DNA from: Pseudomonas sp. MH9.2 | GTDB taxonomy: Bacteria > Pseudomonadota > Gammaproteobacteria > Pseudomonadales > Pseudomonadaceae | DNA length: 64,000 nt | Assembly (NCBI RefSeq): GCF_034353875.1 | Contig: NZ_CP133784.1 | Span: 3,686,501-3,750,500 of the forward strand | Direction: 5' to 3' | Shown: one piece after another, positions 1 through 64,000 of the stretch | Numbering within the stretch: position 1 is the first letter of the stretch | How the letters are laid out: each line of letters begins with the position of its first letter | The notes under the pieces: generated by a model | Databases searched by the model: none | Seen by the model: the letters and a program-made list of their open reading frames with translations, nothing else | What the model was told of the DNA's origin: nothing | Made by a program: the position numbers and the translations under genes

Positions 1-1439
1 TTGCGCAGTTCACCCATGCGACTGCGCAGGGTTGCGGACTCACCATACCAAACGGTAGGTGCCGCGCTGAACAATCCAATCACCGAGCGCGAACCGGCGG
101 AAACTTCGCCGGTTTGCACCAATGACCAGTCGGTGCCGCCCGTGCTGTTTTCCTGCTGTTCCAGCTCATAGGCGAAGGTGCCGAAATCGACCTTGTCACC
201 CACCAACGAAAACTGCGCATCGCCGCTGCCGGTATGCACTATTTGCTGCGGATCAGCGCCTTCCAGCGGATCTATACCTGTGTTCTGTACGCGCAATTGA
301 TGACTGCCGGTTGCGCTGCCGGTGACATCGAGAAAATCACTCTTCTGCGCCGCCAGATCGGTGCCCAAGGCAAAGGTCCCCGAGCCATTCAGCTCGCCAA
401 CGGTCAGTGTCTGGAAGCCGTCTGAAGTACCGCGCAAGTCAACGGATCCTCCGTTCAGTTCGAGCTTGCCGACCGTGGAATTCCCTTCCATCAGCCATGT
501 CGAGGAACCATCGATATTCAACGTCGTAGCGTTGTTGATAGCGCCAGTCAGGCTGGCATTGTTCGCCAAAGACAGGTGCGCGATCGAGTCACTGGTGACC
601 AGAACATCGCCCACCAGTTGGCTGTCATTAATAGCGACATAGCCGGTTGCCGCATTATTAACTTCAAGGGCAATACCGTTACCACCGGACAGCGTCGAAC
701 CGTTGCGGATATCGATATGAACATCTTGATTGGCAGCCGCCGATCGGGTGATGACAATGGCGCTGCCTTCCAGGCCCACAACGGACGACTGATCGACTAC
801 CAGCGACGCAGGTCTTTCAGTTGCGCCGGTTGCATCACCCCAAATGACGACACCGTTATTATCGCCCGTGACCACACTGTTCTGATTGAATGAGGCGCTG
901 GCACCGGCCACCACTACGCCCGCGCCACCGCTGACAAAACCATTGCCCGAAGCACCCGCGTGGCCTTCAACATGCGTATTGAACAGTTCAAGGGATGCAC
1001 TGTCGGTAACGTTAATGCCTCGGTCCGTCCCCGAAACGAAGCTGTTGCTGATGTGTGCGCTGGAAGCCTGCTCAAACCCCGATAGCCGAATGCCGAAACT
1101 GCTGACGTCGGGCCGGGCGGGATCAGCCTCGGCGATGATGGTGCTGTTGTTGATAACGGCACGGCTGTTGTACAGCGCGATGGCAGGTTCACCCGTGGAA
1201 GTGACCCTGCCGCCGTCCATTTCGAGTCGGGAATCGGCGGTCGCATGGATACGTCCTGTTTCGCCCCCAGCCTTCACGATCAAATGTGAGTCCTGAAGAT
1301 TGAACTCATAAACGGGGTCGCCATCTCGGATGACCACATTTTGCCCCGGCGGTACATCAATGGCGGCCTCGCACACGTTGGCCGTTATCACGCCCAATAC
1401 CATCACCAGTTGCCCGGCTTGCCCTTTGAACCGCTTCAT
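1..1439 (-). CDS. Pertactin-type autotransporter, 3' end outside window (partial)
   Basis: The reading frame opens at ATG 1439 with a signal-like start (MKRFKGQAGQLVMVLGVITA) and runs without a stop to the window edge, about 480 codons. The first part is a beta-helical passenger, rich in Gly, Ser, Thr and Asn, with repeated 'NGS', 'DNSQLVGD' and 'TGSGTFALGTDLA' turns. The last visible residues (FSAAPTVWYGE…LRSRMGELR) match the join to the outer-membrane beta-barrel of its neighbour at 1605–4136, so the missing part should be that barrel. Type V secretion by family knowledge: the passenger is displayed on or released from the cell surface. It is a diverged paralogue of the next gene. The specific ligand is unknown. 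Confidence 0.85.
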   Translation of the reverse strand, partial: MKRFKGQAGQLVMVLGVITANVCEAAIDVPPGQNVVIRDGDPVYEFNLQDSHLIVKAGGETGRIHATADSRLEMDGGRVTSTGEPAIALYNSRAVINNSTIIAEADPARPDVSSFGIRLSGFEQASSAHISNSFVSGTDRGINVTDSASLELFNTHVEGHAGASGNGFVSGGAGVVVAGASASFNQNSVVTGDNNGVVIWGDATGATERPASLVVDQSSVVGLEGSAIVITRSAAANQDVHIDIRNGSTLSGGNGIALEVNNAATGYVAINDSQLVGDVLVTSDSIAHLSLANNASLTGAINNATTLNIDGSSTWLMEGNSTVGKLELNGGSVDLRGTSDGFQTLTVGELNGSGTFALGTDLAAQKSDFLDVTGSATGSHQLRVQNTGIDPLEGADPQQIVHTGSGDAQFSLVGDKVDFGTFAYELEQQENSTGGTDWSLVQTGEVSAGSRSVIGLFSAAPTVWYGESATLRSRMGELR

Positions 1440-1525
1440 TGCCACGCCCACACCTTGAATAATCGAGGGGCGCCATTTGATAGAGAAGGACTATATAAAA
1501 AGATCAGGCATTTCAGCAGTTGCTG

Positions 1526-1539
1526 TAGGACTTTTCCTA
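1526..1539. promoter_or_regulatory. 14-bp palindrome upstream of the first autotransporter
   Basis: TAGGACTTTTCCTA has perfect 5-bp arms around a 4-bp centre. It lies about 90 bp before the minus-strand start at 1439, in the 165-bp gap between the two autotransporter genes. Its shape resembles sites of NarL/RcsB-type response regulators, which are often tied to surface structures. That assignment is inference; only the symmetry and position are seen. Confidence 0.35.
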
Positions 1540-1604
1540 AAAATATGAGCGGATATACTCAAAATCACGTAGGCAGCGTTTTGCAGATAGCGGGCCCGCC
1601 AGTA

Positions 1605-4136
1605 TCACCAGGTATATCGCACACCCAAGTTGACTCCCCAAGGCTGTTCAATGTTATTGCCGTTGCTGTAATCAATGTCAGCGTGCAATTGCAGCACATT
1701 GGATAGTTGTGCCGCGATGCCAGCCCCCACTTCGCCTCGGCTACCGGAAAGGTCATCACTGAAGGTGGTGCGATTGACGCTGACCTCATTGCTCTTGGCA
1801 AACTCATGGGCCGCCGCCAGTTTCACGTAGGGCTGAACGAAACCACCGGACCTCAACGCAATCGTTCGTCCTACATGAGTTCCTACTTTGCCAAGGAACG
1901 AGTCGGCTTTGTTACTTTTGGCTTCAAGTCCGTGGTCCAGGCCGTAATTCTCGCCCGTCACCCACAAGGCCGAACCCTGCAGATAGGGCTCGACGAACCA
2001 GCCGTCCGAGAAATCGAAGTGTCTGCCGGCCTCCACCGAGCCGCCTACGCCGTAGTTGCCGTAATCGCCCTTGGCCTTGACCCCGTCGCTCATGGTGACA
2101 TCAGCTTTGTTTTGGAAGCGGTTGGCCTTGATGATCGCATCGATGTAATAGCCGTCATTCGCAAGCCAAGTGGTGTAAAGCCCGAGGTAATAACTGCTGA
2201 CCCGGCCATTGGAACCCAGTTGCATGTTCAGATCAGAGTTGCTGTATCCCCCTAATACGCCAAGAAGCCAATGACCGTCGGTGGATATTGGCGTATCTGC
2301 GCCGAACGATATGCCTTGCTGAACTTGGCTGTAATGCACTTGATCAGCTGCGGAAACGTTGTACTTGTTGCCATACGTGCGGGCCCAGGCGCCGCCTTGC
2401 TCGTGGCCATTGCGTAACTCACCCATGCGGCTGCGCAGCGTGCTCAACTCGCCATACCACACCGTCGGCGCGGCACTGAATACGCCGATGACAGCCCGAG
2501 CACTTGGACTGATGATCGGGTCGCCCCCGCTGTCGCCCCCATCACCCCCATCACTGCCATCACCGCCATCGCCCGTGGTCTCCTGGACCAGATACCAATC
2601 GGTGCCACGCTGCTGTAAACGGTAAACAAAAGTACCCGCGTCAACTTGGCCACCCAACACAGTGAAGCTCGCTGTTCCGCTGCCGGTATGGACAACCTGC
2701 TGAGCATGATTTTCCTGGAGGGGTTCGACCCCCGTATTCTGAATGCTAAGCGAATGACTGCCACTGGCAGCGCCGGTGATGTTGACCAGATCACTTAGAT
2801 GACCTGCAAGGTCGGTACCCAGCGCAAACGTGCCGCTTCCTGTCAGGCTCGATGCGGTCAAGGTTCGAAACGCACCCTTGCCGCCGCGCAAATTCACGGT
2901 CCCACCGTTCAAGGTCAGCGCCCCAACGGTCGAGTTGTTGACCATGTTGAATGTGGACGTAGTGTCAATCGAGAGGCTTTGCGCGCTGCTGACGGTGCCT
3001 GTCAAGCGGCCGCCATGGGTCAGCGTCAACGTGGCGGGCGTTTGAGCGTCTTGGACAATATCACCGGTCATCACACTGTTATCCAGACTCAGGCTGCTGA
3101 TGTTGCTCATCGCGCCGGTAAACACAGAACCAGCAGCCATAGTGACTGATGCCGAAGATCCGGACGGCTCAACCACGTTCCCGGTAACCTGGCTGGCATT
3201 CATGTTCAGGCTGCTGATATTGCTCATGGTCCCGGTCAGCGTTGCGCCATTGCGCATCAAGACATCTGCGGTAGCGCCGGCCAACACCTGCACATCACCC
3301 ACCAGTTGACTGTTATCAACGGTAAGTTGTGCCGCGGTCACCGAACCAACCGCTGATGTTGCAAGCCCAACTTCAAGCAGCACTCCATTCCCCGCCCTCA
3401 TCGTGGAGCCGTTGAGCACTTCAATATTGGCACGCATCGGCGGGATGCCAATATTGCCTACAAGAATGGCACTGCCCGTACCGGATGTAAGGCTGGAACC
3501 ATCGAGAACCAACGTTGGCGTCGCAGTTAAGGTTCTGTTGGAAAATAAGCCAGCCCCATGATTACTGCCCGTTGCCTGACTGCCCTGAAGGATGACTTCC
3601 CCCCCCACCAGCGAGATGCCAAGGCCGTCACCGGCAATTGATGCGCCTACAGCGCCAGTGCCCGTGATTTGTGAATTAATCACCGTGGCGATACTTCCTC
3701 CCGAGACATTCAGGCCACGCCCGGCCGCAGAAATAATGCTGTTGGTGACCGTTGCGGTAGAACCCGGAACCGTGTCATCTGCTCCGCGCACAACGGACAG
3801 GCCGGTATTGCGGGTGGAAACAAGGGTCGAGTCAGTGATCGCTCCAATGCTGTTGGTTAACACCAGTGCGCTCAGTGAAGTGGCAGAAACAGTTGCACCA
3901 TTGAGAACCACCGTTGACCCGGCTGTGGTGACGATGTCCAGTGTTTGCCCGCCTGGGGCTACCGTCAAACTGGCTGCGGTTAACGACCATTGTTGCGCCG
4001 GTTCCCCGTTATTCACGGTAACGGATCCACCTGGGGGCACATTGAGCCCCCACGCTTGCCCGCTTACAGTAATAACCGTTATGGCGACGATCCATTGGCC
4101 GCAGAACTGAAGATTGTAGCGATCACTGATGTCCAT
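1605..4136 (-). CDS. Pertactin-type autotransporter with complete beta-barrel
   Basis: 843 residues. ATG 4136 is preceded by a strong ribosome site (GGGAGG). Residues 1–30 form a signal peptide (hydrophobic WIVAITVITVSGQAWG). Residues about 30–500 are a right-handed beta-helix passenger of pertactin type with many short 'SLSLDNS', 'TGDV' and 'GTM' repeats. A flexible linker of Gly and Asp follows (GGDGSDGGDGGDSGGD, about 525–540). The last ~280 residues are the translocator barrel (starting near FSAAPTVWYGE) and end in the aromatic residue Trp (GVRYTW), as expected for BAM recognition. No RGD motif or protease triad is evident. It is probably an adhesin or biofilm factor. The paralogue 1–1439 lies directly downstream, with its own 165-bp upstream region. 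Confidence 0.9.
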   Translation of the reverse strand: MDISDRYNLQFCGQWIVAITVITVSGQAWGLNVPPGGSVTVNNGEPAQQWSLTAASLTVAPGGQTLDIVTTAGSTVVLNGATVSATSLSALVLTNSIGAITDSTLVSTRNTGLSVVRGADDTVPGSTATVTNSIISAAGRGLNVSGGSIATVINSQITGTGAVGASIAGDGLGISLVGGEVILQGSQATGSNHGAGLFSNRTLTATPTLVLDGSSLTSGTGSAILVGNIGIPPMRANIEVLNGSTMRAGNGVLLEVGLATSAVGSVTAAQLTVDNSQLVGDVQVLAGATADVLMRNGATLTGTMSNISSLNMNASQVTGNVVEPSGSSASVTMAAGSVFTGAMSNISSLSLDNSVMTGDIVQDAQTPATLTLTHGGRLTGTVSSAQSLSIDTTSTFNMVNNSTVGALTLNGGTVNLRGGKGAFRTLTASSLTGSGTFALGTDLAGHLSDLVNITGAASGSHSLSIQNTGVEPLQENHAQQVVHTGSGTASFTVLGGQVDAGTFVYRLQQRGTDWYLVQETTGDGGDGSDGGDGGDSGGDPIISPSARAVIGVFSAAPTVWYGELSTLRSRMGELRNGHEQGGAWARTYGNKYNVSAADQVHYSQVQQGISFGADTPISTDGHWLLGVLGGYSNSDLNMQLGSNGRVSSYYLGLYTTWLANDGYYIDAIIKANRFQNKADVTMSDGVKAKGDYGNYGVGGSVEAGRHFDFSDGWFVEPYLQGSALWVTGENYGLDHGLEAKSNKADSFLGKVGTHVGRTIALRSGGFVQPYVKLAAAHEFAKSNEVSVNRTTFSDDLSGSRGEVGAGIAAQLSNVLQLHADIDYSNGNNIEQPWGVNLGVRYTW

Positions 4137-4385
4137 TAATCCTCCCTGATCGTTAAGCAGTCAATGCCCAATGGCATGCTGCTGATCTCGTTTCCTACGT
4201 AGATCGAAATTGCGGCGCTACTCCCAAAAGCAATAACAACTTAGTAGTCCTATGGGTTTTATTCGTCAACAACTTGGTCGTCGTCTTGTTGATTTGGCTA
4301 GAGCTATTCGCAACAAATGCAATTGCTAAATAATATATGCAAGAACATCAGGGGGTTAGTTGATTTTTATGATTGCTGGTCGCCC

Positions 4386-4407
4386 AACCTGTCATTTATG
4401 ACAGGTT
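4386..4407 (+). promoter_or_regulatory. Near-perfect palindromic operator (site 1 of 3)
   Basis: 22-bp inverted repeat with perfect 10-bp arms and a TT centre; core CTGTCATTTATGACAG at 4389–4404. The same 18-bp form, ACCTGTYATTTMTGACAG read on the coding strand, recurs before the delta-60 gene (17638–17655) and before a delta-60 remnant (18014–18031). The site ends 60 nt before ATG 4465. It satisfies the LexA pattern CTGT-N8-ACAG, and the outer ACCTGT…ACAGGT arms also resemble LuxR-type boxes. The conserved inner CA/TG speaks for a dedicated regulator. Which protein binds is not known. Confidence 0.6.
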
Positions 4408-4428
4408 ACAGCGCTTAGTCTTTATGAA
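4399..4428 (+). promoter_or_regulatory. Candidate sigma-70 promoter of the Ig-like array
   Basis: A -35-like ATGACA (4399–4404, 5/6 to consensus) overlaps the right arm of the palindrome. An 18-bp spacer separates it from a -10-like TATGAA (4423–4428). A protein bound to the palindrome would cover the -35 box, which suggests repression, although class II activation is possible. Confidence 0.35.
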
Positions 4429-4464
4429 TAACCTGAGCGTGCCTTCTGACATGGAGTCACGCAA

Positions 4465-5214
4465 ATGGCACATTCTCACTCACGCAAAAAAATTAAAACT
4501 CGCGCTAACCTCCCGAGCCTGGAAGTCCCTGCTGCTTTGGAGGACGGACGGATTCCCCTCGATCGTTATGAAGAGGATCTTTTAGTGCGGATACCTCATT
4601 TCGCGGAAATGAAAGAGTCCGACATACTTAACCTTTATGACGGTGTCACCTCGCTGATCATGACCTATACCCTTAAAAAAGGAGAGGCTGAAGACCCTGA
4701 TTTCAATGCGGAATTATTTATTCCTAAAGGGCGTTTTCCACCTGCCGGAGGCTTCACTGAATTAAGTCTGGATTATGAAATTATAGATCCTGTGACGGAA
4801 GACGGCGAACGCTCAGGGAAAACAGTGACCGTTGTATTCGACAGAGAATCCCCAGGTGGCACTTCGTTGACCGCGCTTTCTTTCACCGAAGAGCAAAAAG
4901 AAGGTATCACCGAAGAGGACTTGGTCGATGGCTACTTGCCGGTGACGGCCTATGCCTGGTACGGAATGGAAAAGGGTGATTTTATCACGCCTTGGCTAAG
5001 CGAACTCCCCGCCTCTGCTGACTCACAAGAGCTGTACCTGATTAAAAATGCAGAAATAGAAATAAGTACGGCCGGAACAAGGACGTCGCTAGGATTTCCT
5101 AAAGGTAGTTTCACGGCAGCCGCCGATTACTATTTTGGGTATCAAGTACGCGACAAGTTGGGTAACACTTCAGTGATCTCTAGCACGGTAAAAATTGCGG
5201 TTAACGTGGGTTAA
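4465..5214 (+). CDS. Ig-like fold hypothetical protein, first gene of array
   Basis: 249 residues, GGAG eight bases before ATG. There is no signal peptide; the N-terminus is basic (MAHSHSRKKIKTRANLP). Two beta-sandwich modules can be seen (about 35–130 and 135–249). They share with the next gene the phrases 'VRIPHFAEMK/VVKVPKSPEMK', 'VTVVFDRESPGG/LTVRFDRLAPGG', 'GITEEDLVDG/GITVSDLVDG' and a final 'Y.VRDKLGN/YRVTDWAGN'. It is 35 bp from the next gene and probably cotranscribed with it. The function is unknown; cell-surface or carbohydrate contact is possible for such folds. It belongs to a group of Ig-like repeat proteins in Pseudomonas with no assigned role, as far as I can tell. Confidence 0.8.
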   Translation: MAHSHSRKKIKTRANLPSLEVPAALEDGRIPLDRYEEDLLVRIPHFAEMKESDILNLYDGVTSLIMTYTLKKGEAEDPDFNAELFIPKGRFPPAGGFTELSLDYEIIDPVTEDGERSGKTVTVVFDRESPGGTSLTALSFTEEQKEGITEEDLVDGYLPVTAYAWYGMEKGDFITPWLSELPASADSQELYLIKNAEIEISTAGTRTSLGFPKGSFTAAADYYFGYQVRDKLGNTSVISSTVKIAVNVG

Positions 5215-5249
5215 TTAATTAAACACTACTCATCAAGCAGGGTGTAATC

Positions 5250-7205
5250 ATGACCATTATTCAAGCGTATGCGGGTGTAAAAAAAACTGCAGTCACTCTT
5301 GCGCCGTCCGCATTGCCCGCGCTCACGGTGCCGGCTGCTGATTCCCTGAGGGGGACTATTCCAATTGCATTGCTGACAGCCGATGTCGTTGTGAAAGTAC
5401 CAAAATCCCCAGAGATGAAAAATACCGACTCTATTCAGCTTCTTAGGGATGGCGTCGCTTATGGCGCTCCTGTTGACTTGTCCTTGGTTGATCTTACCGA
5501 TCCGTCACTTACTGAATTTGATCTTCTGATCAAAGTAGCGGATTTTCCGGCAAACGGAACGGACACGCGGGTTGTACTGAATTACCAAATTTACGACACC
5601 GCTTCCGAAGACGGTCAAACTACGTTATTGCCACTCACGGTCCGGTTTGACCGGCTCGCGCCAGGCGGTGATCAGTTACCACCCTTGCTATTTACCGAGG
5701 CCCAGCTTTCAGGTATTACCGTTAGCGACTTGGTGGACGGGCTTCTAAATATTGTCGTAGACCCCTTTTTCGACAGCGAAGCGGACGACCTTGTAGAACT
5801 GTGGCTGGGAACCAGCCCCACAACAGGTTCTTTTCTTTCGCCAACGTTCATGGTGACAGATCCTAAACGTCAACTGCCTGTCACCATTACCGAGGCCGAT
5901 CTGAAAGCCACGGCCGATGGTAAAAAATATTTTAGCTATCGGGTAACCGACTGGGCTGGAAATGTCCGGAGTAATCCGGAATCTACCGCCATTGACGTAT
6001 TCCTCAATCTGCCGGAATTACTTGCACCACTGGTGCCTGAAAACGATGACGGTCTGATTACCTACAACGATGCCGTGGCCGATGTCGGGGTGGTCATTCC
6101 GCACTACGACGGTGCCGTGGCAGGTGATTTTATTTACGTCATTTGGGGTGGCCGGACCATCAGTCCCTTCTCCGTGTCCGACCCAGTTCCACCTGCCCCC
6201 GATCCGATCGCGACCATTGCCGTACCCTACGACGTCGTAGCGGAAGTCGGAAACGGTCGGGATATCAAGGTCAGCTACTGGCTGCAGAGAACCGGTTCGC
6301 CTCGTGTCGAGTCCCTTGTAGCCTTGGTCAATGTCGACTTGCGTACACCTGGCGGACCAAACCCAGACCCAGACCCAACGACGCCTGAGCATGAGAACAT
6401 CAAACCCCCCAGCATCCAATGTGGGACCAGCCCGGTTAACACGATAAATCCCGGGAATTATGGGCAGAATGCAACCGCAACCATTCCCCGTGTAGGGGAA
6501 GACTTAAACGTCATCTGGACTATTGGCGATGTCATTCAATTGTACTGGGGCACAGTGTCTTTGCCTGAGATGCCATTTGTCACGGTCACCGCGCCGAACG
6601 AAGGGAGCAATATATTGATACCGGTACCTTTTGTTGCAGTTATCGGGGCCATAGGTGTCGGTGATATCAATGTCTATTTCACCGTCACAAGAAAGCTGGA
6701 TGCTACTAACACCGTGACCGTTAAATCTAAAGTTCAGGTAGTCACGGTTGCGTCGAGTGCTGAACTTCCCGGTGATGGCGCTCCGCTAGCACGGGGTATT
6801 TTTCCGGAAGCAAACGCCAGCAATATTATTACCCGGGCCGCCGGCCTAAACGGCACGACTTTCCGTATTACCTTGTCGGGGGTAAGCAATATAGACATCG
6901 GTAGGTCGCCCGTCCTAAGTTATAACTTTGTGGGCGTCAGCAGCGTGGACGCAACAGATCCAGCTGCCCCGCCCATTGAAGCGTCGAGATTGAAGTCGGA
7001 TGACGTGCTCATTACTCAGGCGATGCTGGCGGCCGGTTATTACGAGGTTGCGCTGCCGTACTCGTTGATCTACTTGATTTGCCGGAACGGTGCGATTCTC
7101 GACTACAGCATCAGCAATGATCGCGGCAGAACTAACGGGCTCCAGAAGTTTGTCCGGTTTGCCATGAACGAGGCCGGAGGCAGTTGTTCGATCCCCTTAC
7201 TTTAG
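5250..7205 (+). CDS. Multi-domain Ig-like repeat protein
   Basis: 651 residues, AGGG-type ribosome site before ATG. No signal peptide or membrane segment. Residues about 45–255 are two modules paralogous to the whole of the 4465 protein. Residues about 260–370 are an Ig-like module of the type found in the 8718 gene ('VVIPHYDGAVAGDFIYVIWGG'). A Pro-Asp linker follows (GGPNPDPDPTTPE, near 370), then at least two further beta-rich modules. It looks like a fusion of the first-gene type with extra repeats. Close spacing to 4465 suggests a bicistronic unit under the 4399–4428 promoter. The role is unknown. Confidence 0.8.
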   Translation: MTIIQAYAGVKKTAVTLAPSALPALTVPAADSLRGTIPIALLTADVVVKVPKSPEMKNTDSIQLLRDGVAYGAPVDLSLVDLTDPSLTEFDLLIKVADFPANGTDTRVVLNYQIYDTASEDGQTTLLPLTVRFDRLAPGGDQLPPLLFTEAQLSGITVSDLVDGLLNIVVDPFFDSEADDLVELWLGTSPTTGSFLSPTFMVTDPKRQLPVTITEADLKATADGKKYFSYRVTDWAGNVRSNPESTAIDVFLNLPELLAPLVPENDDGLITYNDAVADVGVVIPHYDGAVAGDFIYVIWGGRTISPFSVSDPVPPAPDPIATIAVPYDVVAEVGNGRDIKVSYWLQRTGSPRVESLVALVNVDLRTPGGPNPDPDPTTPEHENIKPPSIQCGTSPVNTINPGNYGQNATATIPRVGEDLNVIWTIGDVIQLYWGTVSLPEMPFVTVTAPNEGSNILIPVPFVAVIGAIGVGDINVYFTVTRKLDATNTVTVKSKVQVVTVASSAELPGDGAPLARGIFPEANASNIITRAAGLNGTTFRITLSGVSNIDIGRSPVLSYNFVGVSSVDATDPAAPPIEASRLKSDDVLITQAMLAAGYYEVALPYSLIYLICRNGAILDYSISNDRGRTNGLQKFVRFAMNEAGGSCSIPLL

Positions 7206-7320
7206 GGCTATAGCAGGGGGATGGCTTATTTCGGCTAAGCGGTAGAAATGAGTCCTCCTCCTCTGCTACTTCAGAACATGAAGCGTTAGACGATTAACGC
7301 ATCCTCAAGGACGAACCACC

Positions 7321-8538
7321 ATGAGTGCATTAACCGCAGCACAAGAAAAAACCACCGACGCGTTCGCTTCGGCAACCAAGGACTCCTCGTTGATGGCCCT
7401 CAACAGCCTCGCACCCACGCAAAATACTGATTACCCCAAACCGCATGTGCAAGAAGCCCCTTCGGATACTCTGGACCCGCTGCTGGGTAACCCGTCCGGG
7501 GTGCATGTCGAGGTGGCTTATCCATCAATGAGGTCGTCCGACATCATTGGCTTGTTCTTTAACGGCAACGACACCTTTGCGGTGCAAAACGGCAGTGTGT
7601 TTGGCACGGTGACGTTCCTGGCTCCCGTCGCCGATGTCACCCTCGCGGTGGGCAAAACCATTCAGGTCATCTATGCCGTGGTCCGTCCGGATGGGGTGAT
7701 CCTGTCCGAGATTCTGAACCTGATCGTGCAACCGATCGCGGCAGACAAACTGCCCACCCCGCAGATCACTCAGGCCTCGGAGGGCGTGCTGGACTTGACG
7801 ACGTTTGACGGGGATGCCGATGTGACGGTTGAGGCCTGGCCGTTGATTGCGGTGGGGCAAACGGTTTGGTTGACGGTTACAGGGCCGGGTGGGGTACCGA
7901 TTTGGAAGTTGTTGGAGGGGTATGCGATTACGGCAGCGGATGTGACTAATGGGATTGGTCGGGTTATTGCGCGAGGGGAGTTGGATAGGCTTGAGGAAGG
8001 AGGGGAGTTGAGGGTGGTTTTTAAGGTTGGGTTTGAGTGGGGGAGTGATGAGTCGATAGCTGTTGGATTTCCGATTTCAATTTTCAATATAAGTCTGAAC
8101 TGGCGTATAGAAATCGAAAATTTCGAAACTGCAATTCACAATGAAACTATCCCGGCCGGAGGCGTTAGGCAATTCCCGGCACTAACTGTTTTAGCCAGAA
8201 CCGAAGTTAAAATCGTAAATGCGGGCTATAGCCCTTGGGCAACAAATTATATGGTTTGGATGCTTGGCGGCACAGTAGAGTTCAGACTTGCAACACCCGC
8301 CGAGCGCGTGGTTTTTGGAATCTACTCTGATTCAGTCGGTACGATAACAATCAATTATCTTGATGTGCAGGGACTGTCGTTGTCTGTGTACCAGTTTGGT
8401 GGCGTGCTTGGTAAATGGGTCGAGTATACTTGTGATTCTGGCAAGAAAATATACACTATATCTGTAATTTATAGCCGCGGTGATCGCGGTGCAATAGTCA
8501 TGGATAATTTTTCCATAGCGCACCGACCCGCGCCATGA
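7321..8538 (+). CDS. Array paralogue 1: constant N-terminus, variable C-terminal domain (in frame)
   Basis: 405 residues; AAGGACG before ATG. Residues 1–57 are a leader without signal-peptide character (MSALTAAQEKTTDAFASATK). Ig-like modules lie at about 58–140 and 145–250, and a separate beta-rich domain at about 262–405 ends 'IVMDNFSIAH'. The first ~190 residues are close to identical with the genes at 11394, 12748 and 14066, while the C-terminal domain is strongly diverged. The C-terminal pattern (FE…FPALTV…DNFS) resembles jelly-roll, lectin-like domains; this is inference. This copy reads through without a frameshift. The segment 7855–8060 is very G-rich and C-poor on the coding strand, unlike the 5' part. 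Confidence 0.8.
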   Translation: MSALTAAQEKTTDAFASATKDSSLMALNSLAPTQNTDYPKPHVQEAPSDTLDPLLGNPSGVHVEVAYPSMRSSDIIGLFFNGNDTFAVQNGSVFGTVTFLAPVADVTLAVGKTIQVIYAVVRPDGVILSEILNLIVQPIAADKLPTPQITQASEGVLDLTTFDGDADVTVEAWPLIAVGQTVWLTVTGPGGVPIWKLLEGYAITAADVTNGIGRVIARGELDRLEEGGELRVVFKVGFEWGSDESIAVGFPISIFNISLNWRIEIENFETAIHNETIPAGGVRQFPALTVLARTEVKIVNAGYSPWATNYMVWMLGGTVEFRLATPAERVVFGIYSDSVGTITINYLDVQGLSLSVYQFGGVLGKWVEYTCDSGKKIYTISVIYSRGDRGAIVMDNFSIAHRPAP

Positions 8539-8661
8539 GTCAATGGGACTGATTCATCAGCGAAAGAATAAGGCAGTTTGATTTATTCATATGATTGGTT
8601 GCGGAAGTTGGGGTCAAGTTTTCAGTAGCGCGTTGAAACTAAATCAAACCCTTCCCGCTTC

Positions 8662-8682
8662 GTCAGAGCGTAACGTTCTGAC
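8662..8682. promoter_or_regulatory. 21-bp inverted repeat upstream of the 851-residue gene
   Basis: Arms GTCAGAGCGT and ACGTTCTGAC pair at 9 of 10 positions around a single A. It lies 35 bp before ATG 8718. It could be an operator or an RNA hairpin in the leader. A degenerate, similarly placed GTCAGAGC…CTGGCGGG element precedes the gene at 12748, so a shared leader feature is possible. Confidence 0.35.
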
Positions 8683-8717
8683 AGTCTATCTAAAGTTAAA
8701 CATTAAGGACGGCAACC

Positions 8718-11273
8718 ATGAACATCGACGATCTCGGCCCTCTGGTCTTCAGTGACTTCAACGACTCCGACGAAAACCCCCGCCGCGGCCTGGGGTATCA
8801 CCAACTCTATGACCCCAACAAGAGAATCGGACTGACCGCCAAACTCCCCGACGTCACGCGCGTGGGCGACACCATCACGCTGTACTGGAATAACAACGAC
8901 GTGCAGCAGTACAACCTCGATCAGCCGACCATCGACCAGGGCTGGCTGAGTTTCAGCGTGGGCACTGTCCTTGTTCAGGACCCCGGCGCCGAAGTGTATT
9001 ACACACTGTTTGACAACCAGGCCGGGGACTTGCAGACATCGCCCACGCGCACCGTCGCGGTCAGCCGCCTATCGCCGGGGGATTTGGACCCCGATACCTC
9101 GACCGCCATCAACGAAAATCTGGTGGCCTGCACGGTCAGCCCTGATCCGGTAAATAACCCAGCTGCCGATGTCATCGTCACCGTGCCTGCATGGGCTTAT
9201 CAAGAAGTAGGCGATGAACTGACTGTGATGTGGAACAACCTGCGCGTGATCCATCCGGCGCTGACAACGTTAGGGCCGCAAAACGTCGTGGTCCCCCCAG
9301 AGACGCTCGAAGCGGGCGGCAGCAGTGACATGCTGCTGGTCAATTATGAAGTCCGCGACATTGTGGATAACTACTCGTTGGTGTCACCGTCAACTTATGT
9401 GCGGGTTGAGATTGATCCAGATGCGCTGGCTTCCCCTCGGGTTAATGAGGCCGACCGCGTTACGTTGATCCTCAATCTGGAAGCGCTCGGCGATGCTGAT
9501 GCGCATGTGGCGATTCCTTCTTACACCGGCAACGGAAAAGCCTACACCGTCACCCTCGACTGGGTAGGCAAAACACCGACCGCCGACATCAGCCTGACCC
9601 TTGCACCAGTGACAGTCGACGATCCCGGCTTCGATCACGCGACCTTCACCATCCCCAACGCCCACCTGAAACTCATCGCGGGCGGCTCTGCGGTGGTGCG
9701 TTACAGCCTCAGCCAAACAGGCGCTACGCCAGATAAACAATCAAAAACCACCACCATCACCCTCACTGGCTTGCCAGTTCAGCTCGCCCTGGCCGTCGTC
9801 AAAGAAGCTGGCGGCACCACCACCATCGACCTCGCCCTGATCATCGGCGACAGCGCAACGGTAACTATCGCCGCCTATTCCGGCCAAAGCGTCGGCGACA
9901 AAATCGTCGTCAACTGGAAGGGCACCAGCGCTTTAGGCGACCCGGTCAACTACAGCAGCAGTACCGTCATCGTAGTGGGAGGCGAACTGAAAGAAATCAC
10001 CTTCAACGTCCCGAGGGCTTACGCCGATCAACTGGCAGGCGGCGCGCTGGAGTTGAGTTACCAAGTGGTGTTCAGCGCGACGGGCAGCACACAGAACTCG
10101 CCGATTGCAGGGTATACGGTCATCGGAACGCCCCTCCAATTGGCACCGCCTGCGGTGGATGAGGCCAATGGCGCGCTCATTGATCCCGGCACAGTGACCT
10201 TGGCGGCGACAGTACGTATCAAGCCTTACAACGGCAAGGATTTTGGCGACATCATTTACCTGCGCTGGGAGGGCAGAACTCAGACCGGAACCTCGCTCGT
10301 TCACACCGATGAGTACAGCGTAGGGCAAAATGAGAGCAACACAGACGCCACCTTTCTCGTTGATAAAAGTCATCTTGATCCACTGATCAACGGCACGCTG
10401 GCCGTGAGCTATCGCGTGCTGTCAGCGACAACTGAAAACACCCAGCCCTCAAGTGCGGCCACCTACACGGTAGGCACCAGTATCCTGCTGCTTATGCCAG
10501 CGGTGGATAACGCACCAGGCGATGTTTTCGACCCCGCTAAGTACCCACAGGGCACATCTGTACATGTAGACGGTCAGGCCATTTCATTGAAGCGACTGGA
10601 CACCGTCACGATTTACTGGACAGGTGCCACCGCAGACGGCACAGCCTCGCGGGATTTCAGAGCCGCCACCGACAACCAAATGCTCACATGGCCCATAACG
10701 ACTGCATTGATTGGCTTTAGCCGAGACGCAAGTGTCGATGTGTTTTACGAGGTGCTTCGCAGCGCAGGCGGCCAGTCCAAATCGTTCACCAGAACATTAA
10801 GCATTCTGGGCGATGCGGTTCCTGGCGAGATTACCGACGACTTTTCGATCCATACCGGGGACTTGATAACCGTCGGAGGGTCGGTCACTACGCCCCACAT
10901 GACCATTCGGTTTTTATCCGGGACAGGGCAGGCGGGTTTTGCTCCCGGCTACATACTGCCTCCAGAGGCCGCCGACTATTTCGTCGGCACAGTGCTACAA
11001 CTCGGTTATGCCGCCTCAGGCAACCAAACCCTTGAACTTGAACTGAATGTCGAATGCCGCATAGTGAACTGCGATGTCCACGGCGTAGAGACCGGTAGCA
11101 CGGCCATTCGGTATCTGGATGCCAATAAACTAGAGCTTCATGCAGAGGTGCTGCCCAAGGCCAGCAATCAACATTTGCACTATGAAAGCCTTGGCAAGCC
11201 TATTCGTTACATAGAAATCGTGAATCAAAACAAAGACTGGACGCTGTGGGATAACTTTGTAATGCAAGTCTGA
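8718..11273 (+). CDS. Large Ig-like repeat protein with array-type C-terminal domain
   Basis: 851 residues, AAGGA before ATG. After a ~115-residue N-terminal module come about five Ig-like repeats of ~100 residues. Each has the pattern 'V.I..Y.G…GD.I.V.W.G……V…. F.V…L..L.GG.L.V.Y.V', for instance near 'VTIAAYSGQSVGDKIVVNWKG' (split over two strands). The last ~150 residues start at 'ITDDFSIHTGD' and end 'WTLWDNFVMQV', the same kind of C-terminal domain as in the paralogues around it. There is no signal peptide, no membrane anchor and no obvious C-terminal secretion signal. The gene sits between copies 1 and 2 of the array. Function unknown; a structural or binding role is plausible. Confidence 0.8.
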   Translation: MNIDDLGPLVFSDFNDSDENPRRGLGYHQLYDPNKRIGLTAKLPDVTRVGDTITLYWNNNDVQQYNLDQPTIDQGWLSFSVGTVLVQDPGAEVYYTLFDNQAGDLQTSPTRTVAVSRLSPGDLDPDTSTAINENLVACTVSPDPVNNPAADVIVTVPAWAYQEVGDELTVMWNNLRVIHPALTTLGPQNVVVPPETLEAGGSSDMLLVNYEVRDIVDNYSLVSPSTYVRVEIDPDALASPRVNEADRVTLILNLEALGDADAHVAIPSYTGNGKAYTVTLDWVGKTPTADISLTLAPVTVDDPGFDHATFTIPNAHLKLIAGGSAVVRYSLSQTGATPDKQSKTTTITLTGLPVQLALAVVKEAGGTTTIDLALIIGDSATVTIAAYSGQSVGDKIVVNWKGTSALGDPVNYSSSTVIVVGGELKEITFNVPRAYADQLAGGALELSYQVVFSATGSTQNSPIAGYTVIGTPLQLAPPAVDEANGALIDPGTVTLAATVRIKPYNGKDFGDIIYLRWEGRTQTGTSLVHTDEYSVGQNESNTDATFLVDKSHLDPLINGTLAVSYRVLSATTENTQPSSAATYTVGTSILLLMPAVDNAPGDVFDPAKYPQGTSVHVDGQAISLKRLDTVTIYWTGATADGTASRDFRAATDNQMLTWPITTALIGFSRDASVDVFYEVLRSAGGQSKSFTRTLSILGDAVPGEITDDFSIHTGDLITVGGSVTTPHMTIRFLSGTGQAGFAPGYILPPEAADYFVGTVLQLGYAASGNQTLELELNVECRIVNCDVHGVETGSTAIRYLDANKLELHAEVLPKASNQHLHYESLGKPIRYIEIVNQNKDWTLWDNFVMQV

Positions 11274-11393
11274 TCGCCCATTGGGGACGGATCGATTTTC
11301 GGTGCAAGTCCGAAACTGAATCATTCCCCTAACTCGGAGCAGGCCATGTCATGCGCGTGCCTGCCAGCTTCACCCACATCAAGGAAGAACGCC

Positions 11394-12605
11394 ATGAGTG
11401 TATTAACTGCGGCACAGGAAATAGAAATCTCCGACGCGTTTGCCTCGGCAACCAAGAGCGCGTTGTCGACGGTCCTCAACAGCCTCGCGCCCACGCAAAA
11501 TGCTGATTACCCCAAACCGCATGTGCAAGAAGCCCCTTCGGATTCCCTGGACCCGCTTTTGGGTAACCCTTCCGGGGTGAATGTCGAGGTGGTTTATCCA
11601 TCAATGACGTCGTCCGACTTCATTGGCTTGTCCTTCAATGGCAACGACACTTTCGAGGTAAAAAATGGCAGCCTGTTTGGAAAGGTAACGTTTCTGGTCC
11701 CCGTCGCCGATGTGACTCTCGCGGTGGGCAAAACCATTCAGGTCATCTATGCCGTGGTCCGTCCGGATGGGGTGATCCTGTCCGAGATTCTGAACCTGAT
11801 CGTGCAACCGATCGCGGCAGACAAACTGCCCACCCCGCAGATCACTCAGGCCTCGGAGGACGTACTGGATTTGACAACGTTTGACGGGGATGCCGATGTG
11901 ACGGTTGAGGCCTGGCCGTTGATTGCGTTGGGGCAGACGGTTTGGTTGACGGTGAGTGGGCCGGGTGGGGTGCCGACTATGGAGCTGCTGAATGCTTATG
12001 TGATGACGACGGCGGATGTGAGTAAGGGAGTTAGGGGGACTATTGCGCGGGCGGAGTTGGAGAAATTGGAGGATGGGAGTGAGTTGGGGGTGATGTGCAA
12101 AGTTGGGTTTGAGGGCGGGAGTGATGAGGCAGAGGCAGTTGAACTTCCGACTGCCGCATTTAAGACAACTCTGATTAGCTTTGAAGGTTTCGAGACAGCA
12201 AAGGAGGGACGCGTCCCTCCAGAACAGGTAGAAAGCTTCCGAGCATTCAGTATTTCAGCAGCTCAAAGCTGGGTAATTAGATCCGATTATAAATATCCGC
12301 CGTATATCACGGGTTTAATGGCGCATTTTAATCTCGGTCGGATAACCATTACACTAAAATCCCCCGCAAAAAGCATCAGATTTGCAGCTCAATATCAATC
12401 AGGGGATGCCACTATTGCATACAAAGATGAGCAAGAACTTACGATCACCACTCAGCTAGAACCCGCAGTAATTACCTATCCGGCCACAAAATGGATAGAG
12501 TATTTCACTGCGACAAGGAAAATAAAGTCCATAGTAATAGATCGCCCAACAATTCCTGGGTTCTCCGGGATCGGGCTAGATAATTTTACGTTCACATATA
12601 TATGA
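11394..12605 (+). CDS. Array paralogue 2: constant N-terminus, variable C-terminal domain (in frame)
   Basis: 403 residues. An upstream ATG at 11346 is in frame, but ATG 11394 matches the start of the paralogues (MSVLTAAQEIEISDAFASATK) and has AAGGAAG in front, so it is chosen. The module order equals the 7321 gene. The shared part reaches about residue 245. The C-terminal domain (about 255–403) is its own and ends 'GIGLDNFTFTYI'. No frameshift is needed here: the poly-A stretch of copies 3 and 4 is replaced by GGAAATAGAAATC. The 3' part of the shared segment (11930–12130) has the same G-rich, C-poor composition as in copy 1. Confidence 0.8.
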   Translation: MSVLTAAQEIEISDAFASATKSALSTVLNSLAPTQNADYPKPHVQEAPSDSLDPLLGNPSGVNVEVVYPSMTSSDFIGLSFNGNDTFEVKNGSLFGKVTFLVPVADVTLAVGKTIQVIYAVVRPDGVILSEILNLIVQPIAADKLPTPQITQASEDVLDLTTFDGDADVTVEAWPLIALGQTVWLTVSGPGGVPTMELLNAYVMTTADVSKGVRGTIARAELEKLEDGSELGVMCKVGFEGGSDEAEAVELPTAAFKTTLISFEGFETAKEGRVPPEQVESFRAFSISAAQSWVIRSDYKYPPYITGLMAHFNLGRITITLKSPAKSIRFAAQYQSGDATIAYKDEQELTITTQLEPAVITYPATKWIEYFTATRKIKSIVIDRPTIPGFSGIGLDNFTFTYI

Positions 12606-12724
12606 GCTGCGGGGCAGATAAAAGTTTAAGAAAGGGGGCAGGCCGATTTTCGGTGAAGTGTTGAAAATAAATCAGTCTCTACCCGCCCGTCAGAGCATGA
12701 AGTCCTGGCGGGAAACCCAGAAGC

Positions 12725-13300
12725 ATTAAACATCAAGGACGAACACCATGAGCGCATTAACCGAAGCACAAAAAAAGCCTGCGACGCGTTCGCCTCAGCA
12801 ACCAAGAGCGCTTTGTCGACGGTCCTCAACAGCCTCGCGCCCACGCAAAATGCTGATTACCCCAAACCGCATGTGCAAGAAGCCCCTTCGGATTCCCTGG
12901 ACCCGCTTTTGGGTAACCCTTCCGGGGTGCATGTCGAGGTGGTTTATCCATCAATGAGGTTGTCCGACTTCATTGGCTTGTCCTTCAATGGCAACGACAC
13001 TTTCGAGGTAAAAAATGGCAGCCTGTTTGGAAAGGTGACGTTCCTGGTTCCCGTTGCCGATGTGACTCTCGCGGTGGGCAAAACCATTCAGGTCATCTAT
13101 GCCGTGGTTCGTCCGGATGGGGTGATCCTGTCCGAGATTCTGAACCTGATCGTGCAACCGATCGCGGCGGACAAACTGCCCACCCCGCAGATCACTCAGG
13201 CCTCGGAGGACGTACTGGATTTGACAACGTTTGACGGGGGAGGCGATGTAACCGTTGAGGCCTGGCCGTTGATAGCGGTAGGGCAGACGGTATGGCTGAC
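12725..13300 (+). repeat. Long direct repeat, left copy (576 bp)
   Basis: It covers the ribosome site, the start and the constant part of paralogue 3. It matches 14043–14618 at a constant offset of 1318 bp, with only a few differences found by eye (for example gtt/gtc in the 'VVRPDG' stretch). Identity stops abruptly after 'tggctgac', where the two C-terminal halves diverge. Recent duplication or gene conversion is the simplest explanation. Confidence 0.85.
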
Positions 13301-13946
13301 GGTGAGTGGGCCGAGTGGGGGGCCGACTATGGAGTTGCTGAAGGCTTATGTGGTAACGGCGGCGGATGTGAGTAAGGGGGTTAGGGGGACTATTGCGCGG
13401 GCGGAGTTGGAGAAGTTTACGGTTGGGAGTGAGTTGAGGGTTTGGGTTACGGTTGGGTTCGATAGGGGCGGTGATGAGGGAGAGGCGATTAAATTTCCAA
13501 ACCCCGTATATACAATTGAAGATTTTATATTGTTCGAAGCTTTTAATGCTGCAAATCAAGATCTACTCGTAGGGCAATCAATAGGTTTTCCGACAATGGT
13601 GCTCACAGCAAGGGCGGGAAATGTTTTTATTAGAGATGCTGGATTTTTTACTCTGCCCCCGTGGATAACTGGTTCGGCAATAACGCTGGGTAGCCCCTCC
13701 AGCGTGCTGTTAACCCTTAACAAGCCGGCAAGGAAAGTTAGGTTCGGCGCCTTCAAAAGTTTGATATATACAGTTTCATATTTCGATGAGGGCGGAAGTT
13801 TAATATGGTCCCATGTTTCGCAGCAACTCGAATCTAGAATATGGTTTGAATACGCCAGTAGCCCGGATAGAAAAATAAAATCTATTTCGGTGGTTACAGG
13901 TGATAATTCCAGCACGTTTATAGATAATTTCTCTATGACCCAATAG
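12748..13946 (+). CDS. Array paralogue 3, start and body joined by a -1 frameshift at A7
   Basis: ATG 12748 has the same ribosome site and start as the other copies (MSALTEAQKK), but frame 0 ends after 69 codons at 12957 with a sequence unrelated to the family. A -1 shift at A AAA AAG (12771–12777) gives MSALTEAQKKACDAFAS…, which aligns to copies 1 and 2 without any gap. It continues to 13946, giving 399 residues. Alternatives: an inactivated copy missing one A, phase variation in the A7 tract, polymerase slippage, or internal initiation at TTG 12813, which has only a weak AAGAG in front. The C-terminal domain ends 'TFIDNFSMTQ'. Product and role are otherwise as in copy 1; unknown. Confidence 0.7.
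12771..12777 (+). other. A AAA AAG slippery heptamer in paralogue 3
   Basis: The heptamer lies in the right phase (codons AAA and AAG of frame 0) for simultaneous -1 slippage, the same sequence used in E. coli dnaX. The next codon after the slip is GCC, in the frame of the whole downstream protein. A small hairpin (GCGA…TCGC) follows a few bases later. No convincing internal Shine-Dalgarno stimulator is seen. Confidence 0.55.
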
Positions 13947-13961
13947 TAGAGTGAAAATAGG

Positions 13962-13993
13962 GGGCTGATTGTTGTACATAAACCAGCCCTTTC
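13962..13993 (+). terminator. Possible terminator after paralogue 3
   Basis: Arms GGGCTG (13962–13967) and CAGCCC (13984–13989), followed by TTTC. The stem can be extended by TT/AA pairs across a mismatch. The loop is long, so strength is uncertain. It would separate the transcription of paralogues 3 and 4. Confidence 0.35.
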
Positions 13994-14042
13994 ACTAATC
14001 GCCGGGCTCAAACCATAAAGTACTGGGCGGCTCAATCTGGAA

Positions 14043-14618
14043 ATTAAACATCAAGGACGAACACCATGAGCGCATTAACCGAAGCACAAAAAAAGCCTGC
14101 GACGCGTTCGCCTCAGCAACCAAGAGCGCTTTGTCGACGGTCCTCAACAGCCTCGCGCCCACGCAAAATGCTGATTACCCCAAACCGCATGTGCAAGAAG
14201 CCCCTTCGGATTCCCTGGACCCGCTTTTGGGTAACCCTTCCGGGGTGCATGTCGAGGTGGTTTATCCATCAATGAGGTTGTCCGACTTCATTGGCTTGTC
14301 CTTCAATGGCAACGACACTTTCGAGGTAAAAAATGGCAGCCTGTTTGGAAAGGTGACGTTCCTGGTTCCCGTTGCCGATGTGACTCTCGCGGTGGGCAAA
14401 ACCATTCAGGTCATCTATGCCGTGGTCCGTCCGGATGGGGTGATCCTGTCCGAGATTCTGAACCTGATCGTGCAACCGATCGCGGCGGACAAACTGCCCA
14501 CCCCGCAGATCACTCAGGCCTCGGAGGACGTACTGGATTTGACAACGTTCGACGGGGGAGGCGATGTAACCGTTGAGGCCTGGCCGTTGATAGCGGTAGG
14601 GCAGACGGTATGGCTGAC
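14043..14618 (+). repeat. Long direct repeat, right copy (576 bp)
   Basis: Partner of 12725–13300. It carries the same leader, the same A7 tract and the same constant coding part. After 14618 the reading frame enters a C-terminal half found only in this copy. Confidence 0.85.
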
Positions 14619-15282
14619 ACTCATTGGTACGATGGTGGATGGCTCCAGGTTCCAACTAAATCTGCTGGATGGATATATTATTGGTCAACAAGAGATCTTG
14701 AATGGCATTGCGCTGAATATCCCTCAGGTTGACTTGGAGCGATTGAAAGACTCCAGTGAGCTTACCCTGACTATTGAAGTTGGATTTGGCAAATCTCCCT
14801 CGCAGCATGATGCAATGTCTTTCCCTGTGCTTCGATTGAAGGTAAGTGCACAGTTAGAGACGTTTGAGTTCATTCCTGTACAAAGTACGTCCCTTGGGGG
14901 GAGTATTGACACCCCTTTCCTGGAGATCGCACTCGTCTCGGGGAGCACCAGCGCAATTGTGAGCGTTGTTTGCTATCCCCCTGCGGCACCTCGGGACATT
15001 TGGTATCTCCATTACAACGACAATGAAAGCCCTCCTGCGGTATTTGCGATGGAACTCAGATTGAAGTCAACGTACGCGAAAGTTAGTTTTCGGTGGTACG
15101 GACAAGCGAGCCTCTTCGAAGCGTACGATAAAAATCGAATACTATTATCTAGTCAGCGACACCCAAGCGTAGGCCCCAAACCGATAGATATTTCTTTCTC
15201 AAATGTTGGGCTGAACGTTATCAAAATATTTCCGGACCATACCGGCGGAAGTATTATAGAAATAATAAAACTAACTAGATAA
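14066..15282 (+). CDS. Array paralogue 4, start and body joined by a -1 frameshift at A7
   Basis: The arrangement is as in copy 3: ATG 14066, A AAA AAG at 14089–14095, frame 0 closes at 14275, and the -1 frame continues to 15282. The shifted product has 405 residues, the same length as copy 1. The second Ig-like module changes after residue ~184 (LTLIGTMVDGSRFQLNLLDG), so the variable part is longer than in copies 1–3. The end (SIIEIIKLTR) lacks the DNF motif. The frameshift may be inherited from the same duplication as copy 3, so it is not independent evidence for function. An internal TTG start at 14131 is the fallback. Confidence 0.7.
14089..14095 (+). other. A AAA AAG slippery heptamer in paralogue 4
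   Basis: Same heptamer, phase and surroundings as at 12771–12777, inside the duplicated segment. Confidence 0.55.
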
Positions 15283-15408
15283 TAACGACACCTTGACCGG
15301 TGACCTGCAGGAGTCACCCAAACGCACCATTTCGGGCAGCGATAATCGCCGAGCAATTTGGACCCTTCCAGCACAGCTGCTAAACTCCGCTCCCTTCCAG
15401 GAGCCGCC

Positions 15409-16248
15409 ATGAATTACCGTCACGCCTTCCACGCAGGCAACCATGCCGACGTGTTCAAACACCTGATCCTGACTCGCTTGATCGCCCTGATGGCGCGCAA
15501 GGAGCAGCCGTTCGCCTACATCGACAGTCACGCCGGGATTGGTCTGTATGACCTCAAAGGCGATCAGGCCACCCGCACGGGCGAATGGCTCGAGGGCATT
15601 GCGCGCTTGTGGGACGCGCCGGACCTGCCTGCGCTGGCGGCCGATTATCTGCAGGTGCTGCACGACATGAACCCCGACGGCGAGCTGCGTTATTACCCAG
15701 GTTCTCCGGAAATTGCCCGTCGCCTGACCCGCGAGCGTGAGCGCATTCTGCTCAATGAGAAGCACCCCGAAGACGGGCGACTGCTTAAAGAGAACATGAA
15801 GGGTGATCGCCGCGTTGCGGTGCATTTGGGTGAGGGTTGGCACGTGCCGCGTGCGCTGCTGCCAGTGGCGGAAAAACGTGGGCTGTTGCTGATCGACCCG
15901 CCGTTCGAACAACTCGACGAAATGAAGCGTTGCGCCGTGGCCCTGAAAGAAGCCATCGGCCGCATGCGTCAGACCGTGACCGCGATCTGGTACCCGATCA
16001 AGGATCAGCGTCTGTTGAAACGCTTCTATCAAGACCTGGCCGAAACCGGTGCGCCGAAGTTGTTGCGAGTAGAATTATTCGTGCACCCGCTGGACACCCC
16101 GCAAAGCTTGAATGGCTCTGGCCTAGCCATCGCCAACCCGCCTTGGGGTCTGGAAGAGGAGCTGCGCGAGCTGATGCCATGGCTGGCCAAGACCTTGGGG
16201 CAAACTCAGGGTGGCTGGCAGATGGATTGGTTGATTGCGGAATCTTGA
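15409..16248 (+). CDS. rlmJ: 23S rRNA (adenine-2030-N6)-methyltransferase RlmJ
   Basis: 279 residues. ATG 15409 is chosen over the in-frame TTG at 15358 because CAGGAG stands seven bases before it and the product begins MNYRHAFHAGNHADVFKH, the family start. The enzyme uses S-adenosylmethionine to methylate A2030 of 23S rRNA. The catalytic DPPF motif is visible (LIDPPFEQLDE, about residue 163), along with the 'YIDSHAGIGLYDL' cofactor loop. Length is normal for the family. It stands alone, after the array and convergent to the delta-60 gene. A hairpin with arms TTGATTTAT/ATAAATCAA (16260–16296) lies in the 77-bp gap and may end both transcripts. Confidence 0.95.
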   Translation: MNYRHAFHAGNHADVFKHLILTRLIALMARKEQPFAYIDSHAGIGLYDLKGDQATRTGEWLEGIARLWDAPDLPALAADYLQVLHDMNPDGELRYYPGSPEIARRLTRERERILLNEKHPEDGRLLKENMKGDRRVAVHLGEGWHVPRALLPVAEKRGLLLIDPPFEQLDEMKRCAVALKEAIGRMRQTVTAIWYPIKDQRLLKRFYQDLAETGAPKLLRVELFVHPLDTPQSLNGSGLAIANPPWGLEEELRELMPWLAKTLGQTQGGWQMDWLIAES

Positions 16249-16325
16249 GAGCAACAAGATTGATTTATCTTCAATGTTTTATCGAAAATAAATCAACCGC
16301 CGCCACTGACGTCGCTAGCTGGAAA

Positions 16326-17579
16326 CTATTCACTTATACCGTGTGCCTCGGCGCTCAATGGGTCGGTTACTTGATCCCTGACCTTGTTTCCGAAAACCAC
16401 GATCTTACCTGTAGCGAGTCCATTGGTACGGATGCTTTTAAGCGCAAGGGGGGTTACGAAGGTACCAAGATTGCCAAAGGTCTCATCGAGCTCCCCATTG
16501 CTCTGGTAACGCGACACTAAACTCACTTCAATCAGAATGGAGTCTCGGGCTGACATCGCTACGTAAACGTTGTTTAGATCGCCTAGCGCAAGGTATCCAA
16601 ACCACGCTAAAGAATCGTTTTGGTAAAACGGCAGTCGAACATGCTGACCGCGGTTAAAGTCATTGTCAAACGTGCCATCAATGCCCAGCTTGCCTAAATA
16701 GTGATGTTGGGTGTCGTTGATGAGTTCGATAGCGATGTAATAGATTGCTCCTTCAGGGGCTGCAATGACCGCGACAATGGGCCTAAGGTTTTTGGGTGCG
16801 GTGTAGGAGCCCTCTACACCAAACGTTGTGTCTAGACTGCCTGCGGTGGTGTATCGAGCAATTCTATTCTCTTTAGCAACCAGCAACGTTGCGTCCTTGG
16901 GCTGGGTTGCAATAAATCCTTCACTGAGGTCGTAATCATCTAATGGCAAAACACCTGTTCCATTGAATGAGGTGTCTAACTCGCCTTCATGGGTGAGGCG
17001 GACTATCGCTTCTCGACCTATGATGGTAATCGTACCGCCTTCACAAATAAAATTACCAGTGTTCTCATGGTTCTCATTGTTTCTATTCGTCCCATCAGCG
17101 CTGGCGGCTGGGCTATTCTTAAAGGTGGGCAGCGTTATTCTTTTCACGCCACCGTTCCCAAAACTTACATCAAGCTCACCGGTAAGGCTTGAACGGAGCA
17201 TTGCTACCTCCTGAAACCATTGGCCCTGTGGGCTCGATGACAATCCCAAGATCAGAATATGCTCTGCCGTTTGGCAGAGTCCCATGATCGACATCTGCCG
17301 AGAGCCGTCGAGAACAGCGGGTTGGAAGTACAATAAGCCGCCGTCTCCAAATGTTGTATCAATCGTTCCATGTTGGCTTAATTTTACCAGCCAATTGGCA
17401 ATGTTTAATTCATTTTTTCCGCCGTATGCAGTGCCGCCGCATAGGTAGCCACCTTGTAGGAGTTGAGTGGTGGCTCCAAAAGAATTAGGTTTAATGATTA
17501 TTTCTTTTCCGAATTCAAACTTTCCATCTGTACCGAATTCAGGGTCTAACGCATTGGGTGTAATCGCTTTACTTTTCAT
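16326..17579 (-). CDS. Delta-60 repeat protein
   Basis: 417 residues, GGAG before ATG 17579. It shows the delta-60 repeat pattern several times: 'LDPEFGTDGKF', 'IDTTFGDGGLL', 'LDVSFGNGGVK', 'LDTSFNGTGVL', 'LDTTFGVEGSY', 'LDETFGNLGTF'. Such repeats form beta-propeller-like arrays; their molecular role is not established. There is no signal peptide and no anchor. The gene carries the same 18-bp palindrome 58 nt before its start as the first gene of the Ig-like array, so the two are probably controlled together. A broken relative lies upstream at about 17804–18010. Confidence 0.85.
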   Translation of the reverse strand: MKSKAITPNALDPEFGTDGKFEFGKEIIIKPNSFGATTQLLQGGYLCGGTAYGGKNELNIANWLVKLSQHGTIDTTFGDGGLLYFQPAVLDGSRQMSIMGLCQTAEHILILGLSSSPQGQWFQEVAMLRSSLTGELDVSFGNGGVKRITLPTFKNSPAASADGTNRNNENHENTGNFICEGGTITIIGREAIVRLTHEGELDTSFNGTGVLPLDDYDLSEGFIATQPKDATLLVAKENRIARYTTAGSLDTTFGVEGSYTAPKNLRPIVAVIAAPEGAIYYIAIELINDTQHHYLGKLGIDGTFDNDFNRGQHVRLPFYQNDSLAWFGYLALGDLNNVYVAMSARDSILIEVSLVSRYQSNGELDETFGNLGTFVTPLALKSIRTNGLATGKIVVFGNKVRDQVTDPLSAEAHGISE

Positions 17580-17637
17580 ATTGGCAACTCCAAGTATTTG
17601 AATATTGACCTTACGGCAAGTGCGCCCGGATCTCTAG

Positions 17638-17655
17638 CTGTCAGAAATGACAGGT
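17638..17655 (-). promoter_or_regulatory. Palindromic operator (site 2 of 3) before the delta-60 gene
   Basis: On the coding strand ACCTGTCATTTCTGACAG, 17 of 18 bases equal to the site before 4465 and in the same orientation to its gene. It ends 58 nt before ATG 17579, against 60 nt at the array. Arms CTGTCA/TGACAG. Confidence 0.6.
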
Positions 17656-17803
17656 GCTTTAGGTTCAGCGAGTCCGCTGGGCAAACGATCAAACCTCTCA
17701 GTCGCTCAACTCGTAAATGGGGTGGTTTCGGAACGCTGCCTTATATCCTTTGGCGATTGCGTTGCTCATGGTTTCATCCATTAATTATTTTAATCATGGA
17801 GGA

Positions 17804-18010
17804 TTAAGGAGATGGAGCACTGAATTTTTCGACACTTTTCAGTTTGCAGTTCATCCCGTCAGCGTGATATTTCTGGTCTGAATAACTTTCTATGTGAGTG
17901 GGTTGGCCATTATTGAACCGAGGGTCGAAATCGCCAACATTGTTATATCGAAATATTTGACCTTCCTCGCAAAGCCCCATCAGGCTCATGTCTGTGAGTT
18001 CTTCAGCAAG
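17804..18010 (-). pseudogene. Remnant of a second delta-60 repeat gene
   Basis: An open stretch of 61 codons from ATG 17989, open upstream to about 18010. It contains 'MSLMGLCEEGQIFRYNNVG' and 'DFDPRFNNGQ'. These match the 16326–17579 protein at 'MSIMGLCQTAEHI' and 'YTTAGSLDTTFGVEG', which are far apart there. The piece therefore looks like a collapsed, internally deleted copy. It keeps an operator-like palindrome 24 nt before its ATG. No product is expected, although a short peptide cannot be excluded. Confidence 0.5.
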
Positions 18011-18013
18011 ATA

Positions 18014-18031
18014 CTGTCAGAAATAACAGGT
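18014..18031 (-). promoter_or_regulatory. Palindromic operator (site 3 of 3) before the delta-60 remnant
   Basis: Coding-strand form ACCTGTTATTTCTGACAG, one base off site 2 (T for C in the left arm). It has the same orientation to the remnant as sites 1 and 2 have to their genes. Confidence 0.5.
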
Positions 18032-18112
18032 TATTTGATTCAGGACAGCCGCCTGTCGTGTGAGAAGGCTTTCTATGGATGCTCTAGCGTTGATTTCGGA
18101 ACTTTGATCTGA

Positions 18113-18207
18113 CGGCGTAAGTGCGCTTGCCCGCAATGACATACTTTCAGACGATTTTTCATTGCCTGAATTGACGCCATCGCGTGCAAGCGCGCTCCTG
18201 CAGGTCA
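18113..18207. repeat. REP-like inverted pair
   Basis: The right half, read on the minus strand (GCAGGAGCGCGCTTGC), resembles the common P. fluorescens REP start 'GTAGGAGCGAGCTTGC'. The left half (GTGCGCTTGCCCGC) is the inverted partner, with about 50 bp between. It lies in the gap upstream of the delta-60 remnant and 3' of msrA. Confidence 0.55.
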
Positions 18208-18241
18208 GCGGGCACTCGGAAGAAGGACGACTCAGTTCAAA

Positions 18242-18904
18242 TCAATCCGCATTCAAACTCGGCGGCATGCACACCCCGGTCCCACCAATCCCGCAATACC
18301 CAGCCGGGTTCTTTGCCAAGTATTGCTGATGATAAGCCTCGGCGTAGTAGAACGTCGGCGCCTCTTCGATTTCTGTCGTAATTTGGCCCAAACCTGCCTT
18401 ATCCAGTTCAGCTTGGAAAGCAGCCTTGCTGGCCAGCGCCGCTTCTAGTTGAGTTTCGTTGGTGCAATAGATAACCGAGCGATATTGCGTGCCGATGTCG
18501 CCGCCCTGGCGCATGCCCTGAGTCGGGTTGTGCGTTTCCCAGAACACTTTCAACAGCGCGTCATAGGTGGTGTGTTCGGTGTCGTAGACTACCAGAACGA
18601 CTTCGCTGTGGCCGGTCAGGCCCGAGCAGACTTCTTCGTAGGTCGGGTTGGGCGTCATGCCTCCGGCGTAACCGACTGCCGTGCTGTACACGCCCGGTTG
18701 CTGCCATAGACGGCGTTCAGCACCCCAGAAACAGCCCATCCCAAAAATCGCAAAATCCACGGTGCCAGGAAACGGGCCGAGCAACGGGTTGCCGTTGACG
18801 AAATGCTTTTCCGGCACGGTCATGTGCGTTTCACGGCCTGGCAGTGCCTGCGAGGCGGTAGGCAGTTCATTTTTGTTCACGAGTATCTCCGAGCGCAAAA
18901 CCAT
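18242..18904 (-). CDS. msrA: Peptide methionine (S)-S-oxide reductase MsrA
   Basis: 220 residues from ATG 18904 ([15 protein letters not shown]), with GAGGA eight bases ahead. An in-frame ATG further upstream (18934) is less likely. It reduces methionine-S-sulfoxide in proteins and free methionine using thioredoxin. The catalytic motif GCFWGAER is at about residue 50 and 'GTQYRSVIY' is present. The resolving cysteines are in the C-terminal stretch [13 protein letters not shown]. Cytoplasmic, monocistronic. Confidence 0.95.
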
Positions 18905-19059
18905 GAGCCAAATCCTCTGAATAGATCGAGACAACGGATAAGCATTGTCAGTCAGGGCTTCTGATTAATAGAGGGTGAGTGACGATAGACCGACAGTTTG
19001 CCCGACTGTTCAGGGTCGAGGGAAGGGGCGGGACACGCGTAGGGAGAGGCGCGCTGATG

Positions 19060-21753
19060 TCAGACCAGAGGGCCGCGAGGGTAACGTCGGAGCTTGTCGA
19101 TCAGCTCCAGCCCTGGAATCGGCCGGTCAAACAGATAGCCTTGACCGACGTCGCATCGATGGCGACGCAGGAACGCCAGTTGTTCGGCGGTTTCGACACC
19201 TTCGGCCACGACCGTGAGTTTAAGGTTGTGGGCCATGGCGATCACCGCTGAGGTGATTTCCATGTCGTCCTGATTATCCGGAATGTCGCGGATGAAGCTG
19301 CGATCGATCTTGATGACGTCAATCGGGAATTTTTTCAGGTAGCTGAGGGAAGAGTAACCGGTGCCGAAGTCATCCATGGCCAGGGTCAGCCCGAGACTTT
19401 TCAGGGAATCGAGTTGTTGTCGGGTGTCCTCGGTCGCTTCCAGCAGCAAACCTTCGGTGAGTTCAAGCTCCAGCAAGGGGGCTGGCAGACGTTCTTCCTT
19501 GAGGATGCTGGCAATCGAAGACACCAGGTCCGGGTCGGAAAACTGCTTGGGTGACAGGTTGATCGCAACGTGCAAGAGCCCCAGCCCGGCGGCGGTCAGT
19601 TGTTTGCTCATGCGGCACGCTTCACGCGCGACCCATTTACCAATGGGGATGATCAGGCCGGTTTCTTCTGCAACGCTGATGAACTGGTCCGGGCGAATCA
19701 TGCCTTTTTCCGGGTGATTCCAGCGCAACAGCGCTTCCATCCCCAGCAACCTTCCGCTGCGCAGGCACAGCTTGGGTTGGTAGAACACTTCCAGCTCGTT
19801 TTGGGTCAAGGCGCGTCGCAGGTTGTTCTCGACGAACAGCTTATAGCTGGCCTCGGCGTTGAGGGCTTCTGTGAACACTTGCACCTGATGTTTGCCGTTG
19901 GCCTTGGCCTTGTGCAGAGCCAAGCCGGCGTTCTTCATCAGGGTTTGCGGATCGCGGCCGTGCAGTGGCGCGCAGGCGAGGCCCACGGAGCCGGTGACGC
20001 TGATCAACTGGTTGTCGACGAACATCGGTTTATCCAGGGTCTTGAGTACCTGGATGGCGATCTGCTGGCCGGCGTCGAGGTCGGTGTCATCCAACAGCAC
20101 GGCAAACTCGTTACTGGCAAATCGCGCCAGACTGCTGCTGGGGCTCAGGCTGTTCCGCAGGCGCCGGGCAAGGCTGATCAGCAGTTTGTCGCCAGTCTGA
20201 TGGCCAAGGCTGTCGTTGATGCGTTTGAAGTTGTCGATGTCCACCAGCAACAGGCTGATGGGCGTGTCGCTGTCACGGGCAAAGCGCTCATCAAGGTTGC
20301 GAATGAACGCCGGCCGGTTGCCCAGGCTGGTGAGGTTGTCGGTGTAGGCCAGGCGTTCGATGCGCTGTTGTGCGAGCTTGGTCTGGGTGATGTCTTCGTA
20401 AATGCCGATGTAATGAGTCAACTCACGATTGTCGCCATACACCTTGGAGATCGAAAGCTGACCCCAATAGGGTTCCAGATTTTTGCGACGGCTCTTGAAC
20501 TCGCCTTGCCAGCTGTTGCTTTTGGCGAGGCTGGAGTTGGCGTCGAGCAGCAATTCGTTGAGGTTTTCCAGCGCTGTCAGATCTGACAGCCGGTGGCCGT
20601 GGACCTCTTCGGTGGTGTATTGGGTGATCGCGGTGAAGCTCGGGTTGACGTATTCAACCACCCCGTCGCAATTGACCAGCAAGAAGGCGTTGGCGCTTTG
20701 TTCCACGGCGCGCTGGAACAAATGCAAGGCGCTGGTGGCGGTGCGTCGGTTGTGGTTGTTGAGAACCTGCGCGAATTGATCGGCCAACTCGCCGGCAAAG
20801 GTTATTTCATCGGCCTGCCAGGCGCGCGGGGTGCCGGTCTGTTCCAGGCACAGCACACCGACGACATTGCCATCGACACGGATACTGGCATCGAGCATCG
20901 CATTGATGTCCCGAGGCTTCAGGCTTTCGGCCATCTCGCGGGTGCGCGGGTCTAGTGATACGTCATTGGCATCAATGGCGCGGCCGGTGTGCAGGGCACC
21001 GAGGTAGCTCGGGAACAGGCTGGCGTCGATGGGTTGTGGCAGCAGGCAGTCGCCAGTGTCGCGATTGAACGCGGCAATCGGCTCCAGGCGCTGGTCGTTG
21101 AGGTTCCAGATGCTGGCGCAGGCGATGTCGTAGATTTCACAGGCGCTTTGAGTGATCAGCTGGGCCGCTTCCTGCACTGAGTTTTGGCTGCTGTAGCGAT
21201 GACGGGCCAGGCGCAGGATCAGGCTTTGCTGAGCGCGAACACGCTCCAGATGCAGCAGTTGCTCATGCTGGGCACGCTGGTTGAGCTCAAGGGCAATTTG
21301 CAGGCGGTTGTTCTGGTTTTCCAGATCCGGGTCTGATGCAGGGCCGCTGTCACCGAGCAGGCCTTGGACCACGATGATGTAGCCGCGTAGCAGGTGGCGG
21401 TTATGCTGCTTAAAGCCCTCACCCATCTCCAGCAGGCTGATCGGGCCAACGGCAGTGTGCAGCGTATAGCGGATCAGATAGAACGGGCTGTTGGCCAATT
21501 GCAGCTGGATGTCGTCATGCATCTGATAGCGCGCTTCGGGCTCCATCAGGCTGGCATAAGGCGAGCCAACGAGGGAGCAAAGGTCTACCGCGGGCAGGCC
21601 AAACTGCTTTTCGCAATTGGGATCGAGGTACAGCAGCGCCCAGCTAGCGTCATTCAGCCGTTCGAAACGCAACATACCGAGCCGCGAGGGCACCGGTAAT
21701 TGCGTGACTACCTCGACCGCGGTTCGACCGACGGCATCGGGTTGGCTTTTCAT
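19060..21753 (-). CDS. PAS/GAF sensor with degenerate GGDEF and intact EAL domain
   Basis: 897 residues from ATG 21753; a TTG six bases upstream (21759) is an alternative with better spacing to GGAAG. Domains: N-terminal PAS-like (about 20–130), helical stretch (150–190), GAF (about 195–335), PAS/PAC (about 345–465), GGDEF (about 470–625), EAL (about 640–890). The diguanylate cyclase signature reads ASNEF instead of GG(D/E)EF, so synthesis of cyclic-di-GMP is unlikely. The phosphodiesterase residues look intact: EALLRW, NLSPKQF, ELTEG, MDDFGTGYSS, EGVE. The predicted role is c-di-GMP breakdown in response to a cytoplasmic signal; no membrane segment is seen. Confidence 0.9.
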   Translation of the reverse strand: MKSQPDAVGRTAVEVVTQLPVPSRLGMLRFERLNDASWALLYLDPNCEKQFGLPAVDLCSLVGSPYASLMEPEARYQMHDDIQLQLANSPFYLIRYTLHTAVGPISLLEMGEGFKQHNRHLLRGYIIVVQGLLGDSGPASDPDLENQNNRLQIALELNQRAQHEQLLHLERVRAQQSLILRLARHRYSSQNSVQEAAQLITQSACEIYDIACASIWNLNDQRLEPIAAFNRDTGDCLLPQPIDASLFPSYLGALHTGRAIDANDVSLDPRTREMAESLKPRDINAMLDASIRVDGNVVGVLCLEQTGTPRAWQADEITFAGELADQFAQVLNNHNRRTATSALHLFQRAVEQSANAFLLVNCDGVVEYVNPSFTAITQYTTEEVHGHRLSDLTALENLNELLLDANSSLAKSNSWQGEFKSRRKNLEPYWGQLSISKVYGDNRELTHYIGIYEDITQTKLAQQRIERLAYTDNLTSLGNRPAFIRNLDERFARDSDTPISLLLVDIDNFKRINDSLGHQTGDKLLISLARRLRNSLSPSSSLARFASNEFAVLLDDTDLDAGQQIAIQVLKTLDKPMFVDNQLISVTGSVGLACAPLHGRDPQTLMKNAGLALHKAKANGKHQVQVFTEALNAEASYKLFVENNLRRALTQNELEVFYQPKLCLRSGRLLGMEALLRWNHPEKGMIRPDQFISVAEETGLIIPIGKWVAREACRMSKQLTAAGLGLLHVAINLSPKQFSDPDLVSSIASILKEERLPAPLLELELTEGLLLEATEDTRQQLDSLKSLGLTLAMDDFGTGYSSLSYLKKFPIDVIKIDRSFIRDIPDNQDDMEITSAVIAMAHNLKLTVVAEGVETAEQLAFLRRHRCDVGQGYLFDRPIPGLELIDKLRRYPRGPLV

Positions 21754-21941
21754 TAACAAACTCGCTTCCAGAATGCTGATCGCGCCCGGGCTTGCGCCCT
21801 CTTTTTTGTCGCGTGCGCCAAGGTTGCATCATGCAGCTCAGGCTGACAAGGGAGGGCAGTGGCTTAGTGCTATAAATCGTACCGATTGGCGTATTGATCT
21901 GCAGTATTTCCCGGGACTTTCGGGGTGTGCCTGGCTTGGGG

Positions 21942-22010
21942 CTTCGCATGCAAGCCCTTACCCACAAGCTCTGCGCTGGATTGTGGGTACCGGCTGGCCT
22001 GCAAAGAGGA
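21942..22010. repeat. REP-like inverted pair
   Basis: Two facing elements (cttcgcatgcaagccc… and …ttgtgggtaccggctgg) resemble the Pseudomonas repeat GTGGGAGCGGGCTTGC in opposite orientation. They lie directly after the stop of the PhoD-like gene. The rest of the gap 21760–22023 shows nothing further that I can support. Confidence 0.5.
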
Positions 22011-22023
22011 TAGACGCGGTCTG

Positions 22024-23460
22024 TTAGTCCAATGTAATGACGACAGGCTGTTTTTCCAGGGTTTGGCCATTTTTGCCAAAGAATTGCACCTGAACTTCTT
22101 TTTCATTCGCGCTCACATAGGCAAAGTTGTCTTCGCTGTGAACGTTGCTGATGAGTTGGCTGTTGTAAGCACCGTCGTTCACGATGCTCACCAGCCCATT
22201 CAGTATGAAGTCCGATTCATAGGAGTAAGCATACGTCGCCAACAGCGGGATTTTGTACAGCGGCGAAGACACGATGGTGTGCACGCTAAAGTCGGGGTCG
22301 GCCGAATGGGTCAGTTTACTGATCAGCGAACAATGAACGTCGCCGGAAACGAATACGACGTTCTGGATTTTATTGAAGCGAATGTAGTCGAGGATCTGGT
22401 TGCGTTGTTCCGGGAACGACTTCCAGCTGTCGCCATGGTCTGACTGGAGGTCCGGGTAAAACATGACCGGCGTAACCACGAACTTGACTCGCGCCTCACT
22501 GGTTTTCAACCTGTCGAGCAGGGCGGCCATTTGCACCGTGCCAATCATTTCGGGTGGTGTGGTGTGCAATTTGCGCTCGGTTCGGACGTCCATGACAAAC
22601 CAGTCTGATACGCCGTTGGTGACGGTGTACCAAAACTTCTTCGGGATGACCGCGCCGGAAATGTCTCCGCTCTTCCTGGCGTCGTACAGGGGGCTGTGGC
22701 TGCACTGGTAGATGCTGTACGCCTTGATGGCTGCAGGGTAGAGCGTTTCTATGTCCTGAGGGGTGGCCTTGGCGGGCCAGTTGTCCTCGATCTCATGGTC
22801 GTCGAGGATCATGTAGGTGGGTACGTTGTTCATCATTTTGCCGATACCTTCCTGGCTGAACGCGACCCGGTAGCGGCTGAGGAAATCTTCCAGCGCCGCT
22901 GCCGGGTTGATCAGGTTGAGGTCGTCGGCATAGATCTGATCACCCACCATGAACACGGCATCAATGGGCATTTTCTTTCGGGTGACTTTGTCGAACATCA
23001 CTTTGAACATTTGGTCGCCCAGATCCGGCCATAGGCCCATTCCATCACTGCCCCTCAAAGTATGGATATAACGGCAGGAGCCGACGATGAAGTTGCGCTC
23101 GGCTTTTGGATTGCGGGTGGCCGTTTTGAAGACATAGGTGCTGCTGTGCCACTTCAGTTTGCCGCTGCTTTGCAGGGCGACATTGTCCAGGGTTGTTTCA
23201 GCGCTGAACCAGCCTGCTTGATAGTCATAGACCGTGTTGTCATCGAGGCCATCGAGGATCATGACCGCCGTCATGTCGTTGTAAGGCATCAGTTGGTTGA
23301 ACACAGGTTCAGACCAGTCAGGATTGTGACTGACTCGGTAACGTGCAACGCTGAAATGAGGGGTTTGCGACTCGCTTTTTTTGCTGCGAAGAAATATCCG
23401 GCATTGTTGCGAGGTGGTGTGGCCAACGATAGGGCCGACAGTGGGCTTGAGTATTTCCAT
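22024..23460 (-). CDS. PhoD-like metallophosphatase without signal peptide
   Basis: 478 residues. The N-terminal ~110 residues form a fibronectin-like module (MEILKPTVGPIVGHTTSQQC), as in PhoD proteins. The metal-binding set of the PhoD family follows: FIVGSCR, VGDQIYAD, ILDDHEIEDNW and VSGDVHCS. Such enzymes hydrolyse phosphomonoesters or diesters with Fe/Ca. Classical PhoD is exported by Tat; here there is no twin-Arg or hydrophobic leader, so the enzyme may stay in the cytoplasm or leave by another route. The ribosome site is weak (CGGA). Substrate unknown. No Pho-box is recognised in the short upstream gap. Confidence 0.85.
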   Translation of the reverse strand: MEILKPTVGPIVGHTTSQQCRIFLRSKKSESQTPHFSVARYRVSHNPDWSEPVFNQLMPYNDMTAVMILDGLDDNTVYDYQAGWFSAETTLDNVALQSSGKLKWHSSTYVFKTATRNPKAERNFIVGSCRYIHTLRGSDGMGLWPDLGDQMFKVMFDKVTRKKMPIDAVFMVGDQIYADDLNLINPAAALEDFLSRYRVAFSQEGIGKMMNNVPTYMILDDHEIEDNWPAKATPQDIETLYPAAIKAYSIYQCSHSPLYDARKSGDISGAVIPKKFWYTVTNGVSDWFVMDVRTERKLHTTPPEMIGTVQMAALLDRLKTSEARVKFVVTPVMFYPDLQSDHGDSWKSFPEQRNQILDYIRFNKIQNVVFVSGDVHCSLISKLTHSADPDFSVHTIVSSPLYKIPLLATYAYSYESDFILNGLVSIVNDGAYNSQLISNVHSEDNFAYVSANEKEVQVQFFGKNGQTLEKQPVVITLD

Positions 23461-23599
23461 GATTGAATCCGTTCAAATCAAATTGGGTGTGTAGTGCCTC
23501 ATTGATTTTAGGGTGGACAGGAAAAAAATCGCTTCATGAAGGGCTACAGCGTTTGCGGCTGCTGACGATGCGTGCTGTAGGAAAAGCGGTTCGGCGGGC

Positions 23600-23627
23600 A
23601 AAAAAAAGCCCCGCCAAGCTGGCGGGG
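23600..23627 (-). terminator. Rho-independent terminator of aceEF
   Basis: On the minus strand: stem CCCCGCC/GGCGGGG with a 5-nt loop, followed by GC and an eight-base T run (23600–23607). It is about 70 bp after the aceF stop. A second hairpin (23665–23690) lies closer, with a T run on the plus strand, and could block antisense transcription into aceF. Confidence 0.85.
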
Positions 23628-23697
23628 TTGAGGTACGAGCGTGGCAGCTCGGAAAACAGTGCTCGGCAGGCCCGGGGAAACGGGCCTGCCGGCTTTT

Positions 23698-25344
23698 TTA
23701 CAGGAGCATCGTGCGGATATCCCCAAGCAGCTCGCTTAAGCGCTTGGTGAAGCGCGCAGCCGCAGCGCCGTTGATCACGCGGTGATCATAGGACAGCGAG
23801 AGTGGCAGCATCAGTTTCGGCTGGAAGGCTTTACCGTCCCAGACTGGCTGGATAGTGGCCTTGGACACGCCAAGGATCGCCACTTCCGGTGCGTTGACGA
23901 TCGGCGTGAAGCCGGTGCCGCCAATGTGGCCGAGGCTGGAGATCGTGAAGCAGGCGCCTTGCATGTCATCGGCGGAGAGCTTTTTGGCGCGCGCTTTTTC
24001 TGCCAGAGCGGCAGCTTCAGCGGCCAGTTGCAGGAGGCTCTTCTGATCGACGTTCTTGATGACCGGGACCAGCAGACCTTCCGGTGTGTCCACGGCGAAG
24101 CCGATGTTCACGTACTTCTTGCGGATGATCGCTTTGCCGCTTGGCGCCAACGAGCTGTTGAAGTCCGGCAGTTCCTTGAGCAAATGCGCAGCGGCCTTGA
24201 GCAGCAGTGGCAGGACGGTCAGCTTGACGCCAGCCTTCTCTGCGACGGCTTTCTGAGCGATGCGGAAAGCTTCCAGTTCGGTGATGTCGGCCTGGTCGAA
24301 CTGAGTCACGTGCGGAATGTTCAGCCAGCTGCGGTGCAGGCTTGACGCGCCGAGTTGCATCAGGCGAGTCATCGGCACTTCTTCGGTTTCGCCATAACGG
24401 CTGAAATCGACTTCCGGGATCGGCGGGATACCCGCGCCCCCGGTAGCGCCGCCGGCCGGTGCTTCCTTGGCCTTCTGCATCATGGCTTTGACGTAAACCT
24501 GCACGTCTTCTTTGAGCACGCGACCGTGTGGGCCGGTTGAGCCAACCGCACTCAGTTCTACCCCGAATTCACGGGCCAGTTGGCGAACTGCCGGGCCTGC
24601 GTGAACCTTGGCGCCGTCTTTCGCGGGTGCCACGGCGGCTGGAGCAGCGGCTTCGGCTTTTGGTGCCGACGCTGCTGCCGGTACGGCCGCTTCGGTTGGA
24701 GCTGGTGCAGCCGCCTGAGCCTGAGCCGGTGCTGCGGCTGGAGCTGCAGCGCCCGCCACTTTCAATTTCAGGATCAGGTCGCCGGTGCCGACTTCCTGGT
24801 CCAGCTTGACGCTGATGCTTTCGACCACGCCAGCAGCGGGCGAAGGAATTTCCATGCTGGCTTTGTCGGATTCGAGCGTGATCAGCGATTGATCAGCGAC
24901 GATGGTGTCCCCGACCTTGACCATCAATTCGATGATCTTGGCTTTGCCCGACGAACCGATGTCCGGAACATGGATGTCCTGGACCGTTTCGCTGGCCGCG
25001 GCAGCGGGTGCAGCAACCGGTGCCTGGGCGGCGGCAGGCGCCGCTTTTTCTGGCGTGGCAGCGGCAGGTGCGGTCGCAGCGGGAGCCGCTTGTGCAGGAG
25101 CAGCCGCGTCGCCTTCGACTTCCAGTTCGAACAACTCGTCGCCTTCTTTCAGGCGGTCGCCGAGCTTCACTTTCATGCTTTTGATGACACCGGCTTTAGG
25201 CGCAGGGATTTCCATGCTTGCCTTGTCCGACTCCAGCGTCAGGATGCTCTGATCGGCTTCGATACGATCGCCGACCTTGACCATCAACTCAATGACTTCA
25301 CCTTCACCGTTGCCGATGTCGGGTACTCGAATTAGCTCTCTCAC
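23698..25344 (-). CDS. aceF: Pyruvate dehydrogenase E2, dihydrolipoyllysine acetyltransferase
   Basis: 548 residues, GTG start at 25344 with AAGGAG ahead. It transfers the acetyl group from lipoamide to CoA and forms the core of the complex. Two lipoyl domains (about 1–75 and 118–195) each carry 'LESDKASMEIP' with the lipoylated Lys. Ala/Pro-rich linkers separate the domains. The E1/E3-binding domain is at about 245–285 (GPAVRQLAREFGV). The catalytic domain (about 320–548) has the active-site SYDHRVINGA near the C-terminus. It follows aceE by 154 bp and is probably cotranscribed with it. Confidence 0.97.
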   Translation of the reverse strand: MRELIRVPDIGNGEGEVIELMVKVGDRIEADQSILTLESDKASMEIPAPKAGVIKSMKVKLGDRLKEGDELFELEVEGDAAAPAQAAPAATAPAAATPEKAAPAAAQAPVAAPAAAASETVQDIHVPDIGSSGKAKIIELMVKVGDTIVADQSLITLESDKASMEIPSPAAGVVESISVKLDQEVGTGDLILKLKVAGAAAPAAAPAQAQAAAPAPTEAAVPAAASAPKAEAAAPAAVAPAKDGAKVHAGPAVRQLAREFGVELSAVGSTGPHGRVLKEDVQVYVKAMMQKAKEAPAGGATGGAGIPPIPEVDFSRYGETEEVPMTRLMQLGASSLHRSWLNIPHVTQFDQADITELEAFRIAQKAVAEKAGVKLTVLPLLLKAAAHLLKELPDFNSSLAPSGKAIIRKKYVNIGFAVDTPEGLLVPVIKNVDQKSLLQLAAEAAALAEKARAKKLSADDMQGACFTISSLGHIGGTGFTPIVNAPEVAILGVSKATIQPVWDGKAFQPKLMLPLSLSYDHRVINGAAAARFTKRLSELLGDIRTMLL

Positions 25345-25498
25345 AATCTCTCTCCTTCGGAGAACCTGTTCACTCTCGACTGCACTGGTTTCAGTTGAGA
25401 CGAAAACAGCGTTGGGTGCTCATTTACCGATGTAAATTCCGCACCCTCTGCTGCTTCGCGCACCTCATCAGCGCTGTGTGCGATCTGAAAACAGACTC

Positions 25499-28144
<2,646 letters not shown>

Positions 28145-28253
28145 GGCTTGCTCCAGGGCGGAAAGGCTTCCAGAATCGGTTGCCTGAGTTTGCGACTGGC
28201 CTTGTGGGCAGACGACATAAATTCTTGGATTACCGGGGGTTGTACCGGCGTTG

Positions 28254-28268
28254 TGTAGTTTTACTACA
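28254..28268. promoter_or_regulatory. GntR/FadR-type operator, proximal to aceE
   Basis: TGTAGTTTTACTACA, a perfect 15-bp palindrome around TTT. Its core TAGTTTTACTA fits the FadR-subfamily consensus TNGTNNNACNA exactly. The second copy is centred 52 bp away, close to five helical turns. A PdhR-like pyruvate sensor is the obvious candidate by analogy with E. coli; the regulator gene is not in this window. Confidence 0.65.
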
Positions 28269-28305
28269 AATCGTCGGCCATTTCAGCCTTTCGAGTAGGT
28301 GCCTC

Positions 28306-28320
28306 AGTAGTAAAACTACA
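28306..28320. promoter_or_regulatory. GntR/FadR-type operator, distal to aceE
   Basis: AGTAGTAAAACTACA, core TAGTAAAACTA, again TNGTNNNACNA. It is 206 bp before glnE and 161 bp before aceE. The rest of the 382-bp divergent gap shows no gene. Confidence 0.65.
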
Positions 28321-28526
28321 GAAGAGCGACTTATGGGCTCCTGTTGTGTTGTGAGATAAATCGTTAATGTAGGTGTAACGTGAACTCGGACGGGGAAAGA
28401 CTTGATGTTGGCTGCCAAGAAATATGATTTTTCAGCTATTTATAACCTTTGTTCGACGATCCGCCTCACTACGTATTTCTTGTTGTCACGACAACCGGCC
28501 CTCCGTACGCCGATAAAGGATAGACC

Positions 28527-31472
28527 ATGAGCCTCCCTTTGCTGGCCGATCTGCCAGCCATCCTGCAGCCGTTTGTCACGCGTGCGCATCAGTCGTGGGG
28601 CACCGCCGTGGCCTCCCTTTCCGACGATATCCTTGTCACGCTTGATACGTGGCCCGATGCGCGCCGCGCCGCTTTCGAACGCGTGTGCGCGGCCAGTGAC
28701 TTTGTCGCCGATCAGGTGTGTCGCGACCCGCAAATGCTCCTCGACCTTGCCGCGTCCGGCCAGTTGGAGCGCAGTTTTGCCGTGGGCGAGATGCGCGAGC
28801 AGCTTGACGCCGCCGTGCAACTCGCCAGCACCGAGGATGAGTTGGGCCGCCATCTGCGCCGCCAGCGCACCCGACATCAGGTGCGCATCGTCTGGCGTGA
28901 TCTGACCCGTCAGGCCGATCTGGTTGAAACCTGCCGCGACCTGTCGGACATGGCCGACGCCTGCATCGATCTGGCCTATCAATGGCTGTATCAGCGCCAT
29001 TGTCAGCAGTTCGGTGTGCCGACCGGGCGTCGCAGCGGTGAGCCGCAGCAGATGGTCATCCTTGGGATGGGCAAACTGGGGGCGGTCGAACTCAACTTGT
29101 CGTCGGACATCGATCTGATCTTCGGTTACCCCGAAGGTGGCGAAACCCAAGGGGTCAAGCGCCCTCTGGACAATCAGGAATTCTTCATTCGCCTGGGGCA
29201 ACGGCTGATCAAGGCGCTGGACCCGATCACCGTCGATGGTTTCGTGTTCCGCGTGGATATGCGCTTGCGGCCTTATGGCTCGTCTGGTGCGCTGGTGCTC
29301 AGTTTTAACGCGCTGGAGCAGTATTACCAGGATCAGGGTCGTGACTGGGAACGCTACGCGATGATCAAGGCGCGGGTGGTGGGCGGCGATCAAGTCGCTG
29401 GCGCGCAGTTGCTCGACATGCTGCGGCCGTTCGTCTACCGGCGTTATCTGGACTTCTCTGCGATTGAAGCGCTGCGCACCATGAAGCAGCTGATTCAGCA
29501 GGAAGTCCGGCGCAAAGGCATGGCCGAGAACATAAAGCTTGGCGCAGGCGGAATTCGCGAAGTGGAGTTCATCGCCCAGGCGTTCCAGTTGATTCACGGC
29601 GGTCGAGACCTGAGCCTACAACAACGCCCACTGCTTAAAGTGCTGAACACCCTGGAAGGTCAGGGGTATCTGCCGCCTGCGGTGATTAGTGAGCTGCGCG
29701 ATGCCTATGAGTTTTTGCGATACACCGAGCACGCGATCCAGGCCATCGCCGATCGCCAGACCCAGATGCTCCCGGACAGCCCGGAAGATCAGGCGCGCAT
29801 CGCCTTCATGCTGGGCTTTGCCGACTGGACGAGTTTCCACGAACGGTTGATGCACTGGCGTGGTCGCGTGGATTGGCATTTCCGCCAAGTGATCGCTGAT
29901 CCCGATGAAGAGCAGGGTGAAGAAAGCCAAATGGTGGTCGGCGGTGAATGGTTGCCGCTGTGGGAAGAATCCCAGGACGAAGACGCCGCCTGCCGCCAGT
30001 TGCAGGAAGGCGGATTTACCGATGCCGCCAAGGCGCTGAGACAATTGTCAGGCCTGCGCGGCAGTCCGCAACTACGCTCCATGCAGCGCCTGAGTCGCGA
30101 ACGTCTGGACGCCTTTATTCCACGGCTGATGGCGCAGACGGTGGAGCATGAAAATCCCGACTTGGTATTGGAACGCGTGTTACCACTGGTCGAAGCGGTC
30201 GCTCGACGCTCCGCCTATCTGGTGCTCCTCACGGAAAACCCCAATGCCCTGCGTCGTTTACTGACGCTGTGTGCGGCCAGCCCGTGGATCGCCGAGCAAA
30301 TCGCACGCTTCCCGCTGTTGCTCGATGAATTGCTCAACGAAGGCCGTCTGTTCAGCCCGCCGTTGGCCCCGGAACTGGCAGCGGAACTGCGCGAGCGGTT
30401 GACCCGGATTCCCGAAGATGACCTCGAACAACAGATGGAGGCCCTGCGACACTTCAAGCTGGCCCACCGGCTGCGTGTGGCGGCCTCGGAAATAACCGGC
30501 AGCTTGCCCCTGATGAAAGTCAGCGATTACCTGACCTGGCTGGCTGAAGCGATTCTGGAGCAGGTGTTGGCCTTGGCCTGGCGCCACACGGTCGCCAGGC
30601 ACGGCACGCCGTCGCGCCCGGATGGCACCCTGTGCGATCCCGGTTTCATCATTGTCGGGTACGGCAAAGTCGGGGGGATCGAGCTCGGTCACGGTTCGGA
30701 CCTGGACTTGGTGTTCATTCATGACGGCGATCCGCAGGCTGAAACCGACGGTGCCAAGCCTATAGATGGCGCGCAGTTTTTCACCCGACTGGGCCAGCGG
30801 ATCATCCATTTGCTGACCACCCAGACCAACTCCGGTCAGTTGTACGAGGTCGATATGCGCCTGCGTCCGTCTGGCGCGTCGGGGCTGCTGGTCAGTTCAT
30901 TGGGCGCCTTCAGCCGCTATCAGGAAAACGAAGCCTGGACCTGGGAGCATCAGGCGCTGGTGCGTGCGCGGGTGTTGGTGGGCAGCCAAGAGGTAGGTGC
31001 CGCTTTCGAAAAAGTACGGGCCTCGGTGCTGGGTCGCAAGCGTGATTTGCCTGCGCTGCGACTGGAAGTGAGCGAGATGCGCGCCAAGATGCGGGACAAT
31101 CTGGGCAGCAAGTCGACGGCCGCCGGAACGGCCGCGAATGCCTTCGAAGCCACGGCGCCGTTCGATCTCAAGCAGGACGCCGGTGGTATCGTCGATATCG
31201 AATTTATGGTGCAATACGCCGCCTTGGCGTGGTCCTGGGAGCATCCGGCACTGCTGCGTTATACCGATAACATCCGTATTCTGGAAGGTCTGGAACAGGC
31301 CGGGTTGGTTCCCGACACAGATGCCCACCTGTTACGCGAGGCTTATAAGGCCTATCGTGCAGCGGCTCACCGGCAGGCTTTGCAGAAAGAGGCCGGGGTG
31401 ATCGGCGGCGATCAATTTCACGCCCAACGGCGCGAAGTGCTACGGATCTGGTCTGAGTTAGGTTTGAGTTAA
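28527..31472 (+). CDS. glnE: Glutamine synthetase adenylyltransferase / adenylyl-removing enzyme
   Basis: 981 residues, AAAGGAT before ATG. It adds AMP to glutamine synthetase and removes it, under the control of PII. There are two nucleotidyltransferase domains. The N-terminal, removing one has 'LSSDIDLIFGYPEG' (about 192). The C-terminal, adenylylating one has 'GHGSDLDLVFIHDG' (about 725). Helical regulatory regions follow each. Length and motif spacing are typical. In P. aeruginosa the next gene is ilvE; here waaF follows after 156 bp. Confidence 0.96.
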   Translation: MSLPLLADLPAILQPFVTRAHQSWGTAVASLSDDILVTLDTWPDARRAAFERVCAASDFVADQVCRDPQMLLDLAASGQLERSFAVGEMREQLDAAVQLASTEDELGRHLRRQRTRHQVRIVWRDLTRQADLVETCRDLSDMADACIDLAYQWLYQRHCQQFGVPTGRRSGEPQQMVILGMGKLGAVELNLSSDIDLIFGYPEGGETQGVKRPLDNQEFFIRLGQRLIKALDPITVDGFVFRVDMRLRPYGSSGALVLSFNALEQYYQDQGRDWERYAMIKARVVGGDQVAGAQLLDMLRPFVYRRYLDFSAIEALRTMKQLIQQEVRRKGMAENIKLGAGGIREVEFIAQAFQLIHGGRDLSLQQRPLLKVLNTLEGQGYLPPAVISELRDAYEFLRYTEHAIQAIADRQTQMLPDSPEDQARIAFMLGFADWTSFHERLMHWRGRVDWHFRQVIADPDEEQGEESQMVVGGEWLPLWEESQDEDAACRQLQEGGFTDAAKALRQLSGLRGSPQLRSMQRLSRERLDAFIPRLMAQTVEHENPDLVLERVLPLVEAVARRSAYLVLLTENPNALRRLLTLCAASPWIAEQIARFPLLLDELLNEGRLFSPPLAPELAAELRERLTRIPEDDLEQQMEALRHFKLAHRLRVAASEITGSLPLMKVSDYLTWLAEAILEQVLALAWRHTVARHGTPSRPDGTLCDPGFIIVGYGKVGGIELGHGSDLDLVFIHDGDPQAETDGAKPIDGAQFFTRLGQRIIHLLTTQTNSGQLYEVDMRLRPSGASGLLVSSLGAFSRYQENEAWTWEHQALVRARVLVGSQEVGAAFEKVRASVLGRKRDLPALRLEVSEMRAKMRDNLGSKSTAAGTAANAFEATAPFDLKQDAGGIVDIEFMVQYAALAWSWEHPALLRYTDNIRILEGLEQAGLVPDTDAHLLREAYKAYRAAAHRQALQKEAGVIGGDQFHAQRREVLRIWSELGLS

Positions 31473-31510
31473 GGGTGTGAATCAATGGCATCCGGCGAGC
31501 GCTCGCGGCC

Positions 31511-31540
31511 TTAACCGTCGTGTTGCGCAGGATTTATAAC
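31511..31540 (+). promoter_or_regulatory. Candidate promoter of the LPS core operon
   Basis: TTAACC (31511–31516), an 18-bp spacer, then TATAAC (31535–31540), placed 88 bp before waaF. The -35 box is weak. A long inverted repeat follows it. Confidence 0.3.
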
Positions 31541-31547
31541 GCTATGA

Positions 31548-31600
31548 CAGGGAGGCGTCAGGTTGTGTGGCAAGGTCGCGCAATTTGATAAGCCTCCCTG
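31548..31600. repeat. Inverted repeat in the glnE–waaF gap
   Basis: Perfect 9-bp arms CAGGGAGGC (31548–31556) and GCCTCCCTG (31592–31600) with a 35-nt loop, in the leader of waaF. It may form an RNA structure or mark the joint left by a rearrangement. Confidence 0.4.
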
Positions 31601-31628
31601 CTCGTTTCTGGTGGTTTTTGGATTAAGC

Positions 31629-32663
31629 ATGAGAATTCTAATCGTTGGGCCAAGCTGGGTCGGTGACATGGTGATGGCGCAAACGCTGTTCCAGTGCCTG
31701 AAACAGCGTCATCCCGAGTGCGAAATCGATGTGTTGGCCCCTGAGTGGAGCCGGCCGATTCTTGAGCGCATGCCCGAAGTTCGCAAGGCCTTGAGCTTTC
31801 CGCTCGGCCACGGCGCGCTCGAACTGGCAACCCGCCGCAGGATAGGCAAGTCGCTGGCTGGCCAGTATGACCAGGCGATTCTGTTACCCAACTCGCTGAA
31901 GTCGGCGCTGGTGCCGTTTTTTGCGGGCATTCCGAAACGCACCGGCTGGCGTGGCGAGTTCCGTTACGGCCTGCTCAACGATGTGCGCACCTTGGACAAG
32001 CAGCGTTACCCGCTGATGATCGAACGTTTCATGGCATTGGCCTATGACGCGGGCGTCGAGCTGCCTCAGCCGTATCCACGGCCGAGCCTGCGAATCGATG
32101 CCGCCACCCGCGATGCCGCGCTGAGCAAGTTCGGTTTGACCCTTGATCGCCCGGTGCTGGCGCTGTGTCCTGGCGCCGAGTTCGGCGAGTCCAAGCGCTG
32201 GCCCGCTGAACATTACGCCAAGGTCGCTGAAACCCGAATTCGCCAAGGCTGGCAGGTCTGGTTGTTTGGTTCGAAAAATGATCATGCGGTGGGCGAGAGC
32301 ATTCGTGATCGATTGATCCCCGGCTTGCGCGAAGAGGCCGTCAACCTCAGCGGCGACACGTCGCTGGCCGAAGCGATTGACCTGATGTCCTGCGCTGACG
32401 CAGTGGTGTCCAATGACTCGGGCTTGATGCACGTCGCCGCGGCGCTCAATCGCCCGCTGGTGGCGGTGTACGGCTCGACGTCTCCGGGCTTCACCCCACC
32501 GTTGGCCGACAAGGTCGAAATCGTCCGGTTGGGCATCGAATGCAGCCCGTGTTTCGACCGTACCTGTCGCTTTGGTCATTACAACTGCATGCGTCAGCTG
32601 GAGCCAACACCTGTGGTCGAGGCGCTGGAGCGTCTGGGCGGCACACCGGTCGAGGTTATCTGA
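31629..32663 (+). CDS. waaF: ADP-heptose:LPS heptosyltransferase II
   Basis: 344 residues. ATG 31629 gives MRILIVGPSWVGDMVMAQTL, the family start; the in-frame extension to 31563 is not credible. It adds the second heptose to the inner core (GT9). Visible features are the N-terminal nucleotide-sugar fold, 'CPGAEFGESKRWP' and 'SNDSGLMHVAAALNRP', the conserved C-terminal binding loop, and a Cys-rich 'ECSPCFDRTC' segment. It is the first gene of a tightly coupled run; waaC begins one base after its stop. Cytoplasmic or peripheral inner membrane. Confidence 0.96.
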   Translation: MRILIVGPSWVGDMVMAQTLFQCLKQRHPECEIDVLAPEWSRPILERMPEVRKALSFPLGHGALELATRRRIGKSLAGQYDQAILLPNSLKSALVPFFAGIPKRTGWRGEFRYGLLNDVRTLDKQRYPLMIERFMALAYDAGVELPQPYPRPSLRIDAATRDAALSKFGLTLDRPVLALCPGAEFGESKRWPAEHYAKVAETRIRQGWQVWLFGSKNDHAVGESIRDRLIPGLREEAVNLSGDTSLAEAIDLMSCADAVVSNDSGLMHVAAALNRPLVAVYGSTSPGFTPPLADKVEIVRLGIECSPCFDRTCRFGHYNCMRQLEPTPVVEALERLGGTPVEVI

Positions 32664-32664
32664 G

Positions 32665-33726
32665 TTGCGGGTACTGTTGATCAAAACTTCTTCGCTGGGG
32701 GATGTGATTCACACGCTGCCAGCGTTGACCGATGCTGCGCGGGCGTTGCCTGGTATTCAATTCGACTGGGTGGTCGAAGAAGGCTTCGCCGAGATCCCGA
32801 CCTGGCATCCGGCGGTGGCCGGGGTGATCCCGGTGGCCATCCGGCGCTGGCGCAAGAACCTCTGGCAAACCCTCAAGAATGGCGAGTGGCGGCGCTTTAA
32901 GCAGCGCTTGAGCGAGACTGACTACGACTTGGTCATTGATGCTCAAGGGCTGCTGAAAAGTGCGTTGCTGACGCGTTACGTCAACGCGCCGGTGGTGGGC
33001 CTTGATCGGCAATCGGCGCGTGAGCCGTTGGCCAGTCGTTTTTATGACCGACCGTATCCAGTGGCGCGCGGGCAACATGCGGTGGAGCGCTTACGCCAGT
33101 TGTTCGCTCAAGCGCTGGGCTATCAAGTGCCTGACGGTCTGGGCGATTACGGTCTGGATCGCACGCGTCTGCTGGACGCGCCCGACAGTGAGCCTTTTGT
33201 CCTGTTTCTGCACGGCACCACGTGGACGACCAAACACTGGCCGGAGCTCTATTGGCGGCAATTGGCTGAGTTGATGGGCGCACGCGGTCTTCAGGTGCGC
33301 CTGCCGTGGGGTAACCCGGCCGAGCTGGCACGTGCCGAGCGCATTGCCGACGGCCTGGATAATGCGGTGGTGCTGCCCAAGCTGAATTTGGCGGGTGTTG
33401 CCAAAGTATTGGCTGGCGCTCAAGCGTGTGTCGCGGTGGACACCGGTCTCGGTCATTTGGCTGCCGCGCTGGACGTGCCAACTCTGTCGCTGTTCGGCCC
33501 GACCAACCCTGGCCTGACGGGTGCATATGGCAAGTCGCAAGTGCACATTGCCAGCGACTTTCCATGTGCCCCGTGCCTGCAAAAGAAATGCACCTATCGC
33601 CCGACGGCTGAAGATCAGCGTCGGTTCGATCTAAAACGCGAGTGGCCATTGTGCTTCACTCGCTTGAATCCCGAGCGAGTAGCGAGCCAATTGGGCGCGC
33701 TGTTGCTGGCAAAGGAACCAAGCTGA
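32665..33726 (+). CDS. waaC: LPS heptosyltransferase I
   Basis: 353 residues. The start is TTG 32665 (MRVLLIKTSSLGDVIHTLPAL), with GAGG nine bases upstream inside waaF; no ATG fits the family start. It adds the first heptose to Kdo of lipid A (GT9). Motifs: SSLGDVIHTLP for the acceptor side and 'AVDTGLGHLAAALDVP' for the donor. The stop overlaps the waaG start (TGATG), indicating translational coupling. Confidence 0.95.
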   Translation: MRVLLIKTSSLGDVIHTLPALTDAARALPGIQFDWVVEEGFAEIPTWHPAVAGVIPVAIRRWRKNLWQTLKNGEWRRFKQRLSETDYDLVIDAQGLLKSALLTRYVNAPVVGLDRQSAREPLASRFYDRPYPVARGQHAVERLRQLFAQALGYQVPDGLGDYGLDRTRLLDAPDSEPFVLFLHGTTWTTKHWPELYWRQLAELMGARGLQVRLPWGNPAELARAERIADGLDNAVVLPKLNLAGVAKVLAGAQACVAVDTGLGHLAAALDVPTLSLFGPTNPGLTGAYGKSQVHIASDFPCAPCLQKKCTYRPTAEDQRRFDLKREWPLCFTRLNPERVASQLGALLLAKEPS

Positions 33727-34850
33727 TGCAACTGGCTTTTGTGCTTTATAAATATTTCCCGTTCGGCGGCCTGCAACGCGACTTCATGCGTATTGCCCTG
33801 GAATGCCAGCAGCGCGGGCATCAAATCCGCGTCTACACCTTGATTTGGGAAGGCGACGTGCCGCCCGGCTTTGAAGTGCTGGTGGCGCCGGTCAAGGCAA
33901 TGTTCAACCATCGCCGTAACGAAAAGCTCAGCGCGTGGATGGAAGCGGATCTGGCCAAGCGTCCGGTGGACCGTCTGATCGGCTTCAATAAAATGCCCGG
34001 TCTGGACGTGTACTACGCTGCTGATGGGTGCTTTGAAGACAAGGCGCAAAACCTGCGTAACGCGTTATACCGTCGCTGGGGACGCTATCGTCACTTCGCC
34101 GAGTATGAGCGAGCGGTGTTCGCCAAAGATGCGAAAACCGAAGTGTTGATGATTTCCGAAGTGCAGCAACCGTTGTTTATCAAGCACTACGACACGCCGC
34201 TGGAACGCTTCCACCTGTTACCGCCGGGCATTGCCCTGGATCGCCGTGCACCGGCCGATGCGCCGCAGATTCGCGCCGAGTTCCGGCGCGAGTTTGGCCT
34301 CGCGGACGACGACTTGCTGGTGGTGCAGATTGGCTCCGGGTTCAAGACCAAAGGTGTTGATCGCAGTCTGAAAGCGCTGGCCGGCTTGCCGTCAGCGCTG
34401 AAGAAGCGCACCCGGTTGTTTGTGATTGGCCAGGACGACCCCAAGGTATTCCAGCTGCAAAGCGCCACGCTGGGGCTGGGCGAACATGTGCAGTTCCTCA
34501 AGGGGCGTAGCGATATTCCGCGTTTTCTGCTGGGTGCTGACTTGTTGATTCACCCTGCCTACAACGAAAACACCGGCACGGTTCTGCTTGAAGCGCTGGT
34601 GGCTGGCTTACCGGTGCTGGTCAGTGCAGTGTGCGGTTATGCGCATTACATCGCCGAAGCCGATTGCGGCCGGGTGCTGGACGAGCCTTTCGAGCAGGCG
34701 CAACTCAACGACTACCTGGCAACCATGCTCAAGGATGACGCTGCACGCACGGCCTGGAGCCGTCATGGCCTGGCCTTCGCCGATACGGCGGACCTCTATA
34801 GCATGCCGCAGCATGCGGCCGATGTGATTCTGGCGGAGCACCACGGATGA
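33726..34850 (+). CDS. waaG: LPS core glycosyltransferase WaaG (GT4)
   Basis: 374 residues from ATG 33726, overlapping the waaC stop by one base. It starts MQLAFVLYKYFPFGGLQRDF. GT4 fold with 'PPGI' near the interdomain hinge, 'IGSGFKTKGVDRSLKAL' and the E-x7-E donor motif (ENTGTVLLEALVAGLPV). By homology it transfers the first outer-core sugar to heptose II (GalN in P. aeruginosa, Glc in enterics). It overlaps waaP by 4 bp. Confidence 0.95.
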   Translation: MQLAFVLYKYFPFGGLQRDFMRIALECQQRGHQIRVYTLIWEGDVPPGFEVLVAPVKAMFNHRRNEKLSAWMEADLAKRPVDRLIGFNKMPGLDVYYAADGCFEDKAQNLRNALYRRWGRYRHFAEYERAVFAKDAKTEVLMISEVQQPLFIKHYDTPLERFHLLPPGIALDRRAPADAPQIRAEFRREFGLADDDLLVVQIGSGFKTKGVDRSLKALAGLPSALKKRTRLFVIGQDDPKVFQLQSATLGLGEHVQFLKGRSDIPRFLLGADLLIHPAYNENTGTVLLEALVAGLPVLVSAVCGYAHYIAEADCGRVLDEPFEQAQLNDYLATMLKDDAARTAWSRHGLAFADTADLYSMPQHAADVILAEHHG

Positions 34851-35653
34851 AATTGATCCTTGCTGAGCCGTTCAAAAGCCTCTGGGATGGGCGCGATGCG
34901 TTCGCCGAAGTCGAGCGTTTGGACGGTCAGGTTTATCGCGAACTCGAAGGTCGGCGCACATTGCGCACTGAGGTCGAGGGGCGCGGGTATTTCGTCAAGA
35001 TTCACCGGGGTATCGGCTGGGGCGAAGTGGTCAAAAACCTGATGACCGCCAAATTGCCAGTACTGGGCGCCGGTCAGGAGTGGAAGGCGATCAATCGCCT
35101 GCATGAAATCGGTGTGCCCACCATGACCGCCGTTGCCTATGGCGAGCGCGGCAGCAATCCGGCCGCGCAGCACTCATTCATCGTCACCGAAGAATTGGCG
35201 CCGACCGTCAGCCTGGAAGATTTCAGCATCCATTGGCGTCAGCAACCGCCGCAGCCAAGGCTCAAGCGCGCATTGATCGCCGAGGTCGCGCGCATGACCG
35301 GCATGATGCACCGCGCCGGGGTCAATCATCGTGACTGCTACATCTGTCACTTTCTGTTGCATACCGACAAGCCGGTGACGGCCGATGACTTCAAACTGTC
35401 GTTGATCGACCTGCACCGCGCTCAGACACGCAAGACGATTAGCATGCGATGGCGTAACAAGGACTTGGCCGCGCTGTATTTTTCGGCGCTGGATATTGGC
35501 CTGACCCAGCGAGACAAATTGCGCTTCCTGCGCGGCTACTTCCAGCAGCCGTTGAGGCAGATCCTGGCAGAGGAAGCCGCGTTGCTCCGTTGGCTGGAAA
35601 GCAAGGCCAACAAGCTGTACGCACGCAAAGTACGCTACGGGGATGCGCTCTGA
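34847..35653 (+). CDS. waaP: LPS core heptose(I) kinase WaaP
   Basis: 268 residues, ATGA overlap with waaG. It phosphorylates heptose I of the inner core, needed for outer-membrane stability and essential in P. aeruginosa. Kinase-like features: 'GYFVKIHRGIGWGE' (ATP-binding Lys), 'HRAGVNHRDCYICHFLL' (catalytic HRD) and 'LSLIDLHRAQ' (metal-binding Asp). Length equals the P. aeruginosa protein. Confidence 0.95.
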   Translation: MKLILAEPFKSLWDGRDAFAEVERLDGQVYRELEGRRTLRTEVEGRGYFVKIHRGIGWGEVVKNLMTAKLPVLGAGQEWKAINRLHEIGVPTMTAVAYGERGSNPAAQHSFIVTEELAPTVSLEDFSIHWRQQPPQPRLKRALIAEVARMTGMMHRAGVNHRDCYICHFLLHTDKPVTADDFKLSLIDLHRAQTRKTISMRWRNKDLAALYFSALDIGLTQRDKLRFLRGYFQQPLRQILAEEAALLRWLESKANKLYARKVRYGDAL

Positions 35654-35726
35654 TGGGGGGGCTGTAAGTTGAGCCGGCTGGACAAAAAAGCATCTGCTTT
35701 ATACTCGGTTTTTTCGAGGCGCGCGG

Positions 35727-36479
35727 ATGAGTGACTTCATTGCGGCAACTGATCGGGGGTTGCTTGATCGCCATGGCCTGGCTGATTTCGATGCCTTGTG
35801 GGACATGCCACGAGACATCGTCGGCGAGCCTGGCACCCTGGGCTCCGGCTGGAGCCGCGTGGATAGCCTGGAGCTGGAAGCGTCCGGCTTTTACCTGAAG
35901 CGCCAGAGCAACTACCTGGTCCGAAGCGCGTATCGACCGTTAGGCGAGCCCTCGTTTGCTCGTGAATTTCGCATGATCAACCGCTACCAGTCATTGGGCA
36001 TTCCCTCGTTGTATGCGGTGTTCTACGGCGAGCGCAAAGTAAAAGGCGAGCGTCGGGCGATTCTGATGACGCGGGCGCTGGACGGTTGGGTCGATCTGGA
36101 CGCTCTGTTGCAGCAGTGGTCGACGCTCAATCCCCACCAGCATCTGGCGATCCTTCGGTCCTGTGGGCAGTTGGCGCGCACACTGCATTCTGCCGGGCAG
36201 GTTCACGGCTGCTTCTGCCCCAGGCATGTCTTCCTGCGTTCGCGATCTGATGCGTATCAGGCGCAGTTAATAGGTCTGGAGAAAACGCGGCCCGCACTGT
36301 TCGGTTGGCGTGACCGTATCAGAGACCTTGAGTCGTTGCTGCGCCAAGCGCCGATATGGAATGAAACCGAGGTGCGTGACTTTTTGGCAACGTACCTGCA
36401 AGCGCCAGTCACCAGTACGGTGGTCAATACGTGGTGGCGACGACTGGTCAAACGCCGCAGTCATAAAGAGGTTCTCTGA
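35727..36479 (+). CDS. InaA-family LPS core kinase-like protein (WapP/WapQ type)
   Basis: 250 residues, 73 bp after waaP. Kinase-like, related to P. aeruginosa PA5007/PA5008. 'GFYLKRQSNYLVRS' supplies the ATP-site Lys. The catalytic loop reads 'QVHGCFCPRHVFLR', with HGC in place of HRD, so the usual catalytic Asp is missing; the metal site is also weak. The protein may be a pseudokinase or use a different residue. It overlaps the next gene by one base, so it belongs to the operon. Only one such gene stands between waaP and the PA5006-type gene, where P. aeruginosa has two. Confidence 0.8.
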   Translation: MSDFIAATDRGLLDRHGLADFDALWDMPRDIVGEPGTLGSGWSRVDSLELEASGFYLKRQSNYLVRSAYRPLGEPSFAREFRMINRYQSLGIPSLYAVFYGERKVKGERRAILMTRALDGWVDLDALLQQWSTLNPHQHLAILRSCGQLARTLHSAGQVHGCFCPRHVFLRSRSDAYQAQLIGLEKTRPALFGWRDRIRDLESLLRQAPIWNETEVRDFLATYLQAPVTSTVVNTWWRRLVKRRSHKEVL

Positions 36480-37921
36480 TGCGTTTGTCTGAACTCAAAT
36501 CCGCTGGGCGTACGCCTGCGCTGCCGATAAACCTGGCACTGTCTGATGCTGCAGGCCCGGCCGAGTTGCAACTGTTGACCTTGCTGCGGGTGTTGCCGGG
36601 GCAACGCTATGTCGGCGCCGGTATCTGGCGTGGACGTGTGGTATTGGCAAAGTTGTTGGTCGGACCCAAAGCCGCGCGACATTTTCAGCGCGAGCTGGCG
36701 GGCGCTCGACTGCTTGCCGAGCAAGGCATGACCACACCGTTGCTGCTGGCCGATGGCTTGCAAAATGGCGAGGGTGGTTGGTTATTGTTCGAGTATCTGG
36801 AGCACGCACATAGCCTCGGTGAAGCCTGGGCTGAAGTTGAAAGCTTGCCAGTCTTGGCTCAAGAGCAGCACGCGGTGCTGGGTGATGCGCTTTCAGCCAT
36901 CGCCCGCCTGCACAGCAAAGGGCTTTGGCAGGAAGACCTGCACCTGGACAACCTGCTGCGTCACAACGGTCAGTTGTATTTGATTGACGGTGCCGGGATT
37001 TGCGCAGAACAGGCTGGCAAGCCGTTGTCGCGAACACGGGTTCTGGAAAATCTCGGGGTATTTTTCGCCCAGTTGCCCAAGACCCTCGAGCCATTTACTG
37101 AAGAATTGCTGGTGCATTACCTGTTGAGCAACGGCGAACATGGTTTGCCAATGGAGGCGCTGCAAAAACAGATCGATAAGGTTCGCGTTTGGCGCCTGAA
37201 GGACTTCCTCAGCAAGGTCGGCCGCGATTGCAGTCTGTTCAGCGTCAAAGACAGCGCCTTTGGCCTGCGCGCAATTCGGCGCGAAGAAGAGGCCGCGATG
37301 ACGCCGGTACTGGCCCAGGCCGACCAGTTGCTTGATCACGGTCATCTTTACAAGACTGGTGGCGCGGCCAGCGTCGGGCGTGTGGATGTGGCGGGTCGAT
37401 CACTGGTGATCAAACGCTACAACATCAAGAGTTTTGCTCATTGGCTCAAGCGTTTCTGGCGTCCGAGTCGCGCTTGGCACTCCTGGCGTGAAGGCAATCG
37501 GCTGGCGTTCCTCGGTATCGCGACGCCCAAACCACTGGCGTTGCTGGAGCAGCGATTCTTCTGGCTGCGGCGCAAGGCTTACCTGGTGACCGAGTTCTTG
37601 CCGGGGCCGGACATCATTGAGCGGTTCGCGCCTTATGTAGCGACAGGCAATGCGCCGGAAGTTGAGTTGCAGGCGCTGGATCAGTTGTTCGGCCAGTTGT
37701 TGCGCGAACGCATCAGCCATGGCGATCTGAAAGGGCACAACGTGTTCTGGCATCAGGATCGCTGGACGCTGATCGACCTTGATGCGATGTGCCAGCACAC
37801 TTCAGCTGCATCCTTCGCCAAGGCGTTCGAGCGAGACCGTGCACGGTTTATGCGTAACTGGCCTGCCGACAGTGTGCTGCGTCAGTCACTGGAACAGCGC
37901 TTGCCCAAAATCGCCGAATAA
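36479..37921 (+). CDS. Tandem kinase-domain protein of the LPS core cluster (PA5006 type)
   Basis: 480 residues with two kinase-like halves. The first (about 40–220) has 'QEDLHLDNLLRHNG' and 'YLIDGAG'. The second (about 290–460) has 'VIKRYNIKS' for the Lys, 'ISHGDLKGHNVFW' for the catalytic loop and 'TLIDLDAM' for the metal Asp. The second half looks active, the first possibly so. By position it is predicted to phosphorylate core heptose or assist in it; substrate unproven. It ends the waaF–kinase run; a 249-bp gap follows. Confidence 0.85.
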   Translation: MRLSELKSAGRTPALPINLALSDAAGPAELQLLTLLRVLPGQRYVGAGIWRGRVVLAKLLVGPKAARHFQRELAGARLLAEQGMTTPLLLADGLQNGEGGWLLFEYLEHAHSLGEAWAEVESLPVLAQEQHAVLGDALSAIARLHSKGLWQEDLHLDNLLRHNGQLYLIDGAGICAEQAGKPLSRTRVLENLGVFFAQLPKTLEPFTEELLVHYLLSNGEHGLPMEALQKQIDKVRVWRLKDFLSKVGRDCSLFSVKDSAFGLRAIRREEEAAMTPVLAQADQLLDHGHLYKTGGAASVGRVDVAGRSLVIKRYNIKSFAHWLKRFWRPSRAWHSWREGNRLAFLGIATPKPLALLEQRFFWLRRKAYLVTEFLPGPDIIERFAPYVATGNAPEVELQALDQLFGQLLRERISHGDLKGHNVFWHQDRWTLIDLDAMCQHTSAASFAKAFERDRARFMRNWPADSVLRQSLEQRLPKIAE

Positions 37922-38072
37922 GTGCGTGCCTCTTTTGTTCGCCGGGGCTTGAGCCGCAACGTAGTCTGCGCGGGTCAGGTGTCTGGCGGCCCCTTCTGCC
38001 CGCGCTGACAGGTCCATGATCATCCTTGACCGTGTGCTGTGAGCCACCCGACCACACGTAGCCTCATTGCGC

Positions 38073-38078
38073 TATAAT
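38073..38078 (+). promoter_or_regulatory. -10 box of a promoter before the carbamoyltransferase gene
   Basis: A perfect TATAAT in the 249-bp gap 37922–38170, about 90 bp before the GTG start. No good -35 box lies at the right distance (GACCAC at 38050–38055 is the nearest candidate), so an activator may be needed. The rest of the gap holds no gene. Confidence 0.45.
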
Positions 38079-38170
38079 CCCGCCCTTTAGCTGTTCCTCG
38101 CGCCTTTTGCGAGAGCACATTTTTCTCAGGCGCCTACCGCCTGCATGCAGACTAAAGAGGCTAGACCCCT

Positions 38171-39928
38171 GTGGCATTGACGATTCTTGGCCTGTCCGGC
38201 GCCCTTAGCCATGATCCTTCCGCAGCCCTGTATATCGACGGCAAGCTAATTGCGGCCGCTGAAGAAGAGCGCTTCGTTCGCGATAAGCACGCAAAGAACC
38301 GCATGCCCTACGAGTCGGCGAAGTTCTGTCTGGAGCAAGCGGGTATCAAGCCTTCGGACGTTGACGTGGTGGCGATTCCTTTCGCCCCTATCAGCCTGTT
38401 CGGCAAGGCGCGTTGGCACTATGCCAAGCGCTACTGGTACGCACCTGATCGCGCCCTTGATGCGCTGCTGATGGGCAACCGCCGCTACAAACGCTATCGC
38501 AACAAAATCGTCTTCTGCCTGGAGCAGTTGGGCTTCGATCCGAAGAAAATCAAGATCGAGCCTGTCGAACACCACTTGGCCCACGCCTCTAGCGCTTACC
38601 ACTGCTCCGGTTTTCAAGAGAAAACCGCGATCATGGGCATCGATGGCAAGGGTGAGTACGCCACGACGTTCTTCGGCTATGGCGAAAACGGCAAGATCCA
38701 CAAGATCAAAGAGTTCTTCGACCCGGACTCCCTCGGCGGCCTATACGGCGCGATCACCGAATTCCTCGGCTTCGAAATGCTCGACGGTGAATTCAAGGTC
38801 ATGGGCATGGCGCCGTATGGCGATGCCAGCAAATACGATTTCTCACGTCTGGCGACGTTCGAAAATGGTGAGTTGGTCATCAACACCGACTACGCCAACG
38901 TGATCGGCCTGCGTCGCTATAAAGAGAAGGGCAAAGGTTTCTACTTCTCGCCTAAGCTCATCGAGTGGCTGGGTCCCAAGCGCGAAGGCGACATAGCGGA
39001 CGAGCCCTACATCCACTACGCCGCAAGTATGCAAGCGCTGTTCGAGAAACTGTCGCTGCAAATGATGGACTTCTACCTGGGCGATATCCTCAAGGAGACC
39101 GGCAAGCTGGCCTTCGCAGGCGGTTGTGCACTGAACGTCAAACTGAACCAGAAGATCATCGCACGTCCGGAAGTCAAAGAGCTGTTTGTGCAACCTGCCT
39201 CCGGCGATGCCGGGACCGCTGTGGGCGCTGCGGCTTATGTGTCTCACGCGCGCGGGGTACCCGTGGAGAAGATGGAACACGTCTATCTCGGCCCGTCGTA
39301 CAGCAACGAAGACGTGATCGCCGCTTGCGCTCGCCACCCGAGCAAACCGGTCTGGCGCAAGATCGACAACACTCCACAGCGCATCGCCAAAATCATGGTC
39401 GAAGGTAACCCAGTCGCCTGGTTCCAGGGTCGGATGGAATTCGGTCCGCGAGCCTTGGGCGGTCGTTCGATCATTGGTTGCCCGAGCATTGCTGGCGTGG
39501 CCAACCGTATCAACGAGCAAATCAAGTTCCGTGAACGCTGGAGGCCTTTCTGCCCGTCGATGCTCGATACCGTTGGCCCACAGATGATCAAGGTCGATCA
39601 CCCGGCTCCTTTTATGACCTTCACCTTTGAAGTGTCGGACGAGTGGAAGAGCCGTGTGCCGGAAGTGGTCCATGAAGATGGAACCTCCCGCGCACAGGTG
39701 CTGGAGCGCAAATACAACCCGCGCTACTACGACATGATGAAGGCGCTGGAAGAACTGACCGGCAACGGCGTGTCGTTGAACACCTCGCTCAACCGTCGTG
39801 GCGAACCGATGATCTGCTCGCCGACGGACGCCTTGAATATGTTCTTTGGCTCCGATCTGGAGTACTTGATCATGGAAGATATCCTGGTGCTCAAAGACGG
39901 CGTGGATGCTTATGACACTTTCGGCTGA
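38171..39928 (+). CDS. wapO: LPS core O-carbamoyltransferase (WapO-like)
   Basis: 585 residues, GTG start at 38171 with AGAGG ten bases ahead. It belongs to the NodU/CmcH carbamoyltransferase family. The N-terminal part is a Kae1-like ATPase fold (SHDPSAALY, 'EHHLAHASSAYHCSGF' with the metal His pair, 'GIDGKGEY'). The C-terminal domain has 'FQGRMEFGPRALGGRS' and 'NTSLNRRGEPM'. In P. aeruginosa the homologue PA5005 carbamoylates the second core heptose. The substrate assignment rests on position and similarity. Confidence 0.88.
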   Translation: MALTILGLSGALSHDPSAALYIDGKLIAAAEEERFVRDKHAKNRMPYESAKFCLEQAGIKPSDVDVVAIPFAPISLFGKARWHYAKRYWYAPDRALDALLMGNRRYKRYRNKIVFCLEQLGFDPKKIKIEPVEHHLAHASSAYHCSGFQEKTAIMGIDGKGEYATTFFGYGENGKIHKIKEFFDPDSLGGLYGAITEFLGFEMLDGEFKVMGMAPYGDASKYDFSRLATFENGELVINTDYANVIGLRRYKEKGKGFYFSPKLIEWLGPKREGDIADEPYIHYAASMQALFEKLSLQMMDFYLGDILKETGKLAFAGGCALNVKLNQKIIARPEVKELFVQPASGDAGTAVGAAAYVSHARGVPVEKMEHVYLGPSYSNEDVIAACARHPSKPVWRKIDNTPQRIAKIMVEGNPVAWFQGRMEFGPRALGGRSIIGCPSIAGVANRINEQIKFRERWRPFCPSMLDTVGPQMIKVDHPAPFMTFTFEVSDEWKSRVPEVVHEDGTSRAQVLERKYNPRYYDMMKALEELTGNGVSLNTSLNRRGEPMICSPTDALNMFFGSDLEYLIMEDILVLKDGVDAYDTFG

Positions 39929-41042
39929 ACGCCATGTGCTGCAGTTTTGTCACGGCTATGACGGGCCGTTTCTCGACTGCGCCCGGCAATACGCCAGCCT
40001 GTTTGCGGGAACGGGGTATCGGGTGACCACGGTCTTTCTGACAGGCGTGGCCGATGCCGATGTCGCTGCCGACTGTGCTTCGGACGAAGTGCTGTTCATG
40101 GAGTACAGTTCCAAAGCCATCCGGGGGCTGAAACTGGGGGCGATATGCGACTTGCGCAAAATCGCCCGGTCCCGAAACTTCAGTTTCTGTATTGCCCATC
40201 GTTTCAAGCCTATTTACGTCGCGTTGCTGGCCACCACTTTGCCGGTGATCGGCGTACATCATGCGTTTGGTGATTATGCGCGCCGCAGTCGCAAGCTGTT
40301 CGCGCACCTGTTGCGCAAACGTTTGAGCCTGCTTGGCGTTTCCGATGCGGTGCGTGATGACATGCGCCAATGCCTGCCGACATGGCCGAACGGGCGTATT
40401 CGTACGTTGTACAACCGTGTTGATATCGATGCGCTGCAAGCCAGTCAATTATCCAAAGCCCAGTCGCGTGATGTGCTGGGTCTGCCTGCCGATGGCTGGA
40501 TTGTCGGTAACGTGGGCCGACTTCATCCCGATAAGGACCAGGCCACTCTACTGCGAGGGTTTGCTACGGCCTTGCCCTCTTTGCCAAAAAACAGCTATTT
40601 AGTGATTGTGGGTGTCGGTCGTCTTGAGCAGGCGCTTAAACAACTGGCAGAGGAACTTGGGGTAAGTGATCGAGTTCTGTTTCTGGGGCAGATCCCAGAG
40701 GCGCGCCGTTATTTTCGTGCGTTTGATGTCTTTGCTTTGAGTTCTGATCATGAGCCGTTCGGCATGGTACTGCTCGAAGCCATGGCTGCCGGTGTCCCTC
40801 TGTTGGCTACGGCGTGTGGCGGGGCCAAGGAAGTGGTCGAGGGCGTGGGTATTTTGTTTGCGCAAGGTAGTGCCGAGCAGTTGGCCCAAGGGCTTGAACA
40901 CCTTGCCGCGCTTAATGATGAACAGCGTCAGGACTGTGCTCGTTTGATGCTTGAGCGCCTTCGTGAGCGTTTCTCTGACCAGGCGGTACGTGACGCATTC
41001 TGGCGTTTGCCACAGGTGACTGACCTGACTGCGGAGGTTTGA
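39912..41042 (+). CDS. wapH: Core glycosyltransferase, GT4 (WapH-like)
   Basis: 376 residues from ATG 39912; ATG 39906 is two codons upstream. It overlaps the preceding gene by about 17 bp. N-terminus 'VLQFCHGYDGPFLDCARQY', hinge, 'GNVGRLHPDKDQATLL' and the donor motif 'EPFGMVLLEAMAAGVP'. It corresponds to PA5004 in gene order. It should add a sugar (glucose in P. aeruginosa) to the outer core. Its stop overlaps the next start (TGATG). Confidence 0.85.
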   Translation: MTLSAERHVLQFCHGYDGPFLDCARQYASLFAGTGYRVTTVFLTGVADADVAADCASDEVLFMEYSSKAIRGLKLGAICDLRKIARSRNFSFCIAHRFKPIYVALLATTLPVIGVHHAFGDYARRSRKLFAHLLRKRLSLLGVSDAVRDDMRQCLPTWPNGRIRTLYNRVDIDALQASQLSKAQSRDVLGLPADGWIVGNVGRLHPDKDQATLLRGFATALPSLPKNSYLVIVGVGRLEQALKQLAEELGVSDRVLFLGQIPEARRYFRAFDVFALSSDHEPFGMVLLEAMAAGVPLLATACGGAKEVVEGVGILFAQGSAEQLAQGLEHLAALNDEQRQDCARLMLERLRERFSDQAVRDAFWRLPQVTDLTAEV

Positions 41043-41938
41043 TGCTCAACCGATTTCAAGGCTGGCGTGAGCGCGGTTGGTCGGCAGTTGATGCGTGTAC
41101 CTATGCCGCCGCCTGGCAGCAGTTTGGCGGCAGTGTGGCGACTCATCCGTTGGTGGTCGAGCGCTTGGCGCACCTGGCGCAGATTCCGGTTCGGTACCTG
41201 GCCTGGGAGCAAAAGGGTGAGTTGAAGGCATCTATTGCGACTTGGGGCCGCGATTTGGCGCTGTCCAAGGATGTGCTTAAGCGTTGTGGCAAGAAAGGCC
41301 TGTTCGACCTGGGTAATGCCGAGTTGATTTTGCCTGTGGCGGCGGATGCACAGGTTGCTTTGCGCCACCGTGGCCGTTATTTGTCGTCATTGCATGACGG
41401 GCAGATCACCACTCTGCAACCGCAGGCTGAACAGTTGGCGATGGCGCGTACCCCTGAAACGTTATCGAAGAAGTTTCGCTATAACCAGCGACGCGAGTTA
41501 CGGTTGCTGGAGGAGGCAGGCGGTGTGGTGCGGCCCGTCAGCGAGTTTGGCAGTCGGGAGTTGGCGGCGATTTACTGCGACCTGTTTCAGCGGCGCTGGG
41601 GCTTCCCTGCGACGGGTGCCGAGCGCATGGCCGAGGTCGTCGAGCTATTGCGCGAACTGCTGATCGGGTCGGTTATTTTCCTCAATGATGCTCCTATCGC
41701 CATTCAACTGGTGTATAGGGTTGAGGCGCCGCAGTGGGTCAGTGTGGAGTACATCAACGGCGGCGTAGACCCCGAGACACGTGAGTTCAGTCCGGGGAGC
41801 GTGTTGAGCTTTCTTAATACCCAAAGTGCCTGGGAGCATGCCAGGACCTTGGGGAAGCCCTTGCGCTTTTCGTTTGGTCGAGCGGATCGAGAATATAAAG
41901 AGCGTTGGTGCAACCCTGTGCCGGTATTCAAGGTATGA
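41042..41938 (+). CDS. Mig-14-like protein
   Basis: 298 residues from ATG 41042, GGAGG ahead. Similar in order and length to PA5003, annotated as Mig-14 family. Mig-14 is associated with resistance to antimicrobial peptides in Salmonella; the biochemical activity is unclear, with a GNAT-like fold suggested. 'SKKFRYNQRRELRLLEEAGG' and 'FSFGRADREYKERWCN' are typical blocks. No signal peptide. It overlaps dnpA by 4 bp (ATGA). Confidence 0.82.
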   Translation: MLNRFQGWRERGWSAVDACTYAAAWQQFGGSVATHPLVVERLAHLAQIPVRYLAWEQKGELKASIATWGRDLALSKDVLKRCGKKGLFDLGNAELILPVAADAQVALRHRGRYLSSLHDGQITTLQPQAEQLAMARTPETLSKKFRYNQRRELRLLEEAGGVVRPVSEFGSRELAAIYCDLFQRRWGFPATGAERMAEVVELLRELLIGSVIFLNDAPIAIQLVYRVEAPQWVSVEYINGGVDPETREFSPGSVLSFLNTQSAWEHARTLGKPLRFSFGRADREYKERWCNPVPVFKV

Positions 41939-43359
41939 GTCAGGACGTCAGTCGAAAGCAGCAGTTGCTCAAGCGTCATCGGCGGCATAAACGCATTGTT
42001 TTATTGGTGGGGCTTGTGCTGTTAGGGGCCCTTGGGGTCCTGGTTGCCTGGTGGTTGCCGCTCCTGCTCGGTGTGCTGGTGTGGATTGCCCATGAGGCTT
42101 GGTTCGCCGACCATCTGTTCTATTCGCCCAAGGATGATTATCAGTACACCTTCCCATCGGACAGTCGTGTGCTTGAGGTTCGCCTTGAGGGACAGCACTT
42201 GTTGATGGACACGCCGCTGGATCCCGCCGCCGATCAAACGCTGGTGCTGGCGTTGCAGGTCAAGAGTACGTGGCTGGGGCGTTTCTTTGATCCTGTGGTG
42301 ATGGTGCTCGATGGTGATCAACAGGACCGTCAGACATTTGAGCGCGGGGTCAACGGCTTGCGTTATCTGAACCTCAGTACGGTTGCACAACCCTTGGCGC
42401 GTGGTGAGGTGCGCTTGCGAGGCCGTTTCTGTCGCCTGAAGGGGCCGCCGAAGTTGTGGTCTTTTCAGTATCCGGATTACAGGCGTCAGCGGGTCATGGT
42501 GATTGCTCCCCATGCTGATGATGCCGAATTGGCAGCGTTTGGTTTGTACAGTCAGGCTGATGAGGCTTGGATCGTGACCCTGACGGCAGGTGAAATTGAA
42601 GCGCAGCATTACCAGAAAATGGGACTCGACCCTGTTGAAGCGGCTCGAATCAAGGGCCGCTTGCGGGCTTGGGACAGTATTGCGGTGCCGCGTTGGGCTG
42701 GCGTGCCGCAGGAACATTGTGTGCAGCTCGGGTATTTCTGCCTACAGCTTCCCGCGATGCAAGCGGCACCCGATAAGCCTGTTGGTTCACGCGAAGCAGC
42801 GTTGAGTGATACCCGCTTGTTTCGCCAGTTCAACGCGTTTGTGTTGCCCGGCGACACAGATGGTGCTCCGACTTGGAATAACCTGCTGGCGGATTTGCGA
42901 GCGCTCCTTATCCGGGCCCGGCCGCAGGTGATTGTGATGCCCCATCCGACACTGGACCCGCACCCTGACCATATTTGTGCCCAGGCTGCGGTTCTGGAAG
43001 CGTTAAAAGGGTTGGAGTGGCAGCCGCAGGCATTGCTCGGTTATGCCAACCACCTCCATGACAATGATCGCTGGCCAATGGGGGATTCGGGAGCCGGTAT
43101 TGCGCTTGCGCCTGCGTTCGATCCAGATCAGGTTTTGCAGCCTTGTGTTTACTCTCTGACACTGGAGCAGCAGCGGGACAAGGCGATGGCGCTGGGAATG
43201 ATGCATGATCTGCAAACGGCCGTGCCTTTCAAGCGACGACTACGACGTTTGATACAACGGCTATTGGTCGGCAGGGCATCGTCACCCTACGGGGAGAATG
43301 AGTTTTTTCGCAAAGCGGTCAGACGTCACGAGTTGTTCTGGTTTCTGCCACGCAAATAA
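41935..43359 (+). CDS. dnpA: PIG-L family de-N-acetylase DnpA
   Basis: 474 residues. A basic start (MSQDVSRKQQLLKRHRRHKR) is followed by one hydrophobic membrane segment (about 20–52). The catalytic PIG-L motif is 'IAPHADDAELAAFG' (about 195), and the second metal-binding stretch is 'HPTLDPHPDH'. In P. aeruginosa DnpA (PA5002) influences fluoroquinolone persistence and sits in the same place of the LPS cluster. It is predicted to deacetylate an amino sugar of the core; the substrate is not proven. Confidence 0.88.
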   Translation: MSQDVSRKQQLLKRHRRHKRIVLLVGLVLLGALGVLVAWWLPLLLGVLVWIAHEAWFADHLFYSPKDDYQYTFPSDSRVLEVRLEGQHLLMDTPLDPAADQTLVLALQVKSTWLGRFFDPVVMVLDGDQQDRQTFERGVNGLRYLNLSTVAQPLARGEVRLRGRFCRLKGPPKLWSFQYPDYRRQRVMVIAPHADDAELAAFGLYSQADEAWIVTLTAGEIEAQHYQKMGLDPVEAARIKGRLRAWDSIAVPRWAGVPQEHCVQLGYFCLQLPAMQAAPDKPVGSREAALSDTRLFRQFNAFVLPGDTDGAPTWNNLLADLRALLIRARPQVIVMPHPTLDPHPDHICAQAAVLEALKGLEWQPQALLGYANHLHDNDRWPMGDSGAGIALAPAFDPDQVLQPCVYSLTLEQQRDKAMALGMMHDLQTAVPFKRRLRRLIQRLLVGRASSPYGENEFFRKAVRRHELFWFLPRK

Positions 43360-43398
43360 TGAAGCAGCCTAGGGCGGAACATGGCCTAAATAAAAACA

Positions 43399-44301
43399 AT
43401 GTACAGTGAGTATTTTGTGAGCAAGCCAAATCCGCGGATTCTTTTTATCATTCCTTACTTTGGCCGTTGGCCGTTCTGGATGCCTTTCTTTCTTGAAAGC
43501 TGTCGGCATAACGCAGATATCGACTGGCTACTGTTTAGTGATTGCGGTATTCCAGAGAACCTTCCAGATAATGTCAGGGTTGAAATCATTGATTTTAAGA
43601 GCTATTGCCAGTTGGTCTCGGATCGTTTGGGTATTCACTTCTCGCCCGTAGCAGCTTATAAATTGTGCGATATCAAACCAGCCTTGGGTTTTATTCATGC
43701 CGATCGCCTTGACGGTTACGACTTTTGGGCATTCGGCGATACTGATCTAGTCTACGGTGATCTGCGGCGCTGCTTTGCGCGAGAGCGTTTGGCTCGCTAC
43801 GACCTGTTTTCGACCCATGAACGGCGTGTGGCCGGGCATTTGTGTTTGATGCGCAACTCAGTGCGCAGCCGTGAACTATTCATGCGGATTAAAAACTGGC
43901 GTAAGCGTTTTGCCGATCAACAGCAGCATGCTTTGGATGAAGGTGCATTCAGTCGTATTTTTCTGTGGCGTAAAAATTTCCCGAGGCCGCTGTTCAATCT
44001 GGTGGGGAAATTTAATCCGTGGCGGCGACGCAGTGAATTTACAGAAGCATTCAGTACACCGGGCAGCTGCATCAAGTGGCATGATGGCTCTCATGGTTTC
44101 CCCTCTCGCTGGCTATGGCACAAGGGGCAGTTGACCAATGAGCAGGATGGGAGTCGACCTTTCCCGTATTTTCATTTTATGTTTTGGAAGCGGCATGAGT
44201 GGTCGAGTTTGCCAGCGCCCGACCCTGAAACGGTAAAACACTTGGCGGCGCAGTCGGCTTGGGTTATTGATGCGTCAGGCTTTCAGCGGGGAGCGGTATG
44301 A
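43399..44301 (+). CDS. Glycosyltransferase-like protein of the DUF6625 type
   Basis: 300 residues. The ORF starts at ATG 43399 (MYSEYFVSKPNPRILFIIPYFG). A GT-A-like nucleotide-sugar site is suggested by 'FWAFGDTDLVYGDL', with the DTD acting as DxD. 'PYFGRWPFWMPFFLES' is the typical N-terminus of this family. It overlaps ssg by 4 bp, so it is part of the outer-core unit. It has no counterpart at this place in P. aeruginosa PAO1 that I recall, so it may add a strain-specific sugar. Confidence 0.72.
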   Translation: MYSEYFVSKPNPRILFIIPYFGRWPFWMPFFLESCRHNADIDWLLFSDCGIPENLPDNVRVEIIDFKSYCQLVSDRLGIHFSPVAAYKLCDIKPALGFIHADRLDGYDFWAFGDTDLVYGDLRRCFARERLARYDLFSTHERRVAGHLCLMRNSVRSRELFMRIKNWRKRFADQQQHALDEGAFSRIFLWRKNFPRPLFNLVGKFNPWRRRSEFTEAFSTPGSCIKWHDGSHGFPSRWLWHKGQLTNEQDGSRPFPYFHFMFWKRHEWSSLPAPDPETVKHLAAQSAWVIDASGFQRGAV

Positions 44302-45452
44302 GTCAGCGCTTAAAAGTGCTGCAGTTGCAGCCGGATTACAACGTTAAGGCTTACGATTTCGCTGATTTGGCGGAACAGATTGTCAAAGCTCTGCCCGCAG
44401 ATCGCTATGACGTGACGGCGGCGTTTATGCGTGGCAAGCCGGACTCTGGAGGCGCGGTGAGTCGCGCTGACCGCTCAGTGTATTTTGAGTTTCCCGAAAA
44501 ATCGCTCAAGGGCTTGCGCCTGCGCGCTATGTGGCGGCTTTTTTGGTTTTGCCGCAAAGAACAGTTCGATGTGGTGATCTGTAATCGCTTCAAACCGGTC
44601 AATATGATGCTCCAGCTTAATCGTTGGCTGAAGATCCCTTTGTGTATCGGCATTTCCCATGGGTTTGGCGAGTACGATCGATTTTATCGCCGGCGCCAAG
44701 CTCAGGGCCGGATTGATAAGCACTGGCGGTTTGTCGGCGTCTCCCCGGCAGTCAAGCAGTACCTGATTGACTGCGACTGTGGCTTTACCGATGAGAATAC
44801 CTACGCCATCACCAATGCTATCGACATTGAGCAAGCTGAAGGCCTGCAGTACGCTCGTGAGCAGGCTCGGCAGTTGCTGGGGCTTGATCCCTCCGTACGG
44901 CTGGTTGGCGCATTGGGGAGGCTGGTGCCGGTCAAGGGGCACACGTACCTCTTGCAGGCTTTTGCCGCTCTGAAAGACAAGTACCCGAATGCTCAATTGG
45001 CAATCATCGGAGCGGGGCGTGAGGAGTCGCGACTGCGTTGTGAAATTGAACAATTGGGGCTGATCGGCCGCGCTCATTTACTGGGTTTTCGCGAAAATGC
45101 ACTGCAGTACGTCAGGGCTTTCGATATTTGGACCATGCCCTCCCTGGCTGAGGGCTTGGGGTTGGCGCTGCTTGAAGGCATGAGCGGGCATCTGCCGGTT
45201 ATTGCTTCCAGTGTTCCAGCCATGCTCCCGCTCATTCACGGTGCCGGTGGGCTTGCCGTAGAGCCGGCTAATGTTCCCGCGCTTAAGGCGGCCCTGGATG
45301 AGTACTTGAGCCTCTCGGATGAAGTGCTTCAGGCTAAGGGTGAGCAAGCCTATCGTTATTTGCTGGCTCAGCACGATATCGATGTATTTCGTCAGGAGTA
45401 TCTGGCGTTGATTGAGACAGGTCTGGGCCTGGCGCAGAAGGGGGGTTTGTGA
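44298..45452 (+). CDS. ssg: Cell-surface glycosyltransferase Ssg (GT4)
   Basis: 384 residues, ATGA overlap with the previous gene. GT4 fold: 'LQLQPDYNVKAYDFADL' at the N-terminus, 'GALGRLVPVKGHTYLLQAF', 'EGLGLALLEGMSGHLPV'. It corresponds to PA5001. In Pseudomonas, ssg mutants have altered LPS and exopolysaccharide and changed phage sensitivity. It overlaps wapR by 4 bp (GTGA). Confidence 0.85.
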   Translation: MSQRLKVLQLQPDYNVKAYDFADLAEQIVKALPADRYDVTAAFMRGKPDSGGAVSRADRSVYFEFPEKSLKGLRLRAMWRLFWFCRKEQFDVVICNRFKPVNMMLQLNRWLKIPLCIGISHGFGEYDRFYRRRQAQGRIDKHWRFVGVSPAVKQYLIDCDCGFTDENTYAITNAIDIEQAEGLQYAREQARQLLGLDPSVRLVGALGRLVPVKGHTYLLQAFAALKDKYPNAQLAIIGAGREESRLRCEIEQLGLIGRAHLLGFRENALQYVRAFDIWTMPSLAEGLGLALLEGMSGHLPVIASSVPAMLPLIHGAGGLAVEPANVPALKAALDEYLSLSDEVLQAKGEQAYRYLLAQHDIDVFRQEYLALIETGLGLAQKGGL

Positions 45453-46333
45453 CAGGCGATCAACCACGGGTGACGGTGATTATCGCCTCCTATAACCATG
45501 GCCCCTATATCGAACAAAGCATCCTGAGCGTCCTGAACCAGACGTACCCGCATATTGAGTTGCTGGTCATCGATGATGGTTCTAAGGATGACAGTGTCGA
45601 GCGTATTCGCCGCCTGCAAACCCGCTATGGTTTTGATTTTAGGGTCCAGCAAAACCAGGGTTTGACCCATACCCTCAATGACGCTATCGCGCGTTCAACC
45701 GGCAGCTTGATCGCCCCTTTCGGGTCGGATGACATCATGTTGCCGGAGCGTATTGCGACTCAAGTGGCATACATGCAGGACAAGCCGGAAGTCGGTATTT
45801 GCGCGGGCAATATCGAATTGATTGATGCTGAGGGCAACCTGTTTCCCGAGAAGCGTCAGCGCCGGGAGGTGCCATTTCGTCGCCTTGATTTCGATGATAT
45901 GTTCTTGGAGCGAAAGCCCTATCCACCAGCCCCTACGTTATTGATCCGGCGTGAAGCGCTGGAAAAAGTCGGCGGTTTCGACCCTGATATTCGTTTGGAA
46001 GACCTGTTGATTGAATTGAAAATCACCCACGCCGGGTATTTTATCGATGGCCTGAGTGTATTGATGGCGCGCTATCGTAAGCACGCTACCAACTCGTATA
46101 AAAACCACCGATTCATGATTGATAACATTCTGCGCTCGTATGCGCTATTCAGTGACCATCCGCGTTATGAGGAAGTGCGTTACAAATTCCTCAACTCCAT
46201 GTTCCTGAAAACATCCAATCGTGACCGCCCACTGGCTCGTGAGCTTTTGGCGCAGTTGCCCTTCAAGGCTTGGACGGGCAAAACCTGGCGCGCACTAGGG
46301 CGTTTGTACTTTTCGCGCTTGGAAAAAAACTGA
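45449..46333 (+). CDS. wapR: Core rhamnosyltransferase WapR (GT2)
   Basis: 294 residues, GTG start at 45449 within the end of ssg, GGGGGG ahead. GT2 family: 'VTVIIASYNHGPYIEQSI', 'VIDDGSKDDS', 'GSDDIMLPERI' (DxD-like) and 'LEDLLIELKI'. In P. aeruginosa WapR (PA5000) adds the 1,3-linked rhamnose that receives O antigen. It is the last gene of the plus-strand core operon; the O-antigen ligase gene faces it. Confidence 0.82.
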   Translation: MTGDQPRVTVIIASYNHGPYIEQSILSVLNQTYPHIELLVIDDGSKDDSVERIRRLQTRYGFDFRVQQNQGLTHTLNDAIARSTGSLIAPFGSDDIMLPERIATQVAYMQDKPEVGICAGNIELIDAEGNLFPEKRQRREVPFRRLDFDDMFLERKPYPPAPTLLIRREALEKVGGFDPDIRLEDLLIELKITHAGYFIDGLSVLMARYRKHATNSYKNHRFMIDNILRSYALFSDHPRYEEVRYKFLNSMFLKTSNRDRPLARELLAQLPFKAWTGKTWRALGRLYFSRLEKN

Positions 46334-46366
46334 GCGAGTATTCTTACGGGTTGGATTCAGCGGTTT

Positions 46367-46600
46367 TTGAACAAGCGCATGGCGCGTCCTGAAATCCGAA
46401 AGTTACCAAAAACAGAACGTGGCACGGCTCGTTTCAGAGAGCGCTATCCCGGCTATCACATCGGTCGTGGTAGCTGCGGTTTGCCTCAGGTCCACGACTG
46501 GCCAGAGGTTGAGTTGCAGAGCGTTTTGAGTAAGCTCTGCAGTTCTGATATGGATGATTTCCTGACGTATACCCGAGAGCGTCGACCGCGCTGCCCCCTC
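46367..46600 (+). pseudogene. Decayed start of a CatB-like hexapeptide acetyltransferase
   Basis: The translated stretch 'FRERYPGYHIGRGSCGLPQVHDWPE' (split here: RYPGYHIGRGS, then PQVHDW) matches the usual N-terminus of CatB/xenobiotic acetyltransferases (YPxYxIGRGxYGxPxVHxW). After 'VHDW' the expected 'G..LKIGAFCSIA' is hardly recognisable, and no hexapeptide repeats follow before the ligase gene on the other strand. It is therefore a 5' remnant. The 289-bp gap 46334–46622 contains nothing else. Confidence 0.5.
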
Positions 46601-46622
46601 TATTTACGCTGGCCGTGTCGAT

Positions 46623-48479
46623 TCACCCCGCCTTTACTGCAAAAGCCAGCACATGTTTGTGCATGTTATCCACTGCTCGTTTCGGCGCCACTTTACCGTA
46701 CCCTTGGAGTAGAGCCTGTAATTGCTCTTCAAACAGCCAGCGCCTGTCTTCGGGGTAACGCTGTATATGCCGTAGATTTCGCTGGCGTAGCGACAAATTG
46801 AGCGGCGAGGGCAGGATTCGCATGTCGGCCAGGTCGATTAAGCCAAACTCGCCGGTGTCGAGCAGCAGGACATTGCCCAGGTGAACCGAGCGAAAGTAGA
46901 TGCCTCGGTCATGCAGTTGAGCCAGAAATTTGCCAAAGCGCTCGACCAATGCCTCGCGAACGGCAGGCGCGCCCGTCGACTGCAGAATTTGGCGCAGGGT
47001 TTGGCCTGACAGCGGTTGGTAGAGTACGGCACTGCTTCCATCATCCAGTTGATACAACTTGAGGATGTCCGGGCTTGGGATATCCAGGCTGCGCAGGTGC
47101 TCACTGTTCGAAGCGAAGCGTTCAGAGTAGGGGGTGAAGTGCCCCGATGTGTACCAGCGCCGAGGGCGGAACAGTTTTAGGAAGTGGCCGTTGCTGAGCC
47201 GTAATACTTTGGGTCCCAGCCCATCCTTCTCGACGACATGAGCGCCGTCTGCCAATTGCGTCATAGCGCTGGTGGTTAGAGGCTCGACGTGTATGCCTGG
47301 GAGTCGGCCGCTACGCCGGCTGATGTTAAGGGCGGCAATCAGGGCCAGCGGGATAACCAACAGGTACCAGTGTTCTTTAGGGCGACTCAAAATGCCGCCA
47401 CCTTCTGTCAGCCCTGCACCCATACCGAAAACCAGCCATGTGGAGGCGATGATAAACAATGGGTGCGCCCGTTGCCGCCAAGCGCTCAGCAGTGCCCATG
47501 CCTGCATGAACAGCCAGGGTATGAAGCCAATGATGCCGACATAGTAGAGGACGCCAAGTGCAAAACTGTGGGGTTCTTCCAGAAGATAGCCGACCCCGAC
47601 ATCAAGGCTCAGTGACGCGTTTAGACCTTTGCCTATCCAGGGGTGATGGGCAATCTGTTCGAGGGCCAGTTTCCATAATTCGAAACGATAGGACCCTCCC
47701 CGAGCGGTAATAATCCCAGAGAACTCAAACACCACAATGGCAGCACAGATGGCCGTGCCGATCAGTACGAATAAGGAGCGGCGATTCCAGCAGACAAAGC
47801 AGAGCCACAGTGTTGCAAGGGCCAATGCGACCAGCGGAGTTCGGGAGCCCGTCGCCATCACCGCCGTGAACATTACGATCAATGCGGGAATGCTTAGCCA
47901 AAGTACCGCTCGTCGCTTACAGGTCATGCTCAGGCTCAGCCAATAAATGCAGAAAAAGCCAAAGACGTGGGAACTCAGCAGTGGATTGTCGAAAGCGCCG
48001 GCTCCGATCATCCGTAGGTCGGGAGAGTAGGCTTTGGCGAACGCATACAAATTGAAGAGTGAGGCAATCAGCGCAACCACGGCGGCCCCAAAAAACAAGG
48101 GTTGCAGGTATTCGCTACGGTAGCGCACCAGTAATACGCAGCCGATGAACAGCATGAGCGTGTGCAGTGGCGGCTTTATCAGTCCTCCGATGCTTTCGTC
48201 GAGGGGGCTCCAGAATAGGCTGATCAGTGACCAGGCTAAAAAGGCCAGAAAGCTCAAAATGAGAGGCTCGTGTAGCAGGTCACGCAGTTCTCGGGGGCGC
48301 AGGCAAATGGCGATCAGCGTTGGAATGCTGAACAGTGCGTAATAAAGCTTGTGATGCTGCGGACGTCCGGGAAGAAAAAACAGGTCGCATAGCAATAGGA
48401 AAAAGCCGATGGGAATGATCCACAGGCAAATAAACTCGAAGGCTCGATTGGAGGCATGACGCAGACCGCTGTAGTGCAT
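46623..48479 (-). CDS. waaL: O-antigen ligase fused to a kinase-like domain
   Basis: 618 residues from ATG 48479; in-frame starts at 48515 and upstream are possible, none with a good ribosome site. Residues about 1–395 are a polytopic membrane protein of the Wzy/WaaL type, with about ten to twelve hydrophobic segments, 'GSRTPLVAL' and the periplasmic loop around 'HHPWIGKGLNASL' and 'EEPHSFALG' (conserved His). After a short linker, residues about 405–618 are a PA4998-type kinase-like domain ('HFLKLFRPRRWYTSGHF', 'FRSVHLGNVLLL', 'GLIDLADM'). The catalytic Asp of that loop is absent, as is common in this subgroup. In P. aeruginosa the two parts are separate genes (PA4999, PA4998). Confidence 0.85.
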   Translation of the reverse strand: MHYSGLRHASNRAFEFICLWIIPIGFFLLLCDLFFLPGRPQHHKLYYALFSIPTLIAICLRPRELRDLLHEPLILSFLAFLAWSLISLFWSPLDESIGGLIKPPLHTLMLFIGCVLLVRYRSEYLQPLFFGAAVVALIASLFNLYAFAKAYSPDLRMIGAGAFDNPLLSSHVFGFFCIYWLSLSMTCKRRAVLWLSIPALIVMFTAVMATGSRTPLVALALATLWLCFVCWNRRSLFVLIGTAICAAIVVFEFSGIITARGGSYRFELWKLALEQIAHHPWIGKGLNASLSLDVGVGYLLEEPHSFALGVLYYVGIIGFIPWLFMQAWALLSAWRQRAHPLFIIASTWLVFGMGAGLTEGGGILSRPKEHWYLLVIPLALIAALNISRRSGRLPGIHVEPLTTSAMTQLADGAHVVEKDGLGPKVLRLSNGHFLKLFRPRRWYTSGHFTPYSERFASNSEHLRSLDIPSPDILKLYQLDDGSSAVLYQPLSGQTLRQILQSTGAPAVREALVERFGKFLAQLHDRGIYFRSVHLGNVLLLDTGEFGLIDLADMRILPSPLNLSLRQRNLRHIQRYPEDRRWLFEEQLQALLQGYGKVAPKRAVDNMHKHVLAFAVKAG

Positions 48480-48635
48480 ACGAGAAGCTCGCTCCAGAAG
48501 GTGATTAGCTATCATAAGTTGATGGCAATTTGATGTTGTTGCGTGGGCTGAGCAGGCTTGTATTCTAAACCGCTGCCAGTACATCAGAGAAGCTGTGCTA
48601 AAGTCAGCCTCCTTTTTCAATTACCGCCGCGTGAT

Positions 48636-50441
48636 ATGACCGAATCCAGTCCCTCCGGTAGCCCTTCGAGCATGAAGATCTACTTCCGCTTGCTCGGCTA
48701 CGTCCGACCCTATGCCGGGATTTTTCTGATTAGCATTGTCGGGTTTGTGATTTTTGCTTCGACGCAGCCAATGCTGGGGTACATCCTAAAGTACTTTGTT
48801 GATGGTCTGTCCAACCCGGAAGCCGTGTTGTTCCCCAGTGTTCCTTACCTGCGCGATTTGCAGCTGCTGCAGGCTGTGCCATTGTTGATTGTCCTGATCG
48901 CGGCCTGGCAGGGGTTGGGATCCTATCTGGGTAACTACTTTCTGGCAAAGGTATCGCTAGGGCTGGTCCATGACCTGCGAATGGAGTTGTTCAATAACTT
49001 GCTGGTCTTGCCGAATCGTTATTTCGACCAGAATAACTCGGGGCATCTGATCTCGCGTATCACCTTTAACGTCACCATGGTCACCGGGGCGGCAACGGAT
49101 GCGATCAAGGTCGTAATCCGTGAGGGAATGAGCGTTGTCTTCCTGTTTGCCTCGCTGCTTTTTATGAACTGGCGTTTGACGCTGGTGATGATTGCCATTC
49201 TTCCAATGATTGCATTCATGGTCGGTACGGCCAGTAAAAAGTTTCGCAAGCAAAGCAAGAAAATACAGGCCGCGATGGGCGACGTCACCCATGTGGCGTC
49301 TGAAACTATCCAGGGTTATCGCGTGGTCCGCAGCTTTGGCGGCGAGGCCTACGAGAAACAGCGGTTTCTCAACGCGAGCGAAAGCAATACCAACCGGCAA
49401 TTACGCATGACTCGCACCGGGGCTATTTACACCCCGATGTTGCAGTTGGTGATTTACACGGCCATGGCGGTCTTGATGTTCCTGGTGCTGTACCTGCGTG
49501 GTGATGCTTCTGCGGGCGATATGATTGCCTACATCACCCTGGCGGGTTTTTTACCCAAGCCGATTCGTCAATTGTCTGAGGTCAGTTCAACCATCCAGAA
49601 GGGCGTTGCGGGTGCTGAGAGCATTTTCGAACAGTTGGATGTCGAGCCTGAAATGGACGGCGGTACCCTTGAACGCAGTTCGCTGACAGGGCGGTTGGAG
49701 GTGCGGAATCTGAGTTTTACCTATCCGGGAACTGATCGTCTGGTCCTGGATAATATTTCCTTTACCGTTGAATCGGGACAGGTCGTGGCGCTGGTAGGGC
49801 GTTCTGGCAGCGGGAAGTCGACGCTGGCCAGCTTGATTCCGCGCTTTTATCACCATACGGACGGTCAAATCCTATTGGACGGTATTGAGGTTGAGCATTA
49901 CCGCTTGCTCAATCTACGTCGGCACATCGCCCAGGTCACCCAACACGTCACGCTGTTCAGCGATACCGTGGCTAACAACATTGCGTATGGCGATTTAGCA
50001 GGCGCGCCGCGTGCGGCCATCGAGAAAGCTGCGGAAGATGCCTATGCCAAGGATTTTATCGAGCAGTTGCCTAAAGGCCTGGACACCTTGGTGGGCGAGA
50101 ACGGTGTCTTGTTGTCGGGTGGGCAGCGTCAGCGTTTGGCGATTGCTCGGGCACTGTTGAAAAATGCTCCGTTGCTGATTCTTGATGAGGCAACATCTGC
50201 TTTGGATACCGAGTCTGAACGGCATATTCAGGCCGCACTGGATCAGGCGATGAAGGGACGCACCACGCTGGTCATTGCTCACCGCCTTTCGACCATTGAG
50301 AAAGCCGACCTGATTTTGGTCATGGACAAAGGACAGATTGTCGAGCGAGGCACTCACGCCCAGTTGCTGGCCCAGAATGGCTACTATGCCAGGCTGAACT
50401 CAATGGGTTTGGATGAGCCGACGACCTCCGGGATAGCCTGA
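48636..50441 (+). CDS. msbA: Lipid A export ABC transporter MsbA
   Basis: 601 residues from ATG 48636 (MTESSPSGSPSSMKIYFRLL); a second start at 48672 is possible, and no clear ribosome site is seen for either. Six membrane segments (about 25–310), then the ATPase: Walker A 'GRSGSGKST', signature 'LSGGQRQRLAIARALL', Walker B 'LLILDEATSALD', H-loop 'IAHRLSTIE'. It flips core–lipid A across the inner membrane. It is divergent from waaL with a ~157-bp shared upstream region. Confidence 0.96.
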   Translation: MTESSPSGSPSSMKIYFRLLGYVRPYAGIFLISIVGFVIFASTQPMLGYILKYFVDGLSNPEAVLFPSVPYLRDLQLLQAVPLLIVLIAAWQGLGSYLGNYFLAKVSLGLVHDLRMELFNNLLVLPNRYFDQNNSGHLISRITFNVTMVTGAATDAIKVVIREGMSVVFLFASLLFMNWRLTLVMIAILPMIAFMVGTASKKFRKQSKKIQAAMGDVTHVASETIQGYRVVRSFGGEAYEKQRFLNASESNTNRQLRMTRTGAIYTPMLQLVIYTAMAVLMFLVLYLRGDASAGDMIAYITLAGFLPKPIRQLSEVSSTIQKGVAGAESIFEQLDVEPEMDGGTLERSSLTGRLEVRNLSFTYPGTDRLVLDNISFTVESGQVVALVGRSGSGKSTLASLIPRFYHHTDGQILLDGIEVEHYRLLNLRRHIAQVTQHVTLFSDTVANNIAYGDLAGAPRAAIEKAAEDAYAKDFIEQLPKGLDTLVGENGVLLSGGQRQRLAIARALLKNAPLLILDEATSALDTESERHIQAALDQAMKGRTTLVIAHRLSTIEKADLILVMDKGQIVERGTHAQLLAQNGYYARLNSMGLDEPTTSGIA

Positions 50442-50448
50442 CGCTTGA

Positions 50449-50474
50449 CCAGAGGGTGGGCTCCCGCCCTCTGG
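50449..50474 (+). terminator. Strong hairpin after msbA
   Basis: Arms CCAGAGGGTGGG and CCCGCCCTCTGG pair over 12 positions with one G·U, eight bases after the stop codon. No T run follows, so it may act as an mRNA end stabiliser or a rho-assisted stop. Confidence 0.5.
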
Positions 50475-51042
50475 CGCATTGTCCTGCGATGTAGAGTGAA
50501 TCATGTGTTTTGTATCGTGAAGCTTGCGATCTTGATCAACTCTACATACGGACAGTGAGTACGCTTGGTATTGTCTCCAGCCACCAGTTGGTCCACGTCG
50601 ACGAATACGTCTATTGGCAAAAAGCGCTCCTTGCGGCATTGTCGACTAAAGACTGGCGCTGATTCGTAGCACGTAGGCAGGATTTTAGTGAGGCTCTTGG
50701 GTATCATTGGACCGTTAGGTGCCTAAGGGCTTCGAGGGTGTCGTGCTGAAACAGCAACAGCTCCCACGGAAGATGGGCGATTTATTTTTAAACCGTAGCG
50801 GTGTTTAGGGAGGGGGATGATAGTTGTCGTTGTTGTTGATGGTCTTTTCCATCTTCCCATCATGTCTCCCGCGTAAGCCTTTATCGCCGCCTCGTCATCG
50901 ACGCATTCTCAGCCGGGGCGCTGATGTTATCGCCATCTTATCTAATCGACTGTTTTGGGGGCGCCGTGTCGGCCAGTATTCGCTCATCAGTTAGCCTGCG
51001 GGACGGAGCCTCCCTGCCTCTCTGTCTTGGGCCTGTCTCTCT
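50475..51042. other. Long gap between msbA and the next glycosyltransferase
   Basis: About 570 bp. Apart from a short minus-strand ORF (50501–50707) nothing is recognised. The part 50710–51040 has no open frame of note on either strand and may hold the promoter of the 51043 gene or decayed sequence. Confidence 0.5.
50501..50707 (-). CDS. Small hypothetical ORF, doubtful
   Basis: 68 codons from ATG 50707 (MIPKSLTKILPTCYESAPVF), ending 'CPYVELIKIASFTIQNT'. The composition is protein-like, with 'DVFVDVDQLVAGDNTKRTHC', but no ribosome site is seen and I do not recognise the family. It could be a remnant of a larger gene. Confidence 0.25.
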   Translation of the reverse strand: MIPKSLTKILPTCYESAPVFSRQCRKERFLPIDVFVDVDQLVAGDNTKRTHCPYVELIKIASFTIQNT

Positions 51043-52296
51043 ATGACTGACGAGATATCCAATAGTTCGTGGGCGGATAAAGCTCGAGCCATGGATCGTT
51101 ATCGCTGGCGGTTGTTGCGTGAGCGCCATAGCTGGCTTGGCAGCGTGCTTCGATTTGCGCGCGGCGCCCTGAGTGACTGTCTATTTGGCTGGAGAGCGCA
51201 GGCCAGGTTGAGTGCTGAAGTCGTGGCTGAGCCCTGTGATTTTCTGTTGCTGCAATCAGCCACCAAGGTCATTGCTTTTCAGCGCAAGAAACTGTTGATC
51301 ACCGCTTTACGCGATCATCACTACCTTTTGGTTGAAACCGCTCTGCAAGACCAGCCGACAATCCTCGCGCGGCGCCTGCTCAAGCGTCCACCGCAAGCTG
51401 TGCCGTTGCGCTATTTTGGCTATGCCGCTTATGCGGAGTGGCTGGTTGCACATCACCAGCCGAGAATTTTGCTCAATGACCGTAATGGCAGCCTGTATGC
51501 GCCGTTTTTGCGTTTGGCATTGAACCAGCGGCAATGTTTGTTGGTGCATCTGGCGCACGCCACGACGGTCGAGTCATCCAGCCGTCTGAGTATGAATGAC
51601 TACGACTACTATTTTATGTTCGGTCACAGTTCTCTGGAGGCTCTGCAGTCACGGCCGCTACGGTTTGGCAACTCCAACGCCGTGTTGTCGGGTTCGCACA
51701 TGATTGACCTGTCTTACGATTTGCTGCCGGCGACGCCCGAGCGTCGAGTCCTGTTGGTACTCGGTGTGGGGCCGGATAAAGAGAAGGAACCGGGTTACCA
51801 GAGAACCTATGCCTTACTTTACGAATGGGTGTCTCAACATCCGGAGTTCCAAGTGTTGATCAAGGCGCACCCTCGCAGTCAGATACCGTTCTGGCAGAAA
51901 GCGGCGCTGGACTTGCCCCATGTTCAGGTGTTGCCCCCTGAGTGCAGTTTGGCGGCCGCATTGGATAAGGCCTCTATCGTGATCAATATCATGTCCAACG
52001 CTGTCATTGAGGCCGCACTGGCACGACGACCGATTATTTATGTCAATGCCAGTGAACATCACGATATTTTTTCCCAGGAGCGTTTTCTGGGCCGTCGAGT
52101 GGCCACGGTTGCGGCATTGTCGGAGCGTATTGTTTGGATTCAGACGCACTATCGGCAGTGCCTTGAAGAGGCTGAGCGTTTTGCCGAGTTTCATTTGGTT
52201 AATGGGGCTGGGGCGCTGGACAGAACCGTCAACCTGTTGGTTGACCTATTGAACGCCAAGCCTGTGCCTAGCCAAGTGCTTGATGGCACGGTTTAG
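51043..52296 (+). CDS. Capsule/teichoic-type GT-B transferase-like protein
   Basis: 417 residues from ATG 51043; ATG 51091 is an alternative, as no good ribosome site is seen. The C-terminal half shows a GT-B nucleotide-binding fold of the CDP-glycerol transferase/KpsC kind: 'VLIKAHPRSQIPFW', 'ASIVINIMSNAVIEAALARR' and 'PIIYVNAS'. The N-terminal part is less conserved. By location between msbA and hldE it should modify the LPS core or a surface glycan. Donor and acceptor are unknown. Confidence 0.7.
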   Translation: MTDEISNSSWADKARAMDRYRWRLLRERHSWLGSVLRFARGALSDCLFGWRAQARLSAEVVAEPCDFLLLQSATKVIAFQRKKLLITALRDHHYLLVETALQDQPTILARRLLKRPPQAVPLRYFGYAAYAEWLVAHHQPRILLNDRNGSLYAPFLRLALNQRQCLLVHLAHATTVESSSRLSMNDYDYYFMFGHSSLEALQSRPLRFGNSNAVLSGSHMIDLSYDLLPATPERRVLLVLGVGPDKEKEPGYQRTYALLYEWVSQHPEFQVLIKAHPRSQIPFWQKAALDLPHVQVLPPECSLAAALDKASIVINIMSNAVIEAALARRPIIYVNASEHHDIFSQERFLGRRVATVAALSERIVWIQTHYRQCLEEAERFAEFHLVNGAGALDRTVNLLVDLLNAKPVPSQVLDGTV

Positions 52297-52346
52297 TCGC
52301 CAATGTGAGTAAATTCATTCGGATGAAGGGTGTGAGTCGCGGTGGT

Positions 52347-53081
52347 ATGAAAAGCATAATTTGGCCGTTTGAGCACGCTTGCGTCATCAATCTCGACAGC
52401 CGAAATGATCGCTGGTCACGGCTGCAGAACCACTTACAGGGTTTGGGCTTGGAGGCCGAGCGCTTTTCTGCGGTCTCTCTGCATGAGCTTGGCGATGACC
52501 AGCCTTCGCAGTCGCTACGCGAGTTCCTTTTGCGTACTGACGGGCCGAGTGATAAGTCAGAGCATAAGCTGCTGGCCACTTGGGCGTGCATGCGCAGCCA
52601 TTTGGCGGTGATCGCCAAGGCGAGAGCTAGCGGTTGGCCTTACGTGCTGGTGCTTGAGGATGACTGTGAGTTTGAAACCTTTACTCCGGCGGTTCTGCGG
52701 CGCGTACAGGCCCAATTGCAGGGGCGTGATTGGACCCTGCTCTATTTGGGGGGCACCCTGAAGAAGGGCGGCCAGGCCCGCAAAGTCTCACCTAACTTGA
52801 CGGCCGTGACTCGCGTGCGCCTGGCGCATGCCTATGTGGTCAGGGCTGAGCTTTATGACAGAATTTTGCAGGAGGCTCCCGTTTCTGGCCTGCCACTGGA
52901 CTGGTATTACTCGGAAATGCTGTTGTCCACGACTCGGGCTTTTATCGTGCAGCCAATCCTGGCTCGACAGAGCTTGATGGTAATGAGTGATATTGAGCAG
53001 GTGGTTCGAAAACCGAAGCTTAAGACTCGACAGTGGGTCAGTCGCTTGGCCGCACGGTTGCGTTATGGGGTCTTTGGCTAA
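52347..53081 (+). CDS. Family 25 glycosyltransferase (LPS biosynthesis)
   Basis: 244 residues from ATG 52347 (MKSIIWPFEHACVINLDSR), chosen because family members begin shortly before 'INLD'. In-frame GTG 52305 and ATG 52323 are alternatives. GT25 features: 'INLDSRNDRWSRLQ', 'FSAVSLHEL', the DxD-like 'VLEDDCEF', 'LLYLGG' and 'AHAYVV'. Typical enzymes add galactose or glucose to lipooligosaccharide. It follows the previous gene by about 50 bp. The following cysC remnant shows a disturbed 3' border. Confidence 0.8.
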   Translation: MKSIIWPFEHACVINLDSRNDRWSRLQNHLQGLGLEAERFSAVSLHELGDDQPSQSLREFLLRTDGPSDKSEHKLLATWACMRSHLAVIAKARASGWPYVLVLEDDCEFETFTPAVLRRVQAQLQGRDWTLLYLGGTLKKGGQARKVSPNLTAVTRVRLAHAYVVRAELYDRILQEAPVSGLPLDWYYSEMLLSTTRAFIVQPILARQSLMVMSDIEQVVRKPKLKTRQWVSRLAARLRYGVFG

Positions 53082-53109
53082 AGGCCTGCGCGACGTTCGC
53101 TTTGTGCGC

Positions 53110-53385
53110 ACATGCAGGTCGGTTCGTCAGGTTTGCCAAGGTGATTATGCAATGCCTTGGAGATACGGCTCAACGAGCAGGGTGTGCATACCTTTGTGCT
53201 CGATGGCGATAACGTGCGCAGTGGCCTGAGCAGTGATTTGGGTGTGTGTGCCAAATCGCGAACGGAAAATATCCGCCGAATGGCGCACTTTGCTCGCCTA
53301 ATGGTAGATGCTGGCTTGGTGGTGATTGTCTCGGCGACCTCACCTTTGCGCCGGGAGTGGCAACCCCTTCGATACAGTCGACCTA
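53110..53385 (+). pseudogene. cysC (APS kinase) remnant
   Basis: The reading 'NALEIRLNEQGVHTFVLDGD' continues with 'NVRSGLSSDLG', 'RTENIRRMAHFARLMVD' and 'AGLVVIVSATSPLRREW', the middle part of adenylylsulfate kinase. The P-loop region before it (expected GLSGSGKST) is corrupted and contains an in-frame TGA. After 'RREW' the similarity ends and the rest of the enzyme is missing. No active kinase can be made. The hldE promoter probably lies in the 3' end of this gap (53386–53443). Confidence 0.75.
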
Positions 53386-53443
53386 GGGGCTGTTCACCCT
53401 GTGTTAATATCGCGCCCCTGTTCATTTTGTATTTGGGTTGCCC

Positions 53444-54865
53444 ATGAAGTTGTCCATGCCGCGTTTCGATCAAGCGCCTGTCTTGGTAGTTGGCGATGTC
53501 ATGCTCGACCGTTATTGGCATGGCGGTACCTCACGGATTTCACCGGAGGCACCGGTGCCGGTGGTCAAGGTCGAGCAGATAGAGGATCGCCCAGGCGGTG
53601 CTGCCAACGTTGCCTTGAATATTGCAGCCCTGGGTGCGCCAGCCTCGCTGGTGGGTGTAACCGGGGAAGATGAGGCGGCCGAAAGTCTGGCCAATAGCCT
53701 GAAAGCGGCGGGTGTGACCGCACGTTTTCAGCGCATCGCCCATCAACCGACCATCGTTAAACTGCGGGTCATGAGTCGTCACCAGCAGTTGCTGCGTATC
53801 GACTTCGAAGAACCGTTTGCCACCGATGCCTTGGCGCTGAGCGCAGATGTCGAAGACATGCTCGACGGCATCAAAGTGCTGGTGCTGTCCGATTACGGCA
53901 AAGGCGCGCTGAAAAACCATCAAGTATTGATTCAGGCTGCGCGTGCTCGGGGTATCCCTGTCCTTGCTGACCCTAAAGGTAAGGATTTTGCGATCTACCG
54001 CGGCGTCAGCGTGCTTACGCCGAACCTCAGTGAATTCGAAGTCATTGTCGGCCATTGCTCCGATGAGGCTGAACTGGTCGCCAAGGGCGCGAAGTTGATG
54101 AGTGAGCTGGAGCTGGGTGCATTGCTGGTGACCCGTGGCGAACACGGCATGACCCTGTTGCGTCCTGACTGTCCGGCCCTTCATTTGCCGGCGCGTGCTC
54201 GTGAAGTGTTTGACGTCACGGGTGCGGGCGATACCGTTATTTCTACCTTGGCGGCGGCGATTGCTGCCGGTGAAGAGCTGCCGCACGCCGTTGCGCTGGC
54301 CAATCTGGCCGCCGGCATCGTGGTCGGCAAGCTGGGTACAGCCGCTATCAGCGCGCCGGAGTTGCGTCGTGCGATCCAGCGTGAAGAAGGCTCGGAGCGT
54401 GGGGTGTTGAGCCTCGATCAATTGCTCCTGGCAATCGACGATGCGCGTGCGCACAAAGAATCGATCGTCTTCACCAACGGCTGTTTCGATATTCTCCATG
54501 CCGGGCATGTGACCTACCTGGAGCAGGCGCGCGCGCAAGGCGATCGGCTGATCGTTGCGGTCAATGATGATTCGTCTGTCAGCCGCCTGAAAGGGCCTGG
54601 ACGGCCGATTAATAGTGTCGACCGACGCATGGCTGTGCTGGCGGGATTGGGCGCTGTGGATTGGGTGATCAGCTTTCCTGAGGACACCCCGGAAAACCTC
54701 CTGTCCCACGTCAAGCCTGACGTGTTGGTCAAGGGCGGGGATTACGGCATCGATCAAGTGGTCGGTGCTGAAATCGTTGAAGCCTATGGTGGCAAGGTGA
54801 AGGTGTTGGGGCTGGTTGCCAATAGTTCGACCACCGCTATCGTCGAGAAAATTCGCAGGCAGTGA
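53444..54865 (+). CDS. hldE: Bifunctional heptose-7-phosphate kinase / heptose-1-phosphate adenylyltransferase
   Basis: 473 residues from ATG 53444 ([20 protein letters not shown]). It makes ADP-heptose for WaaC and WaaF. The N-terminal PfkB-type kinase (about 1–320) has '[12 protein letters not shown]' and '[11 protein letters not shown]' with the catalytic Asp. The C-terminal nucleotidyltransferase (about 340–473) has '[20 protein letters not shown]' with the HxGH motif. Length is normal. A strong hairpin follows the stop. Confidence 0.97.
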
Positions 54866-54870
54866 TGGGG

Positions 54871-54897
54871 GGAGGCGTCAGCCGTGCTGACGCCTCC
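54871..54897 (+). terminator. Hairpin between hldE and the convergent gene
   Basis: Perfect 12-bp stem GGAGGCGTCAGC/GCTGACGCCTCC with a 3-nt loop, six bases after the hldE stop. There is no T run on the plus strand. It can fold on both strands and probably ends both convergent transcripts. Confidence 0.6.
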
Positions 54898-54938
54898 ATC
54901 GCGAATAAGACTGCGCGTTCCGATTGCTCCCGCACTGC

Positions 54939-54972
54939 GACTGCTCCGCAGCCTTCGGCAACTCCTACAGGT
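54939..54972. repeat. REP-like element
   Basis: Read on the minus strand it contains CTGTAGGAGTTGCCGAAGGC, very close to the common Pseudomonas intergenic repeat CTGTAGGAGCTGCCGAAGGC. A typical place, between convergent genes. Confidence 0.6.
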
Positions 54973-54991
54973 GAGACGCCAATCTGTGGGA

Positions 54992-55954
54992 TCACTTGCT
55001 CAGGGTGCTTCGGGCAAGGTCGATCAATTGCCGGGCTTTGCTCGTCAGGCGCTTGAGGCCGGTCTTCTTTGGCGCTGGGGTCAAACCCTGTTGCCGGAGC
55101 CAATCCTTCCAGCGAATCCGCTCATCACGCACAACCCAACCTTCCTGCGGTGCAAAACTTTCGGCCAGGTACAGGCCGCGGGTGCTGGCCGGTTGCAGCT
55201 TGTCGCGCTTGAGGGTGTACAGCTCGGGTTTGGGCAAGCCATTTTCCAGGGGCATCAGGTACAGGTCGGGGCGGCTGCGGTTGAGTCGTGCCACCAACTG
55301 ATCGTTTTCCAGGCTCTCATCAACGTGAAACAGGCTCATTGGCCGCGCTTCTTTGGGCACTTCCAGACGCATGTCGTAAATCAGCTGCAGAGACGACGTC
55401 GGCAGGTGCACGTAAGCACGCGGGCGCTCAATCAGGGGCATGCTCCCGCAGCGCACGGGTCTGGCAGCACCGGACAGCGGGCTTAAACGAAAAGGCAGGG
55501 CTTCGCGGTAATGCAGCGCCGAGGCATAGGGCGCAGGCAGCCAGGTGTCATTGAAGCGTCCGCTCAGCCAGCCTTGCGGGGTTTCGATCAAGCACTCTTC
55601 AGCGACTTCCTGAATGGCGGTGTGCAGTGGCAGATTCAATTCGTGCGCGGGCACGTAGCCGGAAATCAATTTCAGTACGACATCGCCACGGTCTCGCCGA
55701 CGCTGTCTGACCAGCACCCAGTAATCGCGGTTCTGCCAGTTCAGGGTCAAGCGCACCGACACCCCGAGGTTGGCCAGCTCCACAGAAAAGCGTTCCACAT
55801 CGGCCACTTCGATCTTGCGTCGACGTTGCAGGGTCTGGGCGAAATTCAACGGCATCCCGATGCTCTGGTAATTCAGGCCTTCGGGAGTGGCTTCGACAGC
55901 GAGCGGCAGGGTTTTAAAGTTGTTGGGGTTTTTTCGAATCAACGTTCGCGGCAT
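54992..55954 (-). CDS. Conserved hypothetical protein of the hldE–waaA region
   Basis: 320 residues, AAGGAG seven bases before ATG. No signal peptide and no membrane segment. The stretch 'TAIQEVAEECLIE' resembles the REVxEExG part of a NUDIX box, but the preceding Gly and Glu are not in place, so hydrolase activity is uncertain. It corresponds in position to PA4993 of P. aeruginosa. It is transcribed with, or just downstream of, the AKR gene (39-bp gap). Confidence 0.75.
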   Translation of the reverse strand: MPRTLIRKNPNNFKTLPLAVEATPEGLNYQSIGMPLNFAQTLQRRRKIEVADVERFSVELANLGVSVRLTLNWQNRDYWVLVRQRRRDRGDVVLKLISGYVPAHELNLPLHTAIQEVAEECLIETPQGWLSGRFNDTWLPAPYASALHYREALPFRLSPLSGAARPVRCGSMPLIERPRAYVHLPTSSLQLIYDMRLEVPKEARPMSLFHVDESLENDQLVARLNRSRPDLYLMPLENGLPKPELYTLKRDKLQPASTRGLYLAESFAPQEGWVVRDERIRWKDWLRQQGLTPAPKKTGLKRLTSKARQLIDLARSTLSK

Positions 55955-55993
55955 GTCGGCTCCTTCTTGCGTTGGGGTCGGCCGCCGCCTGAA

Positions 55994-56803
55994 TCAGGTT
56001 TGACGGCGAATCACGGCGGCGGCAGTCGCCACGTTATGGGCCAGGTGCAGCGGATTAATAGTCCCGACAATAGCACTGGCGACACCCGGATGGGCAAACA
56101 GCAACTCGAAGCTGGCCTGCACCGGGTCCACGCCGGGGCTCAGGCACACATGACCGCTGGCCAGCGCCTTCTTCACCAGGATGGCTTTGCCATGGCTGGC
56201 GGCGTAGTCCAGTACCGGCTTTTCACTTTGTTCGTTGAGATTGTAGGTGACCATCGCGCAATCGCCTTCGCGCAACGCCAGCAGGCCGCCTTCGACAGTT
56301 TTTCCGGAAAAACCGTAGCCGCGAATCTTGCCTTGCTGCTTGAGTTCGGCCAGTGCTTGATACACACCGGAATCGTTGAGCACGGCCAAATCATTGCCGT
56401 CGGAATGGACCAGCACTAGGTCGATGAAGTCAGTCTCAAGGCGCTTGAGGCTGCGCTCCACCGACAGCCGCGTGTGTTCGGCACTGAAGTCGTGGCGCGA
56501 TTGGCCGCCCTCGAACTCCTCGCCGACTTTGCTGACAATCACCCATTCTTGACGCTGCCCTCGCAGCAATGGGCCCAGGCGCTCTTCGCTGGTGCCGTAG
56601 GCGGGGGCCGTGTCGATCAGGTTGATGCCCAGATCGCGAGCCAGCTTGAGCAGCATCTGTGCTTCTCGATCATCGGGGATCGTGAAACCGTTGGGGTATT
56701 TGACCCCTTGATCACGGCCGAGCTTGACGGTGCCCAGTCCCAGTGGCGAAACACGCAGACCGGTACTGCCGAGCGGGCGGTGCAGTTCATGCAGGGTTTT
56801 CAT
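55994..56803 (-). CDS. Aldo/keto reductase
   Basis: 269 residues from ATG 56803, which overlaps the stop of the FAD oxidoreductase (ATGA). TIM-barrel AKR: 'GLGTVKLGR' at the N-terminus, catalytic Asp/Tyr in 'LIDTAPAYGTSEERLG', Lys in 'IVSKVG' and 'VLVHSDG' for the His. The C-terminal NADPH pocket is shorter than in long AKRs. Probably an NADPH-dependent aldehyde reductase; substrate unknown. Confidence 0.88.
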   Translation of the reverse strand: MKTLHELHRPLGSTGLRVSPLGLGTVKLGRDQGVKYPNGFTIPDDREAQMLLKLARDLGINLIDTAPAYGTSEERLGPLLRGQRQEWVIVSKVGEEFEGGQSRHDFSAEHTRLSVERSLKRLETDFIDLVLVHSDGNDLAVLNDSGVYQALAELKQQGKIRGYGFSGKTVEGGLLALREGDCAMVTYNLNEQSEKPVLDYAASHGKAILVKKALASGHVCLSPGVDPVQASFELLFAHPGVASAIVGTINPLHLAHNVATAAAVIRRQT

Positions 56804-57990
56804 GGCAGCAGTTGATCCCAAATCGGTTGGGCCATGGGCGGTTTCGGCAGGCCGACGGCTGGCGACTGCGGTGTCGGATGGACACCGTCGCGGGCCAGTG
56901 CGGCCAATACCCGATCAGCAAAGTCAGGGGCCAGCGCCAGCTTGGTCGGCCAGCCCACCATCAGGCGTTGTTGCACGGAAAGATAGGCGTTGTCCGGGCG
57001 CACCAGGCCGGACTGCGCCGGTTCGGCCCGATCAATACGCAAGGTCGCCCATTGCGCCTGGCTGAGGTCGACCCACGGCAGCAAGTTGCCGAGTTCTTTT
57101 TTGGCCGCAGCGATCTGAGCCTCGGGTTCGCGGGCGACGCCCTCAGCTTCGGCCAGATCCCCTCCCAGGTACCAGACCCATTGGCCATCGGCTGCGGGGT
57201 GGGTGGTGACGGTGACCCGAGGTTTCGGCCCGCCGCCCAGGCAATGGGCATACAAGGGCTTCAAGGTCGGTCCTTTGACCAACACCATATGCAGCGGGCG
57301 GCGTTGCATAGGGGGATGGGACAGCCCCATGGACTTCAGCAGCTCGGCGTTACCCGCGCCCGCGCTCAAAACCACACGCTGGGCGAGGATCTCGCGGCCA
57401 TCGACCCGCAGGCCGATCAGATCTTCACCTTCGAACAGGGGTTCGATTTTTGTGCCCGCCAGCAGGCTGTCGCCGGACAGTTCGGCGAGACGCTCGACCA
57501 GACTGGGCACGTCGATCACCAGTTCGGCCAGTCGATAGACCTTGCCCTTGAACCCGGGATTCTGCAGCGCCGGAGGCAGGTCATTGCCGGTGACGTGATC
57601 GACCCTGCCGCGTACGGCCTTGCTGGCGAAAAAACTGGTGAGGTTGCCGGCGAGGGTGCCGGGTGACCATAAGTAATGCGCTTCGGACAGCAAGCGTACG
57701 CCAGACAGGTCCAGCTCGCCTTTGCCCGCGAGCGCATCACGCCAGCGACGCGGCATGTCGGCAATCGCTTCGGAAGCACCGCTCAGTGCGCCGTGCAGCG
57801 CATATTTGGCGCCGCCGTGGATGATCCCCTGAGACTTTGTACTTTGCCCGCCGCCGAGGCTGGCGCTTTCCACCAAAACGGTCGAGAACCCTTGACGGCG
57901 CAGGCGCGCATTGAGCCAAAGACCGGCAACACCGGCGCCGACGATCAGGACGTCAGTGGTCATAGGGGATGGAGTGAGCGCAGATGGCAT
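56800..57990 (-). CDS. FAD-dependent oxidoreductase (DAO family)
   Basis: 396 residues, ATG 57990 with GAGG six bases ahead; ATG 57963 starts directly at the dinucleotide fold. The FAD-binding 'DVLIVGAGVAGLWLNARLRR' is at about 13–32, followed by 'GGQSTKSQGIIHGGAKYAL' as in glycerol-3-phosphate dehydrogenase-like and DAO enzymes. It corresponds to PA4991. The oxidised substrate is unknown. It heads a three-gene minus-strand unit with the AKR and the hypothetical gene. Confidence 0.87.
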   Translation of the reverse strand: MPSALTPSPMTTDVLIVGAGVAGLWLNARLRRQGFSTVLVESASLGGGQSTKSQGIIHGGAKYALHGALSGASEAIADMPRRWRDALAGKGELDLSGVRLLSEAHYLWSPGTLAGNLTSFFASKAVRGRVDHVTGNDLPPALQNPGFKGKVYRLAELVIDVPSLVERLAELSGDSLLAGTKIEPLFEGEDLIGLRVDGREILAQRVVLSAGAGNAELLKSMGLSHPPMQRRPLHMVLVKGPTLKPLYAHCLGGGPKPRVTVTTHPAADGQWVWYLGGDLAEAEGVAREPEAQIAAAKKELGNLLPWVDLSQAQWATLRIDRAEPAQSGLVRPDNAYLSVQQRLMVGWPTKLALAPDFADRVLAALARDGVHPTPQSPAVGLPKPPMAQPIWDQLLP

Positions 57991-58040
57991 GAGCGACCTC
58001 GGTGGCTAAACGGATGTCGCCATTATAGGGGATCGCGTTT

Positions 58041-58373
58041 TCAATGCCCGGCGGTTTTCGAGAACAGTTGAATCACCACCACGCCGAGGACGATCAGGCC
58101 CATGCCAAGCATCGCGGGCACGTCGAGTTTCTGCCCGTAAATGAACAGCGCGGCGATGCTTACCATGACGATGCCCATGCCCGCCCAGACCGCATACGCG
58201 ACCCCCACCGGAATGCTGCGCACTACCAGCGTCAGCATCCAGAACGCAATGGCGTAACCCACGATCACCAGCAGCAATGGCAGTGGCGTGCTGATGCCTT
58301 TGACCGCTTTCATCGAGACGGTAGCGATAACTTCTGCGCAGATGGCGATGGCCAGATAGTAGTAGGCGGTCAT
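58041..58373 (-). CDS. Small multidrug resistance (SMR) transporter
   Basis: 110 residues from ATG 58373, GAGGA eight bases ahead; an upstream in-frame ATG (58391) is less likely. Four membrane helices. The conserved Glu of helix 1 is in 'YYLAIAICAEVIATVSMKA', with 'YAVWAGMGIV' in helix 3. It is a proton-coupled antiporter for cations such as quaternary ammonium compounds or guanidinium; the start 'AEVIATVSMK' is closest to EmrE/Sug-type pumps. Divergent from the LysR gene, which may control it. Confidence 0.9.
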   Translation of the reverse strand: MTAYYYLAIAICAEVIATVSMKAVKGISTPLPLLLVIVGYAIAFWMLTLVVRSIPVGVAYAVWAGMGIVMVSIAALFIYGQKLDVPAMLGMGLIVLGVVVIQLFSKTAGH

Positions 58374-58466
58374 GACGGGATTCCTCTTCATTAGCCACGC
58401 ATTCTAGAGATTGCTTGGATGGGGTAAAGTCATTACCTATCTTTCTGAGCGATAGGTTGGTGTGCT

Positions 58467-59351
58467 TTGCAATGGAACCTCGAGCAAATTCGTTTATTCG
58501 TCAGCGTAGCCGAACAGCGCTCGTTTTCGGCCGTGGCGCGTGATCTGCAGCGCGCACAATCGGCGGTCAGCAGTGGTATCGCGCTGTTGGAGGCTGATCT
58601 GGGAGTCAGCCTGTTCGACCGCAGCAGTGGCCGTCAGCCACGCTTGACCGAAGCCGGTAGTGCGTTGCTCGAAGAAGCGCGAGAGCTGTTGCGCCAGTGT
58701 GAGCGTCTGGACGGTCGGGCACTGGCCTTGATGCGTGGCGAAGAGGCCCGCTTGCGACTGGCGCATGACGAAGCCATGCCTTATCAACCGGTGCTGGACA
58801 GCCTGGAGGCGCTGGCTGAACAGTTTCCCGGTCTGGAGGTGCAACTGGCCAGCGGCGCCCAAGGTGATGTGGCGCGCAAACTGGTGGAGCGCCGCGCCGA
58901 TCTCGGGCTGCTGTTTCATCATGAGCAGATGCCCGAAGCTCTGGAACGCCGGGTGCTGGGCAGCGTCGAAATGGTCACGGTCTGTGCAGTGGGGCATCCA
59001 TTGGTCAACGCGTCACGGGTCAGTCGTCAGCAGTTGGGGCGCCATCGGCAGCTATTGATCGCGCCTCAGCAAAGCGGCTATCCCGGTGGCGAACCCATCA
59101 GTGCACAGGTCTGGCGTGCCGACAGCTTTTACGTGATGGCTGAATTGCTCATGCGTGGCCTCGGCTGGGCCTGGTTGCCCCGGCATGTGGTGCAGTACCC
59201 GGCTTACCAGCATCAGATGGTCGAGCTGATCAGCGACTGGACCCCGCCGGCCCTGGTGGTGGAGATGGTCTGGCGCCGTGACGAACCACTTGGTCCGGCG
59301 GCCCGGTGGCTGGCCGAATGCTTTGCCCGGCATTTGCAGGCGATTGGCTGA
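58467..59351 (+). CDS. LysR-type transcriptional regulator
   Basis: 294 residues, TTG start at 58467 (MQWNLEQIRLFVSVAEQRSF), AGG about ten bases ahead. The winged helix-turn-helix (1–65) shows 'SFSAVARDLQRAQSAVSSGI'. The effector domain is at about 90–290. The 93-bp gap to the SMR gene is the likely operator region, in the usual divergent arrangement. Corresponds to PA4989. Confidence 0.9.
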   Translation: MQWNLEQIRLFVSVAEQRSFSAVARDLQRAQSAVSSGIALLEADLGVSLFDRSSGRQPRLTEAGSALLEEARELLRQCERLDGRALALMRGEEARLRLAHDEAMPYQPVLDSLEALAEQFPGLEVQLASGAQGDVARKLVERRADLGLLFHHEQMPEALERRVLGSVEMVTVCAVGHPLVNASRVSRQQLGRHRQLLIAPQQSGYPGGEPISAQVWRADSFYVMAELLMRGLGWAWLPRHVVQYPAYQHQMVELISDWTPPALVVEMVWRRDEPLGPAARWLAECFARHLQAIG

Positions 59352-59365
59352 TAAACTCCGCCGCC

Positions 59366-60643
59366 ATGAATAGAACTCTTTATACCCTGCTGTTTCATCT
59401 CGGTTTACCTCTTGTCGCGCTGCGCCTGTGGTTGCGGGCGCGCAAAGCCCCGGCGTACGCGCAGCGAGTCAGCGAGCGGTTTTCGTTCGGTCTGCCGCCC
59501 ATGCAGCGCGGCGGCATTTGGGTGCATGCAGTGTCGGTGGGTGAAAGCATCGCAGCGGCGCCGATGATTCGCGCCTTGCTGACGCGTTATCCACAGTTAC
59601 CGATCACTGTGACCTGCATGACGCCGACCGGTTCGGAGCGGATCAAGGCGCTGTTCGCTGACGAGCCGCGCATTCAGCATTGTTATCTACCCTACGATTT
59701 GCCTTGGGCAGCCGGACGTTTTCTCGATCATGTCGCGCCTCGGCTCGGGGTCATCATGGAAACCGAACTGTGGCCCAACCACATTCACCAATGCGCCAGG
59801 CGCGGTATCCCGGTAGTCCTGGCCAACGCCCGACTGTCAGAGCGCTCGGCACGCGGTTATGGGCGTTTCACCAAGCTGACCCGACCGATGCTTGCCGAAA
59901 TGAGCGGATTCGCCGTGCAGACCGAAACCGAGGCCCAACGCTTTCTCGATCTGGGGGCGCGGCGCGATTGCGTAGAAGTGACAGGTTCGATCAAGTTCGA
60001 CTTGAGCATCGACCCGCAGCTGTTGATGCGCGCCGCTGAGCTGCGTGAGCAATGGCACACGCGCCAGCGCCCGACATGGATCGCGGCCAGTACCCACGCC
60101 GGCGAAGATGAAACCGTGTTGGCGGCGCACCGTCAGTTGCTCCTCCGCCATCCCGATGCGTTGCTGATCCTGGTCCCGCGTCACCCCGAGCGCTTCAACA
60201 GCGTTTACGATTTATGCCAGCAGCAAGGCTTCGAGACGGTTCGTCGCTCGACGGCGCAAGCGGTGACGTCAACCACGTCGGTGTTGCTGGGTGACACCAT
60301 GGGTGAACTGCTGTTTCTGTACGCGTTGGCCGATTGCGCGTTTGTCGGCGGCAGCCTGGTGCCCAATGGCGGGCACAACCTGCTGGAACCTGCGGCATTG
60401 GCCAAGCCGGTCTTGAGCGGCCCGCACCTGTTCAACTTTCTGGAAATCGCTGCGCTGCTGCGTCAGGCTGGCGCGTTGGAAGAAGTGAGTGATGTGGCGG
60501 GGCTGGCGGTCGCGGTGCAGCGCCTGTTCGATCAGCCGCAGTTGGCGCGCATCATGGCCGATGCCGGCCTGACAGTGATGCGTGCCAATCAGGGCGCTTT
60601 GCAGCGGTTACTGGCAATGTTGGCGCGGGTGGCGAAGCTGTAA
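59366..60643 (+). CDS. waaA: Kdo transferase
   Basis: 425 residues from ATG 59366 (MNRTLYTLLFHLGLP), with a membrane anchor at 1–25. It transfers Kdo residues from CMP-Kdo to lipid IVA (GT30). Motifs: 'WVHAVSVGESIAAAPMI', 'METELWPN' with the catalytic Glu region, 'GSIKFDL', 'VPRHPERF' and 'PNGGHNLLEPAA'. The gene starts 14 bp after the LysR gene. Confidence 0.96.
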   Translation: MNRTLYTLLFHLGLPLVALRLWLRARKAPAYAQRVSERFSFGLPPMQRGGIWVHAVSVGESIAAAPMIRALLTRYPQLPITVTCMTPTGSERIKALFADEPRIQHCYLPYDLPWAAGRFLDHVAPRLGVIMETELWPNHIHQCARRGIPVVLANARLSERSARGYGRFTKLTRPMLAEMSGFAVQTETEAQRFLDLGARRDCVEVTGSIKFDLSIDPQLLMRAAELREQWHTRQRPTWIAASTHAGEDETVLAAHRQLLLRHPDALLILVPRHPERFNSVYDLCQQQGFETVRRSTAQAVTSTTSVLLGDTMGELLFLYALADCAFVGGSLVPNGGHNLLEPAALAKPVLSGPHLFNFLEIAALLRQAGALEEVSDVAGLAVAVQRLFDQPQLARIMADAGLTVMRANQGALQRLLAMLARVAKL

Positions 60644-60673
60644 GGCCGTCGCAAGCCTCTGTGGGGAAGGCCG

Positions 60674-62113
60674 TCAATACTCCAAAGGCTTCTCCAGGTT
60701 TTTCTGTGCCGCCTTCGCCAGGTCTGGTGGCAGGAAGTCTTTGTCCGGGTTGTAGTCGGCTTTGAGGTAGCGCGACAACCCCTGCAAGTCAGCCGGGCTC
60801 AGCGTGCCCGCCGCCTGCTTCAAGCGCAGGTTGTCGATGAGGTAGTCATAGCGCGTGTTGTTGTATAAACGCACCGAGTTGTACAGCTGGCGCTGGGCGT
60901 CGAGCACATCGACGATATTGCGCGTCCCGACCTGATAACCGACTTCGGTCGCTTCCAGTGCACTTTGGTTGGAAATGATCGATTGTTTGCGTGCCTGAAC
61001 CTGTTCGACATCGGTGTTCACGGCGCGGTGCAGGTTGCGGGTATTTTCCACGACCTGACGACGCAAGGCTTCGCGGCGCTGCTCGATCTGGCTCAGGCGT
61101 GCATAGGCTTCACGCACTTGTGAACTGGTCAAGCCACCACTGTAGATCGGAATGTTCAACTCAACGCCAACGCTGCGTTGTTCGACGTTGCCGCCATAAT
61201 TCTGACCCGTGAAGTTGGGGTTGCTGAAACCCAGCGCGTCGTTATCCCCGCGCTTGTACGAAGCGACCGCATCGAGAGTCGGCGCATGCCCGGCTTTGCG
61301 TTGGCGCAGGGTTTCTTCAGCGGCGCTCACCGCGTAGTTACTGGCAAGCAGGTTCAGGTTCTGTTGCGACGCGGTGTCGACCCAGGCTTTGGCATCGTTG
61401 GGCGTTGGCGCCAACACGGGCAGGGTGTGGACGATGCCTTCGATGGCGTTGTAGTCGCGGTTGGTCAAGGTCACCAGCGCCTCGAACGCATCGTCTACCC
61501 GACGCTTGGCGGCGATTCGGTTGGCGCGCGCTGTGTCGTAACTGGCTTGGGATTGCAGTACGTCGGTCTTGTCCGACAGGCCAACGTCAAAGCGCTCGTT
61601 GGCTTGATCCAGTTGGCGCTTGAACGCGGCTTCTTCAGCCTTGGTCGAGGCCAGGGTGTCCTGGGCGCGCAGGACCTCGAAGTAGTCTTGCGCACTCTGC
61701 AAAATGAGGTTCTGCTCGGTCGCGGAAAGCTCCAGCGCCGCCTGCTCGTTGACGGCCTTGGCGGCCTGTAACTGGAACCAGCGATCCGCGCGGAAGATGG
61801 GCTGGCTCAATGTTGCTTGATAGGCCGTGCCGCTACGGGTAGCGGTCATTGAGGGCTGATCCATTTGAGTGCGGGTATTGCTGACACCCGCGCCTGCAGA
61901 CAGGTTAGGCAGCAGACCGGCGCGAGCCTGGGGCACGATTTCCTTGCGGGCCGAGTAATCAGCGATAGCGGCAGCCAGGTCTGCGTTGTTATTCACGGCA
62001 TCCTGGTACACGTTGACCAGGCCGGTCTTGGTCGGTATGGGCGCGTCTGCTGCCCAGGCCATTCCGTTGGAAGCACAAGACACGGCAAGCGCCAGTGAAA
62101 GTTTGCGCAGCAT
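60674..62113 (-). CDS. tolC: Outer-membrane efflux protein TolC
   Basis: 479 residues. Signal peptide MLRKLSLALAVSCASNGMAWA cut after about residue 21. Two OEP repeats with long helices (about 35–230 and 250–450), typical of TolC trimers ('YRYDNLRLKQAAGTLS'-like C-terminal block present). It serves type I secretion and tripartite pumps. Convergent with waaA over a 30-bp gap and divergent from thiC. Confidence 0.93.
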   Translation of the reverse strand: MLRKLSLALAVSCASNGMAWAADAPIPTKTGLVNVYQDAVNNNADLAAAIADYSARKEIVPQARAGLLPNLSAGAGVSNTRTQMDQPSMTATRSGTAYQATLSQPIFRADRWFQLQAAKAVNEQAALELSATEQNLILQSAQDYFEVLRAQDTLASTKAEEAAFKRQLDQANERFDVGLSDKTDVLQSQASYDTARANRIAAKRRVDDAFEALVTLTNRDYNAIEGIVHTLPVLAPTPNDAKAWVDTASQQNLNLLASNYAVSAAEETLRQRKAGHAPTLDAVASYKRGDNDALGFSNPNFTGQNYGGNVEQRSVGVELNIPIYSGGLTSSQVREAYARLSQIEQRREALRRQVVENTRNLHRAVNTDVEQVQARKQSIISNQSALEATEVGYQVGTRNIVDVLDAQRQLYNSVRLYNNTRYDYLIDNLRLKQAAGTLSPADLQGLSRYLKADYNPDKDFLPPDLAKAAQKNLEKPLEY

Positions 62114-62296
62114 GAGACGTTCCCTAGAGTTGATAGTGCAATGAGGATGTGAAGATCGCTGCTACGGGGCACGATCCGCAACGCAGCGAGTGTAGTTCTC
62201 GGGGTTGCTCACAACAATCCTGTATATCCGCCATTTATCGAACGATATAAGAGGAAGTTGGCGTTCTGTCCATATCTTGCACTAGACTGGTCGGGT

Positions 62297-62388
62297 TCTT
62301 GTCGGGGTGCCTTGCTATGAGGCTGAGATCGGTTAATCCGGATCCCGTTGAACCTGATCAGGTTAACGCCTGCGTAGGGAACAAGATT
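62297..62388 (+). promoter_or_regulatory. TPP riboswitch (THI element) of thiC
   Basis: The conserved boxes are present: 'GGGGTGCC' (62304–62311), 'GGCTGAGATC' (62321–62330), 'ACCTGATCAGGTTAACGCC' (62352–62370) and 'GTAGGGAACAAG' (62374–62385). It lies about 165 bp before thiC in the 439-bp tolC–thiC gap. The expression platform is probably the stretch between 62390 and 62550; I cannot tell whether it acts on transcription or translation. Confidence 0.95.
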
Positions 62389-62414
62389 TCTCGTCTCCCG
62401 GCGAGTCCTCTTGA

Positions 62415-64000
<1,586 letters not shown>

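Follow-up and report, generated by a model that had tools for sequence, protein, structure and literature searches.

The window, the whole stretch of DNA analyzed here, is 64,000 nucleotides long (G000:C1:3686501-3750500) and comes from a 5.58-Mb single-contig Pseudomonas genome (G000). Four paralogous genes lie in tandem on the + strand at positions 7321..8538 (copy 1), 11394..12605 (copy 2), 12748..13946 (copy 3), and 14066..15282 (copy 4) of the window. Copies 1 (405 aa) and 2 (403 aa) are intact, and copy 2 has an alternative in-frame start upstream at 11346. The array was found where the preliminary description had placed it, but the reading frames of copies 3 and 4 are disrupted. The frame that begins with the ATG at 12748 or 14066 departs from the family frame at an A7 tract and stops after 69 codons; copy 3 is open from 12813 (377 aa), and copy 4, broken in the same manner, is open from 14131 (383 aa). 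Copy 1 contains two Ig-like modules (residues 38-246) and a predicted jelly-roll tail (residues 259-404). The tails of copies 1, 2, and 3 occupy 8059..8538, 12135..12605, and 13485..13946 (all +), respectively, the folds of the latter two being assigned by homology. The divergent part of copy 4 (14619..15282, +) comprises the second half of Ig module 2 and the tail; the tail proper starts at 14812 and represents a second jelly-roll subtype. A D-N-F motif, reported earlier as the end of three copies, is present in copies 1, 2, and 3 but is located near the C-terminus, not at it.

A gene for an 851-aa protein (8718..11273, +) sits between copies 1 and 2, as described before. It carries four detectable modules and a 164-aa tail. 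This tail had been called related to those of the array; profile-profile comparison (E 3.4e-6, probability 88%) suggests that it is probably a distant relative. The cluster is larger than previously noted and also includes the genes for a 249-aa protein (4465..5214, +) and a 651-aa protein (5250..7205, +). The former shares 32% identity with the latter's N-terminal third; one Ig-like module is detectable in the 651-aa protein. Two genes for pertactin-type autotransporters, overlooked previously, adjoin the cluster on the other strand. The nearer one (1605..4136, -; 843 aa) matches the Pfam families Autotransporter (1.2e-51) and Pertactin (6.6e-26). The second (1..1451, -; L121, converted coordinates) extends beyond the left end of the window; it is a 752-aa ORF in the genome, with a PF03212 match at G000:C1:3686617-3686973.

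Downstream of copy 4 is a 296-aa ORF at 15358, which may be RlmJ-like. Also on the downstream side are a 417-aa protein with delta-60 repeats (DUF5122) forming a beta-propeller (16326-17579, -) and a PhoD-like phosphatase of 478 aa (22024-23460, -); a link of the phosphatase to the array is not apparent. Shuffled sequences give more promoter-like and terminator-like sites than the observed sequence, and a common leader hairpin was not obvious by eye among five leaders, each folded singly.

The six pairwise comparisons of the four copies give identities of 75-89% over the last 210 scaffold residues and of 20-35% over the tails, in agreement with the nearly identical front and diverged tails described before. 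Copy 4 diverges earlier than the others, within the second Ig-like module, which had not been noted before. Between copies 3 and 4, every 60-nt block is 98-100% identical from a point slightly upstream of the ATG to about +535, a scaffold likeness that is far beyond chance. Beyond about +535 the identity drops to 63% and then to about 50%. The position of this switch within Ig module 2 means that it does not coincide with the edge of a domain; it resembles a recombination boundary. In protein P0002 of another assembly (402 residues), the first 186 residues are the same as in copy 1 and the last 224 the same as in copy 2; this chimera is a single protein, known from its protein sequence only. 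Values of dN/dS between the scaffolds are 0.16-0.20, and the scaffolds are thus under purifying selection.

Scaffolds and tails also differ in base composition. The GC3 values of the tails are 0.41, 0.38, 0.38, and 0.47 for copies 1 to 4, respectively, whereas those of the scaffolds are 0.68-0.70, or 0.62-0.68 when the genes are cut slightly differently. Among proteins from outside the window, GC3 is lower in the tail for 29 of 31 with tails of 100-199 aa (Wilcoxon p 3.7e-6) and for 13 of 24 with longer tails (p 0.046); these p values are optimistic because some of the compared proteins are related or identical. The preliminary description had not noted the AT-rich tails, the frame break in copies 3 and 4, the linkage to autotransporters, or the occurrence of the pattern in further genomes.

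Structure models of copies 1 and 4 have an Ig-like front half and a tail that forms a beta-sandwich jelly roll. In the model of copy 4, both constant modules adopt the Ig-like fold. The earlier proposal of a constant scaffold with diversified binding domains is supported by these models, binding itself being a prediction. The tail of copy 1 is clearly near carbohydrate-binding modules, and that of copy 4 is weakly so. Profile comparison shows homology between the tails of copies 1, 2, and 3 and the type found in copy 4, and the C-termini are not of unrelated folds.

The nearest known domains are the jelly-roll carbohydrate-binding modules CBM4, CBM29, and CBM61 and the domain in 8x8h/8wc1. The tails of the array share 9% identity with these and, unlike them, are borne on Ig-like modules, with neither a catalytic partner nor a visible signal peptide. 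A lectin relative is provided by PDB 6yf6 (galactose-binding lectin, deposited name), which is homologous (E 4.1e-28) to one tail type of the family; this type occurs in other genomes and is absent from the window, and the 6yf6 chain has 144 aa and no scaffold. No match above the cut-offs was obtained for the four copies in Pfam, NCBIfam, PHROGs, or PADLOC, and the array genes are unnamed in these libraries. The four tails do not belong by sequence to a named CBM family in Pfam or NCBIfam; two tails from other proteins match CBM_4_9 below the cut-off. Neither copy 1 nor the copy-4-type profile has a sequence relative among solved structures. The array shares Ig-like repeats with adhesins such as SiiE and the Antarctic ice adhesin, but its proteins are much shorter and are encoded as tandem paralogues rather than as one giant protein. 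Pfam and NCBIfam recognized neither a C-terminal type I secretion signal nor an N-terminal retention module. As to the reported absence of signal peptides and transmembrane segments, a crude hydropathy scan detected no hydrophobic N-terminus, and internal 19-residue averages peak at a borderline 1.60-1.82.

A phage or plasmid origin was considered and rejected. No plasmid match was obtained, and one weak match is to an unannotated phage record. The seven proteins of the window have no PHROGs family, and the structural matches to viral proteins are generic with low TM-scores.

The Pfam Autotransporter domain is absent from the four copies and present in the neighbor at 1605-4136. The pertactin-family autotransporters are encoded beside the array and beside many related loci; the array proteins themselves have no recognized beta-barrel. 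A second module locus of this genome (G000:C1:1100390-1110111; L092:2391-12112) contains ORFs of 311, 358, 619, and 1027 aa, and the third and last PF03212 match of the genome adjoins it in divergent orientation. The linkage was quantified in 20 single-contig genomes chosen among those with a module match. Of 28 pertactin-type genes, 18 have a module match no more than 10 kb away (13 of the 20 genomes), and random placement (2000 draws) puts a mean of 0.26 and a maximum of 4 within that distance; the genomes are related, so that the linkage events are not fully independent. For 15 of the 18 linked genes, the gene and its nearest module match lie on opposite strands.

In flank comparisons over stretches of about 14-21 kb, no flanking gene cluster is common to any two of the window and the locus groups SLFW/Bc-h/UBA1879/G235, G000b/G018c/G020b, and G029/G062/G111. 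Because the flanking genes differ between the groups, the autotransporter linkage does not reflect one inherited site. Of the 20 loci compared from outside the window, 16 encode a homologue of the 651-aa protein; the other four (L106, L107, L111, and L120) encode proteins of a family (cluster c0) that includes some of these homologues. Three named relatives have a conserved gene order of an autotransporter, a 667-725-aa protein, a 756-782-aa protein, and one scaffold gene, which stops 48-49 residues beyond the scaffold. The 851-aa protein is encoded by a single gene in the named relatives.

Matches to the module appear in 232 of 398 genomes of the genus, and the tail type of the window appears in 34 of 398, this genome being counted in both. 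For 11 of 13 further loci with this tail type, a detected module precedes the tail in the same ORF; in the other two (L094 and L095), a subthreshold Big_6 match takes the place of the detected module. At L034, two neighboring genes share 91-100% nucleotide identity along some 1,100 nt, with 99-100% for the final 450 nt, beyond which the identity falls to about 50%. The two scaffolds share 93% identity, and the two tails do not match each other. One of these tails has matches among those of L028 and L046 (54-56%), the other has a match in L028 (37%), and the L034 scaffolds are 61-67% identical to those of L028 and L046. This pattern indicates scaffolds that are homogenized within a genome and tails that have kin across species.

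Three tandem genes are found at L027 (G110; 6509-11548). The first two form a perfect repeat with a period of 1830, while copies 2 and 3 are 100% identical over the first 420 nt and about 50% identical thereafter, the tail of copy 3 being different. Outside the window, 12 pairs from the same locus have a scaffold identity of 40% or more. In 11 of them the tails resemble each other less than the scaffolds do; the twelfth is the identical L027 pair. The contrast is mild in several of them (scaffolds 40-52% and tails 26-32% at L031). At L029, the scaffolds are 99% and the tails 53% identical, and the genes are in opposite orientations.

Taken together, the data make it fairly probable that the array belongs to a family of modular recognition proteins that is linked to autotransporters and renewed by recombination, and that probably serves in surface attachment or recognition. 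Each protein would pair a constant scaffold of two Ig-like modules (up to about ten elsewhere) with a single jelly-roll tip at the C-terminus, which can be exchanged and most likely binds glycans. Homologous recombination between the nearly identical tandem scaffolds would keep these alike and could join one scaffold to another tip, and the AT-rich tips were probably taken in from outside. Replacement of the tips may be adaptive. In this genome, copies 3 and 4 are likely to be silent or weakly expressed, and they may act as donors. The genetic linkage of the cluster to pertactin-type autotransporters makes it probable that the proteins work on the cell surface or beyond it, in attachment or recognition; the predicted fold and the kinship to a lectin also point to a location outside the cell. 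An export signal was not found.

A possible but doubtful alternative is that copies 1 and 2 are expressed and that copies 3 and 4, kept off by A7 tracts, serve as tail donors or are switched on by slippage. Identical A7 tracts are found at 12770..12776 (copy 3) and 14088..14094 (copy 4), both on the + strand, at codons 8-10 of the ATG frame. Each lies within an in-frame A-AAA-AAG heptamer, presumably a slippery sequence, and the family N-terminus is read from a shifted frame of the same DNA. Proteins P0003 and P0005 of other assemblies combine the tails of copies 3 and 4 with an intact N-terminus, and the chimera P0002 joins two copies. Runs of exactly eight A/T number 208 in this genome and 41-185 in eight other genomes of the genus. 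Since the count exceeds that of each compared genome, a general collapse of homopolymers in the assembly is not indicated, and a general assembly artifact is an unlikely origin of the A7 tracts. Against such switching, the tract lies within the homogenized segment, where a single mutation copied to the neighbor explains both occurrences, and a shortened protein could be made from an internal TTG start. A pattern search around the tract, run on this genome and 18 others, gave no match. Silent-cassette antigenic variation involves an expressed locus and incomplete donor copies; copies 3 and 4 are out of frame but almost full length.

That the cluster is decaying, with duplicates of a once useful gene losing their function, is improbable. 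Besides the broken frames of copies 3 and 4, such decay could account for constant-half orthologues without a jelly-roll tail at four loci (L024:9932-10864, L026:10001-10867, L044:7220-8131, and L043:8743-9876), which terminate 48-49 residues past the scaffold, and for neighboring fragments that resemble frame breaks (L030:10301-13732 with the overlapping 13603-14220, and L039:4954-6210 with 6229-6684). However, the purifying selection on the scaffolds, the intact proteins with the same tails and the chimera in other assemblies, the well-formed predicted folds, and the abundance of the family in the genus do not fit a frozen cluster of pseudogenes.

A polymorphic toxin, in which a constant delivery part carries variable toxic tips, is very unlikely. 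Rhs/CDI-type toxins have a constant GC-rich core, an AT-rich exchangeable tip, and an abrupt junction, and the array has the same architecture of a constant N-terminal part and a variable C-terminal tip with an abrupt junction between them. However, after copies 1-3 the next family member follows at 119-179 nt, which leaves no room for an immunity gene, and the earlier statement that immunity-like neighbors are absent is upheld for these three copies. No known toxin family was found in Pfam or NCBIfam and no match in PADLOC, the predicted fold is a jelly roll, and delivery machinery was not recognized in the array proteins. As toxin families, and immunity genes after copies 1-3, were sought and not found, the array was not classified as a polymorphic toxin. 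Ordinary tandem duplication with tails that evolve faster than scaffolds and without exchange would suit the homology of all the tails, but it is most improbable given that the switch is seen at the nucleotide level and at synonymous sites, that GC3 differs between tail and scaffold, and that a chimera exists.

If the reading as exchangeable recognition proteins is correct, Pseudomonas species maintain a fixed scaffold with a stock of tips, probably glycan-binding, that can be renewed, and the genetic logic of polymorphic toxins is used for recognition instead of killing. The array would then offer a direct handle on how pseudomonads change their targets of attachment or recognition, and a partnership of pertactin-type autotransporters with proteins that lack an export signal is predicted. 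A speculative and rather unlikely form of this partnership is a two-part recognition system: recombination would replace the lectin-like tips of the signal-less Ig-scaffold proteins in a combinatorial manner, and the autotransporter would help to export or dock these proteins or to present them on the surface.

Other C-terminal arrangements were also observed in related proteins. The tail of the protein at L030:10301-13732 resembles an RCC1-like propeller, and in the proteins at L029:3217-7596 and P0008 a Big_2-like domain precedes another ~100 aa at the C-terminus.
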